A stretch of DNA of 64,000 nt from an uncultured Rhodospirillales bacterium (GTDB lineage Bacteria > Pseudomonadota > Alphaproteobacteria > CAAGCB01 > CAG-977), in NCBI GenBank assembly GCA_902777205.1, contig CACYSU010000003.1, positions 1 through 64,000 on the forward strand, read 5' to 3'. The notes beneath the pieces were generated by a model that ran no database searches, had not been told where the DNA came from, and saw nothing but the letters and a program-made list of their open reading frames with translations. A program made the translations under genes and the position numbers. Every line of letters starts with the position of its first letter. Positions within the stretch are counted from its first letter, which is position 1. This document shows, one piece after another, positions 1 to 64,000 of this stretch.

Positions 1-33
1 CTGTTCGACCGCATCATCGCGCTGGGGACGTAA
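1..33 (+). CDS. C-terminal end of an export-apparatus protein (probably FliQ), partial
   Basis: An open frame runs in from the left edge and ends at TAA 31-33, four bases before the fliR start. Its last residues are LFDRIIALGT. They resemble a FliQ C-terminus, and fliQ commonly precedes fliR, but ten residues are too few to prove it. The spacing suggests one operon with the next genes. Confidence 0.45.
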   Translation: MFDRIIALGT

Positions 34-37
34 AGCC

Positions 38-802
38 ATGGATTGGGAAAAGCTGGTTTCGACGGAGCTGTACCATTTCCTGTTTGTTTTCGCGCGTCTG
101 GGTGGCGCGTTTTTATTTATGCCGTTTTACGCGTCCGTGTATATTCCGCGCCGCGTCCGGTTGATTTTCGCGCTGGCGGCGGCGGCCGCGCTGACGCCCG
201 TTCTGGCGGCGGAAATGCCGGTCGCCGCGCCGCAAAACGTGCCGGAGCTGTTCCGGTCGCTGGTGATCGAAATAACCGTCGGCGTGTTTTTGGGAATCTT
301 TCCGTTTTTCCTGATGACCGTTTTGGATCTGGCGGGCGTGAACGCGGCGATGGCGACCAGCTTTTCCAACGCGACCGTTCTGGATCCGCAAACGAACGTG
401 CAATCGACTGTTTTGACCAGTTTTTTGACGCTGACGGCGGTTTTGATGATCGTCACGACGAATTTGCACCATGTGATGCTGGGCGCGGTTCTGGACAGCT
501 ACCGGACGTTTCCCGTCGGCCGGCCGCTGTTGACGGCGGATATGTCGGAATGTCTGACAAAGGCGCTGAGCGCGGCGTTCACCTACGGGTTTCAGATCGG
601 ATCGCCGTTCGTCGTGATGATCATTTTGATGTATTCGTCAATGGGGGTGATGTCGCGGCTGATGCCGCAGCTGAACATCATGTTCATCATCATGCCGTTG
701 CAAGTGTATCTGGGGCTGGCGCTGTTGATGGTGTCGCTGCCGATGATGATGTGGTGGTTTCTGGACTTTTTCCAAGACAACCTCCGCCGTTTCGCGATGT
801 AG
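38..802 (+). CDS. fliR: flagellar biosynthesis protein FliR
   Basis: FliR is an inner-membrane component of the flagellar type III export gate, working with FliP, FliQ and FlhB. The 254 residues are almost entirely hydrophobic helices, with about six membrane segments. Length and composition fit the family, including the N-terminal stretch FVFARLGGAF and the central ATSFSNATVLDPQ loop. It starts at ATG 38 just after the preceding gene, and flhB begins directly at its stop. The position before flhB supports the name. Without neighbours, a virulence-type homologue (SctT) would be hard to exclude. Confidence 0.93.
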   Translation: MDWEKLVSTELYHFLFVFARLGGAFLFMPFYASVYIPRRVRLIFALAAAAALTPVLAAEMPVAAPQNVPELFRSLVIEITVGVFLGIFPFFLMTVLDLAGVNAAMATSFSNATVLDPQTNVQSTVLTSFLTLTAVLMIVTTNLHHVMLGAVLDSYRTFPVGRPLLTADMSECLTKALSAAFTYGFQIGSPFVVMIILMYSSMGVMSRLMPQLNIMFIIMPLQVYLGLALLMVSLPMMMWWFLDFFQDNLRRFAM

Positions 803-1900
803 GTGGCCATGGCCGACGAACAGGACGAATCATCCAAAACCGAAGAGGCTTCCGAGCGAAAGCTGGAGCGCGCGCGCGAAGAGGGCAACGTCCCCCTGTC
901 GCAGGAAGTCAAAAGCTGGTTCATGCTGTTCGCCGCGCTGATGATGCTGTGGGGATTGGCGCCGTTCATCATGGAACGCACGACGGCGGTCGTTTACAAA
1001 TTCATCGAACGGCCGCAGGAACTGCCCGTCGATCCGCTGGGGCTGCGCGATTTGCTGCGCGACACGGCGCTGGATATGTTTGTGGTTTTGATGCTGCCCT
1101 TGGGGCTGTTTCTGGTGCTGGCGGCGGCGTCCGCGCTGGTGCAGATCGGTTTTCTGTACGCGCCGAAACGCATGGAATTGAAATGGGAGCGCGTCAACCT
1201 GTTCGCCAACGCCAAGGAATTCATCACCAAGGCCAAAATCGTCGATCTGATCAAAGGCGTGTTCAAAATCACGGCGGTCGGCTACGCGGGATGGCTGGTC
1301 GTCAAACCGCGGATATTGAACATTTTGAATTCGTCCGCCTTTGATGTCGCGTCGATTTTGGAACTGATCTACAAACTGCTTTTGCTGATTTTGCTGACGA
1401 TGGTGATGATCGTGTTCGTCATCGCGTTCGCGGACTATTTTTACCAGAAATTTTCCTATTTGAAACGCCAGCGCATGACCAAGCAGGAGGTCAAGGACGA
1501 ATACAAGCAGATGGAGGGCGACCCGCAGGTTAAAATGCGCCTGCGGTCGATCCGCATGGAACGTTTGCGCAAACGCATGATGGCCAACGTGCCGAACGCG
1601 TCCGTCGTCGTCACCAACCCGACGCATTTCGCGGTGGCGTTGCGCTACGAACCCGAAGAGGGCATGGACGCCCCCGTCGTCGTAGCCAAGGGACAGGATT
1701 TCATCGCGTTGAAAATCCGCGAAATCGCGACGCAAAACGATGTGCCGATCGTCGAAAACCCGCCGTTGGCGCGCGCGCTGTTCGCGTCGGTGGAGATTGA
1801 CTCCCCCATTCCGACGGAGCATTATGCCGCCGTGGCGGACGTGATCAAGTACGTCTATCAGCTTAAAGGGAAAACTTTGCCGCAGCGGGAGGAAACCTGA
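803..1900 (+). CDS. flhB: flagellar export switch protein FlhB
   Basis: FlhB sits in the export gate and switches substrate specificity from rod/hook to filament proteins after self-cleavage. The hydrophilic N-terminus (DESSKTEEASERKLERAREEG) is typical, four membrane helices follow, and the cytoplasmic domain carries the autocleavage motif NPTH starting near residue 272. A GTG at 803 abuts the fliR stop; an ATG at 809 is an equally good start. A linker rich in basic residues precedes the cleavage domain. Translational coupling to fliR is likely. Length (363-365 residues) is normal. Confidence 0.95.
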   Translation: MAMADEQDESSKTEEASERKLERAREEGNVPLSQEVKSWFMLFAALMMLWGLAPFIMERTTAVVYKFIERPQELPVDPLGLRDLLRDTALDMFVVLMLPLGLFLVLAAASALVQIGFLYAPKRMELKWERVNLFANAKEFITKAKIVDLIKGVFKITAVGYAGWLVVKPRILNILNSSAFDVASILELIYKLLLLILLTMVMIVFVIAFADYFYQKFSYLKRQRMTKQEVKDEYKQMEGDPQVKMRLRSIRMERLRKRMMANVPNASVVVTNPTHFAVALRYEPEEGMDAPVVVAKGQDFIALKIREIATQNDVPIVENPPLARALFASVEIDSPIPTEHYAAVADVIKYVYQLKGKTLPQREET

Positions 1901-1901
1901 A

Positions 1902-4331
1902 ATGGCGCGGGCGTTTTTTAAAAGGATGGCCGGATTTTTCGGACTGGGCAGTTTTTTCAGGGACTGGGAAACGGTCAAAGCGCTGATGGAAAGCGAAGCC
2001 GACGCGCTGGCGTTGGTTTCCGGCGGCGAAACGGTGTACGTCAACCGCGCGGGAAAGGATTTTTTCACGGACGCGTCGCTGCTGCAATCGGTGCTGAACC
2101 GCGTTTTGGACGATGAAGCCAACCGCTTGGCTTTGGCGAAATTGGAAGCGGCGGTGAAAAACGGGGCGGAAACGTCCGTCGAACTGTTGATGCGGCCGGC
2201 GCGGGGCGACGCCGGTTTTTGGGAATGGCGGCACATTTCAATCAAACAGCTGGATGTCGGGACGCTGTGGCGCGTGACCGACATGACGGCGGCGCGCGCT
2301 TTGGACGCCGTCATGCGTCAGGAAACGCGCGAGCTGGCCGAATTTCTGGACATCCTGCCGATCGGGCTGTACCAGATCGACGCCGGCGGCGTGATCCGGT
2401 TCGTCAACCAGCGGCTGTGCGACTGGCTGGGGTATTCCAACGTTCAGGAATTGAAAGGCCGCAAGCTGGCGGACATTCTGGCCGGAACGCAAATGCCGGA
2501 ACTGGACGGGTTCTGGCACGGCGAACTGACGTTCCGCACGCAGACGGGGGCGTTGTTCACGGCGTTCGTCAGCCACGCGGTTTATGACGAAAACGGGGAA
2601 ACGATGCTGCGCGCGTCGGTTGTCCGCGACGTGATGAGCCGGCGCGAACGCGACGGTTCCGCCAAAGAGGCGGAGGTCGGATTTTCCCGCCTGTTCGCCG
2701 AAGCGCCCGTCGGCATCGCTTTTTTGGACAAGGACAACATCGTCACCGAAGCGAACTCCACCCTGTTTCAGATGTTTTCCCGTTCGCGCGAAGAAATGGT
2801 CGGCACGCCGCTGGACGATTGCATCGACCCCGACGACTGGGCGGAATTGAAGGACAAAATGGCCAAGGTCATGACCGCCAAGCTGACCCGCGTCCACGCC
2901 GAAGTCCGCCTGAAAACGCCGCAGGAAAAATTCGCCGCCGTCTATGTCACCCCGATGACCGAAGAGGACGAGGACGGCAAACCCGACGTGTTCGGTTTCA
3001 TCGCGCATTTCATCGACAACACGGAACGGCGCACGCTGGCCATGCAGTTTTCGCAGGCGCAGAAAATGCAGGCGATCGGCCAGCTGGCGGGCGGTATCGC
3101 GCACGATTTCAACAACCTGCTGACCGCGATCATCGGTTCGACGGATCTGTTGCTGCAAACGCATCCGGCGTCCGATCCCGACTTTACCGAATTGATGAAC
3201 GTGCATTACAGCGCCAACCGCGCCGCCAGTCTGGTGGGGCAGCTTTTGTCCTATTCGCGCAAACAGCCGCTGCGGCCGAAATATCTGGACGTGACGGACG
3301 TTTTCGCCGATTTGCACCATATGCTGAAACGCCTGCTGGGAACGAAAGTCGCCGTCCAGATCGAAAACGGGCGCAATCTGGGGTTCATCCGCGTTGATAA
3401 AACGCAGTTCGATCAGGTTTTCGTCAATCTGGCGGTCAACGCGCGCGACGCGATGCCGGACGGCGGGACGTTCACGATTTCGACGCGGCGTCAGAAATTC
3501 CCCGCCGGCCAGTACATCGGATCGGAAGAGGCCGTCCCCGGCGAATACGTCGTCATCGACGTTTCGGACACGGGATGCGGCATCAGCGAAGAAAACCTGC
3601 AAAGGATATTCGAGCCGTTCTTTTCCACGAAATCGGGCGGCGTTGATTCCGGCACGGGGCTGGGGCTGGCGATGGTATATGGCAATATGCGCCAGTCCGG
3701 CGGCTATATCAGCGTGAAAAGCACGGTCGGCGCCGGCACGACGTTCAGCCTTTACCTGCCGCGCCACGCGCCCGACGACGTGCGCCGCCTGACCGAAGAG
3801 GCGGCCGCGAACGCCGTTTCGTCCGATTACGACGCCCAGCCGCTGTCCAAGCTGGTGCGCGCGAAGCCGAACGTGCCGAAAACGGGCGACCAGCTGCAGT
3901 TTCCTTTCGCCGAAGACAAACCGTCCCTGCCGCCGCCGCTGCTGCCGTCCGACGATTTGCGCGGGTCGGGAACCGTCCTGCTGGTCGAAGACGAAGACGG
4001 CGTCCGCGCCGTGACGCGCAAGGCTTTGACCGCCAAAGGATACACGATCGTCGAAACCGCCTGCGCCGAAGAGGCGTTGGAAAAAATCGAAAACGGCCTG
4101 ACGTTCGATTTGATGATCACGGACATGGTGATGCCGGGGATGGACGGCGTGACGCTGGCGTCCGTCTTGCGCCAAAAGGGGATTTGCAGTAAGATTTTGC
4201 TGATCTCCGGCTTTTCGGAGGAAGCCGCCCGCGGCGAAATCAAGGCTTTGCCCGATTTTTATTTTCTGGCCAAACCGTTCACGCTCAAAGAGCTGGGGGA
4301 AAAGGTCAAACGGATTATGGAGGGAAAATGA
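1902..4331 (+). CDS. cckA: CckA-like hybrid sensor histidine kinase
   Basis: This is a multidomain kinase of 809 residues. About three PAS-like segments occupy roughly residues 20-390. A HisKA domain follows with phospho-acceptor His401 in GGIAHDFNNLLTA, then a HATPase domain with the NARDAM, DTGCGI and GTGLGLA boxes, and a C-terminal receiver domain with Asp741 in ITDMVMPGMDG. This architecture and the H-box match alphaproteobacterial CckA, which feeds phosphate through ChpT to CtrA. Unlike Caulobacter CckA, no clear N-terminal membrane helices are seen. It starts 1 base after flhB and its stop overlaps the next start (ATGA), so it sits in the flagellar transcription unit. Other PAS hybrid kinases of the same family remain possible. 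Confidence 0.8.
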   Translation: MARAFFKRMAGFFGLGSFFRDWETVKALMESEADALALVSGGETVYVNRAGKDFFTDASLLQSVLNRVLDDEANRLALAKLEAAVKNGAETSVELLMRPARGDAGFWEWRHISIKQLDVGTLWRVTDMTAARALDAVMRQETRELAEFLDILPIGLYQIDAGGVIRFVNQRLCDWLGYSNVQELKGRKLADILAGTQMPELDGFWHGELTFRTQTGALFTAFVSHAVYDENGETMLRASVVRDVMSRRERDGSAKEAEVGFSRLFAEAPVGIAFLDKDNIVTEANSTLFQMFSRSREEMVGTPLDDCIDPDDWAELKDKMAKVMTAKLTRVHAEVRLKTPQEKFAAVYVTPMTEEDEDGKPDVFGFIAHFIDNTERRTLAMQFSQAQKMQAIGQLAGGIAHDFNNLLTAIIGSTDLLLQTHPASDPDFTELMNVHYSANRAASLVGQLLSYSRKQPLRPKYLDVTDVFADLHHMLKRLLGTKVAVQIENGRNLGFIRVDKTQFDQVFVNLAVNARDAMPDGGTFTISTRRQKFPAGQYIGSEEAVPGEYVVIDVSDTGCGISEENLQRIFEPFFSTKSGGVDSGTGLGLAMVYGNMRQSGGYISVKSTVGAGTTFSLYLPRHAPDDVRRLTEEAAANAVSSDYDAQPLSKLVRAKPNVPKTGDQLQFPFAEDKPSLPPPLLPSDDLRGSGTVLLVEDEDGVRAVTRKALTAKGYTIVETACAEEALEKIENGLTFDLMITDMVMPGMDGVTLASVLRQKGICSKILLISGFSEEAARGEIKALPDFYFLAKPFTLKELGEKVKRIMEGK

Positions 4332-5101
4332 ACACCTACTCTTTCGATGTCAACGCCGTCGCCGGTTTGATCAAACGGGCGGGACGGGCGGTCATGGACG
4401 TTTACGCGCAGGATTTCGCCGTTTATGAAAAGGACGACGCTTCGCCCGTGACCGAAGCCGACATGGGCGCCGAAAAAATCATTTTCGAGGGGCTGCAGGC
4501 ATTGACCCCCGACATTCCCGTCGTCGGCGAAGAACACGTCGCGGCCGGCGAAACCGGCGATCTGACGCGCGAATGTTTCTGGCTGGTCGATCCCGTGGAC
4601 GGCACGGCCGATTTTGTGAAAAAGAACGGCGAATTTACGGTCAACATCGCTTTGATCCAAGGCGATTCGCCCGTGTTCGGCGCGGTGTTCGCCCCCGTTT
4701 CCGGCGCGCTGTTCTACACGACTTCGCCGACATCGGCCGTTATGGAAAAGGACGGCGCGACGACGCCCATAAAAACGCGCGCGGTGCCCGACGCGGGCTA
4801 TTCCGTTTTGAACAGCCGCACGCATTGCGACGAAACAAAGGTCGCGCAAATGCTGGCGGGGTTGAAAATCGCGGACAGGAAACCGTGCGGCAGTTCGCTG
4901 AAATTCTGCCTGATCGCGGCGGGAACGGCCGACGTTTACCCCTGTTCGCACCGCACAAAGGAATGGGACACGGCGGCGGCGCACGCGGTTTTGCGCGCGG
5001 CGGGCGGCGAAGTGTATGACGCCGAAAGCGGGGCGGTGCTGACATACCGCAAAGAGGGGTTGAAAAATCCGCTGATTATCGCGTTTGGACAAAAGAGATA
5101 G
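4328..5101 (+). CDS. CysQ/inositol-monophosphatase family phosphatase
   Basis: A 257-residue lithium-sensitive-type phosphatase. The metal-binding signature appears as GEEHVAAGE followed by WLVDPVDGTADFV, and the C-terminal signature as EWDTAAAHAVLRAAGG. The last motif and overall length favour CysQ, which hydrolyses 3'-phosphoadenosine-5'-phosphate to AMP and clears a by-product of sulfate assimilation. Inositol-1-phosphatase is the alternative. The start overlaps the kinase stop by four bases (ATGA), implying co-translation, although no functional link to motility is obvious. Confidence 0.82.
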   Translation: MNTYSFDVNAVAGLIKRAGRAVMDVYAQDFAVYEKDDASPVTEADMGAEKIIFEGLQALTPDIPVVGEEHVAAGETGDLTRECFWLVDPVDGTADFVKKNGEFTVNIALIQGDSPVFGAVFAPVSGALFYTTSPTSAVMEKDGATTPIKTRAVPDAGYSVLNSRTHCDETKVAQMLAGLKIADRKPCGSSLKFCLIAAGTADVYPCSHRTKEWDTAAAHAVLRAAGGEVYDAESGAVLTYRKEGLKNPLIIAFGQKR

Positions 5102-5165
5102 ACAAAATTACGCTTGACGGCCTGCGTCGGCCGTGGCATACTTTGGAAAAACGAAAGGCGGGACC

Positions 5166-6137
5166 ATGACCGATTACATTGCGCAAGAACCGAAGATTCC
5201 TTTTCAGATTCAGTCCTATACCGACGCGGGACGCCACCGTTTCGCCCACCTGATCAACATGATCGCGGATCATTCCCCGACGGGGCGCGCCGTGCTGGAG
5301 GATGCGGCCAAAGCCGGTTACAAATTGCAGATGCAGGCGATGTCCGGAACGCAGGGGTTCGTGTGCGATGAAATGAAAACGGTTTTTCTCAGCACCTGTT
5401 ACGACGACGACGTGCTGGTCGAAACGCTGGCGCACGAATGTCGCCACGTCCAGCAGGGCATGAAGGGGTTGCCCGACAATTTCCACGAATTCGTCATCCG
5501 CGACGCCGTCAAGGTCAACCGCGCGATCGAAGCCGACGCCGAAGTGATCGGGGCGTCCGTGTGCTATGAAATCATGAAAAACGGCGGCAACGACGCGCCG
5601 CTGAAGGCGTTGGAAAAGAAAGTGCCGAAAATCGTCAACGGCATGATGTCGGCGTCCAAGGGCGACGAAAAGGTCGCTTCGCCGGAAATGATGCGCGGCG
5701 CGTTCGACGGGTGGTTCAAAAACAAAGCCATTATGGACATTTACGAAAAATCCGTCATCACCAACGACTGTTTGGGCAATTCCATGCGCGACTACCGCGA
5801 TTCCAAACGGACGGATTTTTTCAAACGCGAAATGAATTCGTCGGAAATCGTCAACATGGTCTGCCATGATTCCGCGGGCAAATGCTATTGGTCAACCAAT
5901 CCCGACGTGATGGAGGAACCCGCCCGTCTGCAGGTGGCCGAAAGCACGATCACATTCGCCGAATCCGTCAACGACGGCCGCGCCGAAGACGGGCTGAACG
6001 TTGACAGGTCGTACAAGGGGCTGTACGTTTACGGCAAACCGCTGCCTGCGCCCGCAAAAACGGCGGAACAGCCGAAAATGGCCGGAAAACAGGCGGCGTT
6101 CAACGCGATTATGGCGCGGCGCAAACTGTCCCGCTGA
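5166..6137 (+). CDS. putative zinc metallopeptidase with HExxH motif
   Basis: A 323-residue soluble protein with no signal peptide. The sequence LAHECRHVQQG places an HExxH motif at residues 90-94. An acidic stretch (EADAEVIGASVCYEI, near residue 121) could supply the third ligand. The layout recalls proteins annotated as a DUF6782-type putative metallopeptidase. A second protein with the same plan is encoded at 54356-55978. The start is ATG 5166, preceded by AAGGCGGGA; an in-frame GTG at 5133 would only add poorly conserved residues. Substrate and role are unknown. Confidence 0.7.
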   Translation: MTDYIAQEPKIPFQIQSYTDAGRHRFAHLINMIADHSPTGRAVLEDAAKAGYKLQMQAMSGTQGFVCDEMKTVFLSTCYDDDVLVETLAHECRHVQQGMKGLPDNFHEFVIRDAVKVNRAIEADAEVIGASVCYEIMKNGGNDAPLKALEKKVPKIVNGMMSASKGDEKVASPEMMRGAFDGWFKNKAIMDIYEKSVITNDCLGNSMRDYRDSKRTDFFKREMNSSEIVNMVCHDSAGKCYWSTNPDVMEEPARLQVAESTITFAESVNDGRAEDGLNVDRSYKGLYVYGKPLPAPAKTAEQPKMAGKQAAFNAIMARRKLSR

Positions 6138-6160
6138 TTCCTTTTTTGAAAAATGTTTCC

Positions 6161-6205
6161 CGTTTGTTCTTTTTTGCTTGAAATCAAGAACAAACGTGGT
6201 ACATT
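6161..6205 (+). promoter_or_regulatory. recA promoter with candidate LexA operator
   Basis: TTGAAA (6178-6183) and TACATT (6200-6205) are spaced by 16 bp, about 50 bp before recA. Between them lies GAAC-N7-GTAC (6188-6202), one mismatch from the alphaproteobacterial SOS box GAAC-N7-GAAC. The same stretch forms a perfect 11-bp inverted repeat (6161-6171 with 6186-6196), which could also terminate the upstream gene. Promoter and operator are by pattern only. Confidence 0.5.
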
Positions 6206-6255
6206 TTACGGTGTTGCTCTTGACGTGATTTTATGGGATAAAGAGACACCGTGTT

Positions 6256-7323
6256 ATGGAACAAACCGTTTTACATTTAGTGGACAAGGATACGATGGAT
6301 AAGGAAAAGGCATTGGCTGCCGCTCTCAGCCAAATCGAACGCGCTTTCGGCAAAGGGTCGATCATGCGTCTGGGGCAAAGTGAAAACGCCGTCGAGATTC
6401 CGGCGATTTCAACGGGATCGCTGGGGCTGGACATCGCTTTGGGGATCGGCGGGCTGCCCCGCGGCCGCATTGTCGAGGTTTACGGCCCCGAAAGTTCGGG
6501 TAAAACGACGCTGGCGCAGCACGTCGTCGCGCAGGCGCAAAAGGCCGGCGGCAAATGCGCCTATATCGACGCGGAACACGCGCTGGATCCGATTTACGCC
6601 AAAAAACTGGGCGTCGATATCGACAACCTGCTGATTTCCCAGCCGGACACGGGCGAACAGGCGTTGGAAATCGCCGACACGCTGGTGCGTTCGGGCGCGA
6701 TTGACGTGCTGGTCGTTGACTCTGTCGCGGCGTTGGTGCCGAAGGCCGAATTGGAAGGCGAAATGGGCGATTCCCATGTCGGGCTGCAGGCGCGCTTGAT
6801 GTCGCAGGCTTTGCGCAAGCTGACGGCGTCGGTGGCGCGGTCGAACACGCTGATCATATTTATCAACCAGCTGCGTATGAAAATCGGCGTGATGTTCGGC
6901 AACCCCGAAACGACGACGGGCGGCAACGCGCTGAAATTCTACGCGTCGGTGCGTATCGAGATCCGCCGCGGCGCGCAGATCAAGGACAAGGACGAAACGA
7001 TCGGCAACAACACGACGGTCAAAATCGTGAAAAACAAGGTCGCTCCGCCGTTCAGAACGGTTGAATTCGACATCATCTACGGCGAAGGCATTTCCAAAAC
7101 GGGCGAACTGATCGACTTGGGCATCAAAGCCGGTTTGATCGAAAAATCCGGCGCGTGGATGTCGTACAAGGGCGAACGGTGGCAGGGCCGCGAAAACGCG
7201 CGCGCTTTCCTGCGCGCCAATCCCGCGGTCGCCGACGAAATCGAACAGCAGATCCGCGCCAAGGCCGGATTGCTGTCCCAGCAGATGATCGGCGACGAAA
7301 TCGACGCCGCGGACGAAAAATAA
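6256..7323 (+). CDS. recA: recombinase RecA
   Basis: RecA forms filaments on single-stranded DNA, drives homologous recombination and stimulates LexA cleavage. All 355 residues match the family: Walker [10 protein letters not shown], the core [21 protein letters not shown], the DNA-binding loop region [22 protein letters not shown], and a C-terminal domain ending in acidic residues. ATG 6256 was chosen because [13 protein letters not shown] aligns with the N-terminal extension of other alphaproteobacterial RecA proteins. ATG 6295, with AAGGA four bases upstream, is the alternative. It is a single gene ended by a strong terminator. Confidence 0.98.
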
Positions 7324-7344
7324 ACCGCGCGGACGGAAATGAAA

Positions 7345-7369
7345 AAGAGGGGCGCGTCCCCTCTTTTTT
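7345..7369 (+). terminator. Rho-independent terminator after recA
   Basis: GAGGGG-CGCGT-CCCCTC (7347-7363) is followed by six T and preceded by A residues, a typical intrinsic terminator 22 bases after the recA stop. Confidence 0.85.
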
Positions 7370-7408
7370 CGTATTTGCGAAAAATCCGTTGCCCGTTTCG
7401 GGACGGCA

Positions 7409-7635
7409 ATGTTTGTTTCGGCCGATTTGACAAAACCCGTTGACGGCGCGGCGGATATCAGGATCCGAACAGCGGCCGGATCTACGTCCCGCTGACGGTC
7501 AAGGATAAAACGGGCGCGAAGTTCACCTATTTCGTCACGGTGAAGTTCAATCAGGACGTGCCGTCGCCCGACGAATGGCCGACGAAGCGGGATTGGACAA
7601 AGGCGGAAAAAGGCGAGCAGGACGAAAAAATATAA
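7409..7635 (+). pseudogene. frameshifted gene remnant
   Basis: Two overlapping frames read as one degraded protein. ATG 7409 starts MFVSADLTKPVDGAAD. In another frame the sequence continues from about 7453 as DPNSGRIYVPLTVKDKTGAK and on to VTVKFNQDVP and a TAA at 7633-7635. The second frame has no start codon and opens after TGA 7441. A one- or two-base indel near 7453-7458 would join them into a roughly 75-residue, strand-rich, soluble C-terminal domain. I do not recognise the family. It lies between the recA terminator and tRNA-fMet with no ribosome site visible. Confidence 0.5.
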
Positions 7636-7688
7636 AAAAAGTGTTGCCAACCCCGTTCCGCGGTGCTATATAACATCCGTTATCTGAT

Positions 7689-7766
<78 letters not shown>

Positions 7767-7770
7767 ATAA

Positions 7771-7800
7771 AAAAGAGGAAGTTAGACTTCCTCTTTTTTT
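7771..7800. terminator. bidirectional terminator between tRNA-fMet and the P-type ATPase gene
   Basis: AAAGAGGAAG-TTAGA-CTTCCTCTTT with A and T runs on both sides serves tRNA-fMet on + and the ATPase gene on -. Confidence 0.85.
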
Positions 7801-7814
7801 GTTTTGACCGTTCT

Positions 7815-9698
7815 TTAAACGCTTTTGACCGACAGCGCGCGCATCGCGTTCAAAACGGCCAGAACCAGCACTCCGACATCGGCGAAAACCGCCGCGCCCA
7901 TGCCGACCAGACCGGCCGCCCCCAATGCGAGGCACAGGGCTTTGACACCGACGGCGAACACGATGTTTTCGTAAACGATGCGCAGGCATTTCCGCGACAG
8001 CCGGATCGCCGTCGCCAGTTTCAACGGATCGTCGTCCATCAGCACGACATCCGCGGCTTCGATCGCGGCGTCCGACCCGATCGCCCCCATGGCAATGCCG
8101 ACATCCGCCCGCGCCAAAACGGGCGCGTCGTTGATGCCGTCGCCGACGAACGCCAGCTTTTCGCCGGATTTTTGGCCGGACAGCAGCGTTTCGACTTTCG
8201 CGACCTTGTCCGCGGGCAGCAGGTCGCCGTATTCTTCGTCAATACCCAAAGTGTCGGCGACATCGCGCGCGACGGCGGCGTTGTCCCCCGTCAGCATGAC
8301 CGTTTTTTTCACGCCGCACGCTTTCAACGCCCGTATTGCCTGTTTCGATTGCGGCTTGACAACGTCGGCGATGACGATGTGACCCGCGTATGCGCCGCCG
8401 ACAGTGACGTGAACGATCGTCCCCGTTTTATGACACGGAATGAAATCCACGCCCAATTCGCGCATCAGCTTGCCGTTTCCGGCGGCGACTTCTTTTCCGT
8501 CAACAGCGGCGATCACGCCGCCGCCGCGGATTTCGCGAATGTTCGACACGCGCGCGGTGTCAACCTCCGCCCCGTACGCGCGCATCAGGCTTTTCGCGAT
8601 CGGGTGGGACGACGCGCTTTCGGCCAAAGCCGTCAATTCGATCAGCTCGCGTTCGTCAATGACGTTGTGGTGAACGGCGCAGACCTCGAACACTCCGCGG
8701 GTCAGCGTCCCCGTTTTGTCAAACACGACCGTTTTGGTTTTCGACAGCGTTTCGATATAGTTCGCCCCCTTGATCAAAACGCCGGCTTTGCCCGCGCCGC
8801 CCAATCCGGCGAAAAAGCTCAGCGGAATGCTGATGACCAAAGCGCACGGGCAGCTGATCACCAAAAAGATCAGCGCGCGGTAGATCCAGCTTTCCCAATC
8901 GGCCGGCAATCCCATGGCGAATTGGCGCGTCAAGGGCGGCAGCACCGCCACGGCCAGCGCGGCAAAGCAGACGGCCGGCGTATATACGCGCGCGAATTTC
9001 GATATGAAGTTTTCCGATTTCGATTTCCGCGACGACGCGTTTTCCAGCAAATCAAGGATTTTCGACGCCGTCGATTCCCCGAACGCTTTGGTTGTTTGAA
9101 CGGACAAAACGCCGTCCAGATTGACGCATCCGCTGAACACCCCGTCGCCGACACCGACGGAACGCGGCAGGCTTTCCCCCGTCAGCGCGGCCGTGTCCAG
9201 CGTCGAATTTCCTTTGACAACCACGCCGTCCAGCGGGATTTTCTCGCCCGGATTGACGATGATCACGCCGCCCGTTTTCACGGTTTTGGGATCGACGCGA
9301 ACGATTTTCCCGTCCCGTTCGATGTTGGCGTAATCCGGCCGCACGTCCATCAGCGCGGCGATATTCCGGCGGCTTTTGCCGACGGCGCAGCTTTCAAACA
9401 GCTCGCCCGTTTGGAAAAACAGCATGACGGCGACGGCTTCGGTATAATCGCCGGTTTTCAAAACGGCCAGAGCGATCGCCCCGATCGTCGCGACCGCCAT
9501 CAAAAAATCCTCGTCGAACAGCTCGCCGTCCTTGACGCCCTCGAACGCTTCGGCCAGCACGTCGTAACCGACGATCAGGTACGCGACGATATAGGCCGCC
9601 GCCTGCGCGCCCCCCGTCAGCGGCGCGAAATGCAGTCCGGCCAGCATCAAAGCCGATGTCGCAATCCGCGCCAAAGTGATCTTTTGCTCCTTATTCAT
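7815..9698 (-). CDS. Zn/Cd/Pb-translocating P1B-type ATPase
   Basis: A 627-residue heavy-metal export ATPase of the inner membrane. It shows the metal-site motif SCPCALVI in a membrane helix, the phosphorylation site DKTGTLT, the SSHPIA motif of P1B ATPases, and the hinge GDGINDAPVLARADVGIAMG. CPC favours Zn, Cd or Pb over Cu. The N-terminus starts directly with membrane helices (MNKEQKITLARIATSAL) and lacks the usual GMxCxxC metal-binding domain. It is divergent from an ArsR-family regulator across a palindromic operator, a typical metal-inducible pair. Its 3' end has a short paralogous copy at 28873-28956. Confidence 0.93.
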   Translation of the reverse strand: MNKEQKITLARIATSALMLAGLHFAPLTGGAQAAAYIVAYLIVGYDVLAEAFEGVKDGELFDEDFLMAVATIGAIALAVLKTGDYTEAVAVMLFFQTGELFESCAVGKSRRNIAALMDVRPDYANIERDGKIVRVDPKTVKTGGVIIVNPGEKIPLDGVVVKGNSTLDTAALTGESLPRSVGVGDGVFSGCVNLDGVLSVQTTKAFGESTASKILDLLENASSRKSKSENFISKFARVYTPAVCFAALAVAVLPPLTRQFAMGLPADWESWIYRALIFLVISCPCALVISIPLSFFAGLGGAGKAGVLIKGANYIETLSKTKTVVFDKTGTLTRGVFEVCAVHHNVIDERELIELTALAESASSHPIAKSLMRAYGAEVDTARVSNIREIRGGGVIAAVDGKEVAAGNGKLMRELGVDFIPCHKTGTIVHVTVGGAYAGHIVIADVVKPQSKQAIRALKACGVKKTVMLTGDNAAVARDVADTLGIDEEYGDLLPADKVAKVETLLSGQKSGEKLAFVGDGINDAPVLARADVGIAMGAIGSDAAIEAADVVLMDDDPLKLATAIRLSRKCLRIVYENIVFAVGVKALCLALGAAGLVGMGAAVFADVGVLVLAVLNAMRALSVKSV

Positions 9699-9710
9699 CG
9701 GTTCCTCACT

Positions 9711-9740
9711 TTAACAATTAAACAATCATTTAATTGTTAA
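9711..9740. promoter_or_regulatory. operator palindrome between the metal ATPase and arsR genes
   Basis: TTAACAATTAAA (9711-9722), six bases, then its exact reverse complement TTTAATTGTTAA (9729-9740). AT-rich 12-bp inverted repeats between an SmtB/ArsR gene and its metal pump are classical repressor sites. This one starts 13 bases upstream of the ATPase start codon. Confidence 0.8.
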
Positions 9741-9831
9741 GATAGAACGAACGGACATATCCGTCAACAAAAAAATGTTTCCCCCGCGCGCGGTAACGAA
9801 GTATGATGTTTTTTCAAACACGGGGGATGAT

Positions 9832-10191
9832 ATGCAGCTGCCGCACAATCACGGACAAATTGTTGAACACGACTTTGACCATATGCCGGAAACGCGCGAT
9901 TTTCAGGTTGTTTCTGACATTTTCAAACAGCTGGACGACAGCAGCCGCGCCCGCATTTTCTGGCTGCTGTGCCATTGCGAGGAATGTGTGATCAACATTT
10001 CCGCGATGATGGAAATGTCCAGTCCGGCCGTTTCACACCATTTGAAACAGCTGAAATCCGCGGGATTGATCACCGCCGCCCGCAAAGGCAAGGAAGTGTA
10101 TTACAAAGCCGCCGAAACGCCGCAAACGGATTTGCTGCACCATATGATCGAAAAGCTGGTCGAGATATCCTGCCCGACGGATCGGAAATAA
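9832..10191 (+). CDS. ArsR/SmtB-family metal-responsive repressor
   Basis: A 119-residue winged-helix repressor. The recognition helix is MSSPAVSHHLKQLKSAGLI and the wing is ARKGKEVYYKA. The region CHCEECVINIS occupies the place of the ELCV(C/G)DL metal box of SmtB/CadC, and there are further His residues at both ends (LPHNHGQ, LLHHM), so Zn or Cd sensing is likely. ATG 9832 was chosen because GGGGGA lies just upstream; the in-frame ATG 9775 would add an unconserved segment. Metal binding should release it from the 9711-9740 palindrome. Confidence 0.88.
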   Translation: MQLPHNHGQIVEHDFDHMPETRDFQVVSDIFKQLDDSSRARIFWLLCHCEECVINISAMMEMSSPAVSHHLKQLKSAGLITAARKGKEVYYKAAETPQTDLLHHMIEKLVEISCPTDRK

Positions 10192-10214
10192 CGCCGCCCG
10201 TTGCCCGTCCGCTT

Positions 10215-10637
10215 TTATTGCCCGACGACGATTTCCAGAACGTGCCGTTCGTCCGCCGCCGTTTGAGGCGCGGAAAATCCCGTCAAATCGTCCTGCGCCG
10301 TCATGCCGATGTAAATGCGGTTCAGCGGAACGCCCTCTTGCAAAAAGATTTCGCCGACGATTTTCGCGCGATCCAAAGCGTCCAACCCCTGATCGGCGGG
10401 AACGCCGCGGTATTCCAACCGCCCCAGCAAACAAACGTAATCGCCGTTTTCGCGGGCTTCGGCGGCGGCTTCCTCCAACCGGCGGACGGCATCGTCGCTT
10501 AAATCCGAACGGCCGTAATCGAACAGGACGGAAAAACGCCGCCCCGACACCGCGGGACACCCCGTGTCCGCCGCGAAATCCGCGCCGGCACACGCGTTCA
10601 AAAAAATTAAAGCGGAAATCAAAAACAGTCTTTTCAT
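10215..10637 (-). CDS. small OmpA-like lipoprotein
   Basis: A 140-residue protein that starts with a lipoprotein signal peptide and lipobox (FLNAC, lipidated Cys near residue 16). The rest resembles a degenerate OmpA/Pal peptidoglycan-binding domain: FDYGRSDLSDDA, then GRLEYRGVPADQGLDALDRAKIV, then a GVPLNRI stretch. It probably attaches to a membrane and contacts the cell wall, but key Asp/Arg positions are not all clear. It stands alone next to tRNA-Leu. Confidence 0.65.
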   Translation of the reverse strand: MKRLFLISALIFLNACAGADFAADTGCPAVSGRRFSVLFDYGRSDLSDDAVRRLEEAAAEARENGDYVCLLGRLEYRGVPADQGLDALDRAKIVGEIFLQEGVPLNRIYIGMTAQDDLTGFSAPQTAADERHVLEIVVGQ

Positions 10638-10675
10638 TTTGCCGGCCCTTGTGCTAAGAAAAGAAATACCCTTTC

Positions 10676-10763
10676 GCGGATATGGTGGAATGGTAGACAC
10701 AACAGACTTAAAATCTGTTGAGGCTTTGTCCTCGTGCGGGTTCAAGTCCCGCTATCCGCACCA
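10676..10763 (+). tRNA. tRNA-Leu (TAA)
   Basis: An 88-nt class II tRNA: acceptor GCGGATA/TATCCGC, anticodon arm ACAGA-CTTAAAA-TCTGT giving anticodon TAA, a long variable arm and encoded CCA. Its 3' half from 10706 onward is repeated exactly at 16619-16677, so this gene is the integration site of the adjoining element. Confidence 0.96.
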
Positions 10764-10764
10764 A
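10706..10764 (+). repeat. attL, 59-bp direct repeat
   Basis: Runs from the anticodon loop of tRNA-Leu to one base past the CCA end. It is identical to 16619-16677, and the flanking bases differ immediately outside, which fixes the repeat length. Confidence 0.93.
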
Positions 10765-10767
10765 TCA

Positions 10768-10795
10768 AAAGCCTTGAGAAATCAGGGCTTTTTTT
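10768..10795 (+). terminator. terminator downstream of tRNA-Leu, inside the element
   Basis: AAAGCC-TTGAGAAATCAG-GGCTTT followed by a T run. It would end tRNA-Leu transcription in the integrated state; the original chromosomal terminator is at 16679-16701. Confidence 0.7.
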
Positions 10796-11352
10796 GTTGC
10801 CCGAAACTTTCGCCACAGAAAAAGCCTTTCTTTGAAAAATCACCGTTGCAACCTCTTTGCAACCCGTTTCTTCAACCGTTTTCGTCCTTAATCAATCCGA
10901 ATCCATTATTGTAAAAAGCCCCTGTTTTTGCAACCGGTTTCTGAAATTGAAAAAGGGGATTTTTTCTCGTTTAACAACAACGTGATCCTATCGTAATACG
11001 GCAAGCGTGCATTTTTAGATGTGTTTTTACCGTTTGGCAGACGGACGATAAAAATAAAAATCCGACAGCCTGTTTTTGTTCCTCTTAATGCCTCGCAGAG
11101 TTCACCGGCAAGCGTTCGTATTACGAATTGCGTATCCTGCCACCATCATCTATTCGTCTTGTTCCGTCCGCCTGTTAAAAATGAAATCCAGTGAAAAGAT
11201 GCGACAGAGGAAAGTCTTGCAGCTCTTTGATCGTCTAAACAAAAATAAAAGCCTTTCTTTTCTTCAATTATTTAGGTCGTTGCATTTCTTTTTTAGGAGA
11301 AAATATTGTTTTCTACCGCTATCAGATTGAAAATGATTTCTGAAAACGACAT
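10796..11352. other. non-coding left arm of the integrated element
   Basis: No convincing gene. An 84-codon frame (11076-11330) lacks a ribosome site and recognisable domain. Features seen are the 21-bp palindromic repeat at 10843-10863, a CGTAATACG/CGTATTACG pair near 10996 and 11129, and generally AT-rich sequence. It may hold integrase or excision-factor sites. Confidence 0.5.
10843..10863. repeat. 21-bp palindromic repeat, left copy
   Basis: CCGTTGCAACCTCTTTGCAAC contains GTTGCAA and TTGCAAC as inverted arms. A perfect second copy lies at 16467-16487 beside the integrase start. One copy near each attachment site fits an arm-type integrase or excisionase site. Confidence 0.6.
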
Positions 11353-12345
11353 TTAAAATTTTTCAAGCTGTTTTGTAACTTTATTTAAAACATCACGCAT
11401 CGTTTGTTTTAACCGTTCGGGAGCAATGATCTGAACAGAATCCTCCCACGCGACCAAAAAATAGCAAAGTTCCCGTAATCCACCCGTTCTCATTGACAAC
11501 GTAATGCTTCCGTCTTTGTTTCTTTTTATTTTTTGGTTCGGATGGAAACTGTAATTTTCAATAAACGATGCCGCTTCTTTTGTAAAAAGCAAAGAAACAT
11601 TTTCTTCGTCGCCGTGAAAAATACCGACGGCGTTCTGACAAGCATATTCTTTCAGCGAAAAATCAGCATGCTTTTGAAACGTTTGTTTCGTTGATTTGGT
11701 ATCCCTGATGTTCAGGATGTTAAAAGTCAGTATTTCCTCGTTTTCTTCGGCAATCAGATAGGATTTTCCGAAATGATGAATGATGCCATACGGAGAAACG
11801 CATCGTTCGGCAACTTTTCCCACTGACGTTGTATAAGAAAAAGACATTTTATGAAAAGAGGCCGCAGCCTGTTTAATCAAGCTTATGACTTTTTCATTTT
11901 CCGCCGTAAAGCGGTTGACCGGATGTTGCAGATAAATCTCCGTTTCGTTTTTGTCGTTCATATCCGCTTCCGTTTTTTTCAGCGTTTTTTCCGGCAATCT
12001 GTTCTTGATTTTTGCTTCAAGTCCAATCAACAATCGTTTCAGCCTGTCCGCATTTTGTGTTGACAGCAGATTCTCAATCTCTTTCAAACAAAACAAATCG
12101 TCTCTTGTAAAAAAATCATCTTTTTGCTCTTTCCTACTGATTCGCCATCGTTTGACCGTGTCCCAGAAATCGACGGTTTCAACGCCCAAAGCAAGATCGG
12201 GATCCGATACGGCGGCGATCATTCTCTGCGCAGTGCGATAGCTGACGTTGAACGTCTTTGTGATGTCTTCCAACGAAACGCCTGATGCCGACGAACGCAT
12301 CATCTTGATCAGTAATAAGATGTTCTTTACTTTTTCCAATCGCAT
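11353..12345 (-). CDS. WYL-domain transcriptional regulator (CapW/BrxR-like)
   Basis: A 330-residue regulator. The N-terminal winged helix-turn-helix (about residues 1-60, LEDITKTFNVSYRTAQRMI) is followed by a variable linker, a WYL domain (about 145-215, around FSYTTSVGKVAERCVSPYGIIHHFGKSYLIAE split across strands) and a C-terminal WCX-like region ending QIIAPERLKQTMRDVLNKV. Such proteins usually repress a neighbouring operon until a nucleotide ligand binds, and several control phage-defence genes. It is divergent from the ankyrin/HNH pair, with a candidate operator between them. The ligand is unknown. Confidence 0.85.
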   Translation of the reverse strand: MRLEKVKNILLLIKMMRSSASGVSLEDITKTFNVSYRTAQRMIAAVSDPDLALGVETVDFWDTVKRWRISRKEQKDDFFTRDDLFCLKEIENLLSTQNADRLKRLLIGLEAKIKNRLPEKTLKKTEADMNDKNETEIYLQHPVNRFTAENEKVISLIKQAAASFHKMSFSYTTSVGKVAERCVSPYGIIHHFGKSYLIAEENEEILTFNILNIRDTKSTKQTFQKHADFSLKEYACQNAVGIFHGDEENVSLLFTKEAASFIENYSFHPNQKIKRNKDGSITLSMRTGGLRELCYFLVAWEDSVQIIAPERLKQTMRDVLNKVTKQLEKF

Positions 12346-12365
12346 TTTTTATAATCCCTTTATCA

Positions 12366-12386
12366 ATGTGACCGATTTTGTCATAT
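12366..12386. promoter_or_regulatory. candidate operator between WYL regulator and ankyrin/HNH operon
   Basis: ATGTGAC-N7-GTCATAT is an inverted repeat with one mismatch in the 84-bp divergent gap. A second pair, TTTATCAA upstream and TTGATAAA near 12409, brackets it, and TATAAT at 12396-12401 is a possible -10 box for the ankyrin gene. The pattern fits autorepression by the WYL protein but is not proof. Confidence 0.45.
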
Positions 12387-12429
12387 CGCCGTGTTTATAA
12401 TCAAGTCTTTGATAAAAACGGAGGAAAAA

Positions 12430-14055
12430 ATGATTTGCAGGGAAATGATCGGACGGGAAACGGACTGGAAAGCTCTTGAACCGGAAATCCGAGGTGCAAG
12501 CGTTGAAGAAATCGATACTTTTTTTATGTTTATCGCCGGATTATGCCGGGAAACGAAGGTTTTAAAAACGTTGGTCAGGCGGGTTAAATTGCTGTTTGAA
12601 ACAGGACTTCCGGCATCGTTTTTTCAGCTCGCGGTCGTTCAACAGACGCCGGAAAATCTGGACGTCTTGCTTGAAACCGTTTCGGATATCAACGAAACCG
12701 TTGACGGCACGGACACGTTATTGACAATGGCGGTAAAGGAAGCCAAAGAGGACGTTTTTTCCGTTTTGCACAAACACGGGGCGGATTTTAATCGTTGCGA
12801 TGAAAACGGGCTTTATCCCGTCGATCTGGCGGGAATTTGCAACAGTTCTTTTCTGAAAAGCGTTTCAAAATACGAAAAGAATCAAATTTTTGATTTTGGA
12901 AAAGCGACGCTTGCCGACGTCCGCCAATGGATAAAAAACGGCGGTGATGTCAACGCTATAGCGGTCGATGACGGCAAAGGGCATCAAAGAACGCTTTTGC
13001 AGCGTGCCGTTTTGTTGGCACAGGATCCGGAAATCATCAAAGAACTGCTCGACGCGGGTGCAAAAGACGAAAATCATCAGGCACGGTTTTGCTATGTTGT
13101 CAAAGCGGGAAAAGACCTTGCGAATATGCGAGCTGTTTTAAAATCAAGTATGGATGTCAACGGTTTGACGCCCGTTTTTATTCGTCCTCTGTTTTACGCT
13201 TTACGTTTCAGCGACAACCCCGCCATAATCAAAGCTGTTTTGGAAGCGGGCGCGGATGTCCACGCAACGGAAGCTCTCTATTCTTTTGTTATCAATTCAG
13301 GTTTTTCCGCTTTGAAACGCGCCGTCCACGACAATAAAGGCGTGAAAATCGTAAAAACTTTACTGGAACACGGCAACGATTTTGAAGATGAGGCGTTATC
13401 TTTACTTTGCACGGCGGTTCTGCAATGTCCCGATCTGAACGTCTTTACCGCTTTATGCGATACGGTCAAAAAAAATCCGGAAAAGATGGAAGTGTTGGAA
13501 GAAAAAATGAAAGCGGCGTATCAGGTCGCGGTTCATCACAAGCTTCCTATCGCGGACGGCTTGATTTTGCCGATTGGCGAAATCCAAGCTCAAATTGTCA
13601 AAAACAAAGTGAAAAAGCTGATTGAAAATAAAGAAACAAACAAACTGATCGAATATTTAAAAATCGACGCGGGCAACGAAACTGCTTTACAAAGGGCGTT
13701 GATGATGCGTTATCCGCCTTTCGTTATTATGGATTTTATCGACTGTGGCGAAGACGTGAACGTTACACAGTACGCTTTCGGAACGATTTTAATGTTGGCT
13801 CTGCGATATAAATACAAAACGCCGGTCATTCGAAAAATACTGGACGCCGGGGCGCGAATCAACGAAACGACGAAAGATAATCTGACGGCGTTTTATCAGG
13901 CGATCAAATCCGATGCTAATGACAAGACATTAAAATTGTTGTTGGAGCGGGGCGCAAATCCCGACATCAAAACGGAAAAAGGACAATCCGCGCGCGATAT
14001 CGCGAACGAACATCAAAAAGAAATTATTGAACAATATGAAAGGAATAAGAAATGA
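12430..14055 (+). CDS. ankyrin-repeat protein, partner of the downstream HNH protein
   Basis: A 541-residue soluble protein. ATG 12430 has a strong GGAGG site (ACGGAGGAAAAA). After a helical N-terminal region of about 100 residues come ankyrin-type units in two clusters: near residues 105-150 (DVFSVLHKHGADFNRCDENG), around 190-320 (LLDAGAK, AVLEAGADVHATEA, LLEHGND), and a C-terminal group (FIDCGEDVNVTQ, ILDAGARINETTKDN, LLERGANPDIKTEKGQ). There is no signal peptide. Its TGA overlaps the start of the HNH gene, so the two products are likely made in fixed ratio and may bind each other. It could be an inhibitor/immunity or sensor subunit of the nuclease; this is inferred from arrangement only. 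Confidence 0.8.
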   Translation: MICREMIGRETDWKALEPEIRGASVEEIDTFFMFIAGLCRETKVLKTLVRRVKLLFETGLPASFFQLAVVQQTPENLDVLLETVSDINETVDGTDTLLTMAVKEAKEDVFSVLHKHGADFNRCDENGLYPVDLAGICNSSFLKSVSKYEKNQIFDFGKATLADVRQWIKNGGDVNAIAVDDGKGHQRTLLQRAVLLAQDPEIIKELLDAGAKDENHQARFCYVVKAGKDLANMRAVLKSSMDVNGLTPVFIRPLFYALRFSDNPAIIKAVLEAGADVHATEALYSFVINSGFSALKRAVHDNKGVKIVKTLLEHGNDFEDEALSLLCTAVLQCPDLNVFTALCDTVKKNPEKMEVLEEKMKAAYQVAVHHKLPIADGLILPIGEIQAQIVKNKVKKLIENKETNKLIEYLKIDAGNETALQRALMMRYPPFVIMDFIDCGEDVNVTQYAFGTILMLALRYKYKTPVIRKILDAGARINETTKDNLTAFYQAIKSDANDKTLKLLLERGANPDIKTEKGQSARDIANEHQKEIIEQYERNKK

Positions 14056-14825
14056 ACGCCAATCAAGAACAAAGATCCATCAAAAAAGTATCATCCGAAT
14101 ACACGCCTTATTTAGCATTGGCTCTTTGTTGGAAAGACCAGGGACAGACAGGACTTTTTTATGACAAGGTTCCGGCATCTTTCGCCCGTCATCCGTGCGA
14201 TTTGTTTGATAAAAACGGGAAAAGAGAAGAGTGGAAAGATTTGACCGGATATACTAAAGATGTTTGCGAAGATATGTTGCCTAAAAAGGCCAAAGCTCTT
14301 CGTGATAATATCGCAGGCATGTTGCAGGTCAGCAACTTCGGGCGCGTCGGTATTCCGATAAAATGTAACGAAGGAAACAAACTTTTCAAAGGATGTAAAG
14401 GTTGCGCATTAAGTGAGAGAACAGTTTCTATTGCCCTTGAAGAAAATAAAACTGAGTCTATTGATAAATGCACAAAATTTCATTTCATTTTACCTCAATA
14501 TGAGAAATGTTCTTGGAATGAGACAGAACAGGAATTTAAAAAATATAACGGCTATCTGGTTGTTAACATAAACGGTAAGGAACGGTCAGTTTATAAGCTG
14601 GTTGCCCAAGCGTTTGAATTGAAAAAGGCCGCTTTTCAAAAAATGAAAAAGTTTATGGAGAAAAAAAAGATCGACTTTGGCGATGAAAATGAACTGAAAG
14701 ATGCTTTTAATAATAAAAAATTACAGATTCATCATATCAATAACAACGGGCATCACAACACACCGTGGAATGGAGAAGATGGGAATTTAATCGCCTTGCC
14801 GGATAGCGTTCATCAGAAACTATAA
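14052..14825 (+). CDS. HNH endonuclease-like protein
   Basis: A 257-residue protein. The C-terminus is an HNH fold: LQIHHINNNGHHNTPWN with His227/His228, Asn245 in DGNLIALP and His254 in SVHQKL. The preceding segment YLVVNINGKERSVYKLVAQAF resembles the NUMOD/HNH homing-endonuclease DNA-contact region. Cysteines at 105, 115, 118, 140 and 153 could form a zinc site. The first 100 residues are unfamiliar. The start ATG is within the ankyrin stop codon (ATGA). Unlike a homing enzyme it is not inside an intron or a conserved gene, so a DNA-cleaving defence or toxin effector is the better guess. Confidence 0.75.
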   Translation: MNANQEQRSIKKVSSEYTPYLALALCWKDQGQTGLFYDKVPASFARHPCDLFDKNGKREEWKDLTGYTKDVCEDMLPKKAKALRDNIAGMLQVSNFGRVGIPIKCNEGNKLFKGCKGCALSERTVSIALEENKTESIDKCTKFHFILPQYEKCSWNETEQEFKKYNGYLVVNINGKERSVYKLVAQAFELKKAAFQKMKKFMEKKKIDFGDENELKDAFNNKKLQIHHINNNGHHNTPWNGEDGNLIALPDSVHQKL

Positions 14826-15287
14826 AATCAAAACTCCTTCTTAAAAGTTAGCCTGCTATTCATTCATTTCTACGATGGCGAAATTCTATCGGTAGAGTCC
14901 GTATTCAGTCGTTTACAATCGTATTCGGTCGTAGCATCTTGTTTCGTCGGTATTCCCTTGTTTCCGGTTCTTTGCCACGGCAGAAAAAATCTGCCATAGC
15001 GCGCCGTCCGTCCGGTCGCGTCTGTTGACGCTTCCGGTCTGCGGCGGTCTTGAACGGGCGTTCCCTTTTGTTCGTAATTCAAGAAAGGTTTGTCCCGTGT
15101 TCGGGGCTTTTCTCTTCTATCTGCTATTTTTCAAATCCGGAGCAAACGCCCCCTCTGTTATCGGGAGCGTCTGCCGTGAAGCGTCGCTTCACCATCGGAT
15201 TTGTAAAAATGCGATAGCAAGTTAGCGCAAAATTTTTGCGCCCTTGCCAAAGGGACTTCGCCCCTCTCGGATCACCCCTTGTCCCGT
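14826..15287. other. non-coding segment with candidate origin of transfer
   Basis: No gene is supported. Near 14900-14935 the motif CGTATTC(A/G)GTCGT occurs twice. At about 15173-15195 GTGAAGC-GTC-GCTTCAC is a perfect hairpin, and at about 15224-15242 GCGCAAAATTTTTGCGC is another, running directly into CCCTTGCC. The string TTTTTGCGCCCTTG resembles nic regions of MOBQ-type plasmids, for example Ti oriT (TAATTGCGCCCTTGG). No relaxase gene is nearby, so mobilization in trans would be required. Confidence 0.4.
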
Positions 15288-16454
15288 TCACCCTTGATTA
15301 TATTTTCGGAAACTCTCAAACGTGTTGACGGTGTTTTGCAACGCTTGAGCGACAGCCGACGTGTCCACCCGCGCATAAACTTGCGTCGCCGAAAGCGTTT
15401 TATGGTTCAGCGTCTTTGACACGACGGACAAATTCACGCCGCCCATACATTCATAGCTTGCGACCGTGCGCCTTAAATCGTGCATTCTTAAATTGTCGAT
15501 ACAGGCTCTTTTTTTAATGCGTTCCCAAACATCCCGCGGTTCTGTCAAATGAGCCGCACGATCAGACGGTTTAGGAAACACCCACGGATTTCCGCCGGAT
15601 TGCAATTTCAATTCTTTCAGCATTAAAACAAGCTGACCGACAAGGGGGACGCGCAACGAAGTCCCGTTCTTCGTTTTCGGAATAAACCAGACGTCGGTTG
15701 TAAAGTCGATATCCTCCCAACGCATGGAAAGAACGTTTCCCCTCCTCTGTCCCGTGAACATCAATGTATAAAAGAATGTTCTGTAAACCGGATCGGATTC
15801 TTCGTCCAATGCCGAAAAAAGCCTTTGGATCTCATCGGGGGCAAGAAAGCGGTCGCGGGCTTCGACATGGAACTTTTTGATTCCGGCGGTCGGGTTGCGT
15901 CCCTCCCACCCCCATTGTATCGCCTTGTTGTAAATATGGCGCAACAAAGTCAAAGCCTGATTTGCCGCAAAAACGCCGCTGCTTTCGCGGACGGCATAAA
16001 ACCACTGCTCTATTTCTCTCATCGTCAGCGAGGAAATCTTTTTGTTCTTCCACCGCGCGAACCGACGCTTGTTAATGTTCAACGTGTTTTTAATATGCCC
16101 CGGCGAAGAATGGCGGTTGGCGTGGCGTTCCATATATTCTTCGAACAATTCGCCGAAAGTCGTTTCTTTGCAAAGCTGTTGCTTTTCATTGTTCGGATTT
16201 ATGCCGTTCCTGATTTTTTCCAATAGCTCGAACGCTTTTTTCCGCGCAAAATCCACGCTGATTTCACTTGCCTTGCCGATTGTGATGCGAACGCAACGCC
16301 CGTCAATCTTCTTCACAAGCATATAGCTTTTGCACCCCGTCTGCCCGATCCGGCAATGCAGATACGAACACTTGGCGTCCGTTATTTCAAACCAGTTCTT
16401 CGTTTCGTCGGGTTTCAACTCCCGAATGAGCTTTTCCGTAAAATTCGCTTTCAT
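15288..16454 (-). CDS. int: P4-type tyrosine recombinase/integrase
   Basis: A 388-residue integrase. It has an N-terminal arm-binding domain (KANFTEKLIRELKPDET), a SAM-like core-binding domain and a C-terminal catalytic domain. Catalytic residues visible are Arg in FTGQRRGNVLSM, the HDLRR box, the His of LNHKTLSATQ and the nucleophile Tyr in VYARVD. ATG 16452-16454 follows GAGAGGAATT; the longer reading to 16499 lacks this. It starts near the right attachment repeat and reads inward, with a palindromic repeat 13 bp upstream. It presumably integrates the element at tRNA-Leu. Confidence 0.95.
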   Translation of the reverse strand: MKANFTEKLIRELKPDETKNWFEITDAKCSYLHCRIGQTGCKSYMLVKKIDGRCVRITIGKASEISVDFARKKAFELLEKIRNGINPNNEKQQLCKETTFGELFEEYMERHANRHSSPGHIKNTLNINKRRFARWKNKKISSLTMREIEQWFYAVRESSGVFAANQALTLLRHIYNKAIQWGWEGRNPTAGIKKFHVEARDRFLAPDEIQRLFSALDEESDPVYRTFFYTLMFTGQRRGNVLSMRWEDIDFTTDVWFIPKTKNGTSLRVPLVGQLVLMLKELKLQSGGNPWVFPKPSDRAAHLTEPRDVWERIKKRACIDNLRMHDLRRTVASYECMGGVNLSVVSKTLNHKTLSATQVYARVDTSAVAQALQNTVNTFESFRKYNQG

Positions 16455-16466
16455 AATTCCTCTCTT

Positions 16467-16487
16467 CCGTTGCAACCTCTTTGCAAC
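16467..16487. repeat. 21-bp palindromic repeat, right copy
   Basis: Identical to 10843-10863 and located 13 bp before the integrase start codon, where binding could also regulate int expression. Confidence 0.6.
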
Positions 16488-16618
16488 TTTTAACATCAAT
16501 CGTGATGGAAAGATTTTAATTACGAAAAACGGAAGAAATCAAATAAGTCTTTGATTTCATTATAGAATATGAATTACAAAGAATGTCCGTAAACAATGGT
16601 GAAAAGTTCAAAGCTTTA

Positions 16619-16677
16619 ACTTAAAATCTGTTGAGGCTTTGTCCTCGTGCGGGTTCAAGTCCCGCTATCCGCACCAA
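16619..16677 (+). repeat. attR, 59-bp direct repeat of tRNA-Leu 3' end
   Basis: An exact copy of 10706-10764. The upstream half of the tRNA is missing here, so this is not a functional tRNA gene but the other end of the integrated element. Confidence 0.93.
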
Positions 16678-16678
16678 C

Positions 16679-16701
16679 CAAGCCCCGTTTCGGGGCTTTT
16701 T
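16679..16701 (+). terminator. ancestral tRNA-Leu terminator
   Basis: AGCCCCG-TTT-CGGGGCT followed by a T run directly downstream of attR, matching where the tRNA-Leu terminator would lie in the empty site. Confidence 0.8.
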
Positions 16702-16779
16702 CATTATCGGAAATCGGATTTAGGATTGCAACAGGATTGTTATAAATCCGATTTTTGCCCCCGCTTGTTTTCTTCCGAA

Positions 16780-17781
16780 TTAAAGTTTTTTCAAATACGG
16801 AATCAAAGTTTCATGTGACAATAGCTCAACATCCGAGGCTCGAGCCAATGTTTTGGCTTGGGGTGTATAGTCTTGATTGGATACGACGCATGCGTAGTCG
16901 CAATTATAAAAATTTTTCCCGCCAATAACTTCCTGCACTGCCGCATTTCCGATAGCACTTGAATAGTATTTACATTGTATTGCAATGCGGATTGAACCTT
17001 TTGAGACAATCAAATCAACTCCCTGATCGCCGGTTTTCGGCGTCATGGCACATTCAAAAGCGGAATCCTCGCAAAGTTCACGGACAAACCTTTCATAATC
17101 TTCCCCCGTTTTAACCTGCGACAGATCGAAATCGCCTGTTTCGGCGATTGCTCCCGCCTCCACAAAACAACTAAATAAGAATGTCTTTGATAGAGTTTCA
17201 TCTTTTAAAACATTTTTTGCAAAGTATGCCAAATCCGCATCAAATTTTCTATCATCAAACTGCATTATCCCGTATTCATCGTATGTGGTTGAACGATTGT
17301 ACTTCATATTCAGCGTTGCATAATGTTTCACCATTTCAGATACAACAAACTGTTCTTTTGATTTTTCAGCGTTTTCATAATATTCGTTTACTTCATCAAA
17401 AATTTCATTTACCATCATGTAATCAAATTCATACACTGGACATTCTTCTTCAAGAAAGGTCTGCAACCCCTTTTCCCACCTATCAATATTAAAAGTTTTC
17501 TTCCCGTAAGGAGTTGTCTGAAAACAGTCGTCTTCAAAATCTTTTAAATATTTAAAGTTTTCATGTATTTTGTTTCTAATATCCTCTCTTTCAAGAGTCC
17601 TGCTTTTCTCTCTTTCTTGTTCTTCTTTTTTTTCGAACTCTCTGGCTTTTTCTCTGGCTTTCTCTCTTTCTTGCTCTTCTTTCTTCTCAAATTTTTTCTT
17701 AAAAAAGAAACCGAGACCGAGACCTAAAATGATCCATATTACAGTCCCGCATCCCAAACATCCCAAGCCCCCGTCGTTCAT
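16780..17781 (-). CDS. membrane-anchored Mrr-like restriction endonuclease
   Basis: A 333-residue protein. ATG 17779-17781 has TTTTTGGAG eight bases upstream. Residues 5-22 form one membrane helix (CGTVIWIILGLGLGFFF). A highly charged coiled coil with the repeated unit EKKEEQEREKAREK follows, then a middle domain and a C-terminal Mrr_cat nuclease. The PD-(D/E)xK core is visible as GDQGVDLIV followed by IAIQCKYY, with a conserved QEVIGGKNFYNCDYACVVSN stretch. Mrr-type enzymes cut modified or foreign DNA. The membrane anchor suggests action at the DNA entry site. A structured leader precedes the gene. Confidence 0.82.
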   Translation of the reverse strand: MNDGGLGCLGCGTVIWIILGLGLGFFFKKKFEKKEEQEREKAREKAREFEKKEEQEREKSRTLEREDIRNKIHENFKYLKDFEDDCFQTTPYGKKTFNIDRWEKGLQTFLEEECPVYEFDYMMVNEIFDEVNEYYENAEKSKEQFVVSEMVKHYATLNMKYNRSTTYDEYGIMQFDDRKFDADLAYFAKNVLKDETLSKTFLFSCFVEAGAIAETGDFDLSQVKTGEDYERFVRELCEDSAFECAMTPKTGDQGVDLIVSKGSIRIAIQCKYYSSAIGNAAVQEVIGGKNFYNCDYACVVSNQDYTPQAKTLARASDVELLSHETLIPYLKKL

Positions 17782-17799
17782 CTCACACTCCAAAAATAG

Positions 17800-17980
17800 A
17801 AAGACCGCCTGATAAGGCGGTCGGGAGCTGAAAAAATCGTTGAATAATACAAAGACGACCCTTTGTGCATTACTACACAAAGACTCCCGACCATCATAAA
17901 GATGTCAGGAGAAAGACCCCTTTGCGCAATAGCACAAAGGGTCGCGGTATCCTTGCGGATACCGGTATTATTCACGATAG
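17800..17980 (-). ncRNA. structured leader/attenuator RNA upstream of the Mrr-like gene
   Basis: Read on the minus strand, this stretch forms nested perfect stems: an outer pair 17965-17978 with 17836-17850, CGGTATCC-TTGC-GGATACCG (17945-17964), hairpin A 17915-17943, hairpin B 17861-17882, and CTCCCGACC/GGTCGGGAG (17819-17827 with 17884-17892). The last shares bases with a terminator-like hairpin GACCGCC-TTATCA-GGCGGTC plus T-rich tail (17803-17822), which ends just before the ribosome site of the Mrr-like gene. A 12-nt stretch of hairpin A (17932-17943) also pairs exactly with 17857-17868. Mutually exclusive pairings of this kind recall transcription attenuation and P4/C4 phage immunity RNAs. 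No Rfam match is claimed. Confidence 0.5.
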
Positions 17981-18078
17981 AGTTTTTTCAGGACTCCGCA
18001 CCTTCTCAGGCACTGATGCAAACGGTCTCCCGCCCGCACTTAATCAAAGGATATAAACAGATGGGAAAGAAATCAAGC

Positions 18079-18117
18079 ACGAAGGAGGCTTTCTGTGCAG
18101 AAAGTCTCCTTCGTTTT
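18079..18117 (+). terminator. long terminator-like hairpin
   Basis: ACGAAGGAG and CTCCTTCGT pair around an inner CTTTCT/AGAAAG stem and are followed by TTTT. It could end a plus-strand transcript or be the 5' hairpin of the minus-strand leader. Confidence 0.5.
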
Positions 18118-18452
18118 AAAATTAGAAATTTTCAGAAACCTGAAAATGTTATTTTCGGCAACGGACTAAAAAGCAAAATGCTTTTTTTCCATAGTCTGCT
18201 GCACGAATAATTTTATGACTTCTATAATGTTGATATTCAGTTACGAATATCCACCTAAAGCCATGCGGTGCAGGTCTTTTTGGAAAATCCATAATAGACT
18301 CCCTTTCGTTAGAGTGGAGTCTCTTCGTCGAAAGATCAGATGTCTCTGAACGCTTTCGGGGTTGATTTTTCTGAACGAATCATATAAAAAGATCTTGCTA
18401 TATATCTTGAACATAATTCGTTCAAAAGGGGGGAAAGTGAATCGAAGAGACA
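18118..18452. other. intergenic AT-rich stretch without a supported gene
   Basis: A 71-codon minus frame (18241-18456) has no ribosome site or recognisable domain. A short hairpin AAAAGC-AAAA-TGC with a T run lies near 18170-18188. Promoters for the leader RNA may lie here, but none is clear. Confidence 0.4.
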
Positions 18453-18758
18453 TCATTCGCTTTCCGCCTTTTCTTTTATACGGTAAAGACCTTTCTTATG
18501 AGGAATAGCCTCTACTCGCGAATTTCTTCCTCTGGACATATTGTAAACTTTTGTCATAATCTGTTTTTTTGTCTTTATTTCGTCGTTTGTATCTTTGCAA
18601 AAAACTCTATAATATCCTACTGTAAGTTCATCAAGATTCAAGGGTCTTCTAGCTATATTGAAAAGCGTTATCAATCGTTCTGCAAACTCATCTTTGGCTA
18701 AATCCTCTTTGATAGCATCAGGAATCTCAGTAAGGTCTATCAAATCAAATACATCCAT
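18453..18758 (-). CDS. small winged-helix-like protein, unknown function
   Basis: A 101-residue acidic protein with a good ribosome site (GGAGAA, seven bases before ATG 18758). Residues 25-95 look like a small helical domain ending in a wing: FAERLITLFNIARRPLNLDEL, then KTKKQIMTKVYNMSRGR and KKGLYRI. This resembles the HARE-type or other wHTH modules that occur with restriction enzymes. It lies in the same orientation as the Mrr-like nuclease, separated by the leader RNA, and could regulate it. Function is inferred. Confidence 0.6.
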   Translation of the reverse strand: MDVFDLIDLTEIPDAIKEDLAKDEFAERLITLFNIARRPLNLDELTVGYYRVFCKDTNDEIKTKKQIMTKVYNMSRGRNSRVEAIPHKKGLYRIKEKAESE

Positions 18759-18908
18759 GCACGTTCTCCATATTCAATTTAGAGTAGCATACCTTACTTT
18801 TCAAAGCCTTACAAGCAAAAAAACGGTTAAAATTTGTTATTTTTACGACTAAATGCGGATTTTTATGAATTCTATGGACGATAAAATTATGATTTATGAA
18901 AAACTAAG

Positions 18909-19343
18909 ATGATTTTATGTTGCGCCATTTTGCGCGATGATTTGCAATTTGCCGATTCGAACAAAACGTGCGTGTATTGCGGCGCGACCGAAAACCTGAC
19001 CACGGAACACATCATTCCCAAAAGCCTGCGGATCAACGACCGTTGCGCGACGTGCGACAAAATCCAAGGCATTCACAACATCGTTTACGCCTGCAAACAT
19101 TGCAACAGCGCGAAACACGACATGGGACTTTACACGTTTTTCAACAAAATGAACGGCACGGTTTGCGATCCCGACCTGATCCCGCCTTTGCTGGAAAAGA
19201 AATACCTGAAACTGATGTGGTGCTGCCACAAATGCGCGGGAACGCTGGACGCCGCCGACCTGAATGGCGACGGCCGGCTGGACGTGCTGGACATCGACGC
19301 GATCATCGACCGTTCGCGGTCGTCCGCGGATCACAATTCCTGA
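18909..19343 (+). CDS. HNH endonuclease with EF-hand/dockerin-like tail
   Basis: A 144-residue protein. The core TCVYCGATENLTTEHIIPKS and, further on, YACKHCNSAKHDMG give an HNH nuclease with CxxC pairs for structural zinc (C-x-x-C at CVYC and CKHC) and the His of TEHI in the active site. Another CxxC is CATC. The last 25 residues, DLNGDGRLDVLDIDAII, match a single calcium-binding dockerin or EF-hand loop, an unusual addition to an HNH enzyme. ATG 18909 has only a weak ribosome site. It converges with hsdR and their ends overlap by 13 bases. Confidence 0.72.
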   Translation: MILCCAILRDDLQFADSNKTCVYCGATENLTTEHIIPKSLRINDRCATCDKIQGIHNIVYACKHCNSAKHDMGLYTFFNKMNGTVCDPDLIPPLLEKKYLKLMWCCHKCAGTLDAADLNGDGRLDVLDIDAIIDRSRSSADHNS

Positions 19344-22300
19344 TATTTTTTGAAATTTTCCGCCTGTTCGATGACGTTTTGATACACGTCGTTCTGCGGT
19401 TCCGGCGGATAGCCGTTGTCGTCCAGCAAAACGATCAGGTCGGCTTGCAGCGCGGCGCGGATGCTGGCCTTTTTCGACCAATTCGTGTAATGCGTTTTGT
19501 CACCGACAAGGCGTTTGATTTCTTTGGCTAAAAAGATCGTTTTATCTTCCGGATAGGTGAAACCGTATTTCACGGCGCAAGATTTCAAAATGTCGTAAAA
19601 GGCTTTTTCCTCAAAATCAATGCCCAGAGCGGCGAACGAATTTTGCTCCGCCCGCATTTCGTAAATCAAGTCGATCATTTCATCGACGATTTCGTTCAAA
19701 TCGACCTTGTCTGTTCGGTCGTTGTATCGTTCCAAAATGCCGTTCAGCTTTTGCGCGAAATCGACGGCCTTGATTTTATTGACTTCGCAAAAGGCGGAAA
19801 CGGCGTTTTTCAGCAGCCGTTCCAAAATTTGAACGCGGGTGTTCGGCCGTTTTAACGCCCGCACCCGTTCCAAGTATTCTTCGCTGAACAAATCAATCGA
19901 GCATCCTTTTTCGCCAAGTTTGAAAATATCCTCGACATCGCTTGAAATCAGGGCGTCCTCGACCATTTGACGCACGCGGGCGTTCATTTCGGAAACATCG
20001 GGCGCATCACCTTTGGTCGTTTTGAAAACGATCGACCGCACGGCAATGTAAAAATGAATCAAATCCCGCTCCGCCGCCGAAACGTTTTCACTCATCAAGC
20101 ACAGGTTGAACGCGCTTTTCAACCGCTTGACACGCTTCATAAACCGGCGCGTCAGCTCTTCGGTTCGCAAAGCGAATTCCGCCGCGTCGTTCAGGCAATC
20201 CAGCCGCTCCCGTTCCACGCCGTTGAAATAGCGGGAAGCGTCAAACGGATGAAACATTTTGTTCAACAAATCCAGCTCGTCCTTGACGATGGAAACGGCT
20301 TCCCCGTTGTCTTGCGGCGCGCCGCCCTGATTGCCCGCGCCGTACAGGCCGACCGCTTCGGTCAAAGCGCGCTGAATGCCGATGTAATCGACGACCAGCC
20401 CTCTTTCCTTGCCTTCATAAACGCGGTTGACGCGCGAAATCGTTTGGATCAGCGTGTGTTTGCGCACATACTTGTCCAGATACATCGTGTCCAAAGCCGG
20501 CACGTCGAACCCCGTCAGCCACATATCGACGACAATCGCGATTTTAAAGTTGGATTTGACGTTTTTGAATTGCCGCGCCAACTCTTCCTTATCGTCCTTT
20601 TTCAGCATATTGAACAAAGCGGGATCGTCGTCCTTGCCGTATGTCATCACAAGCTTGATCTTTTCCATAGGCTTCAAGTCGCGCCTGTCCGCTTCGGTCA
20701 ACACGGCGTTTTCGTCGGATTCTTTGGCGACCGCCCAGTCGGGGCGCAAAGCGATAACGGCTTTATAAAAAGCGTAAGCGATTTCCCGATCGGCGCAAAC
20801 GAACATTGCTTTGCCGGCAACCGTCGCATTTTCGGCGACGCGGGATTCGTAATGGGCGACAAAGTCCGCCGCTACCGCGCGCAAACGGTCGGGGTGCCCC
20901 AAGACGGACTTGATGGTCGCGGCCTTTTTCTTGCTTTCCTCGATTTGGTATTCATTCGCGCCGGCCTCTTCACATTCCTCGTAATATTTTTCGATCAAGG
21001 CCAGCTTTTCATGATCGGCGAAAACTTTTGCGGCGCGGCCTTCGTACACGATGCGCACCGTAATGCCGTCGTTGACCGCCTGCGTCATCGTATAGGCTTC
21101 GACCACGTCGCCGAACACGTCCAAAGTCGCGTCAACCGGCGTCCCCGTAAAGCCGACGTACGTCGCGTTCGGCAGCGATTGCCGCAAAAAATACGCGAAG
21201 CCGTAACGATCCCGCGCGCCCGTTTCGGACACGGCGATTTTCTTTTCGATATTGACCTGCGAACGGTGCGCTTCGTCGGAAATGACGATGATGTTGCGCC
21301 GGTCGCTTAACAACCCCGTGCTTTCGGCAAATTTCTGAACCGTTGTCAAAAACAGCCCGCCGCTTTCGCGTCCGCGCAGGTTTTGCCCCAACAGCTCGCG
21401 GTTTTCGATTTGAACGATCGCGTCGTCGTTGATGAACTTTTTGGCGTTTAAGAACTGCCCCGATAGCTGGTCGTCCAAGTCGATGCGGTCGGAGATGATC
21501 AAAATCGTCGGATTGTTCAGTTCGGACGAACGCATCAGCTTGCGGCACAAAAACAGCATGGTGAAACTTTTGCCGCACCCCGTCGCGCCGAAATAAGTTC
21601 CGCCTTTGTTATCGCCGATGCGGACGTGCTTTAAAATGTTGTCGTACAGCTTGTTCGTCGCGTAGTATTGCGGATAGCGGCAAACAATTTTCAACGCTTT
21701 GTCCGATTTGTCGGGGAAGTAGATGAAATCGCGCAGCACGTCCAAAAACGTTGCGCGGTTGAACAACCCGTCCAGCATTGTGTAAAGCGTGTCAACGCCG
21801 TCCGCCGCCGCCCTTGTTCCCGTGTGCCGCCAAGCGTAAAAGTTGTCCAATCCGGCGAAAACGGATCCGGCTTTCGTGTTCACGCCGTCGGAAATAACGA
21901 CAAAAGCGTTGTACTTGAACAGTTCGGGAATGTCGCGGCGATAACGCACGGTCAGCTGCGTGAACGCGCTTTCGATGGTGACGTCCTCTTTGACGGGCGT
22001 TTTCAGCTCCATAACGACCAAAGGCAGGCCGTTGACGAACACGATGACATCGGGACGGCGGGTTTCGGACGCGCCTTGAATCGTAAACTGGTTGACGGCT
22101 TTGAAAATGTTTTTGTCGGGCGCGTCATAGTCGATCAAACGGATGAAAACGTCCTTGTCCGCCGGATCGTCGCGACGGAAAACGACACCGTCGGAAATCA
22201 AGCGCATGATGTCGCGGTTGGAATCGTACAGCGCGCTTTCGCCGGCGGAAAAATTGTCCAGAGTTTTAACAAACCGCGCGCACTCCGCTTCGGTCAGTTC

Positions 22301-22456
22301 GGGATAGCGCAATGCCAGATAAGCGGCCAAATCCGCGCGGATCAACACGTCGCGCGCGTCGCGGTCGATGCCGTCGCCCGAAACATAATCGAACCCGTTT
22401 TCCGCCAATCGGTCAACGACGATTTGTTCCAAAGCCGCTTCATCAAACCGCCGCAT
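19331..22456 (-). CDS. hsdR: type I restriction enzyme, R (endonuclease/translocase) subunit
   Basis: A 1041-residue HsdR. The N-terminal nuclease motif appears as RPDVIVFVNGLPLVVMELKTP. The SF2 helicase motor has Walker A GATGCGKSFTM, the DEAHRS box, GFTGTPVD and the late motif region DMWLTGFDVPALDTMYLDK ... QTISRVNR. HsdR joins HsdM and HsdS and translocates then cuts DNA lacking host methylation. It is last in the operon, 14 bases after fic. No frameshift is seen, so the enzyme should be intact. Confidence 0.96.
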   Translation of the reverse strand: MRRFDEAALEQIVVDRLAENGFDYVSGDGIDRDARDVLIRADLAAYLALRYPELTEAECARFVKTLDNFSAGESALYDSNRDIMRLISDGVVFRRDDPADKDVFIRLIDYDAPDKNIFKAVNQFTIQGASETRRPDVIVFVNGLPLVVMELKTPVKEDVTIESAFTQLTVRYRRDIPELFKYNAFVVISDGVNTKAGSVFAGLDNFYAWRHTGTRAAADGVDTLYTMLDGLFNRATFLDVLRDFIYFPDKSDKALKIVCRYPQYYATNKLYDNILKHVRIGDNKGGTYFGATGCGKSFTMLFLCRKLMRSSELNNPTILIISDRIDLDDQLSGQFLNAKKFINDDAIVQIENRELLGQNLRGRESGGLFLTTVQKFAESTGLLSDRRNIIVISDEAHRSQVNIEKKIAVSETGARDRYGFAYFLRQSLPNATYVGFTGTPVDATLDVFGDVVEAYTMTQAVNDGITVRIVYEGRAAKVFADHEKLALIEKYYEECEEAGANEYQIEESKKKAATIKSVLGHPDRLRAVAADFVAHYESRVAENATVAGKAMFVCADREIAYAFYKAVIALRPDWAVAKESDENAVLTEADRRDLKPMEKIKLVMTYGKDDDPALFNMLKKDDKEELARQFKNVKSNFKIAIVVDMWLTGFDVPALDTMYLDKYVRKHTLIQTISRVNRVYEGKERGLVVDYIGIQRALTEAVGLYGAGNQGGAPQDNGEAVSIVKDELDLLNKMFHPFDASRYFNGVERERLDCLNDAAEFALRTEELTRRFMKRVKRLKSAFNLCLMSENVSAAERDLIHFYIAVRSIVFKTTKGDAPDVSEMNARVRQMVEDALISSDVEDIFKLGEKGCSIDLFSEEYLERVRALKRPNTRVQILERLLKNAVSAFCEVNKIKAVDFAQKLNGILERYNDRTDKVDLNEIVDEMIDLIYEMRAEQNSFAALGIDFEEKAFYDILKSCAVKYGFTYPEDKTIFLAKEIKRLVGDKTHYTNWSKKASIRAALQADLIVLLDDNGYPPEPQNDVYQNVIEQAENFKKYQEL

Positions 22457-22470
22457 CGTAAAAAATTCCT

Positions 22471-23601
22471 TTATTTGTTGACGAACCCGTTGTTCGCCAG
22501 TTGTTCGACCACGCCGCGAAACAAACCGGGGTTTGAAAATGAAAACGCATATTTTCTATCCGATTCCGGCGTTTTTTGCAACAACCCTTGCTCAATCATT
22601 TTCTTTACAAGATAAATGATTTGATGATCGGCTTTTTTTCCGGCGAAGACATCCCGCAAATCGCTTGCTTTAAACGAATCATGTTTTAATGAATAACCGA
22701 GGACGGTATATTCATCATCTTTAACAAGGTGATAGTCCTTTGCGTATTGTATCGTCGGGATCAGAATTTTATCGTTTAAATATGCTTTGTCCAGCAACTT
22801 GTTAATTTTGGACATTTCGGCTTCCAATCCCCGCAGCACATAATCGCACCAAAACATCGCGCCCGCTTCCGTCCCTTTGTCCGCTTCCGCCAAAGCCTCA
22901 AAGTATTTGTTTCTGTCGGAACAAAAAACGGCTGTCGGATTCATCAAGGATATTCGGTCGAACCCGTTTTTTTTCAACATGGCATAGGTCAGCAACCGCG
23001 CCACGCGTCCGTTTCCGTTGTCGAAAGGGTGAATCCATAAAAAGCGGTGGTGGGCTACGGCGACTTTCAGCAGACATTCTTGATAGACAACTTTGCGCGC
23101 GATAAAATCCAGCAATTCCGACATATATTCCTGTACTTTCACGCTTTCGGGCGGCGTATGGTCGGCGCGGGTGATTTTAACGTTCGACACGCGGTAAGCT
23201 CCGGGGGACGAAGATCCTTCATTGGTCAAATCGCATGTCAAAATGCTGTGCAGTTCTTTGATAAAACGTTCGGAAATCGGAAAATTCGTATCTGCGGAAA
23301 AACATTCGTCGATATAGGAAATGCACTTTTCAATGTTCTGAATTTCCATAAAAGATTGCGTTCTTTTATCGCCTTCGATTTTGTCTTGGATATAATCGGA
23401 CAAAGTCGTTCTGTTTCCCTCGATACGGGCGGAACCCAAGCTTTCAAAAATTTGAAAGACCGTTTTCAACTGATTGAAAATCAGCAACGGGACATCGCCG
23501 ACTATTTCTTTGTCCCGCATTTTTTCCAAATTGATGATGCTGGCGACAACGGGATCCGTAAAGCTCGGCCGCGGAATTTTCAATTCGATATGATGGAACA
23601 T
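22471..23601 (-). CDS. Fic-family protein with N-terminal inhibitory motif
   Basis: A 376-residue Fic protein. The N-terminal inhibitor signature is SARIEGN (Ser57-Glu61). The Fic core is HPFDNGNGR with His191, followed by VAR. The usual acidic metal ligand in HxFx(D/E)GNGR is Asn195 here, so AMP-transfer may be weakened or altered. The C-terminal third looks like a winged helix (YTVLGYSLKHDSFKASDLRDVFAGKKADHQIIYLV), as in many Fic regulators. It is placed between a small membrane gene and hsdR, and has its own sigma-70-like promoter. Proteins of this type often occur beside type I systems; the target is unknown. Confidence 0.88.
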   Translation of the reverse strand: MFHHIELKIPRPSFTDPVVASIINLEKMRDKEIVGDVPLLIFNQLKTVFQIFESLGSARIEGNRTTLSDYIQDKIEGDKRTQSFMEIQNIEKCISYIDECFSADTNFPISERFIKELHSILTCDLTNEGSSSPGAYRVSNVKITRADHTPPESVKVQEYMSELLDFIARKVVYQECLLKVAVAHHRFLWIHPFDNGNGRVARLLTYAMLKKNGFDRISLMNPTAVFCSDRNKYFEALAEADKGTEAGAMFWCDYVLRGLEAEMSKINKLLDKAYLNDKILIPTIQYAKDYHLVKDDEYTVLGYSLKHDSFKASDLRDVFAGKKADHQIIYLVKKMIEQGLLQKTPESDRKYAFSFSNPGLFRGVVEQLANNGFVNK

Positions 23602-23634
23602 TTAAACCTCTGAAACTCATAATTCAACTTGTTG

Positions 23635-23663
23635 AAAGTAACACTTTTTTATCAATTTGTCAA
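23635..23663 (-). promoter_or_regulatory. sigma-70-type promoter for fic-hsdR
   Basis: On the minus strand TTGACA (23663-23658), 17 bp, TACTTT (23640-23635), about 34 bp before fic. The arms TTGTTGA and TCAACAA overlap both boxes, which may be an operator for autoregulation by the Fic protein's winged helix. Confidence 0.6.
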
Positions 23664-23775
23664 CAAATCAGCCACATTGGCGGCTGTGGATAAAATTTCA
23701 AAACTGACAAATACATTTTTTTAAACTGATAAAAACGCTTTTTTTTTCAAAGAAGATGCGTGACATGGAATTTTT

Positions 23776-24216
23776 TTATGTGGAAGCGGCTTTCTGCCTT
23801 AACAATTTTTGCGTCAATTCGACTTCATCATCAAACATAGCGGCTATGATTTTATAGTCGGATAATTTTCCGGCTATATAAGGCGCACCTGTATTTGTCC
23901 TGACCAATGCTGTTGAGTAAGGGGATAAAATCAATGGTGTTTGTGTCGTGCGCCAAAAAGGAATAATTTTATCATCTTTCTTCAAGTAAATTTCGTTTAT
24001 AATCTCACTGCGGTTTTTATTATTGATGATTGCAAAATCACGCAAATGCGCTCCCTCGGAAGATTTTTCTCCATATATTATGGGCATAGAAAAAATCAAA
24101 TCATGCCCTGTTTTTTCGTTTTTGTCATCTTGGGCGATTTTTGTTGTAATTTGAGATAAACGAACACCTAAAAATGAAAGAATCAAAGCAAGAATAGCGT
24201 TTATTACACCCCACAT
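23776..24216 (-). CDS. small membrane-anchored protein of the restriction operon
   Basis: A 146-residue protein starting MWGVINAILALILSFLGVRL, one N-terminal membrane helix, then a short charged stretch and a compact soluble domain with mixed strands (FAIINNKNRSEIINEIYLKK, PFWRTTQTPLILSPYSTALV). ATG 24214-24216 lies one base after the hsdS stop with GAGG upstream; ATG 24234 would overlap hsdS. I do not recognise the domain. Its tight coupling to hsdS suggests a function tied to the restriction system. Confidence 0.68.
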   Translation of the reverse strand: MWGVINAILALILSFLGVRLSQITTKIAQDDKNEKTGHDLIFSMPIIYGEKSSEGAHLRDFAIINNKNRSEIINEIYLKKDDKIIPFWRTTQTPLILSPYSTALVRTNTGAPYIAGKLSDYKIIAAMFDDEVELTQKLLRQKAAST

Positions 24217-24217
24217 C

Positions 24218-25438
24218 TCATACCTCGATTTCACCGTTCATCAATTTTGGCAGCAGAGCGTCGCGGGTGGCGGACAGCGCGCGGATTTGCTCGGTATTAG
24301 TTTTTCTTTTTTGATAAAAGATCGTTACTGCGTTTTCAAAATTTTTCAATATTTCTTCTTGTGGGCAGATAAAAATTTGATTATAGGCAGCCTCTCTGTT
24401 TAATCCTGGAACGGCTGAATCTCCAGACAGTGAGGGCAAATTTACCGAGCAAAGCATTTGATGCAAAAAATGCAATGACTGCTCTTGAAATAAAGATGTA
24501 ACATAAAAAGATGTATCAATCGGATAAAAGTCGTAATCGGTCCAAATCACAGTTCCAACGGTTCCCTTTCGACCTACTACAATTCCTGGACCAGAGACTA
24601 AACTTTTATTGTGCGTCCCTATCTGCCCGTTAGCACCATAAACAGGAATATTTCCAGAAATTCTATCTGTTTCTTTTAATGCTTTTCCGTAATTCAATGT
24701 CAAAACATCTTTAACTGCTTTCTTTTCCCAGCCGAGAGGGAGGTTGTCGGGGGTAAGGGCGGAGGGAAAAAGGGCGTACAATTCGGGCGTGATGTGGTAT
24801 TTTTCGCACACTTCGGATTCTGGCGTTCCGGCGGCTTTGGCGCGAACGATATCGAAATCGACGAACCAAGATTGAAACACTGCTTGCGCCATTTGTTCCA
24901 AAACCACGTTTTCCCGCCGCAACACGTCAATCCGATCGTCCAACGCCCCCAATATCCCCGCTATCCGCTTCTGCACATCAAGAGGGGGAAGAGGGATTGC
25001 CAGATTTCCCAAATCAGACGGTTTTATAGTTGGATATGTAGAAACATTTTGCTCTGCTATAGTTTGCAACTTCTCTGTATATTTATTTTGCGTAATACAG
25101 TAATAAATAAACTTTGGATATGCTTTCCTTTCATTTACACTTATAACTGCAAAGCCCGTTGAGACAAGCATATTTTTAACATGTTCTTTAATAAATCCAT
25201 AGTGTTGTTGGCTCGGTCTTACAGTTGAATAAATTATATCATTTTCAGATACTTTTCGTCGAGCTCTTAAAGGTACATCATCTTTTGTTGTATCTATGTA
25301 CTGTACGTCGCCAACTATGTTCTTTGCTATATTTCCAGTATCTAAATAAATAATAAATTCCCATTTTTCGGAAAGAGAATAAGAACGGCTATTAATCTCA
25401 GCTATATTTGCTACCTTATCTTGCGAATATTTAGTCAT
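24218..25438 (-). CDS. hsdS: type I restriction enzyme, S (specificity) subunit
   Basis: A 406-residue HsdS with two target-recognition domains, each followed by a long conserved helix. The first conserved helix reads IPLPPLDVQKRIAGILGALDDRI and the second ends KTNTEQIRALSATRDALLPKLMNGEIEV. The two helices pair and set the spacing of the bipartite target, and HsdM subunits bind them. The recognition domains are more AT-rich than the helices, as expected when they are exchanged between strains. The start overlaps the preceding gene by four bases. Confidence 0.94.
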   Translation of the reverse strand: MTKYSQDKVANIAEINSRSYSLSEKWEFIIYLDTGNIAKNIVGDVQYIDTTKDDVPLRARRKVSENDIIYSTVRPSQQHYGFIKEHVKNMLVSTGFAVISVNERKAYPKFIYYCITQNKYTEKLQTIAEQNVSTYPTIKPSDLGNLAIPLPPLDVQKRIAGILGALDDRIDVLRRENVVLEQMAQAVFQSWFVDFDIVRAKAAGTPESEVCEKYHITPELYALFPSALTPDNLPLGWEKKAVKDVLTLNYGKALKETDRISGNIPVYGANGQIGTHNKSLVSGPGIVVGRKGTVGTVIWTDYDFYPIDTSFYVTSLFQEQSLHFLHQMLCSVNLPSLSGDSAVPGLNREAAYNQIFICPQEEILKNFENAVTIFYQKRKTNTEQIRALSATRDALLPKLMNGEIEV

Positions 25439-26451
25439 TTTTTAATTTTTCCTTTAAACAATGGCATATCTTCAAGAGTATCATATGCATTCTTTTTTGA
25501 AAAATTTTCTCGTTGAATGTCATTATATTTTTCAACATTTTCTATCCAGATTTTCCTGTTTGATAATGTTAGATCTTCTCGGATACGCCCAGTTACGCGA
25601 ATATTTCCAACAATTATATCACCTTGTTTAAAGGAAACCTCTTGCTTGTTAATATCTTTCTTAAAATCCGTGTCTGCCATATAAAATTTTACAATTTCAT
25701 CTGTTTCAATTAGAGAAATTCCATCCGCTGACAAAGGACGTCCTTTAAATTCTCCCATCCAAGATTTTGCTCCTTTGACCGTTTTTACAATCGGAGCAAT
25801 AATTTCAAAATGTACACTTTCAAAAGAACCATCATAAATTTCGTCATCATTTTTCACAAATTTTTTAAAATCTTTTCGAAAAACTTCAGCAGAGTTTATA
25901 GAGTATCCAGTCTCATCTTTTAATATGAACTCTTGAGTCGATATGTCGTGATCCTTTTCCAAATTATTATACAATCTACTCACATGTCGATTTATTTTCA
26001 AATTTGAGCAAACTCTATTTAATTCATTTTCAGACAATTCAACATTTACACCTTTTTCATTTAAGGCTCTTATTTTCTCAAGCCATTCAAGGCATTTATC
26101 TGTATTTTGCGTAGATATTTCAAATTGTTTTTTTACATTTTCGTTATGTATATAGCTTATTTCTTCATATGCTTTGGGAATACCAAGACACAAAATTAAA
26201 AGATTAGCGGTAGTGTTTATGCTAGATAAAAATTTTTTTACAAATTCAATTTTAATAATATCTTTATAAGACCCCTCTTGGGCTGGCATATAAAGCATTT
26301 CAAAATTTTTAGAATTTCCATATAAAGTTTCTGAAATTTCATTTATTAAAGAAATAAGTGCATTTGAGCAAGCATTTCTGGTTTCAACAGAAAGTGCAGA
26401 TAATGATGTTCCGTAATGTATTTCTAAATATAAATTTTCTAATTTTTCCAT
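25435..26451 (-). CDS. unknown AT-rich protein between HI0074-like gene and hsdS
   Basis: A 338-residue protein I do not recognise. It is mostly helical in the first 170 residues (NACSNALISLINEISETLYG, then a hydrophobic stretch TTANLLILCLGIPKAYEEI), with a strand-rich second half (ISLIETDEIVKFYMADTDF, GDIIVGNIRVTGRI). The hydrophobic stretch could be a buried helix or a single membrane pass. Base composition is clearly lower in GC than hsdM and hsdR. The stop overlaps the hsdS start (ATGA), so it is co-translated with the specificity subunit. Confidence 0.7.
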   Translation of the reverse strand: MEKLENLYLEIHYGTSLSALSVETRNACSNALISLINEISETLYGNSKNFEMLYMPAQEGSYKDIIKIEFVKKFLSSINTTANLLILCLGIPKAYEEISYIHNENVKKQFEISTQNTDKCLEWLEKIRALNEKGVNVELSENELNRVCSNLKINRHVSRLYNNLEKDHDISTQEFILKDETGYSINSAEVFRKDFKKFVKNDDEIYDGSFESVHFEIIAPIVKTVKGAKSWMGEFKGRPLSADGISLIETDEIVKFYMADTDFKKDINKQEVSFKQGDIIVGNIRVTGRIREDLTLSNRKIWIENVEKYNDIQRENFSKKNAYDTLEDMPLFKGKIKK

Positions 26452-26465
26452 TTACCCCTCCTTAA

Positions 26466-26495
26466 ATGGATTGCTTCGCTTACGCTCGCAATGAC
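26466..26495. repeat. REP-like palindromic sequence
   Basis: ATTGCTTCGCTTACGCTCGC followed by AATGAC: arms ATTGC and GCAAT around a CGCTTACGCTC centre. This type of sequence is common as a dispersed repeat in proteobacterial genomes. It lies between the 338-residue gene and the HI0074-like gene. Only one good copy is seen here. Confidence 0.4.
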
Positions 26496-26599
26496 TTGCA
26501 GGATTGCCGCGTCGCGCCGTCGGCACTTCCCGCGGTTTCAATCTTTTATCAAAATATATCTTATGGCAGAAAAGGTATCAACAAAAAGTTTTAATTTTT

Positions 26600-26974
26600 T
26601 TAACCTCGCACGATATAGTGCTTTTGTTTTATGTTGTCGCGAAACTGTTCGGGGATTTGATTCCGCGCGAATATATCGACGCGCGTGTCAGCACAGGCGA
26701 TAAAATTTTCAACCGCTGACGGCAAAATATCGTTTCTCATAGCCAATCTGAAAATATTGTTGATTGTCAATTCTTCGTCCGATTTTCCGTAGGTTTGCTT
26801 TAAGTACTTTTTCATCAGCTTCCAAGCCGTTTCCAAAGTATATTCATACCTTTGAACGCAGGAATCGGCGATGATGGAGGTCAGCTCGTTTTCCTTGTTG
26901 TTTTGGTAAGCCGCCCATGCTTCCCGTAAAGGTTTCAACGATTGACGCAAAGCGTCGATTCTCAATTCCGTCAT
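26600..26974 (-). CDS. HI0074-like nucleotidyltransferase substrate-binding (HEPN-fold) protein
   Basis: A 124-residue all-helical protein. CVQRYEYTLETAWKLMKKYL is the conserved region of the HI0074 family, the partner of minimal nucleotidyltransferases in MNT/HEPN antitoxin-toxin pairs. The usual C-terminal RN-TSH motif is not evident: the corresponding place reads ADTRVDIFARNQIPEQF and the protein ends soon after. No nucleotidyltransferase gene is adjacent. It may be a stand-alone or partly degraded member acquired by the restriction operon. Confidence 0.7.
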   Translation of the reverse strand: MTELRIDALRQSLKPLREAWAAYQNNKENELTSIIADSCVQRYEYTLETAWKLMKKYLKQTYGKSDEELTINNIFRLAMRNDILPSAVENFIACADTRVDIFARNQIPEQFRDNIKQKHYIVRG

Positions 26975-27077
26975 CGTAAAATCCGCCTTTAAAAATCTTT
27001 TCCGGATATTTTAGGCTGCCGTCCCGTTTTTGCCAAGTTCGATTTGTTCATCAAACGCCGAGATAGAGGACAATATG

Positions 27078-28601
27078 TCACACTTTCCAGCCGATGCTTG
27101 CCAGCTTGTCCCGAATATCCGATTGCAAAGCGTCGGATTGCGCGAACAGGTTTGACAGTTCGGCGGTCAAGCGCGTCATTTTGGCGTCGAACGGTTCGCC
27201 GTCATCGGCTTGTTCCGCGATTCCGACATAGCGTCCGGGCGTCAGAACGTAGTCGTTCGCGGCGATTTCCGCCAAATCCGCCGATTTGCAGAAGCCTTTG
27301 ATATCCTGATATTCGGGCGATTTTTTGCGCCAGTTGTGATAAGTCGCCGTGATTTTCGCGATGTCTTCGTCCGAAAAGTCGCGGTGAGTCCGATCCGCCA
27401 TAAAGCCGACGTTGCGCGCGTCGATGAACAGCGTTTCCTTTCGGTCGCGGTTTTTGCGGATAAACCACAGGCAAGCCGGTATCTGCACCGTAAAAAACAG
27501 CTGCGACGGCAGGGCGATCATACATTCGACCAATCCCTTTTCAATCAATGCGCGGCGGATTTTGTCCTCGCCGCCCGTGGACGAGCTCATCGACCCGTTC
27601 GCCATGACAAAGCCCGCAACGCCTTTGTCGCTCAGCTTGGACAGCATGTGCAAAATCCAACCGTAGTTGGCGTTGCCGGCGGGCGGCACGTCAAACCCGT
27701 TCCAGCGCGGATCGTCCGTCAGTTCGCTTTCGGCGCGCCATTCCTTCAAGTTAAAAGGCGGATTTGCCAGAATGAAGTCGGCTTTCAGGTCCTTGTGCTG
27801 ATCCTTGGAAAACGTGTCCGCCGGCATCGCGCCGAAATCCGCGGAAATACCCCGAATGGCAAGGTTCATTTTCGCCAGCTTCAACGTCGCGGAGTTTTGC
27901 TCCTGCCCGAAAATGGCGATGTCGTTTGTTTCGCCGCCGTGCGCCGCAATAAACTTCGCCGATTGGACGAACATGCCGCCCGAACCGCAGCACGGGTCGT
28001 ACACGCGTCCTTTGAACGGCTCTATCATTTCGGTCAACAGACGGACGATGCACTTCGGCGTGTAGTATTCGCCGCCCTTTTGCCCCTGCGACGCCGCGAA
28101 CTTGCCCAAGAAATACTCGTACACCCGCCCGAACAGGTCGAAATCGTGCGCGTCGATCTTGATTTGATTGACGATGTCCACCAGCGCCGCCAGCTTTGAC
28201 ACGTCCATCGTCAAACGCGAATAAAAATTGTCGGGCAGCGCGCCTTTCAAAGCGTCGTTGTTCTTTTCGATTTCAGCCAAAGCCGTGTCAATCAGCAGAG
28301 GCAAGTCCGGCCTTTTCGCGTTTTCGATCAGATAAGACCAGCGCGAAACGGGCGTCAGGTAAAAAACGTTCTCGCTCATATAAAAAGCGGGATAGTCGAT
28401 GTATTTTTCACGCCCCATGGCAATCAGTTCGGCGCGGCGCGCATCGAATCGGTCGCCCGCGTATTTCAGAAAAATCAACCCCAGACAGACGTTCATATAG
28501 TCGTAAGAAACCACCGTTCCGCGCAGTTTGTTTGCGGAATCCCATAGCAGTTCTTCCAACGATTTTTCAGCTTTTTTGATTTGTTTGGGCATTGTGATCA
28601 A
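27078..28601 (-). CDS. hsdM: type I restriction enzyme, M (methyltransferase) subunit
   Basis: A 507-residue N6-adenine methyltransferase. The N-terminal HsdM domain (LWDSANKLRGTVVSYDYMNV) is followed by the SAM-binding motif YDPCCGSGGMFVQSA and the catalytic motif ADFILANPPFN. It methylates the adenine in each half of the target when bound to HsdS. It is first in the operon, about 155 bases from the divergent tRNA-Arg. The three enzyme genes are intact, so host methylation should be detectable. Confidence 0.96.
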   Translation of the reverse strand: MITMPKQIKKAEKSLEELLWDSANKLRGTVVSYDYMNVCLGLIFLKYAGDRFDARRAELIAMGREKYIDYPAFYMSENVFYLTPVSRWSYLIENAKRPDLPLLIDTALAEIEKNNDALKGALPDNFYSRLTMDVSKLAALVDIVNQIKIDAHDFDLFGRVYEYFLGKFAASQGQKGGEYYTPKCIVRLLTEMIEPFKGRVYDPCCGSGGMFVQSAKFIAAHGGETNDIAIFGQEQNSATLKLAKMNLAIRGISADFGAMPADTFSKDQHKDLKADFILANPPFNLKEWRAESELTDDPRWNGFDVPPAGNANYGWILHMLSKLSDKGVAGFVMANGSMSSSTGGEDKIRRALIEKGLVECMIALPSQLFFTVQIPACLWFIRKNRDRKETLFIDARNVGFMADRTHRDFSDEDIAKITATYHNWRKKSPEYQDIKGFCKSADLAEIAANDYVLTPGRYVGIAEQADDGEPFDAKMTRLTAELSNLFAQSDALQSDIRDKLASIGWKV

Positions 28602-28757
28602 TCCTTTTGTTGCCGATGTTCAAAGATTAGACAAGCCGGTTTCAAAACGCAAGAGGCCTGTTTTTTTATCCGTTCGCCGCCGGATGAAGCGGCCGGAAAC
28701 GATTTCAGAAGTTTTTGATTGTTTTTTCGGCGAAATGGGGTATTGTGTGTTTGTTAT

Positions 28758-28834
28758 GCGCCCGTAGCTCAGCTGGATAGAGTATCGGCCTCCGAAGCCG
28801 AGGGTCGTGGGTTCGAATCCCGCCGGGCGCACCA
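28758..28834 (+). tRNA. tRNA-Arg (CCG)
   Basis: 77 nt: acceptor GCGCCCG/CGGGCGC, anticodon arm TCGGC-CTCCGAA-GCCGA giving anticodon CCG, T arm GTGGG-TTCGAAT-CCCGC, CCA encoded. It marks the right border of the accessory block. Confidence 0.97.
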
Positions 28835-28838
28835 TTTA

Positions 28839-28868
28839 AAAAAATCCTCGTCAGAGGATTTTTTTTTG
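28839..28868 (+). terminator. terminator after tRNA-Arg
   Basis: AATCCTC-GTCA-GAGGATT followed by a run of T residues. Confidence 0.85.
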
Positions 28869-28872
28869 TCGG

Positions 28873-28956
28873 GGCGCGGCGGTTTTCGCCGATGTCGGTG
28901 TTCTGATTCTGGCCGTGCTGAACGCGATGCGGGCGTTGTCGGTCAAAAGCGTTTAA
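28873..28956 (+). pseudogene. duplicated 3' end of a P1B-type ATPase gene
   Basis: The frame reads GAAVFADVGVLILAVLN and continues to LSVKSV and TAA 28954-28956. It matches the last 27 codons of the metal ATPase at 7815-9698 with a single Val/Ile change. The nucleotide match is high and continues a few bases past the stop (TTTAAAG-ACGGT). The copy follows a tRNA terminator, as does the full gene. It is too short to be functional and looks like the stump of a lost paralogue or of a rearrangement. Confidence 0.8.
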
Positions 28957-29034
28957 AGGACGGTAAAAAAAGGTCATACCCCCGCCCGTATGGCGGATGG
29001 GGCGCAGTTATCAACCTGACGGACGGATATTTTT

Positions 29035-30487
29035 CTAATTTTCACTAAGGGCAAAAAAATTTTTGATTCGTTTGGCGGGTTCCGTTTTTTTCTTTAAAGG
29101 ACGGATGCGGGCGTTTTCGGATGTGTAATATGATTTTCCGATACTTTCGTAGTAGTGAAAGTCACGGGGACACCGGCGTTCAAAAAGTGAGCAGCCTAAA
29201 AAATAATTTGTCGCGTCATTGATGCGCAACAGAGTGAGTATGGTCGGGGCAAAATTCAGCGAGTTTTTTCCGTCAGAATCAAAAGTTTGCGGCCGACATT
29301 CTTTATAATGGATGATAAAAGGGATTTTATTCAGAAAAAAATTATCCGTTTCATCATTCAAATGGAATGTTTTCTTTAACAACGGGGTAGGATAAGCTGT
29401 GTGATCGGCCGTCAAGATGACCACCGTATCATTGGCAAGCGGACTTTTGTCGTATTTTTTTAAAAAGCGGCCAAACGCGTCATCCAAATTGTGCACGGTG
29501 TTCAAGTATTCATTGTCCGCCGCGCCGTATTTTATATCGGGCGAGTCCTGCCCCAAATGCGTTCCGACGTTATAAACGCCAAGAAAAAATGGTTTTTCAA
29601 GTTTTTCTGAAAGCGATAGCTCTGTGACGGCATTGAACAATTCCTGATCGGACAAGTCTTTTGATTTTCCGAAATCCTCGTATCCGAAAGTTCGTGTAAA
29701 CGACAGATCGCGCAACATGATATTCAAGTTGTTGTCATTGGAATGGGCGGTCGCGAAATAAGTATGATATCCGTGGCGGTTCAATATCTCTGGCAATGAA
29801 ATTAGTGTGTTTTGGTATTTCCTGCGGATTTTATCCGCATTGATTTGTCCGATGCCGGTTTGATTCTGATCAAAACCGCCCAGCAGTTGATAGGACGAGG
29901 TCAATTGACCGCGCAATCCTCTGAATGTGGCGGCCGTGTGATTGAAATAATTCTCGAATCGAATGGATTTTTCTATAAATGCGCTAATATTCGGAGTCAG
30001 GTTTTTATAACCGTTATATTTGTCGATTTCAAACGCGCCGAAACCCTCAACAAAAAAAAACGATGATGTTTTTATTGCGTAAATCCGGCGTTTCACGGCT
30101 CAATTCGTTTTCATCATATATAAAATCTTTTTTGTACAGAACGGCTTGTTGATATTTTTTCGCGGGTGAAAACTTTACAAGCGAACAACTAAAATGCGAT
30201 CCAAGCGTATAAAAAAATGAAACGACCGGCGTTGTGATAATAAAGTAATTTATTTAAACAAATATCAAGAAAAGCGTAATTTTTATTGATTTGCGCGGGG
30301 GAGGGGTGGATGTTATAATTGTAAACGAAAACAGCGTTCCGATTATAAATAAAACAGATGATTTTAAAATAATAAATATGCCGACGTCGTTCGTGTATCC
30401 GATATTTGACAGCAACAGTTCCGGAATATACGTCCCTATACACAAAACGGATGCGATTTGCACCCCGATGATTGCAGATGGCAACAA
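29035..30487 (-). pseudogene. broken sulfatase/LTA-synthase-family membrane transferase
   Basis: The large frame 29035-30096 encodes an alkaline-phosphatase-superfamily domain (VEGFGAFEI, HTAATFRGLRGQLTS, VVILTADHTAYPTP) as in phosphoglycerol or phosphoethanolamine transferases. Upstream on the same strand 30254-30487 encodes membrane helices (SAIIGVQIASVLCIG, FIILKSSVLFIIGTLFSF). In the helices' frame the reading continues past a TAA (30254-30256) through PVVSFFYTLGSHFS to NIIVFF. There a run of nine A on the plus strand (30052-30060) shifts it out of the sulfatase frame; eight A would restore NIIVFFVEGFG. Two lesions make it a pseudogene, unless the A-run is phase-variable or a sequencing error and the stop is read through. 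Confidence 0.72.
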
Positions 30488-30588
30488 AGCGATTTTCTTC
30501 TTAAACCCGAAAACGGATAAGAAAAAGATTTCAAAAAAACGGCACAGGAAAAAACGACGTTTGCCTTGTATGCGAAAAACATCCCGAA

Positions 30589-30613
30589 GATCGCCGCTGA
30601 AAAAGCGGCGATC
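30589..30613 (-). terminator. terminator downstream of accA
   Basis: GATCGCCGC and GCGGCGATC pair around a seven-base loop. T-rich sequence follows on both strands, so it may work both ways. Confidence 0.65.
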
Positions 30614-30647
30614 TCTTTTGCTGTTTTTGTCGTTGCAAAAACGCCCG

Positions 30648-31610
30648 TCATGATTGCAGGCGTGTCATCTGCAGGAATTTTTCCTCGCGGTCGCAGCGGA
30701 TTTTGTCGCGATCCATTTTCATCAATTCGTTCAAATGGCGTTCGATCGCTTTGCCGACCGCGGCGATCGTTTCCTTTTTCGCACGATGCGCGCCGCCGGC
30801 GGGTTCTTCGACGATTTCGTCGATCACGCCCAATTCTTTCAGATCGTCCGCGGTCAGGTGCAGGGCTTCGGCCGCTTTTTGCGCCTGCGTGCCGTCGCGC
30901 CACAAAATGGACGCGCACCCTTCGGGCGAAATCACGGAATAAATCGAATTGGACAGCATCAGCAGCCGGTTGGCCGTCGCCAGCGCGATCGCGCCGCCCG
31001 ATCCGCCTTCGCCGATGACGCAGCAAACGACGGGCACGCGCAGGGAAAAGCTGGCGTCGATGCACGACGCGATGGCTTCGGCCTGTCCGCGTTCTTCGCC
31101 CTCCAACCCCGGAAAAGCGCCGGCCGTGTCAACGAACGTGATGACGGGCAGACCGAACCGGTCGGCCATTTTCATCAAACGGATCGCTTTTCTGTACCCT
31201 TCGGGTTTCGCCATGCCGAAGCTGTGTTTCAGGCGGGTTTCGATGTCGTGCCCCTTTTCCTGTCCGATCACCATGACGGAGTGTCCCTGGAAACGTCCCA
31301 ATCCGCCGACGATGGCGGCGTCTTCGGCGAACAGGCGGTCGCCGGCCAGCGGCGTGAAATCGGTGATCAGCCCGTCAATGTAATCGACGCAATGCGGGCG
31401 TTCGGGATGGCGCGCGACCTGCGTTTTCTGCCACGGGGTCAGTTTCGCGTACAGCTGGTTGACCTGTTTTTCGACCTTTTTCTGCAAACGGCTGATTTCG
31501 TCGGCGATGCTGACGCCTTCCTCCGCCTGACTGAGGTGGCGCAGCCCCTCGATCTTGCTTTCCAATTCGGCGATGGGTTTTTCAAATTCCAGATACTGTT
31601 CCTGTTCCAT
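30648..31610 (-). CDS. accA: acetyl-CoA carboxylase carboxyltransferase subunit alpha
   Basis: A 320-residue AccA. With AccD it transfers carboxyl from carboxybiotin to acetyl-CoA, the first step of fatty acid synthesis. Conserved stretches are [16 protein letters not shown] at the start, [46 protein letters not shown] and [12 protein letters not shown], and [15 protein letters not shown] 31608-31610 matches the family N-terminus; a 27-codon upstream extension is not conserved. It stands alone here. Confidence 0.96.
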
Positions 31611-31763
31611 GGCGACCCTGCTTGTTAATTTCGGTTTTCCCCTTATTATCACTTTTAAAGCCGCAAGAGAATAAAAATATTCGCCCGCCATTTAGAGAAA
31701 ATTTATAAAGTCGTCCTACAATCCCGCATAAGTATGTGCGTTCGCTTTAAAAAGGATCCGGAC

Positions 31764-32717
31764 ATGGTCGCTTTAATCGTTTTGTTCAGCAGTTCCGTCG
31801 CGGCGTCGTTGCTGTGGCTGGGCGGCGTCCTGTTTTACATTTACGCGAAAATCGGTTTTCCGCAGCTGCTGGGGCTGCCCGTGCCGGAAATCGCGACGAT
31901 CGCGGCGACGGCTTTTCTGCCCGTCGCGTTTTTGTGGCTGGTCGTCGGGCTGCTGTACAACGCGATGACTTTGCGCAAACAGGGGCACACGATCAACCTG
32001 ATGCTGGCGCAGACCCGCCGTTCCGCCGACCACGGCGAAGCGATGGTGCGCACGCTGTTGGAAACGCAGGTGCAGACGCGCAGCGCGATGGTGCTGCACA
32101 ACGCCGACCTGTTCATCAACGAATTGAACGATTTGCTGTCCGACATCGTCGTCCGGCTGGGGCTGATCCAACCGGCGCACACGGAAATCGTGTGGCAGCG
32201 CGTCGGCGACGGCAACCGGTGGGCTTTTTGCAAAGTGTTGCTGCAAAACGCGGACAATTCCCCGAAATTCAAGGACGATCTGCAAAACCAGCTGAAGCGC
32301 GACGAAATACTGGCCGGCGCGGTGCGGACGTTCTGCTATCGTTTTGAACAGATGTTCACGATGCTGGAACGCCACGACACGGAACACTACCTGACCAAGA
32401 TTTTTGAAGAGGGATCGCTGGGCAGGGTTTACTTGCGCTTTGTTGAATCCTGTCGCGAGCTGGAGGGGGCGCAGGCCGCGTTCGCGCAGCCCGAACCCGA
32501 ACCGGCGCAAAGCGAACCGGAACCCGAATACGGCGAACCGGAGCAGTCTTACGAATATGAATACGAGCCGGAGGAACAGCGGCCGGCCGAATCCGCGGCC
32601 GAACCGGAACCCGCGCAAAGCCAAAGCGAACCGGCGGAACAACCCGAACCGCAGCCCGCTCCCGAACGCGCGGCACCGGCGTCTTCGCCGTTCGGCTTTT
32701 TGCGTCCGACGCGCTGA
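31764..32717 (+). CDS. inner-membrane protein with Pro/Glu-rich tail, unknown function
   Basis: A 317-residue protein starting at ATG 31764, with AAAAAGGATCC upstream. Two membrane helices lie within the first 75 residues (LIVLFSSSVAASLLWLGGVLF and FLPVAFLWLVVGLLYNAM). A soluble helical domain of about 160 residues follows (MLAQTRRSADHGEAMVRTLLE; ALFINELNDLLSD-like), then about 80 residues of Pro-Glu-Ala-Ser repeats (PEPEPAQSEPEPEYGEPEQ) and a short GFLRPTR end. The plan suggests a membrane-bound scaffold. I do not recognise the family beyond similar architecture in other alphaproteobacteria. Confidence 0.8.
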   Translation: MVALIVLFSSSVAASLLWLGGVLFYIYAKIGFPQLLGLPVPEIATIAATAFLPVAFLWLVVGLLYNAMTLRKQGHTINLMLAQTRRSADHGEAMVRTLLETQVQTRSAMVLHNADLFINELNDLLSDIVVRLGLIQPAHTEIVWQRVGDGNRWAFCKVLLQNADNSPKFKDDLQNQLKRDEILAGAVRTFCYRFEQMFTMLERHDTEHYLTKIFEEGSLGRVYLRFVESCRELEGAQAAFAQPEPEPAQSEPEPEYGEPEQSYEYEYEPEEQRPAESAAEPEPAQSQSEPAEQPEPQPAPERAAPASSPFGFLRPTR

Positions 32718-32781
32718 TTTTTTTTGTTTTTCAGTTTGAAAACGTGTAATTTGAATCGTCTTTTTGAAAAGGGGGACGGCC

Positions 32782-33963
32782 ATGATTGACTTTGATTATT
32801 CCATTCCGACAAAGGTTCTGTTCGGCGCCGGAAAACTGGACGGGTTGAAACGCGAACCGCTGTTCGGCAAGCTGGCTCTGGTGGTCGTTTCCGCGGACGG
32901 GTCGCAAAGCGAACGCGACAGTTTGAACCGCGTTTTGGACGCGCTGAAACACCAGAACATCGAATATATGATCTTTGACAAGGTCCGGCCGAATCCGTCC
33001 AAGGCCTGCGTGATGGAAGCGGCGCAGTTCGCCCGCGACAATTTCTGCGATTTCGTCGTCGGCGTCGGCGGCGGCAGCGTGATCGACGCGGCCAAGGCGA
33101 TCGCACTGATGACGCGCAACCCCGGCGATTTGTGGGATTACATCGTCACGGGATCGGGCAAAGGGCGGCCGGTGAAAAATCAGGCTCTGCCGATCGTCGC
33201 CGTGATGACGACATCCGGAACGGGGACGGAGGTCGATCCGTGGTTCGACATCACCGACGAATCCGTGCGCGAAAAAATCGGTTTCGGCGTGCCGTCAACC
33301 TTTCCGCGCCTGTCGATCGTCGATCCGGAATTGATGCGCGACATCCCGCCGTTTTTGACGGCCATTCAAGGATTCGACGCGTTTTTCCACGCGGCGGAGG
33401 GTTTCATCGCCAAAATCGCCACGCCGATCAGCGAAGCCTATTCCCTGCAGACGATCCGCTTGATTTCCAAAAACCTGCCCAAGGCCGTGCGCGACGGAAC
33501 GGATATGGAGGCGCGGACGAACATCGCGCTGGCGGGGCTGCTGTCCGGCATGGTTCAGGCGACATCCAGCTGCACGTCCGAACATTCCATGGAACACGCG
33601 ATGACGGCGTACCACCCCGAATTGCCGCACGGCGCGGGGCTGCTGATGATTTCCGACGCCTATTTCTCGTTTTTCGCGAAATACGTTCCCGACCGTTTGA
33701 TCAAAATGGCGCATATGATGGGTGAAACCACCGACGGGCTGAGCGACGGGGAAAAGCCGATGACGTTCGTCCGCGCGCTGCAAAAACTGAAACGGGAATG
33801 CGGCGTGGACGGTTTGAAAATGTCGGATTACGGCATCAAGTCCGACGAAATGGAACAGCTGGCGCGCAACGCCCACAAAATGATGAGCAATCTGTTCGCC
33901 ATGGATCGCTATACCCTGTCGTTGAAGGAAAACGTGGATATTTTCATGGCGGCATACCGCTGA
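32782..33963 (+). CDS. iron-containing alcohol dehydrogenase
   Basis: A 393-residue group III alcohol dehydrogenase. The NAD(P)-binding region shows VGVGGGSVIDAAKAIAL and TSGTGTEVDPWFDITDE. The iron site is formed by Asp and His in GFDAFFHAAEGF, His in CTSEHSMEHAM and the His of LPHGAGLL. The start ATG 32782 follows AAAGGGGGACG. Family members reduce aldehydes to alcohols, or act on diols, in fermentative metabolism. The exact substrate cannot be read from sequence. It appears monocistronic, with pepF 77 bases downstream. Confidence 0.92.
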   Translation: MIDFDYSIPTKVLFGAGKLDGLKREPLFGKLALVVVSADGSQSERDSLNRVLDALKHQNIEYMIFDKVRPNPSKACVMEAAQFARDNFCDFVVGVGGGSVIDAAKAIALMTRNPGDLWDYIVTGSGKGRPVKNQALPIVAVMTTSGTGTEVDPWFDITDESVREKIGFGVPSTFPRLSIVDPELMRDIPPFLTAIQGFDAFFHAAEGFIAKIATPISEAYSLQTIRLISKNLPKAVRDGTDMEARTNIALAGLLSGMVQATSSCTSEHSMEHAMTAYHPELPHGAGLLMISDAYFSFFAKYVPDRLIKMAHMMGETTDGLSDGEKPMTFVRALQKLKRECGVDGLKMSDYGIKSDEMEQLARNAHKMMSNLFAMDRYTLSLKENVDIFMAAYR

Positions 33964-34040
33964 AATCCGCGTTAATAACTGTTGACTTTACACGTCTTTT
34001 GGACAAAAATCGGATAGATTTTTGAACAAAGGAGTTTGTC

Positions 34041-35927
34041 ATGGCCGAACAGATGCCCCAATGGGATTTAAGCGATTTGTACCCGTCGATGGATTCGCCG
34101 GAACTGAAAAAGGATATGGCTTCGGTTTCCGCGGGGGCGCTGCGTTTTGAAACGCATTACAAAGGCAAGCTGGCGGAAACGACGCCCGACGAATTCGGCA
34201 AGTCGATCGAGGAATACGAACGCCTGAACGAAACGCTGGGGCGGTTGGACGCGTATTCCTACATGATGCATTCGACCAACATGAACGATCCGGAAATTTC
34301 GACTTTTTACCAGAACGTGTGCGAAAAATCGAACGACGTGTCGGGCAAGATGCTGTTTTTCGAGCTGGAGCTGAACGGGCTGAGCGACGAGCAGCTGGCC
34401 GGAAAAATGGCGTCGGAAACGGCGAAAAAATATGAACCGTGGATTAAAAACGTCCGCGCCGGCCGCGACCATATGCTGCCCGAAAACATGGAAAAGCTGC
34501 TGCACGACAAATCCATGAGCAGCGCGACCGCTTGGAACCGTCTGTTCGACGAAACGATGGCCGGCCTGCGTTTCAACGTCGGGGGAAAGGAATTGACCGA
34601 ACCCGAAGCCATGGCGAAAATGTCCGATCCCGACATGGCGACGCGGCACGAAGCGTGCGCCGAAATCAACCGCGTGATGAAAGACAATATGGCCACGTTC
34701 GCGCTGATCACTAACACGCTGGCCAAGGACAAACAGATCGAGGACGAATGGCGCGGATACAAACGCCCGATTTCCGCCCGCAACATCGAAAATCAGGTTG
34801 AAGACGAAGTCGTTGACGCTCTGGTCGATTCGGTTGTTGACAGCCACGCGGACATTTCGCACCGCTATTACAAGCTGAAAGCCGACTGGCTGGGCGTGGA
34901 CAAGCTGGACTATTCCGACCGCAACGCGCCGATTCCCGATCTGCCGGAAAAGAAGTATTCGTGGGACGACGCGAAAAACATCGTTTTGTCCGCTTATAAC
35001 GAATTTTCGCCCGAAATGGCCGCGATCGGCAAAAAATTCTTTGACAACAAATGGATTGATGTCGCGCCGAAAGAAGGCAAGGAGGGCGGCGCCTACGCCC
35101 ACCCGACCGTGCCGTCCGCACACCCGTACCTGATGCTGAATTTCATGGGGACGGCGGGCGACGTGATGACGCTGGCGCACGAATTGGGACACGGCGTGCA
35201 CCAGTATCTGGCGCGCGAACAGGGGTACTTGAAATCCAACACGCCGATCACGCTGGCGGAAACGGCGTCGATCTTCGGCGAAATGATGACGTTCAAGTAT
35301 ATGCTGAAACACGAAAAGGATCCGAAGCAGCGTTTCGCGATGCTGGCGGAAAAAACGGGGTCGATGATCAATTCGTCCGTGCGCCAGATCGCTTTCCACC
35401 GTTTTGAAACCGAGGTTCACACGTCGCGGCGCAAAGAGGGCGAGCTGTCCCCCGACCGGCTGAACGGGATTTGGACGAAAACACAGAACGACGCGCTGGG
35501 GCCGTCGGTGACGAACGACGACAAATCGAACGCGATGTGGTCAACGATTCCGCACTTGATTCACACGCCGTTTTATGTATATGGCTACGCGTTCGGCGAT
35601 TGTCTGGTCAATTCGCTGTACAAAGTGCACGAAGAGGGAAAGGTCGCCGATTTTCCGAAAAAATATATGGAAATGCTGGCCAAAGGCGGATCGGAACGTC
35701 ATCAGCAGATGCTGAAACCGTTCGGTTTGGATGCGTCGAAACCCGATTTTTGGAAAAAAGGTCTGAGCGTCGTCAAAGGATTCGTTGATGAATTGGAGGT
35801 TTTGACCGACCAGCTGGGGATGAACAAGAATAAAAACAAAGCCAATATCGCCGCAAACACGGCGACGGCTGTCGCGAAACCCGCGCAGACGGCGATCATC
35901 GCCAACCGCGCGGCGACGGGACGGTGA
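34041..35927 (+). CDS. pepF: oligoendopeptidase F, M3 family
   Basis: A 628-residue zinc peptidase. The HExxH site is in LAHELGHGVHQYLA, and the third ligand Glu in NTPITLAETASIFGE. The N-terminal helical part (EQMPQWDLSDLYPSMDSPEL) is typical for M3B. It cleaves peptides of roughly 7-17 residues in the cytoplasm. ATG 34041 has AAAGGAG upstream. The last 35 residues are an extra Asn/Ala/Lys-rich tail (MNKNKNKANIAANTATAV) absent from usual members. Ends in a terminator. Confidence 0.93.
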   Translation: MAEQMPQWDLSDLYPSMDSPELKKDMASVSAGALRFETHYKGKLAETTPDEFGKSIEEYERLNETLGRLDAYSYMMHSTNMNDPEISTFYQNVCEKSNDVSGKMLFFELELNGLSDEQLAGKMASETAKKYEPWIKNVRAGRDHMLPENMEKLLHDKSMSSATAWNRLFDETMAGLRFNVGGKELTEPEAMAKMSDPDMATRHEACAEINRVMKDNMATFALITNTLAKDKQIEDEWRGYKRPISARNIENQVEDEVVDALVDSVVDSHADISHRYYKLKADWLGVDKLDYSDRNAPIPDLPEKKYSWDDAKNIVLSAYNEFSPEMAAIGKKFFDNKWIDVAPKEGKEGGAYAHPTVPSAHPYLMLNFMGTAGDVMTLAHELGHGVHQYLAREQGYLKSNTPITLAETASIFGEMMTFKYMLKHEKDPKQRFAMLAEKTGSMINSSVRQIAFHRFETEVHTSRRKEGELSPDRLNGIWTKTQNDALGPSVTNDDKSNAMWSTIPHLIHTPFYVYGYAFGDCLVNSLYKVHEEGKVADFPKKYMEMLAKGGSERHQQMLKPFGLDASKPDFWKKGLSVVKGFVDELEVLTDQLGMNKNKNKANIAANTATAVAKPAQTAIIANRAATGR

Positions 35928-35935
35928 ACGGACGG

Positions 35936-35963
35936 GGCGGCTTTTTAAAAAGCCGCCTTTTCG
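35936..35963 (+). terminator. terminator after pepF
   Basis: GGCGGCTTTTT paired with AAAAAGCCGCC and followed by TTTT. Confidence 0.85.
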
Positions 35964-36060
35964 CACCGGATGAAAAAGTTTTAGTTGACATCCGGCGCGG
36001 ATGATATAAAAAGAACAACGGAGATGAAAGCCGGACGCCGGTTTTCGGAACCGTGAATAT

Positions 36061-36149
36061 GGCGATGCGGCAGGGTTGTCGAATATGGCAAACTCGGAGT
36101 CGGAGCGAAAGCGGAGACGAACGAGCGAAGCGAGGACAAATCTGTTGAC
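36061..36149 (+). pseudogene. interrupted tRNA-Ser pseudogene
   Basis: Positions 36061-36096 match the first 36 nt of the intact tRNA-Ser at 36190 at 28 of 36 positions, up to the anticodon-stem sequence AACTCG. A 41-nt purine-rich insert (36097-36137, with GAGCGAAGCGAGG) interrupts it. Then AAATCTGTTGAC (36138-36149) resumes the tRNA exactly. The 3' half is missing. The leader TGAATATGG also matches that of the intact gene, so an entire tRNA-Ser was duplicated and has decayed. Confidence 0.65.
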
Positions 36150-36189
36150 ATCGGCGCCAGCCGATAAATGGCGCAGACATTGTAAATAT

Positions 36190-36280
36190 GGAGAGGTGGC
36201 AGAGTGGTCGAATGCGGCAGACTCGAAATCTGTTGACCGGCTAGTTCGGTCCGGGGGTTCGAATCCCCCCCTCTCCGCCA
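36190..36280 (+). tRNA. tRNA-Ser (CGA)
   Basis: 91 nt class II tRNA: acceptor GGAGAGG/CCTCTCC, anticodon arm CAGA-CTCGAAA-TCTG giving CGA, long variable arm, GGTTCGAATCC T loop, G discriminator and CCA. Confidence 0.96.
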
Positions 36281-36282
36281 AT

Positions 36283-36310
36283 ACGCCCCGATTTTTCGGG
36301 GCTTTTTTTG
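36283..36310 (+). terminator. terminator after tRNA-Ser
   Basis: GCCCCG-ATTTTT-CGGGGC followed by seven T. Confidence 0.85.
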
Positions 36311-36328
36311 ACTGTGAAAGGATTGCCC

Positions 36329-37012
36329 GTGAAACCGATCGTCGCCGTTTTGTGTCCCATGCCCATGGAATTTTCCGCCGTTGAAAAGGCGTTCGGCAAG
36401 CTGGGCGAGCCTTTGGAATCCGTTTTCGAGGAAAAGAAGTTCGATTTCGCGGGACTGGACGTTGTTTTGGCGCGCTGCGGCGTCGGCAAGACTTTGGCCG
36501 CGGCCAAAACGCAGAAACTGATCCAGATGTTTGAGCCCGACCATTTGTTCGTTTGCGGGGTCGCCGGCGCGATCGCCGAGGATCTGGACGTGTTCGACGT
36601 TGTCGTTCCCAACCGCGTGGTGCACGGCGACATCCGTTTCGGCGACGCGTACAACCCGACGGACGTGACGGAATCGGGCGAGGAGTTTTTTATCGGCAAA
36701 CCGCAGTATTCGGCGTCGGCCTATTTGCCGGAACGGTTGAACGCGCCGTATAGATCCGGCACGCTGGCGACGATTGATTCGTTCGCCGAGGAAGCGGAAA
36801 AGGATTTTCTGGAAGAAAAGTTCAACGCGTGCTGCATCGACATGGAAAGCGCCGCCGTCGCACAGGTCGCAACAATGTGGAACATCCCCGTCACCGTCGT
36901 GCGCGCGATTTCCGACAACCGCCGCCACACGGCGGGCGATTTTGAAACGAACGCGCCGAAAGCCTGCGATGTCGCCGCGCAGGCTTTGGTTGAACTGCTG
37001 AAACGGATTTGA
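36329..37012 (+). CDS. 5'-methylthioadenosine/S-adenosylhomocysteine nucleosidase-like protein
   Basis: A 227-residue PNP/UDP-superfamily protein. It shows VAVLCPMPMEFSAV at the N-terminus, RCGVGKTLAAAKTQKLI, the VCGVAGAIAEDLDVFDVVVP loop, and the base/ribose-site signature CIDMESAAVAQVATMWNIPVTVVRAISD with the catalytic Glu in DMES and Asp in ISD. It would split adenine from MTA or SAH in SAM recycling. The GTG start at 36329 is preferred because GAAAGGA lies eight bases before; ATT and TTG upstream are less likely. Other purine nucleosidases cannot be excluded. Confidence 0.85.
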   Translation: MKPIVAVLCPMPMEFSAVEKAFGKLGEPLESVFEEKKFDFAGLDVVLARCGVGKTLAAAKTQKLIQMFEPDHLFVCGVAGAIAEDLDVFDVVVPNRVVHGDIRFGDAYNPTDVTESGEEFFIGKPQYSASAYLPERLNAPYRSGTLATIDSFAEEAEKDFLEEKFNACCIDMESAAVAQVATMWNIPVTVVRAISDNRRHTAGDFETNAPKACDVAAQALVELLKRI

Positions 37013-37015
37013 CGG

Positions 37016-37597
37016 TCACAGATCGGCGGAATAGATGAAATTCATCAGCCGGACGGGTTCGACGCCCAGCAGATTCCAGTCCTTGCCGATTTCCAGACAC
37101 GCCAGCGCGGCCGTCGGGAACCCCTCCGCGATGCTGTGATTGTGGGCTTCGTTCTGTTCGACGGCGGCGTCGCACGCCAACGGCAGAAAATCCGCCAGCG
37201 CCGGATTGTGCCCGATGACAAGGACTTCGTGCTTGTCGGCGGCGGTTTGGCGCAAAATATCCATCATTTCCGCCGCGTCCGCGCGATACAGCGCGTCAAC
37301 GAACACGACCTGCGTCGGTTCGAACGCCTTGTGCAGCCTTTCCAGCGTTTCCATCGTCCGGACACTGGGCGAACACAGCACCAAATCGGGCTGGACGCGT
37401 TTTTCACGCATCAAATCGCGAATCTTTTTCACGTCCTTTCGCCCGCGCCTGCCCAGCGAACGCAGGGCGTCCTTTTGCTTTTTCTTCGCCTTGCGCGATT
37501 TTCCGTGACGCATCAAATACAAATGCCGCGGTTTTTCCTGCGGCGTTCCGGCCGTCGTTCCGGACGCGTTTTTTCGATCGGATGCCTGTTTCGCCAT
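37016..37597 (-). CDS. SixA-like histidine phosphatase
   Basis: A 193-residue member of the histidine phosphatase superfamily. The RHG motif is in HLYLMRHGKSRKAKK near residue 30, and the second catalytic His in LVIGHNPALADF. A basic insert (KAKKKQKDALRSLGRRGRKDVKKI) follows the active site, as in SixA, which dephosphorylates phosphohistidine proteins. ATG 37595-37597 with GGGAGGGG upstream was chosen. It converges with the nucleosidase gene. Confidence 0.87.
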   Translation of the reverse strand: MAKQASDRKNASGTTAGTPQEKPRHLYLMRHGKSRKAKKKQKDALRSLGRRGRKDVKKIRDLMREKRVQPDLVLCSPSVRTMETLERLHKAFEPTQVVFVDALYRADAAEMMDILRQTAADKHEVLVIGHNPALADFLPLACDAAVEQNEAHNHSIAEGFPTAALACLEIGKDWNLLGVEPVRLMNFIYSADL

Positions 37598-37752
37598 TTT
37601 CCCCTCCCTGCTGTCGGAATACGGTTTCATCTTAGGCGAAAACGGGGCGGCGGGAAAGCTGGTCAATCGGTTTAAATGCTTTTTACACTTTTCATTTTTG
37701 CAAAAAAATATTACGAATCGTAAGGAAAGTTTTTTAACCGAAGGAAAAATCC

Positions 37753-40032
37753 ATGACCGCCGAACCTGTCGTTTTTTCGCAGCCCGTTTCCATGACCTCG
37801 CCGTCGCGTTTTTTCAACCGCGAACTGTCGTGGCTGGCGTTCAACCGCCGCGTTTTGGAAGAATCGATGAACACGCGCTATCCGTTGTTGGAACGGCTGC
37901 GTTTTCTGGCGATTTCGGGGTCGAATCTGGACGAGTTTTTCATGGTGCGCGTCGCGGGCATTCTGGCGCAAATCTACGCCGGCGTGACCGCGCGTTCCGA
38001 CGACGGCATGACGCCGCAGGAACAGTTGGACGCCATTAACGAAAGCGTCGCGGAGCTGCGCCAAAAGCAGGACGAATATTTTCTGGTGCTGAAAAAAGAG
38101 CTGGAAAAAGAGGGGATTTTCCTGATTTCCCGCGACCAGCTGTCCAAACAGGACACAAAGGCGTTGAAAGAGGTGTTCGAGGAATCCGTTTTCCCCGTTT
38201 TGACGCCGATCGCGCTGGATCCGGCGCACCCGTTCCCGTGGCTGGCGAACCTGTCGCATTCGCTGATCTTTTCGATGAAGGACAAAGAGGGGACGGAACG
38301 CAAGGCGATCATTCCGCTGCCCGCCGGATTGCCGCGTTTCATCCGCCTGAACAAAAAGCCCGCGCGCTTTATCGCGTTGGAAGATGTCGTCCTGCAATTC
38401 ATCGGCACGATTTTCCCGAATTTCAAAATCAAGCATTTCGGCCTGTTTTCGATCGTGCGCAACAGCCTGCTGCAGGTGGACGAACGCGCCGAGGATCTGG
38501 TGCGCCAGTTTGAAACCGCGCTGGCGGAACAAAAACGCGGCGACGTGATCGCTTTGGTCATGAATCAGGATATGCCGCAGGAGCTGGCGTCCTACCTGAC
38601 GCACAAGCTGGATGTCGAAAGCTTCGGCGTCGTGCGCCGCAACGGCATCATCGGCACGCGGTCGCTGTCGGCGCTGATCACGTCGGATCGCAAAGACCTG
38701 CTGTTCAAACCGTACAAGGCGCGTCACGCCGAACGCGTCCGCGATTTCAAAGGCGACCATTTCGCCGCGATCCGCAAAAAGGACATGGTCATCCACCACC
38801 CTTACGAATCGTTTGAGGTCGTCGTCAAATTCCTGCGTCAGGCGGCCAAAGACCCCGATGTCGTTTCCATCAAGCAGACGCTGTACCGCACGAACAAAAA
38901 CTCGCCGATCGTCAAGGCGCTGATCGACGCCGCGCAGGCGGGAAAGGACGTGACCGCCGTCGTCGAACTGCGCGCCCGTTTCGACGAGGAAGCCAACATC
39001 AAATGGGCAAAGGATATGGAAAAGGCGGGCGTCCACGTCGTTTTCGGCCTGATGAACTATAAAACCCACGCCAAAATATCGCTGGTGACGCGCAGGGAAA
39101 ACGGCAAGATGAAAAGCTACGCGCATTTCGGCACGGGCAACTATCACGAAATCACCGCGAACCTATATACCGATTTGTCGTTTTTCACTTGCGACAAGGA
39201 TTTGTGCAGCGACGCCGCGCTGGTGTTCAACTATCTGACGGGGTACGCGCAGCCCGACAATTTGAAAAAGCTGTCGATCGCGCCGATCAATTTGCGCGAC
39301 AAGCTGCTGAAGCTGATCGACAAGGAAATCGAATACGCGAAAAAGGGCAAGCCCGCCAACATCTGGGCGAAAATGAATTCGCTGCTGGACGACAAACTGA
39401 TCGACGCGTTGTACCGCGCGTCGCAGGCGGGCGTGAAAATCACGCTGGTCGTGCGCGGCATTTGCGCCCTGCGCCCCGGAATCCCCGGATTTTCCGACAA
39501 CATCAAGGTCAAAAGCATCATCGGCCGGTTTTTGGAACACGCGCGCATCGTTTGTTTCGGCGCGGGCAACAAACTGCCGTCGCCCAAGGCCAAGGTCTTC
39601 ATTTCCTCGGCCGACTGGATGCAGCGCAACACGATCCACCGCGTCGAAACGCTGGTGCCGATCGAAAACGAAACCGTCCACGAACAGATTATGGGACAGA
39701 TCATGCAGGGCAACATCAAGGACGAAGCGCTCAGCTGGGTTTTGCACCCCGACATGACCTACACCCGCGTTTCCGAAAGCCCGCAGGCCTTTTCCTGCCA
39801 CCAGTTTTTCATGACGCACCCCAGCCTGTCCGGCCGCGGTTCGGCAAAGCTGCGCGACATCGTCGCCCGCCAGAAAAAGGCCGTCCGCAAAGAGGAACGC
39901 GAACCCGCCAAACCTTTGGCGCCCATGAAAACGGAAGAGGCCGCGCCGCCCAAAACGCCGAAGAAAACCCCCGTTAAAAAACAAAAGAAAATCGTCAGAA
40001 AATCCCTGACGCAAGCGAAAAAGGAAAATTGA
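37753..40032 (+). CDS. ppk1: polyphosphate kinase 1
   Basis: A 759-residue PPK1. The N-terminal domain starts FFNRELSWLAFNRRVLEES and includes SGSNLDEFFMVRVAG. The catalytic PLD-like core holds LYRTNKNSPIVKALIDAAQAG and the phosphohistidine in NYKTHAKISLV, followed by HFGTGNYHE. It polymerises the ATP gamma-phosphate into polyphosphate. A 55-residue Lys/Pro/Ala-rich tail extends the usual ending. It is one base upstream of a PPK2-type gene. Confidence 0.97.
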   Translation: MTAEPVVFSQPVSMTSPSRFFNRELSWLAFNRRVLEESMNTRYPLLERLRFLAISGSNLDEFFMVRVAGILAQIYAGVTARSDDGMTPQEQLDAINESVAELRQKQDEYFLVLKKELEKEGIFLISRDQLSKQDTKALKEVFEESVFPVLTPIALDPAHPFPWLANLSHSLIFSMKDKEGTERKAIIPLPAGLPRFIRLNKKPARFIALEDVVLQFIGTIFPNFKIKHFGLFSIVRNSLLQVDERAEDLVRQFETALAEQKRGDVIALVMNQDMPQELASYLTHKLDVESFGVVRRNGIIGTRSLSALITSDRKDLLFKPYKARHAERVRDFKGDHFAAIRKKDMVIHHPYESFEVVVKFLRQAAKDPDVVSIKQTLYRTNKNSPIVKALIDAAQAGKDVTAVVELRARFDEEANIKWAKDMEKAGVHVVFGLMNYKTHAKISLVTRRENGKMKSYAHFGTGNYHEITANLYTDLSFFTCDKDLCSDAALVFNYLTGYAQPDNLKKLSIAPINLRDKLLKLIDKEIEYAKKGKPANIWAKMNSLLDDKLIDALYRASQAGVKITLVVRGICALRPGIPGFSDNIKVKSIIGRFLEHARIVCFGAGNKLPSPKAKVFISSADWMQRNTIHRVETLVPIENETVHEQIMGQIMQGNIKDEALSWVLHPDMTYTRVSESPQAFSCHQFFMTHPSLSGRGSAKLRDIVARQKKAVRKEEREPAKPLAPMKTEEAAPPKTPKKTPVKKQKKIVRKSLTQAKKEN

Positions 40033-40033
40033 C

Positions 40034-41614
40034 ATGGCCCGTTCCGGAGAAGACGATATCGAATTGGAAGCGAACTTTTCCAATAAAGAGGAAGCCGAAA
40101 TACGCACCCGCCTGATCACGCTGCAGGACAAAATCACCGAAGCGAACGTCCCCGTCATCGTGCTGCTGTGCGGGGTCAACGGGTCGGGCAAAAACGCCGC
40201 GCTGGGCATTTTGCGCGACTGGCTGGATCAGCGGCGGCTGGATCTGCACGCCTATGAACGCCGCGACATCCGCAGCGATCCCGTCGAATTCCGCCGCTAT
40301 TGGTGCGACACGCCGCTGAACGGCACGACGGGCATTTTCGTCAGTTCGTGGTATTCCGATCCGCTGGTCAACCACGCGAACGGCAAAATCAACGACGACG
40401 AGCTGTACGAACGGTTGGACGAATGTAACGATTTTGAAAAGATGCTGGCGGATTCCAACGTCATTTTCTGCAAAATCTGGTTTCATAAAAGCAAAAACGA
40501 ACAGCAGGACTTTTTGCGCGCGCTGGACGACGATCCGTATGAAAAATGGCGCATCATGCCCGACGACTGGAAAAACTGCTGCATGGCGGAAAAGTTTGAA
40601 ACGGCGACCAAAAAGCTGATCCGCTACACGGACAAGGATTACGCTCCGTGGTTTGAAATCGGCGACGGCAGCTTTACGGAACGCCTGCGCGTGGCGTTGG
40701 ATGTCCTGTGCACGCGCGTTGAAACGCAGATCGACGCTTTTTTGAAAGCGAAGGAAAAAGAGAAAAAGGCCGGAACGGCCGCCCCCGAAAAGCCCAAAAA
40801 GCCGGATTTCGTCAAATCGCTGGATATGAATGCGTCGCTGTCCAAAGAAGAATACCGCGAACAGTTGCCCTATCTGCGCGCGCGTCTGAACGCGTTGCTG
40901 ACGGAAGTTAAAAAACGCAACAAAAAGGTCGTGCTGGCGTTCGAGGGACCCGACGCGTCGGGCAAAGGCGGCGTGATCAGCCGTCTGGCGTCGTCGATAT
41001 TCGTGCGCGATTGCAACATTTTCCCGATCGCCGCTCCGACGAAGGAAGAGCTGAACCATAATTTCCTGTGGCGGTTTTGGACGCGGCTGACGAACCAGAA
41101 ACTGCTGACCGTGTTCGACCGTACATGGTACGGGCGCGTTTTGGTCGAACGCATCGAACATTTCGCGACGGATCGGGAATGGAAACGCGCCTATGACGAA
41201 ATCAACCGGTTTGAAAAACAGCTGACGGACGGGCGCAACATCGTCGTCAAATTCCTGCTGTATATTTCGGCTGACGAACAGCTGGCGCGGTTCAAAGCGC
41301 GCGAGGAAACGTCCTATAAAAAATGGAAAATCGGCAGCGAAGACTGGCGCAACCGCGAAAAATGGGATCAGTACGACGAAGCGTTCGACGATATGCTGAA
41401 AAAAACGGACACGAAATACGCGCCGTGGTTCGTCGTCCCCGACAACAACAAAAAATACGGCCGCGTTCAGGCGATGAAGCTGTTGTGCGAACATTTGGAA
41501 AAAGTGCTGGATTACGACACGAAAGACGACGTGCCGCCGCCCGTTTCCGCCAAATCCGCCGACAAGCCGAAGAAAAACAAAGACAAGAAGAAAAAAGACA
41601 AAAATGGACTTTGA
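40034..41614 (+). CDS. pap: polyphosphate:AMP phosphotransferase (tandem PPK2)
   Basis: A 526-residue protein with two PPK2 kinase domains. The first (residues 25-240) has a Walker A region LCGVNGSGKNAALGIL and the second (290-490) LAFEGPDASGKGGVIS, each followed by its lid region (YERRDIRSDPVEFRRYW; FDRTWYGRVLVERIE). Tandem class II PPK2 enzymes make ADP from AMP and polyphosphate. The Lys-rich linker and C-terminus are extended. The gene is coupled to ppk1 and overlaps uup by 11 bases. Synthesis and use of polyphosphate are thus encoded side by side. Confidence 0.92.
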   Translation: MARSGEDDIELEANFSNKEEAEIRTRLITLQDKITEANVPVIVLLCGVNGSGKNAALGILRDWLDQRRLDLHAYERRDIRSDPVEFRRYWCDTPLNGTTGIFVSSWYSDPLVNHANGKINDDELYERLDECNDFEKMLADSNVIFCKIWFHKSKNEQQDFLRALDDDPYEKWRIMPDDWKNCCMAEKFETATKKLIRYTDKDYAPWFEIGDGSFTERLRVALDVLCTRVETQIDAFLKAKEKEKKAGTAAPEKPKKPDFVKSLDMNASLSKEEYREQLPYLRARLNALLTEVKKRNKKVVLAFEGPDASGKGGVISRLASSIFVRDCNIFPIAAPTKEELNHNFLWRFWTRLTNQKLLTVFDRTWYGRVLVERIEHFATDREWKRAYDEINRFEKQLTDGRNIVVKFLLYISADEQLARFKAREETSYKKWKIGSEDWRNREKWDQYDEAFDDMLKKTDTKYAPWFVVPDNNKKYGRVQAMKLLCEHLEKVLDYDTKDDVPPPVSAKSADKPKKNKDKKKKDKNGL

Positions 41615-43421
41615 CGCGCCGATTTACACCCTGCAAAACGCCCGTTTGCGATTCGGCGACCGGCCGTTGTTCACGGGGCTGGATCTGTATTTGAACAAAG
41701 GGCGGAAATATTGTCTGGTCGGGCGCAACGGATCGGGCAAATCGACGCTGTTGAAAGTCGTCGCGGGCGAAATCGTCCCCGACGACGGCGAATCTTTTCT
41801 GCAGCCCGGAACGGTCGTTTCCTATATGGCGCAGGACGACGATCTGGCGCGTTTCGCCACGCTGCGCGACGCCGTTTTGTCGGGGCTGGGCGAACATCAG
41901 GGCGACCTGTCCTACAAAGCCGACATCTTGATCGAACAGCTGGAAATCAAGGCCGGCGCCGATCCGAAAACCGCGTCCGGCGGGGAAAGGAAAAAGGCCG
42001 CCCTCGCGCGCGCGTTGATCAACGATCCGGACATTTTGCTGCTGGACGAACCGACCAACCATCTGGACATCGCGACGATCGAAAAGCTGGAGGAACGCCT
42101 GTCCAAATTCACGGGCGCGCTGATCGTCATCAGCCACGACCGCGCGTTTTTGAAACACGTTTGCGACGGGATCGTCTGGCTGGATCGCGGGATCGCGCGC
42201 ACGCTGGACAAAGGGTACGACGCGTTTGAAGACTGGCGCGACGCCGTTTACGAACAGGAGGACGCCGAACGCCGCCGCCTGAACAAAAAGATCGAAGCCG
42301 AAACCCAATGGCTGCACAAGGGCGTCACGGCGCGCCGCAAACGCAATCAGGGGCGTTTGCACCGCCTGTTCGACCTGCGCAGCGAACGCAGGGATCAAAT
42401 CAAAAAAACGGGATCGGTCGATTTCAACATCGACAGCGGCGCGGTGCAATCGAAGCTGATCATCGACGCGAAAGGCCTGTCGAAATCGTTCGGCGACCGC
42501 GTGATCGTCAGCGATTTTTCCCTGCGCGTGATGCAGGGCAACAAAATCGGCATTGTCGGCGCGAACGGCGTCGGCAAAACGACGCTGATCAAGCTGCTGA
42601 CCGGCCGGATCGCCCCCGACGCGGGACGCGTGCGGCTGTCGAAAACGATGCAGGAGGTTTATTTCGACCAGAACCGCGCCGTGCTGGATCAGACGAAATC
42701 CCTGAAACAGACGCTTTGCCCCGACGGCGGCGACACCGTTTTCGTCAGGGGCGAACCGAAATCCGTTTATTCGTACCTCAAGGAATTCCTGTTTTCGCCG
42801 GCGCAGGCGGACACGCCCGTTTCCGTTTTGTCGGGCGGCGAGAAAAACCGCCTGATTTTGGCGCGCGATCTGGCCAAACCGTCGAATTTTCTGGTGCTGG
42901 ACGAACCGACGAACGATCTGGACATGGACACGCTGGATCTGTTGCAGGACGCGCTGGAATCTTACAAGGGGACGATTCTGATCGTCAGCCACGACCGCGA
43001 TTTTCTGGACAACACGGCAACGTCGCTGTTGTATATGGCAGGGGACGGCAAAGTCGTCGAATACGTCGATTCCTGTTCCGATTTGATGCGGAAGCTGAAG
43101 GAAAAAGAGCAAAAGGCCGCCGAAGCCGCTAAAAAAACGCAGGAAAAGACCGCTAAACCGGTTGTGAAAAAAGAACCCGCCGCGCCGCGGATGTCCTATA
43201 AGGACAAACGTCAGCTGGAAATGCTGCCCGATGAAATCGCCGCGCTGGAAAACGAAATCAAAACGCTGGAGGAAAAGCTGGCGCGTCCCGATTTTTACGC
43301 GGCCGATCCGGCGGGGTTTGAAAAAACGGCGGCCGGTTTGGAACGGGCGAAAGCCGCGCTGGACGAAAAGGAAACGCGCTGGCTGGAATTGGAAATGCTG
43401 GCGCAGGAAAGCGGAAAATGA
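41604..43421 (+). CDS. uup: ABC-F ATPase, Uup-like
   Basis: A 605-residue soluble ABC-F protein with two nucleotide-binding domains. Domain one has VGRNGSGKSTLLKVVAGE, SGGERKKAALARALI and LLDEPTNHLD. The P-site-tRNA-interaction motif region is WLHKGVTARRKRNQGRLHRL. Domain two has VGANGVGKTTLIKLLTGR, SGGEKNRLILARDL and LDEPTNDLD. A C-terminal coiled coil (residues 500-600, MSYKDKRQLEMLPDEIAALENEI) is typical of Uup. It acts on ribosomes or branched DNA. There is no transmembrane partner. Confidence 0.92.
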   Translation: MDFDAPIYTLQNARLRFGDRPLFTGLDLYLNKGRKYCLVGRNGSGKSTLLKVVAGEIVPDDGESFLQPGTVVSYMAQDDDLARFATLRDAVLSGLGEHQGDLSYKADILIEQLEIKAGADPKTASGGERKKAALARALINDPDILLLDEPTNHLDIATIEKLEERLSKFTGALIVISHDRAFLKHVCDGIVWLDRGIARTLDKGYDAFEDWRDAVYEQEDAERRRLNKKIEAETQWLHKGVTARRKRNQGRLHRLFDLRSERRDQIKKTGSVDFNIDSGAVQSKLIIDAKGLSKSFGDRVIVSDFSLRVMQGNKIGIVGANGVGKTTLIKLLTGRIAPDAGRVRLSKTMQEVYFDQNRAVLDQTKSLKQTLCPDGGDTVFVRGEPKSVYSYLKEFLFSPAQADTPVSVLSGGEKNRLILARDLAKPSNFLVLDEPTNDLDMDTLDLLQDALESYKGTILIVSHDRDFLDNTATSLLYMAGDGKVVEYVDSCSDLMRKLKEKEQKAAEAAKKTQEKTAKPVVKKEPAAPRMSYKDKRQLEMLPDEIAALENEIKTLEEKLARPDFYAADPAGFEKTAAGLERAKAALDEKETRWLELEMLAQESGK

Positions 43422-43426
43422 AAAAG

Positions 43427-43457
43427 AAAAAGGGAGGTTTGCGGCCTCCCTTTTTTT
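43427..43457. terminator. bidirectional terminator between uup and rubrerythrin
   Basis: AAGGGAGG-TTTGCGG-CCTCCCTT with A and T runs on each side serves both convergent genes. Confidence 0.85.
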
Positions 43458-43474
43458 ACGGCTTTTTTACGGAA

Positions 43475-44011
43475 TTATTTGAAATACCGTTTGAACAAAC
43501 CGTCGAATCCGCGGCCGTGACGGGCTTCGTCCTTGCACATTTCGTGCACGGTGTCGTGAACGGCGTCATAGTTCAATTCCTTGGCCAGCTTCGCCAGTTT
43601 CAGCTTGCCGTCGCACGCGCCGAATTCGGCCGCCGCGCGCATTTCGACGTTCTTTTTCGTCGAATCGGTCACGACTTCGCCCAACAGTTCGGCGAATTTC
43701 GCGGCGTGTTCGGCCTCTTCAAAGGCATAGCGTTTGAACGCTTCGGCGATTTCGGGATAGCCTTCGCGGTCGGCTTGGCGCGACATCGCCAGATACATTC
43801 CGACTTCGCAGCATTCGCCCGTGAAATGTTCGCGCAATCCGGCCACGACGCGTTCGTCCAACCCTTTGGCCGCGCCGACGCGGTGTTCGTCGGCATAGGT
43901 TTTTACCGTTTCATCCAGCACTTCAAACGTTTTCGCGCCGCAAACGGGGCAAACCGCCGGCATTTCATCGGATTCAATGACCTGACCGCAAACCGTGCAT
44001 ACGTATTTCAT
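43475..44011 (-). CDS. reverse rubrerythrin (NADH peroxidase type)
   Basis: A 178-residue protein with the rubredoxin-like iron site first (YVCTVCGQV ... VCPVCGAKT) and a ferritin-like diiron domain after it. Diiron ligands lie in [27 protein letters not shown] and [11 protein letters not shown]. This inverted order is the reverse rubrerythrin form, which detoxifies hydrogen peroxide in anaerobes. ATG 44009-44011 has GGAGG upstream. It supports an anaerobic or microaerophilic lifestyle. Confidence 0.9.
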
Positions 44012-44143
44012 AATATGTTCCTCCAAAAACAACATAACTGCATATCCTTGTATCGTTGTTTGGAATGATTGTAAAGAAGTTTTTTTGTTTGTAATCGTTT
44101 TTTTCAAATTTTATACTGGCCGCGCAACGAAACGGAGGATTTC

Positions 44144-46171
44144 ATGACCGATTTCAACGAAAACAAACTGGCGGAACTGGCAAAACAAGCGGACGTTTTT
44201 TTGCAAACGGGCGTTAAAGACGCCGACACCGAACGCGTTTTCGACGAAATCAAGCAAATCGTATCAAAGGAAGCGGGCTGCATCGGTCTGGCGCAGATTG
44301 ATTTGACGATCGGCGACATCGCGGGAAACGGAATGAAGATCGCTCGTCACATCCGTTACGCCGAACGCGTCGGGCTGGACATGATCGTGTTTCCCGAATT
44401 GGCGCTGATGGGCTATCCGGTCGAAGATATCATCGACCGCCACCCCGTCGTCGTCGCCGAAAACGTCCGCTGGGTCAAGGAATTGGCGAAGCTTTGCAAA
44501 AACACTACTGCGTTGGTCGGGTTTGTTGAACCGCGCGGTGATTCGCCCGTCGGACGGCGGTACTACAATTCCGTCGCCGTGTTGCACAAGGGGGAAATTC
44601 AGGGCATCGTCCGCAAACGTCTGCTGCCGACGTATTCGGAATTTAACGACAGCCGCTATATCGAGCCGTCGCCCGTCGCGGGCGTTCAGCCTGCCGACAC
44701 TTTGGGCGCGTTCACCCCCGAAAAGGTCGTCGATATGAAAAAAACGATTACCGTCAACGGCATATCCTACGGCATTTCGATTTGCGAAGACTGCTGGAAC
44801 AACAAAGCTTTCTTTCATCACACTTTGTACGCCGTCGATCCCGTGGACGAGCTGGCGGCCGACCGTCCCGACGTTTTCATCAACTGTTCCGCGTCGCCGT
44901 GCCGCGCGAAAAAGGAACAGCTGAAACACAATATGCTGTCCTTTATCGCCAAACAGTACGGGATCCCGTTCGCTTACGTCAATCAGGTCGGCGCGATGGA
45001 CTGCTGTTCGTTCGACGGCGCCAGCCGCGTTTTTTCATCCGACGGGACCCTGACGGCGCGGGCGGTGTCGTTCGCCGAACAATGCCTGATCGTCAATCCG
45101 GCGAAAAACAAAGGGGCGGTCTATCCCCTGACAAACGGATTGGAAAAAACGCTGTCCGAGGAAAAAGTTTTCACATTGGACTATGAAAACGATTTGGAGC
45201 GCACCTATAAAACGATTGTGCAGGGAATTTCCGGATATTTCAAAAAATGCGGGCTGAAACGCGCGGTTTTGGGGCTGTCCGGCGGATTGGATTCGACGGT
45301 TTGCGCGGTTTTGCTGGCGGACGCTTTGGGGGCGGAAAACGTGTTCGGCATCAGTATGCCGTCCAAAATCACTAGCGCGGAAAGCCGCGACGACGCCGCG
45401 GCGCTGGCCGCGAATTTGGGCATACACTTCACGCAAATGCCGATCGGCGAAATGGTGGACGCGGCGAACGGATGTTTTTCCGAACTGTTCGCCAAGGTCG
45501 AATCGCAATGGGATTGCCGGTACAAGGCGTCCTTTACCCAAGACAACATCCAAGCCCGTTCCCGCGCCGTGTTTTTGTGGGGCGTCGCGAACGAATTTTC
45601 CGCCTGCGTTCCCATTGCCACATCGGATAAATCCGAGCTTTATATGGGATACGCGACGATTAACGGCGATATGTCGGGCGGGTTCGCCCCGATCGCCGAC
45701 GTGCCGAAAACCAAGCTGTTTTCGTTGGCGCGGTGGATGAACGCGAACCGGCCGGTCAAAAACGCCGTACCCGAATCCGTCATTTTGAAACGGCCGGGGG
45801 CGGAACTGGCGATCGACCCGAAAACGGGCAAGCCCCTGATCGCCGAGGACGCTTTGATGCCCTATCCGTTCCTTGACGAAGTGATCTGGCGCATTGAAAA
45901 CCGGCACGAAAGCTACGCCGATATGCTGGATTCCGAATTTTTGTACGAAAAGACGACGCCCGTTTCGCGCGAACAGAAAACCGCTTGGCTGGACAAGTTT
46001 TACAAGCGTATGGCGGGCGCGCTGTACAAATGGTCGATCCTGCCGCCCGCGGTCATCGTGGAATCGCGTTCGATCAACAAAAACGATTACCGCCAGCCCG
46101 TCACGTCGTGCCGCATCGACTACAGGGGAAAAAGCGCGCGGGAAATCCGCGATTTTCTGCAAAGGGCTTGA
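44144..46171 (+). CDS. nadE: glutamine-dependent NAD+ synthetase
   Basis: A 675-residue two-domain enzyme. The N-terminal nitrilase-like glutaminase shows the Glu-Lys-Cys set: VFPELALMGYP, RKRLLPTYSEF and SICEDCWNN. The synthetase domain has the PP-loop LGLSGGLDSTVCAVLLADAL and the AQARSRA-like DNIQARSRAVFL and KSELYMGY elements. It amidates deamido-NAD+ to NAD+ using ammonia channelled from glutamine. ATG 44144 follows ACGGAGG. Length and both domains are complete. Confidence 0.96.
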   Translation: MTDFNENKLAELAKQADVFLQTGVKDADTERVFDEIKQIVSKEAGCIGLAQIDLTIGDIAGNGMKIARHIRYAERVGLDMIVFPELALMGYPVEDIIDRHPVVVAENVRWVKELAKLCKNTTALVGFVEPRGDSPVGRRYYNSVAVLHKGEIQGIVRKRLLPTYSEFNDSRYIEPSPVAGVQPADTLGAFTPEKVVDMKKTITVNGISYGISICEDCWNNKAFFHHTLYAVDPVDELAADRPDVFINCSASPCRAKKEQLKHNMLSFIAKQYGIPFAYVNQVGAMDCCSFDGASRVFSSDGTLTARAVSFAEQCLIVNPAKNKGAVYPLTNGLEKTLSEEKVFTLDYENDLERTYKTIVQGISGYFKKCGLKRAVLGLSGGLDSTVCAVLLADALGAENVFGISMPSKITSAESRDDAAALAANLGIHFTQMPIGEMVDAANGCFSELFAKVESQWDCRYKASFTQDNIQARSRAVFLWGVANEFSACVPIATSDKSELYMGYATINGDMSGGFAPIADVPKTKLFSLARWMNANRPVKNAVPESVILKRPGAELAIDPKTGKPLIAEDALMPYPFLDEVIWRIENRHESYADMLDSEFLYEKTTPVSREQKTAWLDKFYKRMAGALYKWSILPPAVIVESRSINKNDYRQPVTSCRIDYRGKSAREIRDFLQRA

Positions 46172-46201
46172 AATCGGCGGGAGAAAGGCGTACATCTTGC
46201 G

Positions 46202-46217
46202 TTAAAGTGAACTTTAA
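46202..46217. promoter_or_regulatory. MerR-family operator
   Basis: TTAAAGT-GA-ACTTTAA, a perfect 7-2-7 palindrome 19 bp before the MerR gene, with CTTGCG just upstream. NmlR/AdhR-like MerR proteins bind sites of this form, so autoregulation is likely. Confidence 0.7.
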
Positions 46218-46236
46218 AACAAGAAAGGTCTTTTCC

Positions 46237-46725
46237 ATGCTATATACGATTGGCGACGTTTCGGAAAAAACGGGGCTGCCCGCGCCGACGCTGCGTTATT
46301 ACGACAAAGAGGGGCTGCTGCCGTTTGTGAACCGCGGCAACGGCGGCATCCGCAAATTTCAGGACACGGATCTGGAATGGCTGCGCATGATTGAATGTCT
46401 GAAGGCCAGCGGTTTGCAGATCAAGGACATCAAACGCTATATCGACCTGACCGTTCAGGGTGATTCGACGATCGAAGAACGCCGGAAAATGTTTTACAAA
46501 CAGATCGAACGGGTCAAACGCGATATGTGGGCGCTGCAAAACACGCTGGATATGCTGACGTACAAATGCTGGCTGTACGACACGGCGGCGGCGTTGGGCA
46601 GCGTCGAGGCGGTCAAGGAAATCCCCCTTGGCGAAATGCCCGAAAACATCCGCAAGCTGAAAGAGAAGATAGCCAAGACGCATTGTTCGTCCTTTCGCAA
46701 ATGCGGGGAGGGTTCCGGGAAATGA
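46237..46725 (+). CDS. MerR-family transcriptional regulator
   Basis: A 162-residue regulator. The N-terminal wHTH is typical (MLYTIGDVSEKTGLPAPTLRYYDKEGLL, split here by helices 1 and 2), followed by LEWLRMIECLKASGLQIKDIK and a dimerisation coiled coil (EERRKMFYKQIERVKRDMWALQ). The C-terminal part has few Cys (KCWLYD, THCSSFRKCG), so the effector may be an electrophile, though this is uncertain. Its stop overlaps the phosphorylase start. Confidence 0.9.
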   Translation: MLYTIGDVSEKTGLPAPTLRYYDKEGLLPFVNRGNGGIRKFQDTDLEWLRMIECLKASGLQIKDIKRYIDLTVQGDSTIEERRKMFYKQIERVKRDMWALQNTLDMLTYKCWLYDTAAALGSVEAVKEIPLGEMPENIRKLKEKIAKTHCSSFRKCGEGSGK

Positions 46726-47450
46726 CACAGCCGCATATTCAACTGAACGAAACCCAAGCCGCTCCGTTCGCCCTGTTGCCGGGGGATCCCGCGCGGCTGG
46801 ATCGGATCGCGGCGTTTTTGTCGAACGTGCGGGAATTGGCCTATAACCGCGAATACCGCAGTCTGTCCGGCGAATACAAGGGCGTGAAAGTGCTGGCGGT
46901 ATCGACGGGCATCGGCGGGTGTTCCGCCGGCATCGCGGTCGAGGAACTGTCCCGCATCGGCGTCGGGGCGATGATCCGCATCGGGTCGTGCGGCGCGATG
47001 CAATTCGGCATCGGGCTGGGCGATTTGATTTTGGCCGCGGGCGCGGTGCGCGACGACGGCGCGTCGCGGGCGTACGTCGATTTGCGCTTTCCCGCCGTGG
47101 CGGACACGGAGCTGCTGAACGCGTGCCTGACCGCCGCGCGGCAAAACGGGTTCAAGCATCACGTCGGCATCATCCACAGCCACGAAAGCTTTTATATCGA
47201 CGATAACGAGGAACAAAAGCGTTTCTGGGCGAAAAAAGGCGTTTTGGGCGCGGACATGGAAACGGCCGCGCTTTATACGATCGGCCGCCTGCGCGGCGTG
47301 AAAACGGCGTCAATTTTAAACAACGTCGTTGTCAGCGGCGGCGACACGGCGAACGCGATCGGCGGATACGTTGACGGCGAAAGCCTGACCAAAAAGGGCG
47401 AGGAAAACGAGATTCTGACCGCCCTTGACGCTTTCACGTTATTGAAATAG
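46722..47450 (+). CDS. uridine phosphorylase-like nucleoside phosphorylase
   Basis: A 242-residue PNP/UDP-family enzyme. Key stretches are LLPGDPARLDRIAAFL at the start, AVSTGIGGCSAGIAVEEL, the phosphate-site loop IRIGSCGAMQFGIGLGDLI, and LGADMETAALYTIGRL for ribose and base binding. It would split uridine (or another nucleoside) with phosphate. ATG 46722 overlaps the MerR stop (ATGA). An operon with a MerR regulator suggests induction by a nucleoside- or stress-related signal. Confidence 0.85.
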   Translation: MTQPHIQLNETQAAPFALLPGDPARLDRIAAFLSNVRELAYNREYRSLSGEYKGVKVLAVSTGIGGCSAGIAVEELSRIGVGAMIRIGSCGAMQFGIGLGDLILAAGAVRDDGASRAYVDLRFPAVADTELLNACLTAARQNGFKHHVGIIHSHESFYIDDNEEQKRFWAKKGVLGADMETAALYTIGRLRGVKTASILNNVVVSGGDTANAIGGYVDGESLTKKGEENEILTALDAFTLLK

Positions 47451-47461
47451 ATGAAACAAAA

Positions 47462-47494
47462 CAAAAAAAGCGGGGTTGAAACCCCGCTTTTTCA
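47462..47494. terminator. bidirectional terminator
   Basis: AAAAGCGGGGTT-GA-AACCCCGCTTTTT between the convergent phosphorylase and tolC-like genes. Confidence 0.88.
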
Positions 47495-47506
47495 TAGGCG
47501 ATGAAA

Positions 47507-48886
47507 TCAGAATTTGCCGATCGCGCGGTACAGGTTCGATTTCCCGACCAAAACGGTATAGAATGACGTGATCAATTCCTGCCGCGCGGTCGCCAGCTGC
47601 GCCTGCACGGTCAGCAGGTTCAGCAGCGTTTCCTTTCCCGCCCGATACGACGCGCGGGAAACGCGTTCGTTTTCCTCGGCCGATTTCAAAACGTCCTGAT
47701 TGATCGTATAGGACGCCAGCGCGGTTTTGTAATCCTGATACGCCGACCAGACTTCGTTTTTCACGGCGTCCTCGGTGCTTTTTTCCTGCCAGACGGCCTG
47801 ACGGTAATCGTAGCGCGCCTTGGCCAAAGCGTAGGATTTGGAGAACCCCTCGAACAGCGGGACGTTCAAAACGACGCCGACATCGCCGCCGTAAGTGTAG
47901 GGATATCCGTCTTTAAAAGGTTTGTCGTCTTTCCACCGGTCGGCATAGGACGCGTTCGCCGTCAAAGCCAACGTCGGCGCCATCGCGGATTTCGCGGCGT
48001 CTATTCCCGCCGAAGCCGCTGCTTTGGATTTCGCCGCGCCTTTGATTTCGGGACGCAGATCCAACGCCAGCTTTATCATCTTTTGCACGGGCATTTTTTC
48101 CGCCAACGCGGTTGAACCGTCGTCTTTTTTCGGCACGACCAGAGAAAACTTCGTTTCGGGCGGCAGGTTCAGCAACGTCGCCAGCTTCGCCTGATTCTTT
48201 TCAATCGTGTTTTGCGCCGCCGTCACCGCCAGCTTGGAACGCAGATACGTTGTCTTCGCCAACAATAAATCGGACGTCGCCGCTTTGCCGACCTGATATT
48301 TCTTTTGCGTTTCGTCATAGGATTTTTTATAGGACGCGACGCTGGTTTCCGCGGATTTCAAAACCTCTTTCGCGCTCAGCAAATCCATGTACGCGCTGTG
48401 AACGCCCAACACCAGATCGTGCAAAGCCGCGTTGTACCCGAACGCCGCCTGTTCCATATAGGCTTTCATCATGTCGGTCGTCGCGGAACGCCCGCCGAAA
48501 TCCAGCAGCAGCCAGTTCAAAGCGACGTTGATTGAATACGGCTTGGCTTTCATATCCTTGTAAACGTTGGCGTCCGGCAGGTCGTACTGTCCTTTGCTGT
48601 GCGACGTTGTCGCCGCCGCCGTCAGGGCGACGTTCGGCAGATAGGCGGCTTTGCTCGCCCCCAATTCAGCCTCCGCCGATCTGACCGCCATGAACGTGCG
48701 GTTCAAATCGGGGTTGTTGCACACGCCGATCTGGATCAGGTCGTTCAGCCCCATTTTGCCTTTGACGTTCACCTTTGACAGGCAGTTTTCGGGCGATTTT
48801 TGCGTGTAAACCGACATCGGGTCGAACGCGTGCGCGGGGACGGTCAAAAACGCCGCCAATCCCGCCGTTATCAGCATTTTTTTCAT
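47507..48886 (-). CDS. TolC-family outer-membrane channel
   Basis: A 459-residue outer-membrane efflux protein with a cleavable signal peptide ending VPAHA. The remainder is the duplicated long-helix architecture of TolC: MAVRSAEAELGASKAAYLPNV and TSDLLLAKTTYLRSKLAVTAAQ in the first half, and SMAPTLALTANASYADR and AGKETLLNLLTVQAQLATARQ in the second. It is third in an efflux operon with an AcrA-like and AcrB-like gene. Start overlaps the pump stop by four bases. Confidence 0.93.
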   Translation of the reverse strand: MKKMLITAGLAAFLTVPAHAFDPMSVYTQKSPENCLSKVNVKGKMGLNDLIQIGVCNNPDLNRTFMAVRSAEAELGASKAAYLPNVALTAAATTSHSKGQYDLPDANVYKDMKAKPYSINVALNWLLLDFGGRSATTDMMKAYMEQAAFGYNAALHDLVLGVHSAYMDLLSAKEVLKSAETSVASYKKSYDETQKKYQVGKAATSDLLLAKTTYLRSKLAVTAAQNTIEKNQAKLATLLNLPPETKFSLVVPKKDDGSTALAEKMPVQKMIKLALDLRPEIKGAAKSKAAASAGIDAAKSAMAPTLALTANASYADRWKDDKPFKDGYPYTYGGDVGVVLNVPLFEGFSKSYALAKARYDYRQAVWQEKSTEDAVKNEVWSAYQDYKTALASYTINQDVLKSAEENERVSRASYRAGKETLLNLLTVQAQLATARQELITSFYTVLVGKSNLYRAIGKF

Positions 48887-51800
48887 TTGTTTCCTTTCTT
48901 TTTCGCCTTGTCGGCCAAAGTTTGAACCAGAACGTACAGCAACGGAATGACAAACAGCCCGATCACCGTGCCGGCCAGCATCCCGTAGAACACCGGCGTG
49001 CCGATCGCCCGACGGCTGTTCGCGCCCGCGCCCGTCGCGTGGATCATCGGCAGCACGCCCAAAATGAACGCAAATGCCGTCATCAACACCGCGCGGAACC
49101 GTTCGCGCAAAGCGTACATCGCCGCGCGCGGCACGGTCATATGCGATTCCTGCCGCGCGTCGCGGGCGAATTCGACGATCAAAATCGCGTTCTTGCTCGC
49201 CAATCCGACCAGCATAACGATCCCCAACTGCGCGTAAATCGACAAAGGCAGCCCCGTAATCAGCAGCCCCGCCAAAGCCCCCGCCGTCGCGACGGACACG
49301 GACATCAAAACGGGAATCGGCAAAATCCAGCTTTCATACAGCGACACAAGGAACAGATAGGCGAAAACAACCGCCAGCGACAACAGCAAACCGATTTGCC
49401 CCTGATTGTTCTTTTCCTGATAGCTCATGCCCGACCATTCGTAGGAAAACCCTTTGACGCCTTTCATCATGTTTTCCATTTCGGCCATCGCTTCGCCGGA
49501 CGTTACGGTCGGGTTTTGTTCCGCCGTAATATCCGCGCTGGGATATTGATTGTAGCGGGAAATCACGCGCGGCGACATGACTTGCGACAAGCTGACCAAC
49601 GCGCCCAGAGGCACTTTTTCGCCCGTCGTGGACGGAACATAGATGTCCTGCAAGCTTTCGACGTTGTCGCGGAACCGCGCGTCGGACTGCACGACGACTT
49701 GGTTGACCTGCGTGCCGATGTTGATGTCGTTGACGTACATTGATCCCAGATAGGCCTCCAGCGTCGAATACAGGTTCGACAGCGGCACGTTCATGGCTTC
49801 GGCCTTTTCGCGGTTGATTTCGATGAACACCGCGGGCGTTTTCGACGTAAAGGTCGTAAAACCGTACAAAAACTTCGAGTTCGTGTTGACTTTGCCCAGC
49901 AGTTTTTGCGCTTCGGCGTCCAGCTTGGCGTAATCCATGCCCGCCGTCATTTGCAGGCGGAAATCCATGCCGCCCTGATTGCCCAAACCTTGAATCGCCG
50001 GAAATTCAAAAAATTGCAGCTCGGCTTCGGGCGTTTCGGCCGTCAGCTTGGCGCGCATTTCGTTCATCAGGTTGGTGGAATACAGCGACGGAGCTTTACG
50101 CTTGTCCCACGCTTCCAAATCGACAATCACCATTGCCGTGTTTTCGGAACGCCCCGCCAGAATACTGACGCCGACCACGCCGATTGAACCGCGCACACCC
50201 TTTTGCGCCAGAATTTTTTCGGTTACTTTTTCAACGACCGCTTTGGTGCGGGCATAGGACGCGCCCTCCGGCAAAGTGATGTTCGCAATATAAATGCCCT
50301 GATCTTCGTTCGGGACGAACGACGTGCCGTTCAGTTTGAACAAAACACCGTTCAACGCCACAATCACGCCGAAAATCAACGCGATGACGCTGATCCGCCG
50401 CGCGAACAGCGCCGCCGTGCGGGCGTAGGCGTTCGTCGTCGAATTGACCGCGCGGTTGAACCACGCCAGCGGCCCTTTCTTGGCCGTTTTAAACGGTTTC
50501 AGGAAGTACGCGCACAACACGGGCGACAACGTCAGCGCGTTCACCGCCGAAAACACCAGCGACGTGCTGATCGTGATCGCGAACTGCAGATAGATCCGCC
50601 CCGTGATGCCGCCCATGCAGGCGATCGGGACGAAAATAACGACCATGACCAGCGTTGTGGAAACCAGCGCGCCCGTGATTTCGCGCATGGTGCGTCTGGT
50701 CGCTTCCAACGGAGGCAGCTTTTCACGCTCCATCAAGTGCATGACGCGTTCGACAACGACGATCGCGTCGTCAACGACCGCGCCGATCGCCAACACGATG
50801 CCGAACAGCGTGAACATATTGATGCTGAACCCCAGCGCCAGCATGACCACCATGGTCGCCAGCATGGACACGGGCACGGCGATCAGCGGAATCAGCGTCG
50901 TGCGCCAATTCTGCAAAAACACCCAGCACACCAGAACGACCAGCACGAACGTTTCAAACAACGTGTGCAGCACTTCGGAAATCGACGCGTTGATGTAGTC
51001 GGCCGAATCATAGTTGAATTTGTATTCGACGCCTTCGGGCAGGGTTTCCTCCAACCGTTTCAATTCGGCGCGCAGCTTTTTCATCGCGTCAACGGCGTTT
51101 GCGCCGGACGACAGCTTGACCTGCAGCGACACGGCGGGCGCGCCGTCGGCAAACGCGGAAACACCGTAGGATTCCTCGCCGTACGCGACGTTCGCGATAT
51201 CTTTCAACCGCACCAATCCGCCGTGTTCCGCCGTGCGGACGATGATTTCGCGAAAGTCCTTGACTTCGTTGACGCGCCCTTGAGTTTTCAGCGGATAGAC
51301 CATTTGCGCGGAATCGTCCGGCGCGGCGCCCAGCTTGCCCAAAGTCGGCTGATAGTTCTGGGACGAAATCGCGTTGCGGACATCCGCCGCCGTGATGTTC
51401 AGCGCCGCCATTTTGTCCGAATTCAGCCACACGCGCATGGCCGAACTGGCCGCGTACACATCGACGCCGCCCACGCCGTCGATACGCGCCAAAGCTTCCT
51501 TGACGTTGTCGATGACATAGTCCGCCAGCTGCAGACTGGACAAAGTGTGTTTCGGCGACACGAACGAAACCATCGCCAGCATATTGGTTGATTCGCGGGT
51601 GACGGTCACGCCCTGACGGGTGACTTCGGCCGGCAGGGACGCGGTCGCGATCTGCACGCGGTTCTGCACTTTGACCTGCGCCATATCGGGATCGACGCCC
51701 GTTTTGAACGTTACGGTCAGGGAATACGTCGTATCCTCTGACGACGAAGACATATACAGCATATCTTCGACGCCGTTGACTTCGCGTTCGATGGGGATCG

Positions 51801-51987
51801 CGACCATTTTCGCAATCACGTCCGCGGACGCGCCGGGGTACGTCGCCGAAACCGTCACCACGGGCGGCGTGATTTCGGGATACAGCGCGATCGGCAGCAT
51901 TTTAATCGCCACCAGTCCCGCCAAGCACATCACAATCGCGATGACGATCGCAAAACGCGGGCGTTTCAGAAAGATTTCCGAAAACAT
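48883..51987 (-). CDS. RND-family efflux pump, inner-membrane transporter
   Basis: A 1034-residue AcrB/MexB-type (HAE1) proton-driven pump. The first helix region FLKRPRFAIVIAIVMCLAGL is followed by the periplasmic porter domains. The proton-relay Asp pair is in AIGAVVDDAIVVVERV, and the second half repeats the plan (YAQLGIVMLVGLASKNAILIVEFA). It exports hydrophobic drugs, bile salts or solvents through the TolC-like channel. It starts two bases after the adaptor gene, so all three are co-expressed. Confidence 0.96.
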   Translation of the reverse strand: MFSEIFLKRPRFAIVIAIVMCLAGLVAIKMLPIALYPEITPPVVTVSATYPGASADVIAKMVAIPIEREVNGVEDMLYMSSSSEDTTYSLTVTFKTGVDPDMAQVKVQNRVQIATASLPAEVTRQGVTVTRESTNMLAMVSFVSPKHTLSSLQLADYVIDNVKEALARIDGVGGVDVYAASSAMRVWLNSDKMAALNITAADVRNAISSQNYQPTLGKLGAAPDDSAQMVYPLKTQGRVNEVKDFREIIVRTAEHGGLVRLKDIANVAYGEESYGVSAFADGAPAVSLQVKLSSGANAVDAMKKLRAELKRLEETLPEGVEYKFNYDSADYINASISEVLHTLFETFVLVVLVCWVFLQNWRTTLIPLIAVPVSMLATMVVMLALGFSINMFTLFGIVLAIGAVVDDAIVVVERVMHLMEREKLPPLEATRRTMREITGALVSTTLVMVVIFVPIACMGGITGRIYLQFAITISTSLVFSAVNALTLSPVLCAYFLKPFKTAKKGPLAWFNRAVNSTTNAYARTAALFARRISVIALIFGVIVALNGVLFKLNGTSFVPNEDQGIYIANITLPEGASYARTKAVVEKVTEKILAQKGVRGSIGVVGVSILAGRSENTAMVIVDLEAWDKRKAPSLYSTNLMNEMRAKLTAETPEAELQFFEFPAIQGLGNQGGMDFRLQMTAGMDYAKLDAEAQKLLGKVNTNSKFLYGFTTFTSKTPAVFIEINREKAEAMNVPLSNLYSTLEAYLGSMYVNDINIGTQVNQVVVQSDARFRDNVESLQDIYVPSTTGEKVPLGALVSLSQVMSPRVISRYNQYPSADITAEQNPTVTSGEAMAEMENMMKGVKGFSYEWSGMSYQEKNNQGQIGLLLSLAVVFAYLFLVSLYESWILPIPVLMSVSVATAGALAGLLITGLPLSIYAQLGIVMLVGLASKNAILIVEFARDARQESHMTVPRAAMYALRERFRAVLMTAFAFILGVLPMIHATGAGANSRRAIGTPVFYGMLAGTVIGLFVIPLLYVLVQTLADKAKKKGNK

Positions 51988-51989
51988 CT

Positions 51990-53141
51990 TCAGCCCTCCG
52001 ATTTCACAAAGCTTTGTTTGACGGCCGAACCGTTTTCAACTTTTTGCAAGCCCTGCACGATGATATGCGCGCCGGCGTTCAGCCCGTCGGTTACGATCAG
52101 CCTGTCGCCGATCAAATCGCCCGTTTTGACATAGGTTTTCTGCGCTTTTTCATCGGCGTTCACGATATAGACGAACAGGCCGAGGTTGTCCTGCATCACG
52201 GCGGATTGCGGAATCAGAACCAGCGGCCGGTCTTCGCCCGCTTTGACCAAAACGTCAACATGGTTCCCCGGCAGCAGCGTTTTATCCGCGTTTTGAACGT
52301 CGATATAGGCCGCGACCGTCGCCGTCATCAAATTGACTTCGCTGTCGAAAAACGTCTTTAACACTTTGACGGGAACAACCGTATCGTCGGGCAGGACAAC
52401 CTTGATGTCCGTAATGAAATCGCCGTTTGTTTTCAAACGCTTCATCGCGGTCAGACGGTCTTTGTCGGTTACGGAAAACGAAACGCGTATCGGCGAAATC
52501 TGCACGATGCGCGCCATTGCGCGCCCCGACATATCGACAAAATTTCCTTTGGTAATCAAAGCCTTGCCGATGAAACCGTCAATCGGGGCTTTGATTTCCG
52601 TATAGCCCAGATTGATGCGCGCGGTCGCGGCATTCGCTTCGGCGGCTTTGACGGCGGCTTTCGCCTGCGCCAGCGCGCTTTCGGACGCTTCAATGTTCGA
52701 CGCGGTCAGAACTTTTTGCTTGAACAAAACCAGATTGCGCTTGTGGTCGCTTTCGATTTGCTTCAGGTTCGCTTTCGTCCGCGCGACTTCGGCGTCCGCG
52801 CTGTTGACGGATTCACGGTAACGGCTTTGCTCGATGATGAACAGCACCTGATCTTTTTTGACAAAGCCGCCTTCGTCAAACAGGATTTTATCCAAATAGC
52901 CCGTGACCTGCGCTTTGACATCGACGCTGTTGATCGCTTCGACCGTCGCGATGTATTTTCTGACGGGCGCGGTGTTTTCCAAAACCGCATCCGTGGTCAC
53001 CACATACGGCACGCCGCCGCCGAACCCGTGATTTTCCGCGGGCGTCAAACGGGTTTTCAGCCCCCAGCCCACAGCCACGCACGCCAGCAGGACGCACAGC
53101 TGAAACAGGATTTTCCTTTTGCTTAAATGAACGACTTTCAT
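51990..53141 (-). CDS. RND efflux adaptor (membrane fusion protein)
   Basis: A 383-residue periplasmic adaptor anchored by an N-terminal helix (ILFQLCVLLACVAVGWGL). The barrel-sandwich hybrid half-motifs lie at VDVKAQVTGYLDKILFDEGGFVKK and GYTEIKAPIDGFIGK, around a helical hairpin. The beta-barrel and membrane-proximal domains follow. ATG 53139-53141 with AGGAG upstream was chosen. It is first in the efflux operon. No TetR gene is adjacent; the nearest regulator-like gene is the InsA-like protein upstream. Confidence 0.94.
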   Translation of the reverse strand: MKVVHLSKRKILFQLCVLLACVAVGWGLKTRLTPAENHGFGGGVPYVVTTDAVLENTAPVRKYIATVEAINSVDVKAQVTGYLDKILFDEGGFVKKDQVLFIIEQSRYRESVNSADAEVARTKANLKQIESDHKRNLVLFKQKVLTASNIEASESALAQAKAAVKAAEANAATARINLGYTEIKAPIDGFIGKALITKGNFVDMSGRAMARIVQISPIRVSFSVTDKDRLTAMKRLKTNGDFITDIKVVLPDDTVVPVKVLKTFFDSEVNLMTATVAAYIDVQNADKTLLPGNHVDVLVKAGEDRPLVLIPQSAVMQDNLGLFVYIVNADEKAQKTYVKTGDLIGDRLIVTDGLNAGAHIIVQGLQKVENGSAVKQSFVKSEG

Positions 53142-53209
53142 CAAACGCTCCTATCAAAAAGCTTTGGGTTGTTGATAAAAGCGGAATTTTTTTGAATCAA
53201 GAAAAAAAA

Positions 53210-53712
53210 TTTTTATATCACTTTGTAATGGTTTTAGGCTTTTTGCGAATGGCGATGTCAACGCGCAGACCGGAATCAAGGCGCGTTTCCAAAACATACA
53301 GATCGTTGTAGCGGAAATCGTCGTCTTCCGGCGATTCGGAAGCGGTATTGTCTTTGATAACCTTGACTTTTCCCGCTTTGGACACTTTGCGTACGCGCAG
53401 GGCTTTCACAACGTCGTCGGTCAGATATTTGCCGGATTTTTTCCACCGCATCACGCTTTGAACGCTGACGCCCAACGCTTTCGCCGCCGCCGTCATCGAC
53501 AGCCCCGACACCAGCAGGGTCATCGCCAGCCATTTTTCGTCCAAGCTGCGGACGCGGGACGTTTCGCGCGTGAACTGACAGCCGCATTCGGCGCATTTGT
53601 AACGCTGCTTTCCGCGCGCCTTGCCGTATTTCGTCGATTGTTCACATCCGCACTTGGGGCATTTCATCCGTTTTTTTCCTTCTTTAACCATTACAAGGTT
53701 ATAATAAAAAAA
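53210..53712. mobile_element. inverted-repeat-bounded unit around an InsA-like gene
   Basis: TTGTAATGGTT at 53223-53233 and its reverse complement at 53686-53696 form perfect 11-bp arms. The flanking T-rich bases also align (TTTTTAT-ATCAC against TTTTTATTATAAC), extending to about 25 bp with gaps. The unit of about 500 bp contains one zinc-ribbon/HTH gene and no catalytic transposase. It may be a reduced insertion sequence or a regulatory repeat pair. Confidence 0.45.
53218..53667 (-). CDS. IS1 InsA-like zinc-ribbon/helix-turn-helix protein
   Basis: A 149-residue protein. The N-terminus is a Cys4 zinc ribbon (MKCPKCGCEQ ... YKCAECGCQFTR), followed by an HTH (LLVSGLSMTAAAKALGVSVQ, then VMRWKK). 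This is the InsA or transposase N-terminal plan. The second half (YNDLYVLETRLDSGLRVDIAI) is short and has no DDE catalytic residues in order. ATG 53665-53667 is preceded by AAGGAAA; ATG 53691 is the alternative. It may be a relic of an insertion sequence or a domesticated DNA-binding protein, possibly regulating the efflux operon downstream. Confidence 0.7.
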   Translation of the reverse strand: MKCPKCGCEQSTKYGKARGKQRYKCAECGCQFTRETSRVRSLDEKWLAMTLLVSGLSMTAAAKALGVSVQSVMRWKKSGKYLTDDVVKALRVRKVSKAGKVKVIKDNTASESPEDDDFRYNDLYVLETRLDSGLRVDIAIRKKPKTITK

Positions 53713-53898
53713 CGCTGCCGACAACCGCTTTTCTCCCCTCGTTTTTGAAAATCCGATTCGTCAGTCCGTCATCGGGGTAGCTCCGGTTTCAATGATTAAC
53801 AACACCTGAGTGTTTTGCCGGTTTTGCATCCGGAAAGTTGTTTTCCGGTGCGGGGATCGAAAGGATGAGGCGGGGCGAGGGGAGGAAAAAGAGCATGA

Positions 53899-53935
53899 AA
53901 AAAACCGTCCTGAATGCAGGACGGTTTTTTTGAAG
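53899..53935. terminator. terminator downstream of rpmB
   Basis: AAACCGTCCTG-AATG-CAGGACGGTTT with flanking A and T runs. Confidence 0.88.
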
Positions 53936-53943
53936 AGAAGCGA

Positions 53944-54243
53944 TCAAGCTTTGACGGCCGCTTTTTCGGCGGAGCCTTTGATGCGTTTTTTCAAACGCTT
54001 GGCTTCGCAGGACAGCTTGCCGTTCGGCGTGGACAGCAGGAACGCGTCCAACCCGCCGTTGTGTTCGATCGTCCGCAAACCACGCGAGGACAGGCGCAAC
54101 GTCACGGTCGTTCCCAACGTTTCGCTCAGCAAAGAAACAACCTGCAGATTCGGCAAAAACCGACGGCGGGTTTTGTTGTTCGCATGGGAAACGTTATTGC
54201 CCGACTGGGCGCCTTTTCCTGTAATAATGCAACGTTTTGCCAT
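53944..54243 (-). CDS. rpmB: 50S ribosomal protein L28
   Basis: A 99-residue basic protein. The N-terminus [20 protein letters not shown] and the segment [13 protein letters not shown] are diagnostic of L28. The C-terminal basic helix ([12 protein letters not shown]) follows. It binds 23S rRNA late in 50S assembly. It is expressed from its own transcript ahead of a strong terminator. Confidence 0.96.
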
Positions 54244-54355
54244 AACACAATTCCTTTAAACGAAAAACCAGAGCCTTTCTTTTAGCTTTAAACGGCCGCG
54301 CCGTCAAGTCAAATCTGGTGTTTCTGAGTTAAAAAGTTCCGTTTCGCCGTTGATT

Positions 54356-55978
54356 TCAGCGTCCGCCGTTTGTTTTCAAAGCCGCCTGTCTGGCGATCGG
54401 GGAGGGGGCGGACGTTTTTGCGGCGGGCGCGTTCGCGTTTTGCGGCGCGGTCAGTGTCAGAAAATGCTTTTTGAAATCGACGGCCAGCTGTTCGGGGGTT
54501 TTCAACGGGCTGAGGATGATTATATCCTTGCGTTTGTCTGCGTGTCCCGATCCGGCGTTTTGCATAAAACCGAACGTGACCGGCGTCGTCAAATTGCACG
54601 CCGTCAGCTTTTGGGCGAAGTCGGCGTCCTGCATCAAAAGGCTTAACATCTTTTCCGCCGTTTCCGTCCGTTTGTTCAAAACGTTTTGGGAAATGGGCGA
54701 ACGCATGGCGTCCTCGTACCGCGCGTCGGGGCGGAAAAACACGGCTTTGCTGTAAAAATCGGGGTCTTTGTCGTATCCGTCGAACGAAAACATTTCACGG
54801 CCGTCGGCGCAATAAAAATGGTGCGCGGCGATTTTTCCGGCATCGCCGTTCATCGGAGCTGTGAAGGCTTTTTTCAAGCTGTCGGCCTTGTTTTTCGCCA
54901 GATACATCGCGCCGGCCATACCGTTCGCCCTGCGGCCGTCAAACACGCCGTAAGCGTTGCGGACGGACAGGTGTTCGCCGGCGGCCGGATGCTTTTTGCC
55001 GGTCAGCTTTTCGTACAGGCGGCCATACGCGTCCAGCGCCCGCATCGTGACGGAGGTGACATAGGCGAATTTTCCGGAACGGAGCGTTTTGGCAATCCGT
55101 TCATCCGGCAGTTGTCCGTCAATGCCCATGCCGACGGTGTGGGATTTGAACGCGGCGACGATGTCCAGCTTTTTGCCGGACAAGGCCTTGTCAATGAATT
55201 TGACGGCGGCTTCCTCGCGGCCTTTCCGCACGTTGTCGGCGAAATTTTCCGGATGCAGGAAACGCGGCGGATTTTCGATGTCCTTGTGATAGTCGCATTC
55301 ATAGTTGCGCGCCAGCTTGAAATTGACGGCATAGCCGCGCATTCCGGCCAAAACACATTCGCCTTCGCTTTTGCCGGCCGTTTTGGCGATGGCGTAGGAT
55401 CGCATTCCGCGGGCGTACATCCCCTGCGTCGATTCGCGGATGAACACGGCGTGCGTCTGCGGATTGTTGTTGCGGATCTCGAACATATACTGGCAGGACG
55501 CCATTTCGGCGGCCGATTCGTTCAAACGGTCGTCCAGAATGTCTTCGGCCAAAGACAGTCCGTTTTTATATTTATCGACGCCGTCGTGTTTGAATTGGTA
55601 TTGGTGCTGCAATTCGTGGACAAACGTTTTGGCTGTCCGGTATCCCGTTCCCATTTTTTTGGAAAGCATGATGCGTTTGCCGTTGCAGCTGCCGTAACAT
55701 CCGGCGCCGCTTTCAAACGCCAGCACGGGGCGGTCGGCAAGGGGCAGATCGCGAAGCTTTTTCAGCTGGGTCGGGCTTTCGATGACTTTGGACAGGATTT
55801 CGGCCAAATCGCGCTTTTCATCGGGCGTTCCCTCGACCGGCAGAAAATCGTCCCCGCCGTCGCCGAAACGCAGCACGCTTTGTTTGTCGTCGTCCGGATG
55901 CTTTTCGACGCGCACTTTGTCCGTCGGCTGAAAAGCCCCTTTGAAATCCGCGCTGAATATCCGGTTTAAAAAACTCAT
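54356..55978 (-). CDS. large putative zinc metallopeptidase with HExxH motif
   Basis: A 540-residue soluble protein with no signal peptide. FVHELQHQYQF places an HExxH motif at residues 121-125, and an acidic candidate third-ligand stretch lies 30 residues on (LAEDILDDRLNESAAEMASCQ). The arrangement matches the 323-residue protein at 5166-6137, so they are distant paralogues. The C-terminal 300 residues are unfamiliar. The end is Ala/Pro-rich. Substrate is unknown. It lies between rpmB and groEL, and is probably monocistronic. Confidence 0.68.
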   Translation of the reverse strand: MSFLNRIFSADFKGAFQPTDKVRVEKHPDDDKQSVLRFGDGGDDFLPVEGTPDEKRDLAEILSKVIESPTQLKKLRDLPLADRPVLAFESGAGCYGSCNGKRIMLSKKMGTGYRTAKTFVHELQHQYQFKHDGVDKYKNGLSLAEDILDDRLNESAAEMASCQYMFEIRNNNPQTHAVFIRESTQGMYARGMRSYAIAKTAGKSEGECVLAGMRGYAVNFKLARNYECDYHKDIENPPRFLHPENFADNVRKGREEAAVKFIDKALSGKKLDIVAAFKSHTVGMGIDGQLPDERIAKTLRSGKFAYVTSVTMRALDAYGRLYEKLTGKKHPAAGEHLSVRNAYGVFDGRRANGMAGAMYLAKNKADSLKKAFTAPMNGDAGKIAAHHFYCADGREMFSFDGYDKDPDFYSKAVFFRPDARYEDAMRSPISQNVLNKRTETAEKMLSLLMQDADFAQKLTACNLTTPVTFGFMQNAGSGHADKRKDIIILSPLKTPEQLAVDFKKHFLTLTAPQNANAPAAKTSAPSPIARQAALKTNGGR

Positions 55979-56039
55979 CCGTCGCCCCGTCCATTTTTTT
56001 GTCTAAAATCATTGTAGCAGAAAGGAAAAAAGCCGCAAT

Positions 56040-56072
56040 AAAAAAAGAGCCCCTTTCGAGGCTCTTTTTCCA
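56040..56072 (-). terminator. terminator after groEL
   Basis: AAAGAGCC-CCTTTCGA-GGCTCTTT with T/A runs on each side. Confidence 0.85.
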
Positions 56073-56095
56073 TTGGTTCGGAAACGTCCGGACGA

Positions 56096-57805
<1,710 letters not shown>

Positions 57806-58093
57806 TTATTCCAAAATGCCCAGAACGTCGGCTTCTTTCATGATCAACAGTTCTTCGCCGTCGATTTTGACTTCGGTTCCGGACCATTTGCCGAACAAAA
57901 CCTGATCGCCGACTTTCAGCGTCATGGGGATCGTTTTGCCCTGTTCGTCGCGTCCGCCCGTTCCGACGGCGATGACTTCGCCCTTGGACGGCTTTTCCTT
58001 CGCGGTGTCGGGAATGATGATGCCGCCGGCGGTTTTCGTGTCTTCCGCGGTGCGTTTAACCAGAATGCGGTCGAATAACGGTTTGAATTTCAT
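57806..58093 (-). CDS. groS: co-chaperonin GroES
   Basis: A 95-residue Gro[14 protein letters not shown] at the start, the mobile loop [19 protein letters not shown] and the C-terminal DVLGILE are typical. ATG 58091-58093 matches the family start; the open frame extends far upstream without homology. It lies 51 bases before groEL. Confidence 0.97.
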
Positions 58094-58143
58094 GATAAAA
58101 CCCTTTTGAAAAGTAAAAACCATAGTCGAGGCGAACGGATGTT

Positions 58144-58170
58144 TTGGCACTCCCGCCCGTCGAGTGCTAA
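58144..58170. promoter_or_regulatory. CIRCE element (HrcA operator) of groESL
   Basis: TTGGCACTC-N9-GAGTGCTAA differs from the CIRCE consensus (TTAGCACTC-N9-GAGTGCTAA) at one position, about 50 bp upstream of groES. Confidence 0.95.
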
Positions 58171-58230
58171 CAAGATAGGATCGCGGATTCCGGTTGTCAA
58201 GAGGGGCGGCGCAATTTTTAACGCGGATAT

Positions 58231-58258
58231 GAAAAAAGCCCCGAAATCGGGGCTTTTT
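58231..58258 (-). terminator. terminator after the 198-residue protein gene
   Basis: AAAAGCCCCGA-AA-TCGGGGCTTTT with flanking A/T runs. Confidence 0.85.
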
Positions 58259-58275
58259 GAAAAGATCGAACCGGA

Positions 58276-58872
58276 TCAGCGGCCGTACATTCCGCGGCCG
58301 GGGAAATACGCGCCGTTGATGATCGCCTGCTGCACCATTTTCTGATTTTCCTTTTTCATCAGGTTGGATTCCAGCTTTTTCAACGCGGTCTGCGCGTGTT
58401 TCAAATCGACATAGTCGCGGGTCGAAAACAGTTCCTTGGGCGTCTGCGGCGCGCCGATCGTCGCGGCGGCTGTTTTGGACGCGATATAGGCCATGCCCGC
58501 GCCGGCGACGCAATGGCTCAAATCGGGGTCGATCGTCGCGGCGACGACCATGGCGGCGGCGATGATGCCCAGCTTCGTCGTCGTTTCGCGCGAATGTTCG
58601 CCGGCTTTGACGTTGCCGTAATAGGCCAGCTTGTCCTTGATGCCGAAACCTTTCATTTCCTTTTCGACTTCCTTGCGTTTTGCGTAAACGTCGTCGGCTT
58701 TGATGTCGTCCCATTCCGAACGTTTGGCATAATCGGACAGCGTTTTGTGCGATTCGATGATCGTGTCCAGACGCGTCATCGACACGGCGTTCGTCAGGTA
58801 TTTGTTCAGCAGGGCGGCGGATTTGGATGTTTTTTCCGCGGTTTCAGATTTGTTTTCCAAGCTTAAAGCCAT
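58276..58872 (-). CDS. unknown 198-residue helical protein
   Basis: ATG 58870-58872 has a strong GGAGG site. The protein is mainly helical. A Lys/Glu-rich segment ([19 protein letters not shown]) precedes a hydrophobic stretch of roughly residues 105-140 ([15 protein letters not shown] ... [19 protein letters not shown]), possibly two short membrane helices. The C-terminus is a basic helix ending [14 protein letters not shown] do not recognise the family. It may be an inner-membrane protein, monocistronic between groESL and mlaC. Confidence 0.72.
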
Positions 58873-58949
58873 AGTGACCTCCGAATCATTTTTTAGTGAT
58901 AATGATGATAGTCTTTTTGAAAATTTTGTCAATAATTTTCAGAAACGTT

Positions 58950-59666
58950 CTAAGGCGCGGCCGGTTTCGGTTTCGCGGCGGCTTTCGCCATATCTTCGGC
59001 GGCGCGGTACCGGCGGTTGATTTTGCCGCGCATGGAATCGATCAGTTTTTCCGCGTCCATGGCGGCGGTTTGATATTCCTTTTCCAAATGCGACCGCAGG
59101 AACATCAGGACGCTTTGTCCGACAACCTTGACATCGCGGATGTAAAAACCGGCCGGCGTTTCGCGCAGGGCGAACATCAGCTCCAACGTGTTTTCATCCG
59201 GTTTCGCCGTGTCGGCGGCGTTTTTGCCGTCGGCGGCGGGCAACTGAAACTTGCCGTTCGTGGCCACGGCGACCTTCAACAGGATGTCGCGGCCGGACGG
59301 TTTTTTGTCGGTGACTTTCAGTTTCGCGTCGCTCAGATCCCAGGATGTCGTTCCGTACATGACGACGAAATAGTCGAAGAACAGGAATTTCAGATCGGCC
59401 TGCTGCTTCGGCGTCAATTCGCGCCAATACCGCCCCATGGCCAGACGCGGCATTTCGTTTTGGTCGAACACTTCGGCGGCCAGACGGCGCAGCCCGACGT
59501 AACGGGGCTTTGTTTCCTTTTCGGATAAAACGCGGATCAGCCGGTATCCCCGATCAATCAGCCAGCTTTCGGGCGACGGCGCGGCGGCCGTTTGCGCGCG
59601 CGCGGCGGGGCACAGCGGCAACGCCGCCAGCAGGAAAATCACGATTTTTTTCAAATTCTTCATCAT
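58950..59666 (-). CDS. mlaC: MlaC-like periplasmic phospholipid-binding protein
   Basis: A 238-residue exported protein with a signal peptide ending PAARA. The core EMPRLAMGRYWRELTPKQQADL and FLFFDYFVVMYGTTSWDL is typical of MlaC/Ttg2D, which shuttles phospholipids between outer and inner membranes. A later stretch (FYIRDVKVVGQSVLMFLRSHLEK) closes the domain. The C-terminus is Ala/Lys/Pro-rich. No other mla gene is near. ABC-transport toluene-tolerance naming applies to the same family. Confidence 0.88.
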   Translation of the reverse strand: MMKNLKKIVIFLLAALPLCPAARAQTAAAPSPESWLIDRGYRLIRVLSEKETKPRYVGLRRLAAEVFDQNEMPRLAMGRYWRELTPKQQADLKFLFFDYFVVMYGTTSWDLSDAKLKVTDKKPSGRDILLKVAVATNGKFQLPAADGKNAADTAKPDENTLELMFALRETPAGFYIRDVKVVGQSVLMFLRSHLEKEYQTAAMDAEKLIDSMRGKINRRYRAAEDMAKAAAKPKPAAP

Positions 59667-59766
59667 TATCGTTGCCGCATCAAAAGCCGTTAGTCCTTAA
59701 AAACACTATACACGACTTTGCCTTTTCGGGTATATTAAAAACGTTCGCCGCTTTTCAAATTTATGG

Positions 59767-60801
59767 ATGACACGGATGCCGATGCGCTTGATTTGTTTGT
59801 TTTTTATCGCTTTTCTGTCCTTTTTTCAAACCGTTCCGGCGCGGGCGGGAACGACGCTGAACCGGATAAAGCAAACGGGGGTCGTGCGCTGCGGGGCGCG
59901 GACGGCAGCCGATGCCTACGCCTATCGCGCGGACGGGGAATGGCGCGGCATCGACGTTGAAATCTGCCGCCTGATCGCGTCGGCGGTTCTGGGACGCGAA
60001 GAGGCGGTCGCGATCGTTCCCGTCAACCGCGAAGAGGGGATCGCTTTGCTGCGCGACGGCAAAATCGACGTTTTGAACGCCGCGACGCCGATCACGATGC
60101 GCAACGATTTGGAAACGGACGCCGCTTTTCCCGCCGTGTTTTACTATTCCGCGCTGGCGTTCATCGGGCATTACAAACCCGACGCCGCGTCGATGAAGGA
60201 TTGGCAGGGGGCGAAAGTGTGCGTTGAAAACACGCCGTTTCTGACGCAAAACCTGCAGGATTACAACACTCGCCACGGGTTGGAACTGCGGGTGATGAAA
60301 ACGCCGACCCTGACCCGCGCGAAGGAGTTGCTGTATCTGAAACGGTGCGATTTGGTGTTCGCGCGTTTGGAAACGCTTCATTCGGATTACTTTAAAAACG
60401 CGCCGGACGGCGTCGATCTGGCCGTTTTGCCGGAAATCGTGCGCACCTATCCGGCCGGTCCCGTCATCCGCGACGACGACAGGGAGCTTTTCAAGCTGGT
60501 GCGCTGGCTGGTTCACGGCGTCGTCAAGGCGGAGGAAAAGGGCGTGTCATCCCAAACGATCGAGGATTTCCAAAACACGGACGATCCGGAAATCCAAAAC
60601 CTGCTGGATAAAAACAAAGCGACGGCGGCCAAGCTGGGCGTGGATGAAAACTGGCTGTACCGCGCGTTGTCCGAACGGGGGAATTACGGCGAAATCTACC
60701 GTCGCGGGCTGGGGGACAGGTCGGTTTTGAAACTGAACCGGTCGGCCAACAGATTGAAACGGGACGGCGGGCTGATCGGGTCGCCCGACTTTGAAAAATA
60801 G
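59767..60801 (+). CDS. periplasmic amino-acid-binding protein (ABC transporter)
   Basis: A 344-residue solute-binding protein with a signal peptide (LICLFFIAFLSFFQT ... PARAG). The type II binding fold is visible in LNRIKQTGVVRCGAR, GIDVEICRLIASAVLG, DVLNAATPITMRN and GAKVCVENTPF. It resembles the AapJ/general L-amino-acid group. ATG 59767 is the first start; ATGs at 59776 and 59782 give almost the same signal. No permease or ATPase gene is adjacent, so it works with components encoded elsewhere. It overlaps no other gene and is 10 bases before the next. Confidence 0.85.
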   Translation: MTRMPMRLICLFFIAFLSFFQTVPARAGTTLNRIKQTGVVRCGARTAADAYAYRADGEWRGIDVEICRLIASAVLGREEAVAIVPVNREEGIALLRDGKIDVLNAATPITMRNDLETDAAFPAVFYYSALAFIGHYKPDAASMKDWQGAKVCVENTPFLTQNLQDYNTRHGLELRVMKTPTLTRAKELLYLKRCDLVFARLETLHSDYFKNAPDGVDLAVLPEIVRTYPAGPVIRDDDRELFKLVRWLVHGVVKAEEKGVSSQTIEDFQNTDDPEIQNLLDKNKATAAKLGVDENWLYRALSERGNYGEIYRRGLGDRSVLKLNRSANRLKRDGGLIGSPDFEK

Positions 60802-60811
60802 GGGAAGAAAA

Positions 60812-62482
60812 ATGAAAAAAACGGTTCTTTTGGCTTTGTCGTCTTTGCTTTGTTCAACCGCGTTCGCCGCGGACATTCCGGCGCAATCGAAAATTTCCGC
60901 CGTGACCGTGTTTCCCGACCGCGCCGACGTTTCCCGTTCGGGGACGGCGCAGATTCCGGCCGGAAAGCATACGCTGGTGTTCGACAGCCTGCCGTTCGGG
61001 CTGATGACGGATTCGCTGCGCGTTTCGGGCAAAGGCGCGTTCACGATCGGGTCGGTGGAAACGAAAATCGTTTACACGTCCGAACCGGTCGCCGCGCAGG
61101 AAAAGGCCGTTCAGGAAAAAATCGCCGCCCTGCGCGACGAACGCCGGTTCATCGAATCGCAGATCAAGGCCGCCGACACGGGCAAGGCTTTTCTGGAAAA
61201 CCTGACGCGGGCGGACGTGACGCCGCGCGCGAACGAAGACCGCCAAACACCCGCGCCCGCCGTGTGGAAAACCGCGTGGCAGACGATTCAAAACGGGATG
61301 AACGCGCTGGGGCGGGAATCCATCGAACATCAGATCAAGCTGCGTTCGATCGACGCGGAAACGGCCGCGCTGCAAAATCAGCTGCGGATGATCGCGACGG
61401 GGCGCAAAAGCTACAAGCAGGTGCGCGTCAACGTCGAAGCGTCCGCGCCCGTCAAGGCCGGCGTCGTTTTGCAATACCGCATTTCCGGCGCGCGCTGGAA
61501 TCCGCTGTACGAAGCGCGGCTGAACTCCGATTCCGAAACGGTCGATCTCGTCCAATACGGCAACATTTCCCAAAACACGGGCGAGGATTGGGACAACGTC
61601 GCGCTGACGCTGTCCACCGCGCGGCCGTCGGCGACGATGCGTCCGTCCGTGCCGGACACGGTCTGGCTGGATCTGGAACGTTCCGAACCCGTCGTGTATA
61701 AAACGCGGTCGGCGCGCGTCGCGTCGTCGAAAATGATGATGGCGTCGAACTTCGCCGTCGCGGACGAAATGGCGGCGTTGGGCGCGGCCATGCCGGAATC
61801 CGCGGTCGCGGAGGATGTTGACGCGGGGTTTGTCGGCGCGGCGGCCGTCGGCACGGAATTTTCCGGCGTTTACGCGATCAAAGGGACATCCAACGTGCCG
61901 TCCGACGGGGCGCAGTACCGGTTCAACATCGGCGCGTACAACGCCAAAGCGGAAATCAGGGCGGAAACCTATCCGGCGTCGGACGCGTCGGCGTACCTGA
62001 TCGCGACGCTGGTGTACAAAGGCGAGCTGCCTTTGCTGGCGGGGGACGCGGCGCTGTTCCGCGACGGGGCGTTCATCGGCAATTCGCAGCTGGACTTTCT
62101 GCGGCCGGACGAAAAGCTGCATCTGGCGTTCGGGCAGGATGAAAAGATCCGCGTGACATATACGTCCTTGGGCGGGAAAACAAAGGAAAGCGGCGTTTTG
62201 TCAAAGGATAACACGAAAGAAAGCCTGTCAAAGGCCGCCGTTCAAAACCTGCACCGCCGGCCGATCAAAATCGCCGTGTACGAACCGCTGCCCGTTTCCC
62301 GCAGCGGCGACGTGACGGTCAAAATCGTCAAGGATGCGACGACGCCGGATTACACGGTCGCCCCGAACGACAAAGTCGGTCTGGTGAAATGGGAAAGCAT
62401 TTATCAGCCGCGTGAAAAACGGGAAATCAACTACGGGTACGCGGTCACTTGGCCGAAAGACGGACGCCTGACGGGTATGTGA
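60812..62482 (+). CDS. DUF4139/mucoidy-inhibitor-A-like exported protein
   Basis: A 556-residue protein with a signal peptide (LLALSSLLCSTAFAA). An N-terminal domain (SKISAVTVFPDRADVSRSG) is followed by a coiled-coil region (AVQEKIAALRDERRFIESQI), then a strand-rich domain (GVVLQYRISGARWNPLYEARL) of the DUF4139 type. Related proteins are called MuiA-like, with no firm function. ATG 60812 follows GGGGAAGAAAA. Its C-terminus INYGYAVTWPKDG matches the expected end. Probably co-transcribed with the solute-binding protein. Confidence 0.82.
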   Translation: MKKTVLLALSSLLCSTAFAADIPAQSKISAVTVFPDRADVSRSGTAQIPAGKHTLVFDSLPFGLMTDSLRVSGKGAFTIGSVETKIVYTSEPVAAQEKAVQEKIAALRDERRFIESQIKAADTGKAFLENLTRADVTPRANEDRQTPAPAVWKTAWQTIQNGMNALGRESIEHQIKLRSIDAETAALQNQLRMIATGRKSYKQVRVNVEASAPVKAGVVLQYRISGARWNPLYEARLNSDSETVDLVQYGNISQNTGEDWDNVALTLSTARPSATMRPSVPDTVWLDLERSEPVVYKTRSARVASSKMMMASNFAVADEMAALGAAMPESAVAEDVDAGFVGAAAVGTEFSGVYAIKGTSNVPSDGAQYRFNIGAYNAKAEIRAETYPASDASAYLIATLVYKGELPLLAGDAALFRDGAFIGNSQLDFLRPDEKLHLAFGQDEKIRVTYTSLGGKTKESGVLSKDNTKESLSKAAVQNLHRRPIKIAVYEPLPVSRSGDVTVKIVKDATTPDYTVAPNDKVGLVKWESIYQPREKREINYGYAVTWPKDGRLTGM

Positions 62483-62563
62483 TCCGGATCCGGCGGCCGT
62501 TCGTCCTTTATTTTGCCGCGCTGACGGGCGTTTTCGCGCTGTTCGCCGCGACATCGGCCGTTA

Positions 62564-63055
62564 TTAAAACAAAGGCAGCGTGTTGTTGTAATAAATGACA
62601 TCCAGCTTTTCATCCGGACTGATCGGTTCGTAAAACCGCGCCAGTTCGTCGAAAGTGGATGCGTCGATGTACAAAGCGTCCGCGTCCGTTTTCGACCGGT
62701 TCAAAACGCGCTGTTTCGCCGTTTCCATATCACATTCGATTTGGTGGAATTGGATCGAATCGCAAAAATGGCGGATGCGTTCGACGGCGGCCGCCCGGCT
62801 TTTGCGCGACCAGAAACCGCGGTCGAAAATGACGTTGCCGCCGGCGCAGACGATGCGTTCGCCCAGTTTCCATGTGAACGCGGTCACTTTGTCGTGCGCC
62901 GCGCTGAATTCCGGTTCCGGCAGGTCGCGGCCGAACAGTTCGCGGATGAATTCGTCGTCGTTCAGGATGACGGCGCCGTATTGCGCGGCCAGCCGGCGGG
63001 CGATCGTCGATTTGCCGAACCCCATATACCCGCAAAGCAGATGCACGGTCGCCAT
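62564..63055 (-). CDS. P-loop kinase-like ATP-binding protein
   Basis: A 163-residue cytoplasmic protein. The P-loop is CGYMGFGKSTIARRLA, followed by a possible substrate segment (ILNDDEFIRELFGRD) and an Arg-rich lid (RGFWSRKSRAAAVERI, RVLNRSKTDAD). The size and plan fit a small nucleotide or aminoglycoside-like kinase or an AAA/zeta-type protein of uncertain substrate. ATG 63053-63055 is preferred; the frame upstream is not conserved. It lies two bases after the small membrane protein gene and is probably co-transcribed with it. Confidence 0.78.
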   Translation of the reverse strand: MATVHLLCGYMGFGKSTIARRLAAQYGAVILNDDEFIRELFGRDLPEPEFSAAHDKVTAFTWKLGERIVCAGGNVIFDRGFWSRKSRAAAVERIRHFCDSIQFHQIECDMETAKQRVLNRSKTDADALYIDASTFDELARFYEPISPDEKLDVIYYNNTLPLF

Positions 63056-63057
63056 TT

Positions 63058-63267
63058 TTATCGTCCGATGTTTTTGATCGAACGGAACACGCCGTCCACC
63101 CATCCTTTTGTTCCGCCGATGTCCGCGAAATACAAAACGGCGATCAGGATCGCCAGCCACCAGAAATACAATTTGACGACGGTGAACGTTTCCATGACGA
63201 ACCGGACGATTCCCTTGAACAGGGCGGGCAGCATTTCATGAAACAGGTAGTTCAGGTATTTTTTCAT
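63058..63267 (-). CDS. small single-pass membrane protein
   Basis: A 69-residue protein with AGAGGA upstream of ATG 63265-63267. An amphipathic N-terminal helix (YLNYLFHEMLPALFKG) is followed by one strong membrane helix (VVKLYFWWLAILIAVLYFA) and a short basic end. No family recognised. Coupled to the kinase-like gene. Confidence 0.72.
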   Translation of the reverse strand: MKKYLNYLFHEMLPALFKGIVRFVMETFTVVKLYFWWLAILIAVLYFADIGGTKGWVDGVFRSIKNIGR

Positions 63268-63384
63268 CGAATCCTCTGTCAAAGCGAAAAAAAATCAGCT
63301 CCGGTCGTCCAGAGCTGATTTTCAAGAAGTAATACCGGATGTGGCAATGAGTGCCTGTTTGGTTTCAGGGGACATCCGTCCCCG

Positions 63385-63642
63385 TCACTCACTGTTATCG
63401 GGAGTGCTGTCGGGAACAACGCTCGGGTTGCTTCCCGAACCGCCCGAGATACCGGATGTCTTCCCCGCTATGTTGCCTTTGAACGAGGTGCTCAGCGTTT
63501 TGCCGCGCCCCAGTTTAACGGCTTTGGCGATAACGATGGACGACGAATCGTCCAAAGTTCCGGAGGGAAGAGCCGCCGCATTTGCGCTGTGGCTGGCGGC
63601 CAACAGGCAGATACCGGCTAAAATCAGACCTGATTTTTTCAT
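63385..63642 (-). CDS. small exported Ser/Gly-rich protein
   Basis: An 85-residue precursor with AGGAGG before ATG 63640-63642. A signal peptide (KKSGLILAGICLLAASHSANA) ends after an AxA site. The mature part is short: SGTLDDSSSIVIAKAVKLGRGK, a Ser/Gly-rich stretch and SVVPDSTPDNSE. It is not recognised; it could be a secreted or periplasmic peptide. Confidence 0.68.
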   Translation of the reverse strand: MKKSGLILAGICLLAASHSANAAALPSGTLDDSSSIVIAKAVKLGRGKTLSTSFKGNIAGKTSGISGGSGSNPSVVPDSTPDNSE

Positions 63643-63734
63643 CTGTATCCTCCTTAGCGATGAAAGACGGAAAAATTCCGCTTTCATTCCCATTTTGTCA
63701 GGATTTAGCGAAAAAGGCAAGCGGATACGGATAA

Positions 63735-63760
63735 AAAAAGACGGTGAAAACACCGTCTTT
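63735..63760 (-). terminator. terminator downstream of tRNA-Met
   Basis: On the minus strand AAAGACGGTG-TTTT-CACCGTCTTT followed by more T residues, just past the tRNA 3' end. Confidence 0.85.
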
Positions 63761-63764
63761 GAAC

Positions 63765-63841
63765 TGGTAGCGGAGGGGGGACTCGAACCCTCGACACGCG
63801 GATTATGATTCCGCTGCTCTAACCAACTGAGCTACTCCGCC
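63765..63841 (-). tRNA. tRNA-Met (CAT), elongator
   Basis: 77 nt: acceptor GGCGGAG/CTCCGCT with a G1:U72 wobble, anticodon arm GCGGA-ATCATAA-TCCGC giving CAT, T arm with GGTTCGAGTCC, A discriminator and CCA. It closely resembles other alphaproteobacterial elongator tRNA-Met. A tRNA-Ile read as CAT is less likely. Confidence 0.9.
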
Positions 63842-63858
63842 ATCAAACGAGGAGTCTT

Positions 63859-64000
63859 TTACCGTGTTTTTGACGGGCTGTCAACACGTTTCTTTTCATC
63901 CGGTTCATTTTTCGCGCCGTTTGCGGCCGTCAGCTGTTTTTCCAACGCTTTGACCTGCGCTTTCAAATCGTCCAGCGCTTTCATCATCGGGTCGGTTTTT
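63859..64000 (-). CDS. C-terminal end of a coiled-coil protein, partial
   Basis: A minus-strand frame enters from the right edge and ends at TAA 63859-63861. The visible 46 residues include MMKALDDLKAQVKALEKQLT, a heptad-type coiled coil, then a charged Asn/Lys/Glu tail ending DSPSKTR. Too little is visible to assign a family. Confidence 0.6.
   Translation of the reverse strand, partial: KTDPMMKALDDLKAQVKALEKQLTAANGAKNEPDEKKRVDSPSKTR

Follow-up and report, generated by a model that had tools for sequence, protein, structure and literature searches.

A leader RNA of about 200-250 nt precedes the gene for a Mrr-type restriction nuclease, and we judge it rather likely that this leader is a cis-regulatory, self-targeting attenuator that controls the nuclease by a three-partner switch. 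The leader belongs to a large family that is not listed in Rfam and that is found across many proteobacteria, ahead of phage-defence and cell-surface genes. The switch reading is directly supported by conservation, by covariation of a pseudoknot, of hairpin P5 and of an antiterminator, by complementarity to the ribosome-binding site (RBS) that is specific to each locus, and by the fixed position before the gene. The initial annotation of this DNA had described a leader RNA with mutually exclusive pairings ahead of the nuclease gene, a description that is upheld here; the leader works like P4 CI/C4 control, outside every Rfam family tested, and is more general than was proposed at that stage.

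Structure of the leader RNA

In the 64,000-nt window, that is, the whole stretch of DNA analysed here, the leader extends on the minus strand from about 18040 to 17793, and its structure runs to the start codon at 17781 (Table 1). The predicted fold (341 nt) has an energy of -149.9 kcal/mol, whereas 100 shuffled sequences averaged -90.2 (sd 5.5; z -10.8) and none of them folded as well. Five terminator-like hairpins were detected in 17600-18400 versus 0.7 expected, three of them on the minus strand within 17800-17945; a consensus sigma-70 promoter was not detected in this interval. All elements of the overlapping stems named in the initial annotation are present on the minus strand, namely GGTCGGGAG (17892-17884) and CTCCCGACC (17827-17819), the terminator-like stem GACCGCC/GGCGGTC (17822-17816 and 17809-17803), which has GACC in common with CTCCCGACC, and GACCCTTTGTGC (17943-17932) with its exact complement GCACAAAGGGTC (17868-17857), a 13-nt perfect inverted repeat (I7). 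The stems are thus real, but the structured region is bigger than had been delimited, beginning near 18040. The U-tract that follows the terminator hairpin at this locus (TTTCTATTTT) is imperfect.

Across the family, the order of elements from 5' to 3' is P0, P1a, the GAGN-loop-NCTC hairpin, the P2 5' strand, P3 (optional), P4, P5 and P6, followed by the P2 3' strand, the loop-complementary strand, CTCC(C)CGACC, the terminator-like hairpin, the RBS and the gene. Directly upstream of the leader lies a near-perfect 17-bp hairpin (ACGAAGGAG..CTCCTTCGT, 18079-18114) that is likely the terminator of the preceding gene.

Table 1. Elements of the leader RNA and the gene that it precedes
Feature	Position	Strand	Basis
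P0 hairpin TGCGGGCGG-GAGA-CCGTTTGCA, leader 5' end	18017..18038	minus	Sequence; base-changed equivalent in L004, L005, L007
P1a hairpin GTGCC-TGAGAA-GGTGC	17998..18013	minus	GYGCC/GGYGC stem recurs in relatives with compensatory changes
5' hairpin GAGT-CCTGAAAAA-ACTC	17980..17996	minus	GAGN/NCTC stem in T-A, C-G, G-C and A-T versions
Loop of the 5' hairpin: pseudoknot 5' strand and part of the upstream target copy T1	17980..17996	minus	Swap test, z -16.6, n=57
P2 5' strand TGAATAATAC, remainder of T1	17965..17974	minus	Partner 17850-17841; pairing kept, sequences wholly different among relatives
P3 hairpin CGGTATCC-GCAA-GGATACCG	17945..17964	minus	Missing from lipoprotein copies
P4 hairpin CCCTTTGTGC-TATT-GCGCAAAGGG	17918..17941	minus	Terminator-like hairpin call; kept in close relatives
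P5 hairpin CTCCTGAC...GTCGGGAG; its 3' strand GGTCGGGAG (17892-17884) is the antiterminator 5' strand	17884..17911	minus	P5 pairs kept in 94-100% of 72 sequences
P6 hairpin TCTTTGTG...CACAAAGG	17860..17883	minus	Terminator-like hairpin call; two-sided changes in L004, L006
Antisense (AS) strand GTATTATTCA-ACGA-TTTTTTCAG-CTCC; candidate partners T1 (P2 and pseudoknot) or RBS	17824..17850	minus	Duplex energies; RBS rank
CTCCCGACC, antiterminator 3' strand, overlapping the terminator 5' arm	17819..17827	minus	Pairing and covariation in relatives
Terminator-like hairpin GACCGCC-TTATCA-GGCGGTC, then TTTCTATTTT	17793..17822	minus	Hairpin call; U-rich tail in 36/54 hairpin-bearing relatives
T2, ribosome-binding site and start codon GGAGTGTGAGATGAA	17777..17791	minus	Complementary to AS strand
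Gene for a 333-aa protein with hydrophobic N-terminus and C-terminal Mrr restriction endonuclease domain	16780..17781	minus	PF04471, E=2.2e-22; ZorD/PDC-S02 Mrr-like models

Pseudoknot, antiterminator and competing pairings

The loop of the 5' hairpin and the 3' strand are complementary within loci, not between them: in a swap test on the order set, the duplex energy was -7.12 for own and -2.96 for swapped partners (z -16.6, n=57), and the class set gave z -9.5 (n=22). Counted on alignment A3, in which loop length varies between rows, the pseudoknot is 63.8% paired, and 83.4% at slide -2; its support is therefore taken from the swap test, which needs no alignment register.

The antiterminator (GGTCGGGGAG:CTCCCCGACC in relatives) is paired in 94.2% of cells, beating every slid register, and shows 30 two-sided changes versus 5.4 in shuffles, a number that was reached in 0 of 500 shuffles. 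One column pairs with both P5 and the antiterminator 3' strand, and in six copies C-G-C is changed to T-A-T. Such a joint change with both partners is, at the level of sequence, the signature of two mutually exclusive helices, and it supports a model in which the antiterminator excludes both hairpin P5 and the terminator. At the locus itself, the antiterminator and terminator, mutually exclusive in the manner of a transcription attenuator, precede the gene and share the strand 17827-17803. The initial annotation held that the GGTCGGGAG/CTCCCGACC pairing competes with the terminator and looked to homologues for compensatory changes; covariation is indeed found in homologues, for the pseudoknot, P5 and the antiterminator, and backs this competition. 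The other pair that it singled out, GACCCTTTGTGC/GCACAAAGGGTC, fared less well: the two are exact complements and could pair in all six close homologues, but the changes are one-sided only. As a conserved switch this pair was rejected, with no two-sided change in six relatives and with P6 accounting for the variation.

The ribosome-binding site as a proposed partner of the antisense strand

The AS strand is complementary to the RBS of the gene on the same transcript, and a second complementary copy (T1) lies upstream. The P4 CI/C4-type logic suspected in the initial annotation is thereby recovered, with one partner of the antisense strand upstream and one downstream, at the RBS. At the locus, the T1:AS duplex has an energy of -25.0 kcal/mol and the AS:RBS duplex -12.5 kcal/mol, the latter match being weaker than that with T1 and confined to the CUCC/pseudoknot part of AS; when this AS was compared with 58 RBSs, its own RBS was among the top three. 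Own RBSs were likewise favoured over swapped ones in the order set (z -5.9, n=54), and still so when each gene family contributed a single copy and no strand was repeated (z -4.4, n=31; z -8.1 for loci of sRNA-Xcc1, see below), versus control windows in coding regions with z of 0.7, -0.6 and -0.6 in the order and -1.8, -2.0 and -0.4 for sRNA-Xcc1. The order-set signal falls to z -2.7 once CUCC is taken out of the AS strand, and in the class set the RBS signal is not significant (z -1.6, n=12).

In family copies, most start codons are located 20-50 nt past the last conserved motif. A U-rich tail follows the hairpin in 36 of the 54 order copies; most of the remaining 18 lie ahead of restriction-modification (R-M) or acyltransferase genes and have a Shine-Dalgarno (SD) sequence directly after the hairpin, suggesting that separate transcriptional and translational versions of the leader exist.

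Relationship to sRNA-Xcc1

At the gathering cut-off, no Rfam family matches the locus. Of the other permissive matches (E up to 10), RF_site6, IMES-3, MIR837 and the rest look like chance; sRNA-Xcc1 (RF02221) alone is coherent. This RNA occurs in Xanthomonas and in integron cassettes ahead of symE and has so far been regarded as a stand-alone, trans-acting small RNA. The RF02221 model scores the locus at 26.0 bits (E=0.026), below its cut-off of 53 bits, and the best copy from the order at 40.7 bits. The match covers the full model length (1-87) at 17892-17811, which is the 3' half of the leader from the P5 3' strand to CTCCCGACC, and it includes the closing stem GGCCGGGG..CCCCGGCC, backed by covariation in relatives, with an internal hairpin and a terminator-like end. 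Searching 12 genomes of the order with RF02221 yielded more than 60 further sub-threshold copies; the ones that we looked at belong to other subtypes and share this layout.

The cut-off is passed by 39 of 398 genomes in a phylum-wide sample, and most of the 30 RF02221 loci inspected (L138-L167) have the same hairpin and P2 strand about 100 nt upstream, pairing with the 3' half of RF02221. In the swap test, sRNA-Xcc1 loci gave z -8.9 for the RBS and z -8.5 for the upstream arm. Their RBS is close to a second copy of the upstream arm in which GGAG replaces the CCCC of the hairpin (L144, L155, L156, L157, L158, L166, L167); L156, for example, has CCGAAAA-CCCCA-CCAAACAG upstream and CCGAAAA-GGAG-CAAACAG-CC-ATG at the gene. 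RF02221 thus appears to represent the 3' half of one common architecture and its Rfam model to be truncated, and, judged by sequence, the leader under study is a diverged relative of sRNA-Xcc1, not a member by score. Like the leader, true RF02221 loci have the upstream hairpin and P2 strand and adjoin a gene, but the RF02221 model lacks the 5' half of the leader, and the genes behind true copies include SymE and phage antirepressor/KilA-N/Rha-type proteins and are not mainly R-M genes.

Distribution of the family and associated genes

BLAST retrieved a second leader copy in the source genome, which belongs to a rumen alphaproteobacterial MAG genus, and further copies in three sister genomes. 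One of these close relatives (L004) precedes a type III-like methyltransferase gene; L002, L005 and L007 share an orthologous lipoprotein context, with a homologue that contains a PEGA domain, and L006, at a contig end, probably has the same context. The P2 arms of close copies are wholly different yet complementary (TGAATAATAC/GTATTATTCA; AAGTGATTAC/GTAATTGCTT). Two short BLAST matches (L016 and L021) proved to be the 3' and 5' ends of a diverged form of the leader, located ahead of other genes. With the locus under study left out, a covariance model (R1) was built from five copies of the diverged form. Applied to 12 genomes of the order, it detected about 70 copies at E values as low as 1e-63; matches below 1e-3 occur in 11 of the 12 genomes, 15 such copies being in the source genome. 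R1 scores the locus under study at 53.7 bits (E=2.9e-12), along with 71 other copies.

Beyond the order, the leader is present in 25 of 385 alphaproteobacterial genomes sampled, across many families, and BLAST with one copy from this sample returned 387 plasmid records, mostly of Agrobacterium and Rhizobium. One relative (L123, 2501-2740) lies directly ahead of the conjugation repressor gene traM on the Agrobacterium plasmid pAt1D1108b. Exact-pattern scans of viral contigs gave no match, and a phage collection gave two, both in unannotated faecal records. At least two further subtypes (GGGCTTCGAAAACCC..TTTTCGAACATCCGCC and GGGGCTTAACAACCTC..GTTGTTAACTCCCAGTC) are represented by L126-L135 in the same genomes, several of the copies preceding other secreted or lipoprotein-like genes. 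We found no account of this leader family in the literature; the search was confined to open papers, so that the sRNA-Xcc1 literature may already hold part of it.

A downstream gene could be read at approximately 55 loci of the order, and by raw count at these leader loci about 16-18 of the genes are involved in R-M or defence. These comprise six EcoRI-type methylases, two type III Mod-like proteins, type IIG-like enzymes, a C5 methylase, a GmrSD-type protein, HmaA and the Mrr nuclease of the locus under study, and most of the other named genes are surface-related (lipoproteins, pilins, glycosyltransferases, acyltransferases and adhesin-like proteins). Of seven EcoRI-type methylase genes in the order, six have the leader, as against one of seven Mrr_cat genes; on the latter count a special association with Mrr was rejected. 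The initial annotation had remarked on the coupling of the switch to a restriction nuclease; a coupling special to Mrr is not supported, whereas the link to restriction is broader than was envisaged there.

Proposed mechanism and alternative explanations

Under the proposed mechanism, the 3' strand (AS, GTATTATTCA..TTTTTTCAG-CTCCCGACC) would have three alternative partners. It would pair either with T1 (the 5' hairpin loop and P2 strand) in a long pseudoknotted helix, or with the P5 strand GGTCGGGAG, breaking the terminator, or downstream, inside the terminator hairpin or with the RBS of its own gene (T2, which resembles T1). The nuclease would then be made when AS is kept off the terminator and T2; in the downstream state, termination or masking of the RBS would stop its production. 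The direction of switching, together with transcription, processing, trans action and the trigger, are the parts of the model that we infer. If sRNA-Xcc1 and P4 CI are taken as a guide, termination or processing probably also yields a small RNA from the 3' part, and this RNA may act on its own leader, resulting in self-limiting control with a private specificity for each copy. The model sits less well with the P6-region loops of other subtypes (GUAUGUUCAG, UAAAGG), whose strong conservation hints at a binding site for a ligand or protein, of which the model has no need.

An alternative that we consider unlikely is a riboswitch or protein-sensing leader, in which the pseudoknotted core with P3-P6 would be the binding part, GGTCGGGAG, CTCCCGACC and the terminator an ordinary expression platform, and the RBS complementarity a matter of platform design. 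The compact pseudoknotted core, the conserved loops of many copies (AGCUUUUGGCGUAUGUUCAGA..UUAAAGGUCAAAAGGAUCA), the presence of both terminator-type and SD-type platforms and the regulon-like gene set within one genome all speak for it. However, the loop sequences of the supposed core, conserved in one subtype, are lost both in the subtype of this locus and in the sRNA-Xcc1 relatives while AS/T1/T2 complementarity persists; furthermore, the target genes have no common metabolic theme, and the strands linking core and platform differ per locus, which fits private antisense pairing better than a shared ligand. Still less probable is a stand-alone small RNA of the sRNA-Xcc1 kind that ends at the terminator and acts in trans, its site before the nuclease being incidental or due to co-mobility. 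The fixed distance of the copies from start codons, the leader at six of seven EcoRI-type methylase genes, the match between the RBS of the adjacent gene and the RNA's own strand, and the short gap from terminator to gene, in which a promoter would hardly fit, all argue against it, even though a terminator does lie ahead of the gene, sRNA-Xcc1 is an 88-nt RNA of Xanthomonas with ends mapped by RACE that is regarded as trans-acting (PMC2996969), and clustered copies of it occur in Xylella (PMC12189769).

We give very little credence to a DNA-level element, such as a recombination or attachment site or a mobile palindromic repeat, that involves no RNA regulator. Copies are split by integrative elements (L089/L090 in G000:C1 and L091/L092 in G009), several end at contig breaks, and others reside in islands, plasmids and integron cassettes, as expected for such an element, but throughout the class the pairing is maintained by compensatory changes and G-U pairs, the gene-adjacent orientation and spacing are constant, and complementarity to the RBS would serve nothing in a recombination site.

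The self-targeting attenuator can be placed in a wider frame, which we offer tentatively, at a little under even confidence: an unrecognised RNA superfamily that includes the truncated sRNA-Xcc1, in which each copy would carry a private antisense code of decoy copy, antisense strand and RBS copy, with many copies per genome controlling genes singly, and in which a phage-immunity-like logic would have been domesticated for R-M, other defence and surface genes. Restriction and defence genes need to be expressed without self-harm, and the control known so far is mostly protein-based. If the wider frame is correct, RNA-based control of single genes would be common to defence and surface functions and spread over Alphaproteobacteria, Rhizobiales plasmids and proteobacteria bearing sRNA-Xcc1, and sRNA-Xcc1 would be recast as the 3' half of a self-targeting leader.

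Comparison with known regulatory RNAs

The C4 RNA of P1/P7 is transcribed ahead of its target and is complementary to the ribosome-binding region of the latter. The leader also precedes its target and complements the RBS region, and relatives of both lie upstream of antirepressor genes; it differs in its fold, in which a pseudoknot and P2 enclose several hairpins. Membership in the C4 family, for which the initial annotation had suggested an Rfam search, did not hold: C4 (RF01695) and c4-2 (RF02944) gave no gathering hit in the 64,000-nt window and none to E=10 in 17700-18200. In P4 CI, the regulatory strand is flanked by complementary copies upstream and downstream (seqA/seqB/seqC), and the output is transcription termination (PMC4825925). 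Compared by description, the order of upstream copy, antisense strand and downstream copy on one transcript is the same, but in the leader the downstream copy is the RBS, and the family, with many copies per genome, is directed at host genes for restriction and the cell surface.

The leader of IsrK, from the Salmonella prophage Gifsy-1, ends in a terminator, and translation of its readthrough mRNA depends on alternative leader pairings, the short RNA activating translation in trans via an upstream ORF (PMC4825925). A terminated short RNA and a readthrough mRNA resemble the output proposed for the leader under study; unlike IsrK, the latter has no evident upstream ORF, and the IsrK model (RF01394) did not match the locus at gathering or in the permissive search. 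In attenuators and riboswitch platforms, too, antiterminator and terminator share a strand, and SD-masking variants exist; the deciding strand of the leader, in contrast, has two further matches, in an upstream decoy and in the RBS, and its sequence differs per locus.

Mobile elements and neighbouring features

Two leader halves, L089 (2501-2652) and L090 (2501-2688), at 41224-41375 and 23268-23455 of G000:C1, are about 18 kb apart, and L091 and L092 in G009 are likewise split; a tyrosine integrase adjoins one half of a split leader, and the shared core lies near TCGGGGAGnTTTTGA. Integrative elements thus seem to use the leader RNA gene for attachment, a role in which tRNA and tmRNA genes are also common. 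Four other leaders (L073, L074, L079 and L087) are cut at the identical point CTCCCCGA|TATGGTTTTAAAGCG near contig ends, probably by insertion of another repeat element at one site.

Within the window, a 59-bp perfect direct repeat of the 3' part of tRNA-Leu(TAA), at 10706-10764 and 16619-16677, brackets about 5.9 kb that contain a tyrosine integrase gene (15288-16499). This segment is an integrative element that ends approximately 100 bp from the nuclease gene, which is located outside it. On the other side of the leader, an ORF on the plus strand (18909-19343) encodes an HNH-like zinc-binding N-terminus and a dockerin-like C-terminus (DLNGDGRLDVLDIDAI) and is convergent with a type I hsdR gene on the minus strand (19331-22456).
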